This document shows positions 1 to 19,894 of a stretch of 19,894 bases of DNA, piece by piece. Source of the DNA: an uncultured Pseudomonadota bacterium (lineage in GTDB: Bacteria > Pseudomonadota > Gammaproteobacteria > Burkholderiales > SG8-39). Positions within the stretch are counted from its first letter, which is position 1, and every line of letters begins with the position of its first letter. The notes under the pieces were generated by a model. It had not been told where the DNA came from. It saw nothing but the letters and a program-made list of their open reading frames with translations, and did no database searches. Position numbers and translations under genes: made by a program. The stretch is from contig CAITSH010000415.1 in NCBI GenBank assembly GCA_903895005.1, forward strand, positions 1 to 19,894, in the 5' to 3' direction.

Positions 1-214
1 CGGAGACAAACACCGCCACTATCGCGAGCACCGCAACGCCGACCAGCGTGTAGCCGATGACCAGGTTGAACACGCCAAAGGGCAGCAGCACCACCGTGGC
101 AATGATCGCCATGGCGTACAGGATTTTTTCGCGGTAGGCGGCTACGATCGACGCTGCAGCGATCTTGCCGCCTGGCTCAACCTCTATCGGCTGGTCCGCG
201 ATGGGCTGGTTCAT
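1..214 (-). CDS. N-terminal part of a multi-pass membrane protein (cut by window edge)
   Basis: The frame opens at an ATG at 214 on the minus strand and runs out of the window, giving 71 residues without a stop. The first 25 residues are hydrophilic (MNQPIADQPIEVEPGG), followed by YREKILYAM and then two closely spaced hydrophobic stretches, at about residues 33-50 and 53-71, which look like membrane helices. A short polar start, a 'REKILY' lead-in and repeated helices recall the membrane input modules of some diguanylate cyclases and sensor kinases. That is only an impression, because the catalytic part is outside the window. It is on the same strand as the next gene, 149 bp away, and a hairpin lies between them. 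Confidence 0.55.
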   Translation of the reverse strand, partial: MNQPIADQPIEVEPGGKIAAASIVAAYREKILYAMAIIATVVLLPFGVFNLVIGYTLVGVAVLAIVAVFVS

Positions 215-304
215 GGTGCGGCTATTCTAGCGACACGCGCATTGAGAGCGCATCGATGCCACACTAACGCAACATCGTCGCAACATAAGCGCGCGCCCAC
301 TGAG

Positions 305-333
305 TGGAAACCCGCGCCAACCGGCGCTTTCCA
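305..333. repeat. Intergenic hairpin, GGAAACCC family (copy A)
   Basis: TGGAAA plus GCGCC on the left (with a CCC bulge) pairs with GGCGC plus TTTCCA on the right, with a 4-nt loop. It lies 30 bp beyond the stop of the minus-strand ABM-type gene, so it may help end that transcript, but no T-run follows. It resembles the intergenic hairpins at 7741, 15474, 16870 and 19461. Confidence 0.5.
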
Positions 334-363
334 GCCGGCGCCTGCAGAGCCATTTGACCAACA

Positions 364-672
364 TCAGGCCGCCGTCAGCACGTGCACGGTGCGTGCGGCG
401 ATCATGTCTTTCACCCTGGCGGCGTACGCCGCCATGTGGGGCGCGGCGGCGTGGGCCTTGAGCGCGTCCATGCTCGCCCACTTTTCAATCACCAGAAAAG
501 TATCGCCACCGGCCTTGGTCTGGAAAGGGGGCGCCGGATCGGCATCGATGACCGGGCCGTATTCGATGCAGCCCTCCTCGGCCAGCACCGCCGGCGCGTT
601 GGCGCGGAAGTTCGTGAGGATGGCTTCGCGCAAGCCCGGCTTGGCGGTGATGACGGCGACGACGTGGATCAT
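364..672 (-). CDS. ABM-fold (putative quinol monooxygenase, YgiN-like) small protein
   Basis: This is a complete 102-residue protein, the usual length for single-domain antibiotic-biosynthesis-monooxygenase (ABM) proteins. It shows the family layout: an opening strand (MIHVVAVITAKPG), a helix with an acidic Glu-Glu-Gly-Cys turn at about residues 32-35 followed by 'IEYGPVID', the 'FLVIEKWASMDALKAH' strand-helix at about 59-74, and a closing HM..Y...V segment. Members are cytoplasmic dimers that oxidise or bind quinones and other aromatics; the substrate here cannot be read. The start at 672 is supported by a GAGGAG Shine-Dalgarno about 9 nt upstream. Downstream on the same strand is the membrane protein gene. 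The 201 bp upstream separate it from the solute-binding lipoprotein, so it may have its own promoter. Confidence 0.8.
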   Translation of the reverse strand: MIHVVAVITAKPGLREAILTNFRANAPAVLAEEGCIEYGPVIDADPAPPFQTKAGGDTFLVIEKWASMDALKAHAAAPHMAAYAARVKDMIAARTVHVLTAA

Positions 673-805
673 GACGGAATTCTCCTCGGTGATTTGCGGC
701 GCACGGCCCGGCTGGGCGGCATGATTTCAATACGAGGGCACGGCACAGGATTGTGCCTGATTCGCCCTTCGCGCCGGAAAAGCGCTTGCCTACCGTAATC
801 GATCG

Positions 806-840
806 GCTGGAAAGCCTTGTGGAATGCAAATTTCCCCCCA
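806..840. repeat. Degenerate copy of the GGCTGGAAA hairpin family
   Basis: The segment starts GGCTGGAAAGCCTTGT, like the left arms of the copies at 15474 and 16870, and ends with TTTCCCCCCAG, a poor match to the usual right arm. It sits just beyond the stop of the minus-strand solute-binding gene. No other feature was recognised in the 201-bp gap at 673-873. The assignment is weak. Confidence 0.25.
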
Positions 841-873
841 GGACCAGTTCGGGTGCCGCTGCGTTCTTGCGGA

Positions 874-1722
874 CTACTGCGCGCCGGGCGCGATGGCGCC
901 GCGAAGGCCGGCGCGCTCGGCCGCGCGCGTAAAGGCGCCGACGGCGCTCATGTCGGTGGCAAAGCGGCGCATATAGGCCATGCCCGCATCGCGCCCCTTG
1001 GGCATGCCGATGCCAAAGTGCTCGACGCCCCAGCGGCCCTCGAGCACGCGCGAGCCGGCGAGTTCGTCGGACATGCCGAACAGGATGGCCTTGTTGGTGG
1101 CGTAGGCGTCAAGCTTTTGCGCGGCGAGCAGGTCCACCGCCGCCTTGACCGTGGGTGCTTCGGTGATGCCCGCATGCTTGAACACCTTGATCAGGCTGGC
1201 GCGCGAGCTGCTGCCCTGCGTAACGCCGACGCGCACACCGGGACGGTCGATGTCGGCTAGCGCCTTGATGGCCGAACCGCGCGGCACAAGGTAACCGAGC
1301 TCAACGTCGAGCACCGGCGGCGTGAAGTCAATGAACTCGGCGCGCGCCGGCGAGGCGTTGGTGACGGTGAAATCGACCTTACCCTCCCGTAGCGCAACCA
1401 CCACTTCGGCGATGCGCGGGTATTCAACGTACTCCACCGGCACGCCGAGGCGGCGCGCCAGTTCGGCGCCCAGTTCGTAGGTGACACCGCGCACCTGTCC
1501 TGAGGCCTCCTTGACCATGGAGGTCGGGCTGCCGGCATACACGCCCACGCGCAACTTGCCGCTGGGAGCCATTTGCCTGACGACCGCCGGTTCAGGTGCG
1601 GTTGGCGCGATTGGTGCGATTGACGCGACCGGGTTGAGTCGGCACGCCGCCAACAGCGAAAGCGACAAAGCCAGGACGACTGCGACCAGCGCCTTGCGCC
1701 GGAACGAATGGGGGCCGGCCAT
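874..1722 (-). CDS. ABC-transporter-type solute-binding lipoprotein, family 3
   Basis: The 282-residue protein has a positively charged start (FRRKALVAVVLALSLSLLAAC), and the lipobox LLAAC places the lipidated Cys at residue 27. It should therefore be anchored to the outer face of the inner membrane. The mature part follows the family-3 periplasmic binding fold: 'GKLRVGVYAGSPTSM', 'GVTYELGAELARRLGV', 'LREGKVDFTVTNASPARAEF' and 'VGVTQGSS'. The family usually binds amino acids or small organic acids for import or signalling. No permease or ATPase gene is adjacent, so this is an orphan receptor. The ATG at 1722 was chosen because GAGGAGG lies directly upstream and the signal peptide begins there; the open frame extends further upstream to 1863 but lacks such support. 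It follows the aldolase-like gene by 151 bp on the same strand. Confidence 0.85.
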   Translation of the reverse strand: MAGPHSFRRKALVAVVLALSLSLLAACRLNPVASIAPIAPTAPEPAVVRQMAPSGKLRVGVYAGSPTSMVKEASGQVRGVTYELGAELARRLGVPVEYVEYPRIAEVVVALREGKVDFTVTNASPARAEFIDFTPPVLDVELGYLVPRGSAIKALADIDRPGVRVGVTQGSSSRASLIKVFKHAGITEAPTVKAAVDLLAAQKLDAYATNKAILFGMSDELAGSRVLEGRWGVEHFGIGMPKGRDAGMAYMRRFATDMSAVGAFTRAAERAGLRGAIAPGAQ

Positions 1723-1756
1723 GATGCCTCCTCGGTTTTTTTCGGACAGTCTTGTT

Positions 1757-1785
1757 GTTATGCCTGCCAGCATTGTGGTGCGCAA
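1757..1785 (-). promoter_or_regulatory. Possible sigma-70 promoter of the solute-binding lipoprotein gene
   Basis: On the minus strand a TTGCGC (1785-1780) and a CATAAC (1762-1757) are 17 bp apart, which would start transcription about 28 nt before the ATG at 1722. Both hexamers are imperfect, so this is only a candidate. Confidence 0.25.
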
Positions 1786-1873
1786 GGCCGCGCCGGTAAA
1801 GGCGTGGCACACACTAACAGCTATGCTGGCCCGGCATGGGCCGCAGCGGCCTGACCTTCGCACACTCAGCCGC

Positions 1874-3286
1874 TCAAAGACCGCCGGCGCTGCGGCGCGG
1901 TGCGCCTACCTCGGCGGTGTAAAACCACCACCAGTCATCGGCATCAAACTCGGCGGCCTTGATTTGCGCGACCACGCCATCGGGCAAAGCCTTCGCGCCG
2001 CCGAACTGGCGCGCCAGGCTGTCCATGCGCAAATACGCCTCGCGCTGTATCGCATCGACCGTGGATTTCTCCAGCGTGTCGGACACAAAATCGGTGCCGT
2101 GCCCGACCTCGTGCACGACCGGGCCCTTGCCAAGCAGATCAAGCACGTCGCGCCGCACATCGGCATCAACAACGAGGTCGCAACGGCTGTAGGTGGGCGT
2201 GCGGTGCATGGCGATGTCCAGGCCGACACGATACGAAGCGACCAGCTTGCGCGGGCTGAGCGCATAGGCGCGGCCGAACAAGTCGTGGGTGTGCACCACC
2301 GCCAGCGCATCGTGGCGCTCGCTTAAGAGTTGCGCGTGAAACCACTTGAAGCCAGGCGGCTTGGGGCCGTCGATCCAGTTGGCCTCGAGGTCGAGCAGGC
2401 TTACATCCCCGGGGCCCATGTCACGGAAATTTTTCGACGCCGTCATCAGGAAGCGGTCGGTCCCGGGCAGGCGGTGACTGACATGCTCGAGAAACGCCAC
2501 CAGCGTGTCGCGCGCCCACAGCGCACGGCAGCTGAAGGCCATGGCGGCGCGCAATTCGAGGAAGGGCTGCGGCGCACAGGCGGCGAGAAACGCGTCAAAC
2601 GGATGCGCCTGCGGCCCCGGGTCGAGCGAGGCAAAAAACTCGTGGTAGTGATGGTGCCCGGCAAACTGCCTCCAGATCTTGTCGGAGTCTTCGCGCGCCA
2701 CAAGCCGCATCCCGGGTTCGTCGGCAACGACCAGATTGATCTGCGCGAGGTATTCAAGATGGTAGACCGTTGCGAGCGCATCAAAGATATCGCCGCCCGC
2801 AGCCCAGCTGCCGATGCCCGGCTGGTTAACGGCCTTGGCCTTGTCCACTGCGGCGGCGAGTGCGGCCACCGTTGCAGTGCTTTCAGCCAGCCCTCCGACG
2901 AAGGACTGTGTGCCAAAGCCCGCATCCGATTCCATGTGCGTGAGCGGCTTGAGCTCAAATCCGGCCATCGCGGCGGCCATGGCCATCTGCGGCGCCGCAA
3001 ATATGCAGGCCTGGCGCGTACCTGTGCGATATAGCGCAAGGTCGACATCAAACTGCGGCGGCAGCGTGCCGCTACCCTCGACGATGACACCCTCGGCGTT
3101 GCACACCAGCAGGTCGGCGCCGGTAATGGAACGCGGCAGGCAGTGTCGCGAAAAACGCGGCGTCACCAGAATCAGCGTGCTCTTGGGAATGCGCAGGCTC
3201 AGGTGGCCCCACAAGTCGATCATCTGGTGATGGGCCAGCACGCGGCAGGCGCTGGCCAGGTCTTCGCGCACGTTGTCGCCGATCAT
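1874..3286 (-). CDS. Tandem class II aldolase/adducin-domain protein with a degenerate first domain
   Basis: The protein has 470 residues, about twice a single class II aldolase domain. Residues about 8-195 form a first copy ('GHLSLRIP', 'ITGADLLVCNAEG', 'GGDIFDALATVYHLEYLAQI') and about 245-440 a second ('WFHAQLLSERHDALAVVHTH', 'VGHGTDFVSDTLEKSTVDAI'). Class II aldolases bind a divalent metal through an HxH pair plus a later His. In the second copy these are visible as H332, H334 and H396. In the first, the equivalent places read A-A-P (97-99) and N-Q-P-G (154-157), so the metal site looks lost. The family cleaves or epimerises phosphorylated sugars and sugar acids; the substrate here is unknown. 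A His-rich stretch (HHHYH, 211-215) lies in the linker. The start at 3286 has AGGGTGA upstream; an in-frame ATG at 3316 is less likely. Confidence 0.75.
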   Translation of the reverse strand: MIGDNVREDLASACRVLAHHQMIDLWGHLSLRIPKSTLILVTPRFSRHCLPRSITGADLLVCNAEGVIVEGSGTLPPQFDVDLALYRTGTRQACIFAAPQMAMAAAMAGFELKPLTHMESDAGFGTQSFVGGLAESTATVAALAAAVDKAKAVNQPGIGSWAAGGDIFDALATVYHLEYLAQINLVVADEPGMRLVAREDSDKIWRQFAGHHHYHEFFASLDPGPQAHPFDAFLAACAPQPFLELRAAMAFSCRALWARDTLVAFLEHVSHRLPGTDRFLMTASKNFRDMGPGDVSLLDLEANWIDGPKPPGFKWFHAQLLSERHDALAVVHTHDLFGRAYALSPRKLVASYRVGLDIAMHRTPTYSRCDLVVDADVRRDVLDLLGKGPVVHEVGHGTDFVSDTLEKSTVDAIQREAYLRMDSLARQFGGAKALPDGVVAQIKAAEFDADDWWWFYTAEVGAPRRSAGGL

Positions 3287-3586
3287 GCATTCACCCTGCA
3301 ATTGGCCACGCGGCATGCGGGTCTTTGAACGGTTTTATTGCCAAACATGCGGTGATCTCCACATATTGATCTCCAGACGCGGTTGTTGCCGGAATCTAAC
3401 ATGGCCTGAAACCCCCGCGTCAATGGCGCAGGCCTGTGTTGCTCGCATGCATTCACGGGCTGGTGACTCGCGCGAGGATCGAATCCGTTGGTGCCCGAAG
3501 CAGTCCAACACCGGCCCCGACCGCCCGGCGCAAGCGCAATAGGCCGGACGGACTATAAGCCCTGTACACGCGACGCATTGGAATTC
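3287..3586. other. 300-bp divergent intergenic region, aldolase-like gene / exosortase operon
   Basis: This gap separates the minus-strand aldolase-like gene from the plus-strand exosortase operon and must hold promoters for both. The only distinct signal seen is the promoter-like motif at 3338-3367, which also occurs near 14332. Open frames crossing the region show no recognisable protein. Confidence 0.5.
3338..3367 (+). promoter_or_regulatory. Promoter-like or operator motif shared with 14332-14359
   Basis: TTGCCA (3338-3343) is followed 16-18 bp later by CACATATT, a plausible sigma-70 pair on the plus strand facing the exosortase operon. The spacer contains AAACATGCGGTGATC (3343-3357), identical to 14337-14351 upstream of a TctC gene, and the flanks are also similar (ACG-TTT-ATTGC before it, ACA after it). 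It lies 52 bp upstream of the aldolase-like start and about 220 bp upstream of the exosortase start, so either gene could be the target. Confidence 0.4.
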
Positions 3587-4219
3587 ATGGTGGTGGCGGA
3601 TAGTTGGATTCTCCCCCCGATCCCCCTGCGTGCACCTTTGAGCGCGTTCCCCACCTCCTCCAGCGGCGTCCCCTACCTGCCCGACGGGTACTGCGACGCC
3701 GAACCGCCGGCAAAGGCAATGCCGGCGTGGTTACGCACCCTGCTTTTCGTGGCGTGCTACCTGCTGCTGCAGACGCTTTACGCGGGCGCCGCCGGCACTG
3801 CCGTCGAAAAAATATTTCTCCAGGATCTTGGCAGCAAACCGGCGGCACAGCTAATCGGCGTTTTGGCCCCGTCCCTGGATGTGCGCGCCGAGGGCACGAA
3901 AGTCACGGCACCGGGTGGCGGCATCAATATCAAAAACGGCTGTGAAGGTACGGATATCTATTTCCTGCTGGTTGCGGCGTTCACAGCCGTGTCGCTGCCT
4001 CTGGCCGCGCGCCTTCGCGGGCTCGCAATCGGCTTTGCTGTCGCCTTTACCCTGAATCAGGCAAGGATTACCGTGCTTTTTTTCGCCTTCCGCGCCGACA
4101 AATCCTTGTTCGACATGTTGCACACGAGCGCGGCACCGGTGGTTCTGGTCGTCGCCCTTGCGTTGTACTTTTACGCCTACCTCCACCATGCGCGAAGCAA
4201 TGCGGCCCTCGACGCTTGA
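3587..4219 (+). CDS. xrtH: Exosortase (XrtH-like), membrane transpeptidase for C-terminal sorting signals
   Basis: The 210-residue protein has several membrane helices and the exosortase/archaeosortase catalytic triad: Cys in 'NGCEG' (C119), Arg in 'NQARIT' (R160) and His in 'LHTSAAP' (H179). These enzymes cut secreted proteins just inside a C-terminal signal and hand them on for surface attachment. The short length and one-cysteine NGCEG block fit exosortase H, which pairs with IPTLxxWG-CTERM signals. Two such signals occur in this window, supporting the H assignment. The next gene overlaps by 32 nt and the protease gene follows, forming one operon. The start at 3587 has a weak GGA upstream; an ATG at 3719 (MPAWLRTLLF) would give a 166-residue protein beginning at the first helix and is a real alternative. 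Confidence 0.72.
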   Translation: MVVADSWILPPIPLRAPLSAFPTSSSGVPYLPDGYCDAEPPAKAMPAWLRTLLFVACYLLLQTLYAGAAGTAVEKIFLQDLGSKPAAQLIGVLAPSLDVRAEGTKVTAPGGGINIKNGCEGTDIYFLLVAAFTAVSLPLAARLRGLAIGFAVAFTLNQARITVLFFAFRADKSLFDMLHTSAAPVVLVVALALYFYAYLHHARSNAALDA

Positions 4220-4856
4220 AATTGGCTTGCGCGCCGCATTGGGATTCGGCCTGTTCATTTGGCTGGGCGTCGCATTCGGACCGAAACTGCTTGCGGCCTT
4301 GCTGCCCTTGCACACCGCCGTACTGGAGACGCTCAACAGCAACTACCGCATCGAGCTGTCCCTGACCTCGGCAGGCGCGGACATGGTGATGTACCTGCGC
4401 GCCACGGTATTGCGCACAACGACGATCACCGGCGGCGGTGCGGCAGTAATGCTCTCTCCGGGCACCGTGCTCATGAATTCGACGGCAACGGGCCTGTTGC
4501 TGCAACCGGCGATCATGCTCGGCGGTCTCGTCATCGCCTGGCCCGCATCGGGCATACGGGAGTTGCTTGTGCGCATCGGTGCCGGCCTGGCGGCCCTGGG
4601 CTTCTGCGTTCTGCTGGCAATACCCTTGTATCTTTGCCTCTGCCTGCTGCAGTTGCCGGTACTCGCGTTTGCGCCGGGCGAGGTCACCCTCTCGATGCTG
4701 TTCGTCAAACTGATGCTAAATGGCGGAGCGCTCATCGTTGGCGCGCTGATGGGCGCAGCCGTCATCATCACCGCAACACGAATCACGCATCGCGCCGGTC
4801 TCGGGACGGCCGCGGTAACGCCGCCGTATGGCAGGCTCGGCGCCGGCTCTCCATGA
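4188..4856 (+). CDS. Exosortase-associated membrane protein
   Basis: The 222-residue protein has about four hydrophobic segments: residues about 10-35, 105-122, 128-155 and 165-190. Between the first two is a probable periplasmic stretch that includes 'NSNYRIELSLTSAG' and several Thr/Gly-rich strands. It starts inside the end of the exosortase gene (32-nt overlap; an ATG at 4200 is also possible), and its TGA overlaps the protease ATG as ATGA, so the three genes are translationally coupled. XrtH genes are often followed by a conserved membrane protein of unknown function, and the position, size and topology here fit it. The identification rests on context more than motifs. A role in presenting substrates to the exosortase or in anchoring them is inference. 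Confidence 0.6.
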   Translation: MREAMRPSTLEIGLRAALGFGLFIWLGVAFGPKLLAALLPLHTAVLETLNSNYRIELSLTSAGADMVMYLRATVLRTTTITGGGAAVMLSPGTVLMNSTATGLLLQPAIMLGGLVIAWPASGIRELLVRIGAGLAALGFCVLLAIPLYLCLCLLQLPVLAFAPGEVTLSMLFVKLMLNGGALIVGALMGAAVIITATRITHRAGLGTAAVTPPYGRLGAGSP

Positions 4857-7678
4857 TGCCCCTGTTGCCTAAAAGGCGCCCGCTCGAACACATCGCGCGC
4901 CGAGTGCTGATCGGTGTCTTGTGCCTCGCCGCACTCACCTGGCAGGGGGCCACCATCGCGGCCCCCGTGACGGTAAAGCCCCAGGCGCGCATCGCCGGCG
5001 CCATTGATGAAGCGGATCGCCTTTCAATGCATGACGACCGCCATCCTTTCGCGGTGGCGACCAACGAAACAGGCCGCGTTGCCGACGCCACCCGGTTCGA
5101 CCGCATGATTCTTTCGTTAAAGTCCGACGACGGGCAGGCGGCGGGCCTGCAGGCGTTTCTGGATGCCGTGCACGACCACAGGCATCCGGCCTTCGGTCAA
5201 TTCATGGACTCGCGCGAATTTGAACGCAGCTTCGGCGTCGCCGAGACCGATCTCGCACGCGTCACGGCCTGGCTTGAAAAACACGGCTTTGTCATCGACG
5301 AGATTCCCGCGGGGCGCCGCGCCATCGTGTTCAGCGGCACCGCGGCACAGTTGAGGGCGGCCTTTGGTGCCGACATGCGCCGTTACCGTGTAGGCAACCG
5401 CGACCACATCGCCAACGCCGCCCCCCTGCATTTGCCACGGGCGCTGGCGGAGGTCGTTGACGGCGTGGTCTCGCTGCATGATTTTCGCAGCCAGCCGATG
5501 CACGCGCGCACCCAACCGGTGCCCGGCTACACATCCGGAAGCACGCACTACCTTGCGGCGGGTGACTGGCAGACCATCTATAACGTAAAACCCCTCTACA
5601 ACCGCGGCGTTGACGGAAGCGGCAAATCCATTGCCATCCTCGGCAGATCCAACGTAAACCTCGCAGACGTACAAACATTCCGCAACGCCATGAACCTGCC
5701 GGCAAACACCCCACAGGTCATCATCAATGGCGCCGACCCCGGCCTGGTGAGCGGCGATCACGGCGAGTCGGACCTTGACCTTCAATGGGCCGGCGCGGTG
5801 GCCCCTGCGGCAACGATCAAATTCGTCACCTCCGCGAGCACGGGCACGAGCGACGGCATCACCCTTTCGGCGCAATACGCCGTCAGCAACAACATAGCCG
5901 ATGTAATCAGCCTGAGTTACGGCCAGTGCGAAAGCAGCATGGGCCGTACCCAAGTCAATTTTTACAACAGTTTGTGGCAACAAGCGGCGACTCAGGGTAT
6001 CAGCGTGGCGGTTTCATCCGGCGACAGCGGTGCCGCCGGATGCGATACCGCAAGCGCCACGACGGCGACCCACGGACTGGGCGTGAACGGACTGTGCACC
6101 TCGCCTTTCAGCACCTGCGTGGGCGGTACGCAATTCGCGGATACCGCCAACCCCGCCCTTTACTGGTCCGCCGGCAATGGCGCCGGACTGCAGTCAGCGA
6201 TCTCCTATATCCCCGAGACCGTGTGGAATGAAAGCGGCAGCCAGGGCGGGAGCGGACTGTGGGCAAGCGGCGGTGGCGCAAGCCGCTTTATCGCCAAGCC
6301 TTCCTGGCAAACAACGCCGGGCGTGCCCAATGACACCAAACGCCATGTCCCCGATGTGGCGCTCGCGGCGGCGACCCACGACGGCTATCTTGTGTACTCG
6401 AGCGACAACGCAACCAACACGCAGAACCTTTACGTCTTCGGCGGCACTTCGGCGGCGGCACCGTCGTTTGCGGGCCTACTGGCCCTGGTGGTGCAAAGCA
6501 CCGGGTATCGACAGGGCAACGCCAACCCCCGCTTGTACGGCCTCGCGTCGGCGCAAGCGGCCAACGGCACGCCCGCCTATTTTCACCAGATCACCGGGGG
6601 CAACAACAGTGTCCCCGGCGTCACCGGGTTTGCCGCCAGTACAAGCAGTCCCTACTACAACCAGGCGACCGGATTGGGTTCGGTCGACGCCAATGTGCTG
6701 GTCAGTCGGTGGACCGATTTGTTGCCGACGACCAGCATCACACTGAGTGCGACGCCCAACCCCGGAACCGTCGGACAGACCGTTAGCCTGAGCGCCGTGG
6801 TCAGCGGCGCGGCGCCGACCGGCACGGTCCAGTTCAAGGACGGCACCACTTCGCTTGGCGCCCCGGTCGCCCTTGCCGCGGGCAGCGCAAGCCTGTCCGG
6901 GCTATTGCTCTCTGCCGGGACGCACAGTCTCAGCGCGAGCTATTCCGGCGATGCCGCCAATCAAGCCAGCGTTTCCGCAAGCCTGACTCAAACCATGCTG
7001 GCGGTGGCTTCGGTATCGGTGGGCGCCGCGCCTGCAGGCATCATAGCCGGCGGGGCGGTATCGCTCACTGCGAACGTCAGCGGCGCGTCACCTACCGGGA
7101 CGATCCAGTTCAAGGACGGCGGTGCAAATCTCGGCTCCGTCATCACGCTGGCGGGCAGCACGGCGACCTTGAACACCAACACACTGCTCACCGCCGCCAA
7201 TCACAGCATCACAGCCCAATATTCAGGCGACGCACTCAACACACCGGCCGCTTCAGCGGCACTGCTGCTGCCGGTGAGCAAGGCGGTTGCGAGCGTAGTG
7301 CTCACCGCCACGCCCATTGCCGTCACGGCAGGTGACACGGTAAGCATTACCGCGAGCGTAAGCGGGGCGGCTCCGACCGGCAGCGTGCAGTTCCTCAGCG
7401 GCGGCACCAACCTGGGCGCACCGGTGCCGCTTGCAAGCGGCAGCACCACCCTTGCCACGACTGCACTGGCCGTCGGGAGTAACGCTGTTACCGCAATCTA
7501 CTTGGGCGATGCCAACAACCTTGCTGCAAGCGCCGCCGCGGTCAGCGTCAGCGTCGCTGCAGCAACCGGGGGCGGCACCGACGCCGCGGATGTGCCGACG
7601 CTGCCAGAATGGGCCATGCTGTTCCTCGCAAGCCTGCTGCTTTTGGCCAGTTGCAAGCCGCAGGCGGCTCGGCGCTAA
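4853..7678 (+). CDS. Secreted sedolisin (S53) protease with Ig-like repeats and IPTL-CTERM-like sorting signal
   Basis: The protein has 941 residues. Order: signal peptide (about 1-37, 'VLIGVLCLAAL'), activation prodomain (about 60-230), S53 catalytic domain (about 240-620), three Ig-like repeats (about 625-895), Gly/Asp linker and sorting signal (913-941). Sedolisins are serine-carboxyl proteases, often acid-active and self-processing. Their residues are visible as E305 and D309 in 'GESDLDLQW', the oxyanion Asp D391 in 'SSGDSGA', and the nucleophile S533 in 'GGTSAAAP'. The C-terminus reads DVPTLPEWA, then a hydrophobic helix and KPQAARR, matching the IPTLxxWG-CTERM pattern with Ala for Gly. 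The start at 4853 overlaps the preceding TGA by 4 nt. The frame is open upstream to 4259, but that part is a shadow of the membrane gene. It is the likely in-operon substrate of the exosortase. Confidence 0.88.
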   Translation: MMPLLPKRRPLEHIARRVLIGVLCLAALTWQGATIAAPVTVKPQARIAGAIDEADRLSMHDDRHPFAVATNETGRVADATRFDRMILSLKSDDGQAAGLQAFLDAVHDHRHPAFGQFMDSREFERSFGVAETDLARVTAWLEKHGFVIDEIPAGRRAIVFSGTAAQLRAAFGADMRRYRVGNRDHIANAAPLHLPRALAEVVDGVVSLHDFRSQPMHARTQPVPGYTSGSTHYLAAGDWQTIYNVKPLYNRGVDGSGKSIAILGRSNVNLADVQTFRNAMNLPANTPQVIINGADPGLVSGDHGESDLDLQWAGAVAPAATIKFVTSASTGTSDGITLSAQYAVSNNIADVISLSYGQCESSMGRTQVNFYNSLWQQAATQGISVAVSSGDSGAAGCDTASATTATHGLGVNGLCTSPFSTCVGGTQFADTANPALYWSAGNGAGLQSAISYIPETVWNESGSQGGSGLWASGGGASRFIAKPSWQTTPGVPNDTKRHVPDVALAAATHDGYLVYSSDNATNTQNLYVFGGTSAAAPSFAGLLALVVQSTGYRQGNANPRLYGLASAQAANGTPAYFHQITGGNNSVPGVTGFAASTSSPYYNQATGLGSVDANVLVSRWTDLLPTTSITLSATPNPGTVGQTVSLSAVVSGAAPTGTVQFKDGTTSLGAPVALAAGSASLSGLLLSAGTHSLSASYSGDAANQASVSASLTQTMLAVASVSVGAAPAGIIAGGAVSLTANVSGASPTGTIQFKDGGANLGSVITLAGSTATLNTNTLLTAANHSITAQYSGDALNTPAASAALLLPVSKAVASVVLTATPIAVTAGDTVSITASVSGAAPTGSVQFLSGGTNLGAPVPLASGSTTLATTALAVGSNAVTAIYLGDANNLAASAAAVSVSVAAATGGGTDAADVPTLPEWAMLFLASLLLLASCKPQAARR
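6726..7555 (+). repeat. Three tandem Ig-like repeat modules within the S53 protease gene
   Basis: Three units carry the core 'SGAAPTGTVQF', 'SGASPTGTIQF' and 'SGAAPTGSVQF', followed by a 'YSGD/YLGD' closing strand. The CAGTT codons of the three QF motifs start at 6830, 7106 and 7388, so the spacing is 92 and then 94 residues. They match bacterial Ig-like (Big_3_5 type) stalk domains that hold a catalytic domain away from the cell surface. The DNA has diverged enough that the duplication is not recent. Confidence 0.8.
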
Positions 7679-7694
7679 ACAAGGAGGTCGGCAC

Positions 7695-7723
7695 GCCCCG
7701 GGGCAACGAGGCACGCGGTTGCC
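7695..7723 (+). terminator. Weak terminator-like hairpins after the exosortase operon
   Basis: A perfect palindrome GCCCCGGGGC (7695-7704) overlaps a stem GGCAAC (7702-7707) / GTTGCC (7718-7723). Both fall within 45 bp of the protease stop, but no T-run follows, so a Rho-independent role is uncertain. Confidence 0.25.
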
Positions 7724-7730
7724 GCAGCAC

Positions 7731-7775
7731 AAAAGAAAAGGGCCGGAAACCCGCGCAAATCGGGCATTTCCGGCC
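7731..7775 (-). terminator. Rho-independent terminator of the PEP-CTERM gene (GGAAACCC hairpin, copy B)
   Basis: GGCCGGAAA (7741-7749) pairs perfectly with TTTCCGGCC (7767-7775), extended by CCCG/CGGG. Read on the minus strand the stem is followed by CTTTTCTTTT (7740-7731), as expected for a terminator after the stop at 7813. Lying between convergent genes, it may also slow readthrough from the plus-strand operon. Confidence 0.75.
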
Positions 7776-7812
7776 ATCGGGCCCGGCGGCCGGAAACGTC
7801 ACCACAACGCGG

Positions 7813-8655
7813 TTAAACGCTGCCTTGCTTCCTGCGGCGCGCCATTAAACCGACCAAGCCCAATCCAGCGAGCAACATGGCGTAGGTCTCGGGTTCGGGC
7901 ACGGCCGTTACAGAAGCGGTGAGACTGAAGTTGTCGATGGCAAGGCCATGATCGTTGTTGGGGTCGTTGCGCTCGGTCCAGCGCACCCACAGCGTGTCGC
8001 CCGCATTCCAGGAGGTATGGAGGGTGCCACCGCGGGCGGACATCAGGCCGACACCATTGCCATCGACTGCAGCGGCCGTTAGCTCGCCAAACTGCGGCGA
8101 GGCCCAGTCAAAGCTGCCACCCGGCGCGTTCCACGTGGTGACTGCGCCGAACGTATTGCCAAACCCGTACTCAAGAACCATGGTTTGCGGGAAGGATCCC
8201 ACGGTACCGGAGGTGACGCCGCCCTTGCGCCACTGCTCGCCATCAAAGGCGATGTTCACTGCGTCAAACGCCGCACCGGAGGTGTTGGTCACGGCCACAG
8301 CCATCCAACCCGCAATCGCTCCGCTCACCGGTGCGCCGAAATATGCGCCTGCGGAGCCGAGTCCGCCGAGCGCGCGTTCCGTACTGCCGGTTGCGCCATA
8401 GCTGTAAAAACTTCCTGCGTTGCTGGCGCCGTTATCCGCCCGGTACGCGGTGATGGCGTTGCTGTCCTTGGTGAACAGCGACCAACCCGAGATGGTTGAA
8501 TCATTCGCCCAGACGTTTGCCGTACCGGTCGTTGCGAGCGAGTCGAAAGACTCGGCATACGTACCGCCGGCATACCCGACCGCGGCCTGGGCTGAAGAGA
8601 GACCCGCCAACAGCAAGGCGGCGGGCAGCGCGGCGAAAACTGATTTGCGAAGCAT
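7813..8655 (-). CDS. PEP-CTERM sorting-domain protein, function unknown
   Basis: The 280-residue secreted protein has a signal peptide (MLRKSVFAALPAALLLAG, cleavage likely after AQA at about residue 24), a beta-rich body, and a canonical C-terminal signal VPEPETYAMLLAGLGLVGL followed by MARRR. The body contains 'ESFDSLATTGT', 'RALGGLGS', 'FDGEQWR' and 'LAIDNFSLTA', a pattern I associate with a widespread PEP-CTERM family lacking a known activity. The start at 8655 has AGGGGA 6 nt upstream. The frame extends upstream to 9090, but that part is Arg/Ala-rich and not convincing. It is last of three minus-strand genes and has a T-run terminator. Its signal is the VPEP type, unlike the IPTL-type signals of the protease and nucleotidase, so an exosortase outside the window probably handles it. 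Confidence 0.85.
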   Translation of the reverse strand: MLRKSVFAALPAALLLAGLSSAQAAVGYAGGTYAESFDSLATTGTANVWANDSTISGWSLFTKDSNAITAYRADNGASNAGSFYSYGATGSTERALGGLGSAGAYFGAPVSGAIAGWMAVAVTNTSGAAFDAVNIAFDGEQWRKGGVTSGTVGSFPQTMVLEYGFGNTFGAVTTWNAPGGSFDWASPQFGELTAAAVDGNGVGLMSARGGTLHTSWNAGDTLWVRWTERNDPNNDHGLAIDNFSLTASVTAVPEPETYAMLLAGLGLVGLMARRRKQGSV

Positions 8656-8689
8656 GAGTATTCCCCTGATGTGATTTGGTGATTGACGC

Positions 8690-8708
8690 GTGCCGGTAAA
8701 CCCGGCAC
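8690..8708 (-). promoter_or_regulatory. Leader hairpin upstream of the PEP-CTERM gene
   Basis: GTGCCGG (8690-8696) pairs perfectly with CCGGCAC (8702-8708) across a 5-nt loop. The stem ends 35 nt before the start codon at 8655 and about 25 nt before the AGGGGA ribosome site, so it should lie in the mRNA leader. No T-run follows. Confidence 0.4.
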
Positions 8709-8848
8709 CCCGTGTTGGCCTTGCATTTGCTGAATCAAATCTGCCGCCGGACCAATCGTTCGATCCGATTCTTTCAAACCATCGTGACACGCGTTCAAGC
8801 ACCACAATGTTCCGTCCTAGTCCGTTCAGGCTTGCGTGGCGCACCAAC

Positions 8849-9181
8849 TCAATGGCGGCAGCCGTGCCGGTGGTCGCGGCAGCCGTGTTCGTTGCGGCCG
8901 TTCGCTCCCAGCCGATTGGCCGGGACACGCGTCCTGCCGTCACACTCGCGCGCATCGCGCGAGCAATCCGCGGCGCGAACCGGCGCTGCCGCACCCTCGC
9001 CACGGGCCGAGGCCTGCGGCGCGCAGTCGGGCCTGCCCGCGGCGCAACCGGCGTTGGCGTTCTCGGCGGCAGGCTTTTCGTCTCCGGCAACGCTTCCGGT
9101 CTGCGCGAACGCCGGGGAAGAAAACATCAATGCGGCAAGCGCTGCGACAACCGTCTTGTTTTTAAAAATCGCGTTCATCAT
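8849..9181 (-). CDS. Small Cys-rich secreted protein, hypothetical
   Basis: The 110-residue ORF opens with two adjacent ATGs (9181 and 9178), preceded by AAGGAACC. It begins with a clear signal peptide (MMNAIFKNKTVVAALAALMF, then SSPAFAQ, cleavage after about residue 27). The mature part has six cysteines, at 'AGCAAGRPDC', 'AADCSRDAREC', 'HGCRDH' and 'HGCRH', the last two in a His-rich tail. I recognise no family. The signal peptide and ribosome site argue that it is real. The Arg/Ala/Gly-rich body, which could be a GC-rich frame artefact, argues against. It lies 70 bp after the metallophosphatase gene and 193 bp before the PEP-CTERM gene, on the same strand. A bound metal or disulfides would fit the residues but cannot be shown. 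Confidence 0.5.
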   Translation of the reverse strand: MMNAIFKNKTVVAALAALMFSSPAFAQTGSVAGDEKPAAENANAGCAAGRPDCAPQASARGEGAAAPVRAADCSRDARECDGRTRVPANRLGANGRNEHGCRDHRHGCRH

Positions 9182-9251
9182 TGCGGTTCCTTGCGTAAGG
9201 CCTCGGGGGCTTGATGGCTAAGTAGCTGGGTCGCTTGGTCGCGGATGGGCT

Positions 9252-12200
9252 TCAAGCGCTGAATGTGGCGGGTGCGCGCCGTGAACGACGGTGCATCGCG
9301 CCAAGCATGCAAAGCGCCAGCAGGACGACCGCCCAATCCGGGAGCGGTACATCGCCGTCGTCGCCGCCGCCTGCAGTACCTGAGGCCGTAATCGCGAAGC
9401 TGCGCACCACGCTTGGCGCCGCAGCGTAGACCGTGTCACCGGGCTGGGTCGCGCTGATCTGGCAGGTACCAGTCGCCACGAGCGTCACCGTTGCGCCGGA
9501 CACCGAGCAAACCGAGACGCTGAGCGATGCGAACTGTACCGGCAGGTTCGACGTGGCGCTGGCACTCAGGTTGAAGTTTCCGCTTCCCAACACGCGATCA
9601 CCCAGGGTGCCGAAGTTGATGGTCTGCGCCAGCGCCTGCGCGGTGAAGCTGCGCGTGGCGCTCGCCGGCTGCCAGTAACCCACATCCCCGGCCTGGCTCG
9701 CCAGCACCGTGCAAGTGCCGGCTGCAAACGTCGTAACCACGTCGCCGGCCACCGCACAGACCGTCGCGGTCTGGCTGCTGAATGTTACGGGCAGGCCCGA
9801 GCTGGCCGTCGCCGAGAGCGTGAAGGAAGAGCCGACCGGCACCGACGCAGGCTGTGTAAAGTCAATGGTCTGCACCAGCCCGATCGCCGGCTGGTAATGC
9901 ACGCCGGTATGTGCAAACGCAGGGGTGGGCTCCACCCCGCCAAGATCGTCGGTGGCGACGCTGTAAAACTCGTAATACCCGGCGCCCGCGGGGAAACTGA
10001 AGGTAGTGGTGTAGGGTGCGCTCGTGTCGGCCGCACCGGTTTGCGTCCAGGCGCCCCAGTTCGTGTTATCAGCGGAGTAACGGTAGAAGAAGCTCACGTT
10101 CGCAACCGAAGAGGCGCTCGCCTGCGTATTGACCTGCAACACCGGCGCGTTGCTGCCGAATTCTTTCGCATCAAAACCGTAGCTTGGCGCGGTCGTGTCC
10201 GCGGAATTTTCCGTGACGGGCTTGACCAGCAGCGAAACGGTCTTGTCGCCGGCGAACTGCCCCTGTACGAACGAGGTCACGTTCCAGTTGTACCAGACGT
10301 TGGTGGTGCCCGAACTCAGGGTCTGCGTGTCAAGCACCGATCCAAAGGCCGGCTGGTTGTTCCAGGTCACACCGGTTTCCGTCCAGGTGTCGTCGGTTGC
10401 GCCGCGCACCTCCACAGGCAGGGCCGCCCCGGCTGATCTCCAATTCCACAACTGCAGCGTCGCGCCGGTGATGGTCGAGCCCGCGGGGACGCCGGAGAGG
10501 TCGAATTTGAGCCACGCCCGCTCGTTGCCAAAGGAACTGGTGCTGCTGCTCTGAATGAAAAGATTGTTGCTGGTGCCGAAGTTGCTGCCCGGAACACCGC
10601 TTTCAACCTGCGCATCGGCCACAGGCGCGAGCGCAAAGCCCCCACCGGTGATGCCCGCCGTCGCGCTTAGCGTGATCGGCGAGCTGGCGTTGCCGTTTTG
10701 CGCATCGACACGCGAACTCACCGCCGAGGCGGCCGCGAGCGGCGCGCCGCTTACCACCGCCTTATCACCGCGGAAACGGAAGGCGAAATTCTCCATGGTC
10801 AGCACACCGCTGACTTCCAGCGTGTCGCCGACGTTGCCCGGCAGGCTCATCGCGGTGAATCCGGTCTTGTCCCACAGCTTGAGGCTGAGGTTGTTCTGGT
10901 CCGCCACGGTGTCCGCGGCGGTCTTTTTGGCGAGGAACTTGACGTAGTGGTTCTTGTAATTGTCGTTCAGGAAGGCGCTGATCGAGGACATGAAGGCCGG
11001 TTTTGCGAGACTGGGATCGCTCCCGAGTATCTTGAACTCGACGCCATCGCCATACACCCCCTCCTGGTCGACGAACTCCGGGTTGCCGCCGAAAAAGCTA
11101 GCCTTGCCCCAGACCTCGATGATGTCACCTGGCTTGAGCACGCCGGCCTTGAAACCCAGGAAGCTGCGATACAGTTCCTGTTCCGCAAGCCGGTTGGACG
11201 CATTGATGCTGCCGTCGGCATTGACAAGATTGGTCGGCACCTGCTTGCTGCCGCGTCGCGCGAGGGTCTCCGGCGTGGCACTCAAAAGTCGGATGAAGGC
11301 GTTCTCAAAGGTCGGCTTGGTGTCGTTGTCGTTGAGCATCGTGATCACCGCACGGTAGCCGCCGGAATACTCTCCGTTGAAGTGGTAGCGGTCACCGCCG
11401 ACCGAGTACGCGGTCGCCGGGCTGGCGTGCTGTGTGCTCATGAACTCGATCAGGCTGTCGCGCACAAGACCGTTGGCGGGATCCGCCTCGGCCGAAATTC
11501 CGGTCGGCCACGTGTAGCCCGCCGGCGGATGGGCCAGCATGTAGTTGTTGATCGCCACCTTGTACACCGTCGACAAGCCGATGGGCTGTCCGTTCATCTT
11601 GACGCTGGTGGCGATCCCGTCGAACGCCGTCACATCGAGCGCGGATGAAAAGCCCGCCCCCATGTTGGTCGCCTTGAGGAAGTTCATGAGATCCTGGCCG
11701 GTCATGCTGATGCGCACATAGGTGTCATCGGCCCACGGAAAGGTTTCGTAGACCTGCAGGAAGGTCACCGGACCCGCGGGAATATCGGCGCGCACACCGC
11801 CGCCCGCCTCGATCGCAAGGTGACAGCCGCCGGTGCCCGCCCATATCTGGTCGCACTTCCATTTCATCGCATCGGTGATCCACTGCCCGGCGGTGTTGTT
11901 GCCGTTCCACGGGTACTCGTCGGCCGACCACCACTTCATGCGGTTGTCGAGCAACAGTCCGTCGTTCGTGTAACCGACCACCCGGTCCACCGGCACACCG
12001 GCGGACGCAAGGTACTGCGCTTTCAGGTTGTTGACATAGGCGAGCACCTCAGGGTCCGGCGTGATATCGGCGTTGCGCAGGACGTGCTGCGCCGCGCTCA
12101 GGTAACCACCGGTGCCAGAGACGTTGAGCTCGCCGATGTATTTCATGTAACTCGAGGACTCGGCGAACACGGTCTTGTAGTTGAGCTTGTAGGGCTGCCA

Positions 12201-13946
12201 GACGGTGTCGCTCCAGGTGTGCCAGTGCCCGGTGATGGCTATCTCGGGCACCTTCGCGTCCGCGGTGTCCGCAAGCACCGGGGTGGTCGGGTCGACGAGG
12301 TCGCTGTGACCGTCGTGCGTCAGCAATATCACAACGTCGGCACCCTGGTTGTTGCGCAGCTCGTTGACATAGGGGGCGATGTTGCAGGTGGCCGAACCGG
12401 TCCACTGGCAGTCAACGACGGTAAGCGTCGTCGCCAGGCTCGCCCCGACGGTCGCCGACGAAGTCGTGTAACCGATGATGCCGACCTTGGTGCCGTTCAC
12501 CGTCACCGTGGTGTAGGGCGGGAAGTGCTCGCAGGTCGGGTAGCGCGGATGCGCGGTGGTGCAGTTGAGGTCGCGCACGTTAGCCGAAATAACGGGCACG
12601 CCGGTGCCCGCCATGTGCTCCATGTTCTGGATATAACTCACATCGCGCACATCATGGTTGCCGACAACGAGCGCATCCAGCCCGCGAGCGCCGCGGCCGG
12701 GAACGGTCTTCAGCCGCGAGTGCAACAGCTCGTAGAACGCCGTCATACCGCCGTTGCCGTAGCCGTTGTTGGTGCAGTTGGTGCCCCCGACGCCGGTGCA
12801 ATTCATGTCGCCGACCGGGTTTCCTTCCGAAATATCGCCCCCGTCAAGCACCAGCGCCGAGGGCTTGGCCGCGGCAAGCGACATCAGCTTGCCCGCCAGA
12901 TGCGCCGCACCGCCAACGTCTTCGAACGTATCTGCCGCGCTGCCGTGCTGGCTTATCACCCATTTGTGTGGCGTCAGCCGCGCGTGCACGTCGTTCATGT
13001 GGAAGATCGTAAACGGGCTTGCCGCGCTCTTGTTGGCCGAGCAACTGGCCGTTGTGCCGCCGTTGATACCGCCGCAAGTCCACGTCCACGGACCGCTACC
13101 GCTGACCGCCGACGCCGTGCCCGCCGTGCAGAAGTTGGTGGTGGGAGCCGAGCCGAACGTCTGCCCGTTGGCCGGTCCGCAAGCACCGTTGATCGCGTTG
13201 GTCGACACCGCCACGCTGCCGCTGATTTCAAAATCGTTGGCCGTGGTGTTTGCGGTGTCAAACAAGTACCAGGTACCGGTCGTGCTGGTGCCGCCATAGT
13301 TGACAATGCGAAAGGTCACGCTGGTACCGGGTGCGACGTTTTGCAGGGCTGCGATGCCGCTCAGGTTGATGGCGGCGAGGGAAGCACCGGCGGTCGAAGT
13401 CGAGGTGTAGCTGACGGTCGTGATGTCGGTGAACGCTCCGCCGCCGATCTGGTATTGCACCACGCCCGTCGTCGCGCCGGTGGCTGAACGCCGGTAGTCA
13501 AACCGGCTGATCGAAGAGTAGGACACTTGAAAGCCGCTGTTGGCGGTGAGCGTGACGCTCGCAAACTGGTTGGCCACGATGGCGGCCGCCGCGTTCGCAC
13601 CGGTCCACGTATTGCCACCCCAACCACGTGCCGCACCAGAACCCGTGGTGCCCACGCCGCTGCCACGTACAAGGGTGCCGACCGTAAGATTGGCATCCGA
13701 CACGCTGGCTGCGAACGCGGCCGCGCCGAAATTGTTGCTTCCCCCGGGTTGGCTGTGCGTATCCCAGCCGGCCAGCACCGCAGCGAGCGCCGGGGCGGTG
13801 CACAGCACGGAAAATAAAAACGCCACCGCGCGGATAAACTTCCGCATCGGCCGTCCGCCACGTCCGTTGCGCGGATTGCGTGCGCTGGCCTCGTCGGGGG
13901 TGTGGTTCAGTGCTGCCCTGGGCAGCCCGTCGTGAGCGCGCGTCAT
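9252..13946 (-). CDS. Giant secreted metallophosphatase/5'-nucleotidase with DNRLRE-like, Ig-like and C-terminal sorting domains
   Basis: The protein has 1564 residues. Order: long N-terminal extension and signal peptide (core about 36-55, ending ALA), a beta-rich domain (about 56-245), a Cys-containing module 'NGACGPANGQTF...TCGGINGGTTASC' (about 250-305), a calcineurin-like phosphatase domain (about 313-600), a 5'-nucleotidase C-terminal domain ('IEAGGGVRADIPAGP', 'YETFPWADD'), an OB-like region ('GDIIEVWGKASFFGG'), a DNRLRE/CBM96-like domain ('RAWLKFDLSGVPAGSTITGA'), two Cys-containing Ig-like repeats, a Gly linker and a sorting signal (1532-1564). Metal ligands visible are D319/H321 (NDVH), N430/H431 (GNHD) and H574/H576 (GHWH). 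UshA-like enzymes hydrolyse extracellular nucleotides for phosphate and nucleoside salvage. The signal DVPLPDWA then helix then HRRSRR resembles that of the S53 protease. The start at 13946 has AGGGGA; the ATG at 13847 (MRKFIRAV) suits the signal peptide better but has only a weak ribosome site. Confidence 0.88.
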   Translation of the reverse strand: MTRAHDGLPRAALNHTPDEASARNPRNGRGGRPMRKFIRAVAFLFSVLCTAPALAAVLAGWDTHSQPGGSNNFGAAAFAASVSDANLTVGTLVRGSGVGTTGSGAARGWGGNTWTGANAAAAIVANQFASVTLTANSGFQVSYSSISRFDYRRSATGATTGVVQYQIGGGAFTDITTVSYTSTSTAGASLAAINLSGIAALQNVAPGTSVTFRIVNYGGTSTTGTWYLFDTANTTANDFEISGSVAVSTNAINGACGPANGQTFGSAPTTNFCTAGTASAVSGSGPWTWTCGGINGGTTASCSANKSAASPFTIFHMNDVHARLTPHKWVISQHGSAADTFEDVGGAAHLAGKLMSLAAAKPSALVLDGGDISEGNPVGDMNCTGVGGTNCTNNGYGNGGMTAFYELLHSRLKTVPGRGARGLDALVVGNHDVRDVSYIQNMEHMAGTGVPVISANVRDLNCTTAHPRYPTCEHFPPYTTVTVNGTKVGIIGYTTSSATVGASLATTLTVVDCQWTGSATCNIAPYVNELRNNQGADVVILLTHDGHSDLVDPTTPVLADTADAKVPEIAITGHWHTWSDTVWQPYKLNYKTVFAESSSYMKYIGELNVSGTGGYLSAAQHVLRNADITPDPEVLAYVNNLKAQYLASAGVPVDRVVGYTNDGLLLDNRMKWWSADEYPWNGNNTAGQWITDAMKWKCDQIWAGTGGCHLAIEAGGGVRADIPAGPVTFLQVYETFPWADDTYVRISMTGQDLMNFLKATNMGAGFSSALDVTAFDGIATSVKMNGQPIGLSTVYKVAINNYMLAHPPAGYTWPTGISAEADPANGLVRDSLIEFMSTQHASPATAYSVGGDRYHFNGEYSGGYRAVITMLNDNDTKPTFENAFIRLLSATPETLARRGSKQVPTNLVNADGSINASNRLAEQELYRSFLGFKAGVLKPGDIIEVWGKASFFGGNPEFVDQEGVYGDGVEFKILGSDPSLAKPAFMSSISAFLNDNYKNHYVKFLAKKTAADTVADQNNLSLKLWDKTGFTAMSLPGNVGDTLEVSGVLTMENFAFRFRGDKAVVSGAPLAAASAVSSRVDAQNGNASSPITLSATAGITGGGFALAPVADAQVESGVPGSNFGTSNNLFIQSSSTSSFGNERAWLKFDLSGVPAGSTITGATLQLWNWRSAGAALPVEVRGATDDTWTETGVTWNNQPAFGSVLDTQTLSSGTTNVWYNWNVTSFVQGQFAGDKTVSLLVKPVTENSADTTAPSYGFDAKEFGSNAPVLQVNTQASASSVANVSFFYRYSADNTNWGAWTQTGAADTSAPYTTTFSFPAGAGYYEFYSVATDDLGGVEPTPAFAHTGVHYQPAIGLVQTIDFTQPASVPVGSSFTLSATASSGLPVTFSSQTATVCAVAGDVVTTFAAGTCTVLASQAGDVGYWQPASATRSFTAQALAQTINFGTLGDRVLGSGNFNLSASATSNLPVQFASLSVSVCSVSGATVTLVATGTCQISATQPGDTVYAAAPSVVRSFAITASGTAGGGDDGDVPLPDWAVVLLALCMLGAMHRRSRRAPATFSA

Positions 13947-13966
13947 TGCGAATCCCCTGAGGACAA

Positions 13967-13984
13967 GGCGGCTCGTCGGCCGCC
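13967..13984 (-). promoter_or_regulatory. Leader hairpin upstream of the metallophosphatase gene
   Basis: GGCGGC (13967-13972) pairs perfectly with GCCGCC (13979-13984) over a 6-nt loop. On the minus strand it ends about 20 nt before the start at 13946, just ahead of the CAGGGGA ribosome site. The PEP-CTERM gene has a similar arrangement of hairpin then CAGGGGA. Confidence 0.4.
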
Positions 13985-14331
13985 TGTTGTAATCGTTGGC
14001 GTTGGTGAGATGCGATACTGGTTCCCCGTCTTTTTAGCCCCGCGAGGTGACCCCGGTATTAAGGTCTTTAATGCTTTCATGGTCGCAATGGCCCATGCCG
14101 CGAATGCATCGACGTGCCAACCGGACCATATTTGGCGTTCGAAGTCCGGATGATTGTCATCAAATTACGGCTTCCGGCGAAAAGCGGTCGTCGCTTTGCA
14201 CGATTTAAGCGTTTGCGTTTTCTGTAAGTCGGTATTCGGAACACGCCACCACAACCTTTCGGTACGGCGCGAGTTCCATTTGCACCCGCGAAGTGCGGAT
14301 GCGCACACAGATGTGCATACAAACGCTTTGA

Positions 14332-14359
14332 TTGCAAAACATGCGGTGATCGCTACACT
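14332..14359 (+). promoter_or_regulatory. Candidate sigma-70 promoter of the first TctC gene, sharing a 15-bp motif with 3343-3357
   Basis: TTGCAA (14332-14337) and TACACT (14354-14359) are 16 bp apart, giving a leader of about 100 nt before the ATG at 14466. The spacer carries AAACATGCGGTGATC, identical to the upstream region of the aldolase/exosortase divergence. An inverted repeat ATGCGCAC / GTGCAT at 14299-14318 lies just upstream of the -35, where an activator such as a LysR-type regulator could bind (inference). Confidence 0.45.
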
Positions 14360-14465
14360 TGAACCAAATCGAAATCTAATTCGCCCGTAGCGCGTCGGCC
14401 AATCCAGCCGTGATGCGAACGCGCGCCGCAATTCTGGATTTTTCACGCAACCTGCGAGGCATACC

Positions 14466-15446
14466 ATGACCGTACGCAACTTCATCACCTTGCTCGTAAC
14501 GACGGCCTCACTGCTCGGCGTACCCCTTGTCGCAACGGCGCAGGACGCGTACCCGAGCAAGCCCATCAACCTGATCGTGCCCTTCCCGCCTGGCGGGCAG
14601 GCGGATATTTCGGCGCGACCGCTTGCTGCGGCGCTGACGCAAATCCTCAAGCAGCCGGTGGTGGTGATCAACCGTCCGGGTGCCGCCGGTGCCATCGGCA
14701 ACCGTGCCGTCGCGGCGGCCGCGCCCGATGGCTACAACCTGCTGGTGACGCTTGCTCCCATCGTCACCATCCCGGTCGTCGAAAAAATGTTCGGCCGCGA
14801 CGTCTCGTATTCGATGGACCAGTTCACGCCGCTCGCGCTGCTTGCGGCTGACCCGCCGGTGCTGGTGGTCGGTGCCAACACGCCGTGGAAGAACGCGCGC
14901 GAATTCATCGCCGATGTCAAAAAGCAGCCGGATGAATTCGTCTACTCGCACTCGGGCCTCTATGGCCCCTCGCACCTGCCGATGGAAATGCTGCTGCAGG
15001 CGGTGGGCGGAAAAATGCGCGGCCTGCCGGCGGTGGGTGGCGGCCCGACCATGATGCTGGTGCTCGGCGGCAGTTCGCAGATGTGGGCCTCGCCGCCGGC
15101 GATGGCCGTACCGCAGGTGGCGAGCAGCAAGCTGCGCGCGCTGGTGTCATTCGGCGCGCAACGCCATCCGGCTTTCCCGGACACACCGACGCTCAAGGAA
15201 CTCGGTTATGACGCCGAGTATTACGTCTGGTCGGGCGTGTTCGCGCCGGCCGGCACGCCGCCGGCGATCGTGACCATCCTGCGCGACGCGATACGCAAGG
15301 CCGTGGTCTCGCCCGAATTCAAGACCGCGATGGAGAGCACCAAGTCACCGGCCACCTACATGGACGCGCCGGAGTTCCGCGACTACATCGCCAAGGACGC
15401 CGCGCGCATGCGCGTGGTGGTCGAGAAAATCGGCAAGGTCGAGTAA
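14466..15446 (+). CDS. Bug/TctC-family periplasmic solute-binding protein
   Basis: The 326-residue protein starts with a Sec signal peptide (MTVRNFITLLVTTASLLG, then VPLVATAQ, cleavage at about residue 26) and the family opening 'YPSKPINLIVPFPPGGQAD'. Further family blocks are 'VINRPGAAGAIGNRAVA', 'APDGYNLLVT', 'PAVGGGPTMMLVLGG' and 'VFAPAGTPPAIV'. Length is typical. Bug proteins bind carboxylates or other small acids in the periplasm for tripartite tricarboxylate transporters, or work as signalling receptors. No TctA/TctB genes are adjacent, so this is one of the many orphan copies usual in Burkholderiales, and its ligand is unknown. GAGG lies 7 nt before the ATG. The gene converges on a second TctC gene. 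Confidence 0.9.
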   Translation: MTVRNFITLLVTTASLLGVPLVATAQDAYPSKPINLIVPFPPGGQADISARPLAAALTQILKQPVVVINRPGAAGAIGNRAVAAAAPDGYNLLVTLAPIVTIPVVEKMFGRDVSYSMDQFTPLALLAADPPVLVVGANTPWKNAREFIADVKKQPDEFVYSHSGLYGPSHLPMEMLLQAVGGKMRGLPAVGGGPTMMLVLGGSSQMWASPPAMAVPQVASSKLRALVSFGAQRHPAFPDTPTLKELGYDAEYYVWSGVFAPAGTPPAIVTILRDAIRKAVVSPEFKTAMESTKSPATYMDAPEFRDYIAKDAARMRVVVEKIGKVE

Positions 15447-15459
15447 GCGCCATCCGCAG

Positions 15460-15508
15460 AAAAAAAGCCGAAAGGCTGGAAAGCCGCACCCAGCGCGGGT
15501 TTCCAGCC
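15460..15508 (-). terminator. Terminator between convergent TctC genes (GGAAACCC hairpin, copy C)
   Basis: GGCTGGAAAGCCGC (15474-15487) pairs with GCG-GG-TTTCCAGCC (15493-15508). On the minus strand it is followed by a small AGCC-TTTC-GGCT stem (15477-15466) and seven Ts (15466-15460), a good Rho-independent terminator for the minus-strand TctC gene ending at 15525. On the plus strand no T-run follows the stem. Confidence 0.75.
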
Positions 15509-15524
15509 GCCGGCCTGCCGCGGC

Positions 15525-16514
15525 TCAGTCTGCGGTGATGCCGGCACCCTTGATGACGCCGCTCCACTTGTCGATCTCGGTTTTCAGGAAGCGGCCGAAC
15601 TCGGCGGCATCCTGCGGCTCGACGCTGGCGCCGACGTTGTTGAGTTTTTCGCGCACGCCCGGGTCGGCGAGGGCCTTGAGCATTTCGGCGCTGAGCCTGG
15701 CCAGAACATCCCTGGGCGTTCCCGCCGGCGCCAGCATGCCCCACCACACGCTCGCCTCGAACCCGGCCAGGCCCGCCTCGGAAAAGGTCGGCACCTCGGG
15801 CATCAGTGCAATGCGCTTGCCGCTTGCCATCGCCAGCGGCAGCAGGCGCTGCGCTCGCACATGCGGTATGGCCTCCAGCGGATTGATCACCATGAAGGAC
15901 AGGCGCTCGCCCAGCAGGTCGGTGATGGCGAGCGAGCCGCCCTTGTAGGGAATGTGCAGCACGTCCATGCCGGCGCGTGTTTTGAACAGCTCGGAGGCAA
16001 GATGGCCCGAGCTGCCGTTGCCGGCCGAGCCGTAATTGAGCTTGCCAGGCTGCGCCTTGGCGAGGGCGATCAACTCGGACAGCGTTTTGGCGCGCGAACC
16101 CGGAGCGACCACCAGCACCAGGGGCGCATACCCGACGCGCGCCACCGGCGCGAGGTCGCGCAGCGTATCAAAGGGCATCCTGGCGAAAAGCGCGCCGTTG
16201 GTGGCAAGGCCGTTGGCGCCCATCAACACGGTGTAACCGTCGGGCGCGGACTTGGCGACAAAGTCGGCGCCGAGGTTGGCGCTGGCACCCGGCTTGTTGT
16301 CGATGACAACCGGCACGCCCATTTGCGCCGACATTTGCTGCCCCACCGAACGGGCCACCACGTCAACCGCACCGCCGGCAGCAAAGGGCACGACGATATG
16401 AATCGGCTTTGACGGGAAAGCCTGCGCAAGCGCTTGCGTCGGCAACAGCGCGGGCAGCAGCGCCGCACTCAAAGATAAAGCGGCGCGCAGGCGTGCCAAG
16501 GGAATCAAAGCCAT
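15525..16514 (-). CDS. Bug/TctC-family periplasmic solute-binding protein (second copy)
   Basis: The 329-residue protein has a Sec signal peptide (MALIPLARLRAALSLSAALL, ending QALAQ at about residue 31) followed by 'AFPSKPIHIVVPFAAGGAVD'. Other family blocks are 'VIDNKPGASANLGADFVAK', 'APDGYTVLMG', 'LNYGSAGNGSSGHLASELFK', 'HIPYKGGSLAITDLLG' and 'MLAPAGTPRDVL'. These match the common Bug/TctC pattern more closely than the first copy, whose ligand loops read differently (SHSGLYGPSHLP, VGGGPT), so the two probably bind different acids. The start at 16514 is fixed by GGAGGA just upstream; the frame stays open to 16958 but that part looks noncoding. No transporter membrane genes are nearby. Confidence 0.92.
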   Translation of the reverse strand: MALIPLARLRAALSLSAALLPALLPTQALAQAFPSKPIHIVVPFAAGGAVDVVARSVGQQMSAQMGVPVVIDNKPGASANLGADFVAKSAPDGYTVLMGANGLATNGALFARMPFDTLRDLAPVARVGYAPLVLVVAPGSRAKTLSELIALAKAQPGKLNYGSAGNGSSGHLASELFKTRAGMDVLHIPYKGGSLAITDLLGERLSFMVINPLEAIPHVRAQRLLPLAMASGKRIALMPEVPTFSEAGLAGFEASVWWGMLAPAGTPRDVLARLSAEMLKALADPGVREKLNNVGASVEPQDAAEFGRFLKTEIDKWSGVIKGAGITAD

Positions 16515-16570
16515 GTTTCCTCCGGATGGGTCTGTGTTGTTCTGGGCTCTTGTGATTTCAGACTTCGAGA

Positions 16571-16584
16571 CTTCATATATCAAG
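16571..16584. promoter_or_regulatory. Near-palindromic candidate operator upstream of the second TctC gene
   Basis: CTTCATATATCAAG is palindromic except at positions 4 and 11. It lies 57 bp upstream of the start at 16514, where a repressor or activator site would be expected, and its ATATAT centre could also serve as a -10 region. No regulator gene is adjacent. Confidence 0.3.
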
Positions 16585-16690
16585 CGTGTCGCCATTTTGC
16601 GGCCACGGGCGCGCTGCGTAAATGGCATGGGCGCACTAGCAGATATGCCGGACTTGCATCGGAGTAGACGACACAGATGCCAGTAGCACG

Positions 16691-16716
16691 TCCCCTCCAC
16701 CGTCAAGGGGGAGGGA
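16691..16716. repeat. CCCTCC / GGAGGG hairpin, REP-like
   Basis: TCCCCTCC (16691-16698) and GGGGGAGGGA (16707-16716) flank ACCGTCAA and can form a six-pair CCCTCC/GGAGGG stem. Similar C-run/GTCAA/G-run elements are common between genes in GC-rich proteobacteria. Only one copy occurs in this window, so whether it is repeated in the genome cannot be judged here. Confidence 0.35.
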
Positions 16717-16861
16717 GTAAGTGCATCTCTTGACCGGTGGTATCGCAATTCGTACCCGCACATTGAATTCTTCGCGACTCGCACGCATATGCGCGGTAAC
16801 TCACAGATACCTTGAATCCCACATGGTGGGTATGGGTAGCAACAATAGGCGAAGACGGACG

Positions 16862-16902
16862 AAAAAAACGCTGGAAACCCTTGTCCAGCGCGGGTTTTCA
16901 GC
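16862..16902. repeat. GGAAACCC hairpin with A-run (copy D), not behind any visible gene
   Basis: GCTGGAAACCC (16870-16880) pairs with GGGTTTTCAGC (16892-16902) with one G-T wobble. Seven As precede it (16862-16868), so it reads as a terminator on the minus strand. No minus-strand gene ends there: it sits upstream of both the TctC and lon starts. It may be a moved copy, or a barrier to readthrough or antisense transcripts coming from lon. Confidence 0.6.
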
Positions 16903-16918
16903 CATCGCCAGTGCCGCG

Positions 16919-16947
16919 CTTGTTTCCATGCGGACCGCCCCCATGTA
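16919..16947 (+). promoter_or_regulatory. Sigma-32 (heat-shock) type promoter of lon
   Basis: CTTGTTT (16919-16925), 13 bp, then CCCCATGTA (16939-16947). The known sigma-32 pattern is CTTGAAA, 12-14 bp, CCCCATnTA; the -10 matches fully and the -35 keeps CTTG. Transcription would start near 16954, about 60 nt ahead of the chosen lon start. lon is a classic sigma-32 target. Confidence 0.65.
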
Positions 16948-17013
16948 TCCGCTATCACGAAGATCCCGCATCTTCAGGGGATGACTTCGACTCAACGGGA
17001 ACAGGACATCACC

Positions 17014-19437
17014 ATGGCACAGCTACTCGAACACGACACGAACGCCGGCACGCCGCACACGCCGCCGGGGTCCTCACGCAAGCAAAGCACCGACAAGCCC
17101 CTGCCCGAAAACGCATTGGTGCTCGTGCCCACACGCAAGCTGGTCGCCTTTCCGGGCATGATCGTGCCGGTTTCGGTGCGCCGAGAGCTGTCTTATGCCG
17201 CAGCACAATACGCCGCGCGCAACGAGCGCCCGGTGGGCCTGATCCTGCAGCAGGACCCGAACGTCGATGTGCCCGGCACGCAGGACCTCTACAACGTCGG
17301 CACCACGGCATCGGTTCTGCGCCAGATGAATGCACCCGACGGCGCACACCACATCGTCGTGCAGGGCCTGACACGCTTTCGCGTCATCGAGTTTCTCGAG
17401 GGCTACCCCTTCCTGGTCGCGCGCGTGGCGCAGCTCGACGAACAGGAAGCCGACGGCGACGACATCGAGGCGCGCGTGTTGCAACTACGCACCCGCGCCG
17501 AGGAAGCCGCCTCGCTGCTACCGCAAATGCCGCAGGAACTCGCCGGCACCCTCAACAACATCGCTTCACCCGGCGCGCTCGCGGACATCATCGCCGGCTT
17601 CATGGACGTCAAACCGGCCGAAAAACAGGCCGTGCTGCAAACCCTGGAAATCAAGCGCCGCCTTGACCTGGTGCTGGGCATGCTCGCGCACCGCATCGAG
17701 GTGTTGCGCCTGTCGGCGCAGATCGGCGAGCGCACCAAGGCGAGCCTGGACGGCACGCAGCGCGAGTACATGCTGCGCGAGCAGCTCAAGTCCATACAAA
17801 AGGAACTCGGCGAAGGCGACGAGGGTAACGCCGCCGAAGTGGACGAATTGCGCAAGGCCATCGCCGAAGCGGGCATGCCCGAGGACATCGAAAAGCAGGC
17901 GTTCAAGGAACTCAAGCGCTACGAGCGCATGTCCGAGAGTTCGGGCGAGCGCTCGATGCTGCGCACCTATCTTGACTGGCTGGTCGAGCTGCCGTGGAAG
18001 GCCCCCGAGGCCGACGCCATAGACATGCTTGAGGCGCGGCGCATTCTTGATGAGGACCACTTCGGCTTGGAGAACGTCAAGAAGCGCATTCTCGAATTTC
18101 TGGCCGTGCGCAAACTCAACCCGGCGGGCCACGGCCCCATCCTGTGCTTCGTCGGTCCGCCCGGCGTGGGCAAGACCTCGCTCGGCCAGAGCATCGCGCG
18201 GGCCCTCGGGCGCAAGTTCGTGCGCGTGGCCCTGGGCGGCGTGCACGACGAAGCCGAGATCCGCGGCCACAGGCGCACCTACATCGGCTCGCTGCCGGGC
18301 AACGTGATCCAGGCGATCAAGAAGGCCGGTACGCGCGGCGCGGTGATGTTGTTTGACGAAATCGACAAGCTGGGCGCCAGCGCGCGCGGCGATCCGTCAT
18401 CGGCGATGCTCGAGGTGCTCGACCCGGAACAGAACAACACCTTCCGCGACAACTACCTTGGCGTGCCCTATGACTTGTCGAGCATTTTGTTCATCGCCAC
18501 CGCGAACATGCTCGATTCGATCGCCGGGCCCTTGCGCGACCGCATGGAAATCATCCAGCTGCCTGGCTACACCCAGGAAGAAAAACGCGAAATCGCCAAA
18601 CGCTACCTCGTTGAGCGGCAGATGAAGGAAAACGGCCTCAAACCGGGCCAGGTTGAAATCACCCCGGCCGCGCTGGCCGCGCTGATCAGCGACTACACGC
18701 GCGAAGCGGGCGTGCGCTCGCTCGAACGCCAGGTCGGTGCGCTGTGCCGCCGCGCGGCGGTGCGCATTGCCGAAGGCGGCGCGGTGCCGGTAAAACTGGA
18801 CGTGGTGGAAGTAGCCGAAATATTGGGTGCCGCCAAGTTCGACAACGAAGTGGCGCAGCGCGTGAGCCTGCCCGGTGTGGCGACGGGGCTCGCGTGGACG
18901 CCGGTGGGCGGCGACATCCTCTTTATCGAGGCGAGCCGCACGCCCGGCAACGGCAGGTTGATCGTCACCGGGCAACTCGGTGACGTGATGAAGGAATCGG
19001 TACAGGCGGCACTCACGCTCGTAAAGTCACGGGCGGCGACGCTGGGCCTGGACAGCTCGGCCTTTGAGCGCACCGACGTGCACGTGCACGTGCCGGCGGG
19101 CGGGATTCCCAAAGACGGCCCCAGCGCCGGCGTGGCGATGTTCATCGCGCTGTCGTCGCTCTTTATCGACAAGCCGGTCAGCGCCGAAGTGGCCATGACC
19201 GGCGAGATCAGCCTGCGCGGCCTGGTACTGCCTGTCGGCGGCATCAAGGACAAGGTGCTTGCTGCCATGCGCGCCGGCATCAAAACGGTGATGCTCCCCG
19301 CGCGCAACAAGCGTGACCTCGATGAAGTGCCGGCCGAGGCGAAGGCCAAGCTCAACTTCGTCTGGCTGGAGACGGCGGATGATGCGCTGAAGGTGGCGGT
19401 GGGCGCGAAGCCTGCGCCTGCAGCAGAAGCGGTTTAG
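17014..19437 (+). CDS. lon: ATP-dependent Lon protease
   Basis: The 807-residue protein has the LonA order: N-terminal substrate-binding domain (about 30-230), coiled region ('QREYMLREQLKSIQKELGEG', about 245-265), AAA+ ATPase and Ser/Lys protease domain. Walker A is GPPGVGKTS with K387, Walker B is MLFDEIDK with D448/E449, and the catalytic pair is S704 (PKDGPSAG) and K747 (GGIKDK), 43 residues apart as in E. coli. Lon degrades misfolded and short-lived regulatory proteins in the cytoplasm. E. coli Lon has 784 residues; the extra here is mostly at the N-terminus. The start at 17014 (MAQLLEHD) has ACAGGA about 8 nt upstream. The ATG at 16981 abuts its AGGGG with no spacing and is less likely. 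The ATPase region differs from the usual housekeeping betaproteobacterial Lon, so it may be a second paralogue. Confidence 0.95.
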   Translation: MAQLLEHDTNAGTPHTPPGSSRKQSTDKPLPENALVLVPTRKLVAFPGMIVPVSVRRELSYAAAQYAARNERPVGLILQQDPNVDVPGTQDLYNVGTTASVLRQMNAPDGAHHIVVQGLTRFRVIEFLEGYPFLVARVAQLDEQEADGDDIEARVLQLRTRAEEAASLLPQMPQELAGTLNNIASPGALADIIAGFMDVKPAEKQAVLQTLEIKRRLDLVLGMLAHRIEVLRLSAQIGERTKASLDGTQREYMLREQLKSIQKELGEGDEGNAAEVDELRKAIAEAGMPEDIEKQAFKELKRYERMSESSGERSMLRTYLDWLVELPWKAPEADAIDMLEARRILDEDHFGLENVKKRILEFLAVRKLNPAGHGPILCFVGPPGVGKTSLGQSIARALGRKFVRVALGGVHDEAEIRGHRRTYIGSLPGNVIQAIKKAGTRGAVMLFDEIDKLGASARGDPSSAMLEVLDPEQNNTFRDNYLGVPYDLSSILFIATANMLDSIAGPLRDRMEIIQLPGYTQEEKREIAKRYLVERQMKENGLKPGQVEITPAALAALISDYTREAGVRSLERQVGALCRRAAVRIAEGGAVPVKLDVVEVAEILGAAKFDNEVAQRVSLPGVATGLAWTPVGGDILFIEASRTPGNGRLIVTGQLGDVMKESVQAALTLVKSRAATLGLDSSAFERTDVHVHVPAGGIPKDGPSAGVAMFIALSSLFIDKPVSAEVAMTGEISLRGLVLPVGGIKDKVLAAMRAGIKTVMLPARNKRDLDEVPAEAKAKLNFVWLETADDALKVAVGAKPAPAAEAV

Positions 19438-19460
19438 CCAGCCCAACGGAAGGACGATAG

Positions 19461-19492
19461 CCTCGAAACCCGCACCCGATAGGGGTTCCAGG
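19461..19492. repeat. GGAAACCC-type hairpin downstream of lon (copy E)
   Basis: CCTCGAAACCC (19461-19471) pairs with GGGGTTCCAGG (19482-19492) with two mismatches. It begins 24 bp after the lon stop, where a terminator is expected, but no T-run follows on the plus strand. Confidence 0.45.
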
Positions 19493-19573
19493 CCATTTCC
19501 ATACGGCGGTTGCACGGCACCCTGCGGCTGCGCTATCGTCTGGCCTTAGATCTTCAGCAACGGGGATGCGCGC

Positions 19574-19894
19574 ATGAACGCCAAGGATGGAGCCATTAAA
19601 CCGGGTGAAAAATCGGTGGTGCACGCCATGACGCGTGAATCGCTGGGCGATGCCGGCAAACTGGTGTGGGATTTCCTGACACTGTTTGCTGAGCGGCGCT
19701 ACGCCGAGGCCAATGCCTTTCTCGCCCCCGGCTGCGCCATGCTGTTTCCGGGCGGCACGGTGTTCACCGACTGCACCGAATTGCCCAAGCGTTCATCGGC
19801 GATGTACCGCTGGGTGAAAAAAGAGTTTGCACGCTTTGATGAGTTCGAAGCCGCGGATGGCACCGTGGTCTACAACCACGGCGGCCTGCGCGGC
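19574..19894 (+). CDS. NTF2/SnoaL-like fold protein, N-terminal part (cut by window end)
   Basis: The frame runs 107 codons from the ATG at 19574 to the window edge without a stop. 'GKLVWDFLTLFAERRYAEAN', 'FLAPGCAMLFPGGTVFTD' and then 'MYRWVKKEFARFDEFEA', followed by 'DGTVVYNHGGLRG', match the helix-helix-strand pattern of NTF2/SnoaL-like (nuclear transport factor 2 family) proteins. These are small alpha+beta cones that act as cyclases, isomerases or ligand-binding proteins. About 18 polar residues precede the domain. CGGGGA lies 7 nt upstream. An ATG at 19566 is ruled out because it stops after three codons. The gene follows lon by 136 bp on the same strand and probably has its own promoter. 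The ligand is unknown. Confidence 0.75.
   Translation, partial: MNAKDGAIKPGEKSVVHAMTRESLGDAGKLVWDFLTLFAERRYAEANAFLAPGCAMLFPGGTVFTDCTELPKRSSAMYRWVKKEFARFDEFEAADGTVVYNHGGLRG

Follow-up and report, generated by a model that had tools for sequence, protein, structure and literature searches.

A compact exosortase module of the XrtM clade with an adjacent S53 protease as its probable cargo

Three consecutive genes in the window, the whole 19,894-nucleotide stretch of DNA that was analysed, probably make up a compact module for surface display, built around an XrtM-clade exosortase and with the adjacent protease as its sorted cargo. The best reading of the locus is that this exosortase has its own partner family and its own sorting signal, serves few targets, and has the protease as resident cargo. 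Read from the sequence, the gene overlaps, the predicted active-site residues of exosortase and protease, the pro-domain and the tail are all in place, and these parts recur in relatives.

Organization of the locus

The exosortase gene (3587..4219, + strand) encodes 210 aa from the ATG at 3587, or 193 aa if the TTG at 3638 is the start. Its nearest relatives are 192-193 aa long and begin M-x-LP..GVPYLPDG, an N-terminus that the TTG fits equally well as the ATG; the TTG is a possible start correction. In these nearest relatives a GVPYLPDG(Y) stretch, residues 27-35 of the exosortase, is conserved before the first helix. The second gene (4188..4856, +) encodes a membrane protein of an unnamed family, here called the partner, and overlaps the exosortase gene by 32 nt (4188-4219). 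The third (4853..7678, +) encodes an S53 protease of the sedolisin/kumamolisin type and starts on the partner's stop codon within an ATGA (4853..4856, +), although a second ATG at 4856 would reduce the overlap to 1 nt. The three reading frames, both overlaps and the DVPTLPEWA tail described in the sequence-only reading are exact to the base.

In operons generally, ATGA overlaps are frequent; that the overlaps of this locus are more than chance is argued from their recurrence. An ATG giving the identical 32-nt exosortase/partner overlap is found at 8/37 relative loci (L001-L004, L012, L023, L025 and L032), and in the first scan a start codon for the partner lay within the exosortase gene at 32 of the 35 loci with a script-found partner frame. 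Six relatives have a same-strand S8 gene 3' of the partner, and in four of them the two genes share a stop/start overlap of 4 or 1 nt (ATGA in L005, GTGA in L006 and L014, TGATG in L010); in L029 the gap is about 40 nt, and in L155 an S8 start near the partner stop was sought and none was found. Because four S8 genes start on the partner stop codon, in loci that share both the gene order and the stop/start overlap of the window, the arrangement recurs with another protease family. The coupled arrangement with S53 is seen in none of six S53-linked relatives, of which four (L134-L137) have convergent genes with 10-20 nt between the stops and two (L138 and L025) have divergent ones.

Downstream, nested inverted repeats (GGCCGGAAA/TTTCCGGCC plus a 15-nt pair, 7741-7796) lie between the protease gene and a convergent gene (7813-8658, -) for a PEP-CTERM protein with a VPEPETYAMLL tail, and the repeats are possibly a shared terminator. 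A PEP-type exosortase, which that protein would need, is not seen within the window. Further on, a 5'-nucleotidase/CBM96 (DNRLRE) protein of 1564 aa (9252..13946, -) ends in the tail GDVPLPDWA (tail codons 9255-9362) and is a probable second cargo; its homologue at one relative locus (L036; phmmer, 1358 bits) has the tail GDAPLPLWA and is encoded some 0.9 kb away from the exosortase gene. The remaining stretch includes two frames that by eye resemble TctC/Bug-type binding proteins (14466-15446, +; 15525-16958, -) and one named by eye as a Lon protease (16981-19437, +).

Cargo and protease linkage in relatives

A scan of genome contigs yielded 37 relative exosortase loci, mostly from betaproteobacterial MAGs. 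A census of 60 relative loci reached about 8-10 kb to either side, and often less far where a contig stopped; at 45 of them cargo whose tail resembles D-V-P-(T)-L-P-x-W lay close to the exosortase, by a loose tail rule that also flagged 4/21 XrtH loci (two flagged tails, L167 and L175, are by eye not sorting tails). Cargo of the subtilisin protease clan occupies 19/60 loci (13 S8, 6 S53), and the other 26 cargo loci include LRR, TED/cyclase-like and 5'-nucleotidase proteins. No tailed cargo was seen at 15/60, several of them truncated where the contig stops; at L007, L013 and L024 its place is taken by neighbours of the PEP type. Several Thiobacillus loci show very large ORFs after a cargo of roughly 500 aa. 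Protease cargo was found at 0/21 XrtH loci, where two IPTLS/VPTLS tails were seen, and neither protease cargo nor such tails occurred in 19 other windows of XrtM-clade genomes. The difference between 19/60 and 0/21 gives Fisher p=0.002, and p=0.008 for the 14/54 that remain without six genus-targeted loci, in both cases treating loci as independent and leaving relatedness uncorrected. On the tree, the linkage requires at least 4 changes for S53, 7 for S8 and 10 for any protease.

The composition of the census bears on these figures. It takes in all 16 exosortase hits of the Aquabacterium commune genus, and L134-L138 and L140 were added because S53 had turned up there. Near copies are included (L028/L033, L008/L009/L145, L134-L136, L019/L021); L157, L159 and L164 were left out as duplicates, and a few exosortase hits lie outside it (G032:C11:298943, G070, and second hits in G003, G009, G026 and G034). 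Six of the 13 S8 proteases carry that label from Pfam, and the other seven from a profile built on these six; at L024 an S8 match truncated by the contig end was left out of the count.

In the Aquabacterium commune genus (the genus of G011; 42 genomes), S53 (E<=1e-80) is present in 6 genomes and the XrtM-clade exosortase (E<=1e-15) in 10, all six S53 genomes being among the ten (p=4e-5). The two genes are adjacent in five of the six and on separate contigs in the other (G448), and an S53 gene also adjoins the exosortase in L025. Among 42 further XrtM-clade genomes two carry S53, adjacent in G023 and with none seen near an exosortase in G031; around the G031 copy, as around the extra S53 copies of G457 and G456, the stretch fetched contains no exosortase. 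An exosortase (P0019) and an S53 protein (P0061) that both come from contigs of length 7845 are a candidate for a further linked pair. A count of 1/399, for which only two candidates were scored per genome, is no measure of absence. The linkage that the sequence-only reading expected in relatives does recur outside the window. It is not found beside XrtH with an IPTL-CTERM tail, where that reading had placed it: S53 of the window type is present in 0/21 XrtH genomes, as is protease cargo at their loci.

These data also bear on a rival reading, in which the protease serves nutrition in a general way, at the surface or secreted, and is sorted by a different exosortase of the cell, its neighbourhood being due to chance or passive hitch-hiking. 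The orientation of S53 varies between lineages, S53 cargo is rare (the two of 42 genomes above, one of them away from the exosortase), and the view of the host genome extends to the window only, all of which would suit such an explanation. However, the linkage recurs with two protease families, the stop/start overlap is found repeatedly, and tail and enzyme tend to occur in the same genomes; all three speak against this explanation, and it is improbable.

The protease and its tail

The protease consists of a pro-domain (residues 84-211), a catalytic region (about 249-611), three Ig-like Big_3_5 repeats and a sorting tail. The pro-kumamolisin activation domain scores 88.6 bits (cut-off 23.5), which places the protein in S53, and in an alignment with kumamolisin E305, D309, D391 and S533 fall on its E, D, D and S positions (structure 1t1e has A at the Ser). 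The tail (7589..7675, +; ...TDAADVPTLPEWAMLFLASLLLLASCKPQAARR) comprises DVPTLPEW, a hydrophobic helix and a basic end. Among S53 homologues, such a tail ends 80 of the nearest 84 and 83/119 of the matches listed, which are the best 120 of 6039, with the line at 84 rows drawn after inspection. The motif before the helix is conserved across unrelated cargo, an invariance that is partly built in because the rows were picked by the motif rule. Six of nine cargo proteins tested have no CTERM match at E<=0.1 in NCBIfam models.

A short helix with a basic end could also serve as an uncut membrane anchor, in which case the exosortase would serve the 5'-nucleotidase and others and the operon would reflect shared regulation. 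Conservation of the pre-helix motif in unrelated cargo, with the caveat just given on how rows were picked, and its presence in 80 of the nearest 84 listed S53 homologues argue against this alternative, which is decidedly unlikely.

IPTL tails pair with XrtH, and the sequence-only reading had taken the protease tail for a signal of the XrtH type. That assignment does not hold: the tail scores 17.0 bits against IPTL-CTERM (TIGR04174), under the cut-off of 20.5, and it has P where both XrtH-side tails seen (IPTLSQWG, VPTLSEWA) have S. The nucleotidase tail of the window (P0002) passes the same cut-off at 21.5 bits, as do two S8 cargo proteins, L005 (27.4 bits) and L010 (22.5 bits).

The exosortase and its partner

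Membership of the exosortase superfamily is given by the generic model TIGR04178 (36.4 bits, cut-off 23) and by Pfam EpsH (27.5 bits, cut-off 25.7), and C119, R160 and H179 are invariant across 24 aligned sequences. The best NCBIfam match is XrtM (TIGR04300) at 61.5 bits, where the cut-off is 125; the XrtH model TIGR04177 gives 44.3 bits, where it is 86. None of ten relatives tested passes either cut-off, the best XrtM score being 105 bits, and one (L006) scores higher for XrtH (69 bits) than for XrtM (56 bits). In a tree of 91 proteins, unrooted, with bootstrap not settled and some long branches, 21 XrtH proteins fall on one side of a 100/100 branch and 60 XrtM-like rows, the window included, on the opposite side. 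A quick second tree, made without bootstrap or outgroup, groups the Methylomonas plasmid XrtM, on a long branch, with five relatives, on the same side of the XrtH branch as the window exosortase. XrtM in the wide sense of the clade is thus supported by the side of the tree and by a homologous partner: the gene after XrtM on the Methylomonas plasmid encodes a homologue of the window's partner (hhalign 96.9, E 1.8e-10). Given the trees and the absence of any tested relative that passes the XrtM or XrtH cut-off, the window exosortase is, on sequence grounds, a member of an unnamed group of the XrtM clade. At one relative locus (L035, 9998-10574) the exosortase frame is split into two overlapping pieces and adjoins an intact partner.

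The partner profile matches 56/60 relative loci and 0/21 XrtH loci. No NCBIfam family was found for it when 30 members were scanned, with stray weak matches only; the window's own partner has no NCBIfam match at E<=1, and so no assignment to XrtH_assoc (NF041730), and no Pfam family. The one XrtH-side neighbour tested scores 164 bits to NF041730, and between XrtH neighbour and partner profiles no homology is detectable (hhalign probability 0.8). The AlphaFold model of the partner (pLDDT 89.6) predicts a long helix, a five-strand domain and three helices, a fold that matched nothing in the PDB.

The sequence-only reading had named the enzyme exosortase H, and had itself offered exosortase phylogeny as a possible refutation; the protein falls outside XrtH, under the cut-off, with a neighbour that is not XrtH_assoc, and the identity was rejected. 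An exosortase H serving an IPTL-CTERM protease would account for the resemblance of the S53 tail to IPTL-CTERM, for the three cargo tails that pass its cut-off and for the four-helix-like membrane neighbour that XrtH likewise has, yet it can hardly be credited against the score, the tree, the neighbours with no detectable homology, the finding of XrtH over cut-off in only 1/34 genomes that hold window-type relatives and the XrtH genomes without S53.

Number of targets per genome

A profile of 40 tails (A3) was searched in 80 genomes. At E<=1e-6 it matched 37/42 XrtM-clade genomes, 1/21 XrtH genomes and 1/17 genomes with neither, and at E<=0.01 the numbers were 40, 6 and 3, an enrichment that is partly built in because A3 was made from such loci. 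Among XrtM-clade genomes that gave A3 no row or a duplicate row, 7/12 match, versus 2/38 (p=2e-4). Strong A3 tails number 0-9 per genome, with exactly one in 20 genomes, and in 16 of these 20 the tail lies within 10 kb of the exosortase; overall 32/76 tails are more than 10 kb away or on another contig. Strict one-to-one pairing was rejected on the genomes with up to nine tails, and the S53 copies without an exosortase (G457, G456, G031) and the remote A3 tails equally mean that pairing is not one to one. The XrtM-clade system, judged by these tails, serves few targets, not always one. The proposal of an exosortase with a dedicated, self-activating protease substrate therefore stands in part: the enzyme is made with a likely substrate, in keeping with tailed cargo at 45/60 and protease at 19/60 relative loci, and 'dedicated' needs softening, since genomes carry 0-9 such tails, many of them one.

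A proposed module

In the module proposed here, the pre-pro-protease would be exported via its signal peptide (Sec), and its C-terminal helix would anchor it in the inner membrane, where the extracytoplasmic domain of the partner may help to hold or select the tail. The Cys-Arg-His site of the exosortase would cut at or near D-V-P-T-L-P-x-W, and the cut would free the protease or hand it to an acceptor en route to the surface, after which the protease would remove its own pro-domain. The stop/start overlaps may keep enzyme, partner and cargo in step. Probably the window exosortase also handles the downstream 5'-nucleotidase and a small number of further tails encoded elsewhere in its genome. 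A further suggestion, a doubtful one, is that the protease, once displayed, would act as a maturase on other surface proteins of the XrtM-clade system, in the window on the 5'-nucleotidase; because such a system would need a tethered processing protease, S8 and S53 might have come to occupy this position independently.

If the module is real, it would represent an exosortase subsystem that has a partner family of its own and a sorting signal mostly missed by NCBIfam models. It would also be a minimal unit, with enzyme, partner and substrate produced together, and small and tractable enough for studying how exosortases act on their substrates. The natural test organism is Aquabacterium commune, which is cultured and encodes three XrtM-clade exosortases, with no XrtH scoring over the cut-off.

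Comparison with known systems

The closest known relative is XrtM (TIGR04300) of the Methylomonas plasmids NZ_CP014361 and NZ_CP023670, which is likewise a small exosortase with an overlapping membrane neighbour homologous to the partner. The window exosortase differs in being about 27% identical to it and in reaching about half of the model's cut-off, and the plasmid XrtM adjoins RHS genes, with no such protease seen in the stretch. On these plasmids (L205, L206) XrtM and its partner gene lie beside RHS-repeat and conjugation genes. The XrtH system, with XrtH_assoc and IPTL-CTERM, also joins an exosortase to an adjacent membrane protein and uses a tail of the P-T-L-x-x-W type; it differs in its separate clade, in a partner with no detectable homology and in the S of the tails seen at its loci. 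Kumamolisin and tripeptidyl-peptidase 1 share the S53 pro-domain and the E/D/D/S residues, but have neither the three Ig-like repeats nor the sorting tail of the window protein. Rhombosortase/GlyGly-CTERM is the source of the idea that a sorting enzyme can be dedicated to a single target encoded next to it; Haft and Varghese (2011; PMC3237569) give adjacency of enzyme and lone target in 16/21 single-target genomes. The pattern here is similar, with the tail within 10 kb of the exosortase in 16/20 single-tail genomes; in contrast, the enzyme of the present system is unrelated, genomes often carry several tails, and proteases recur as its neighbour.
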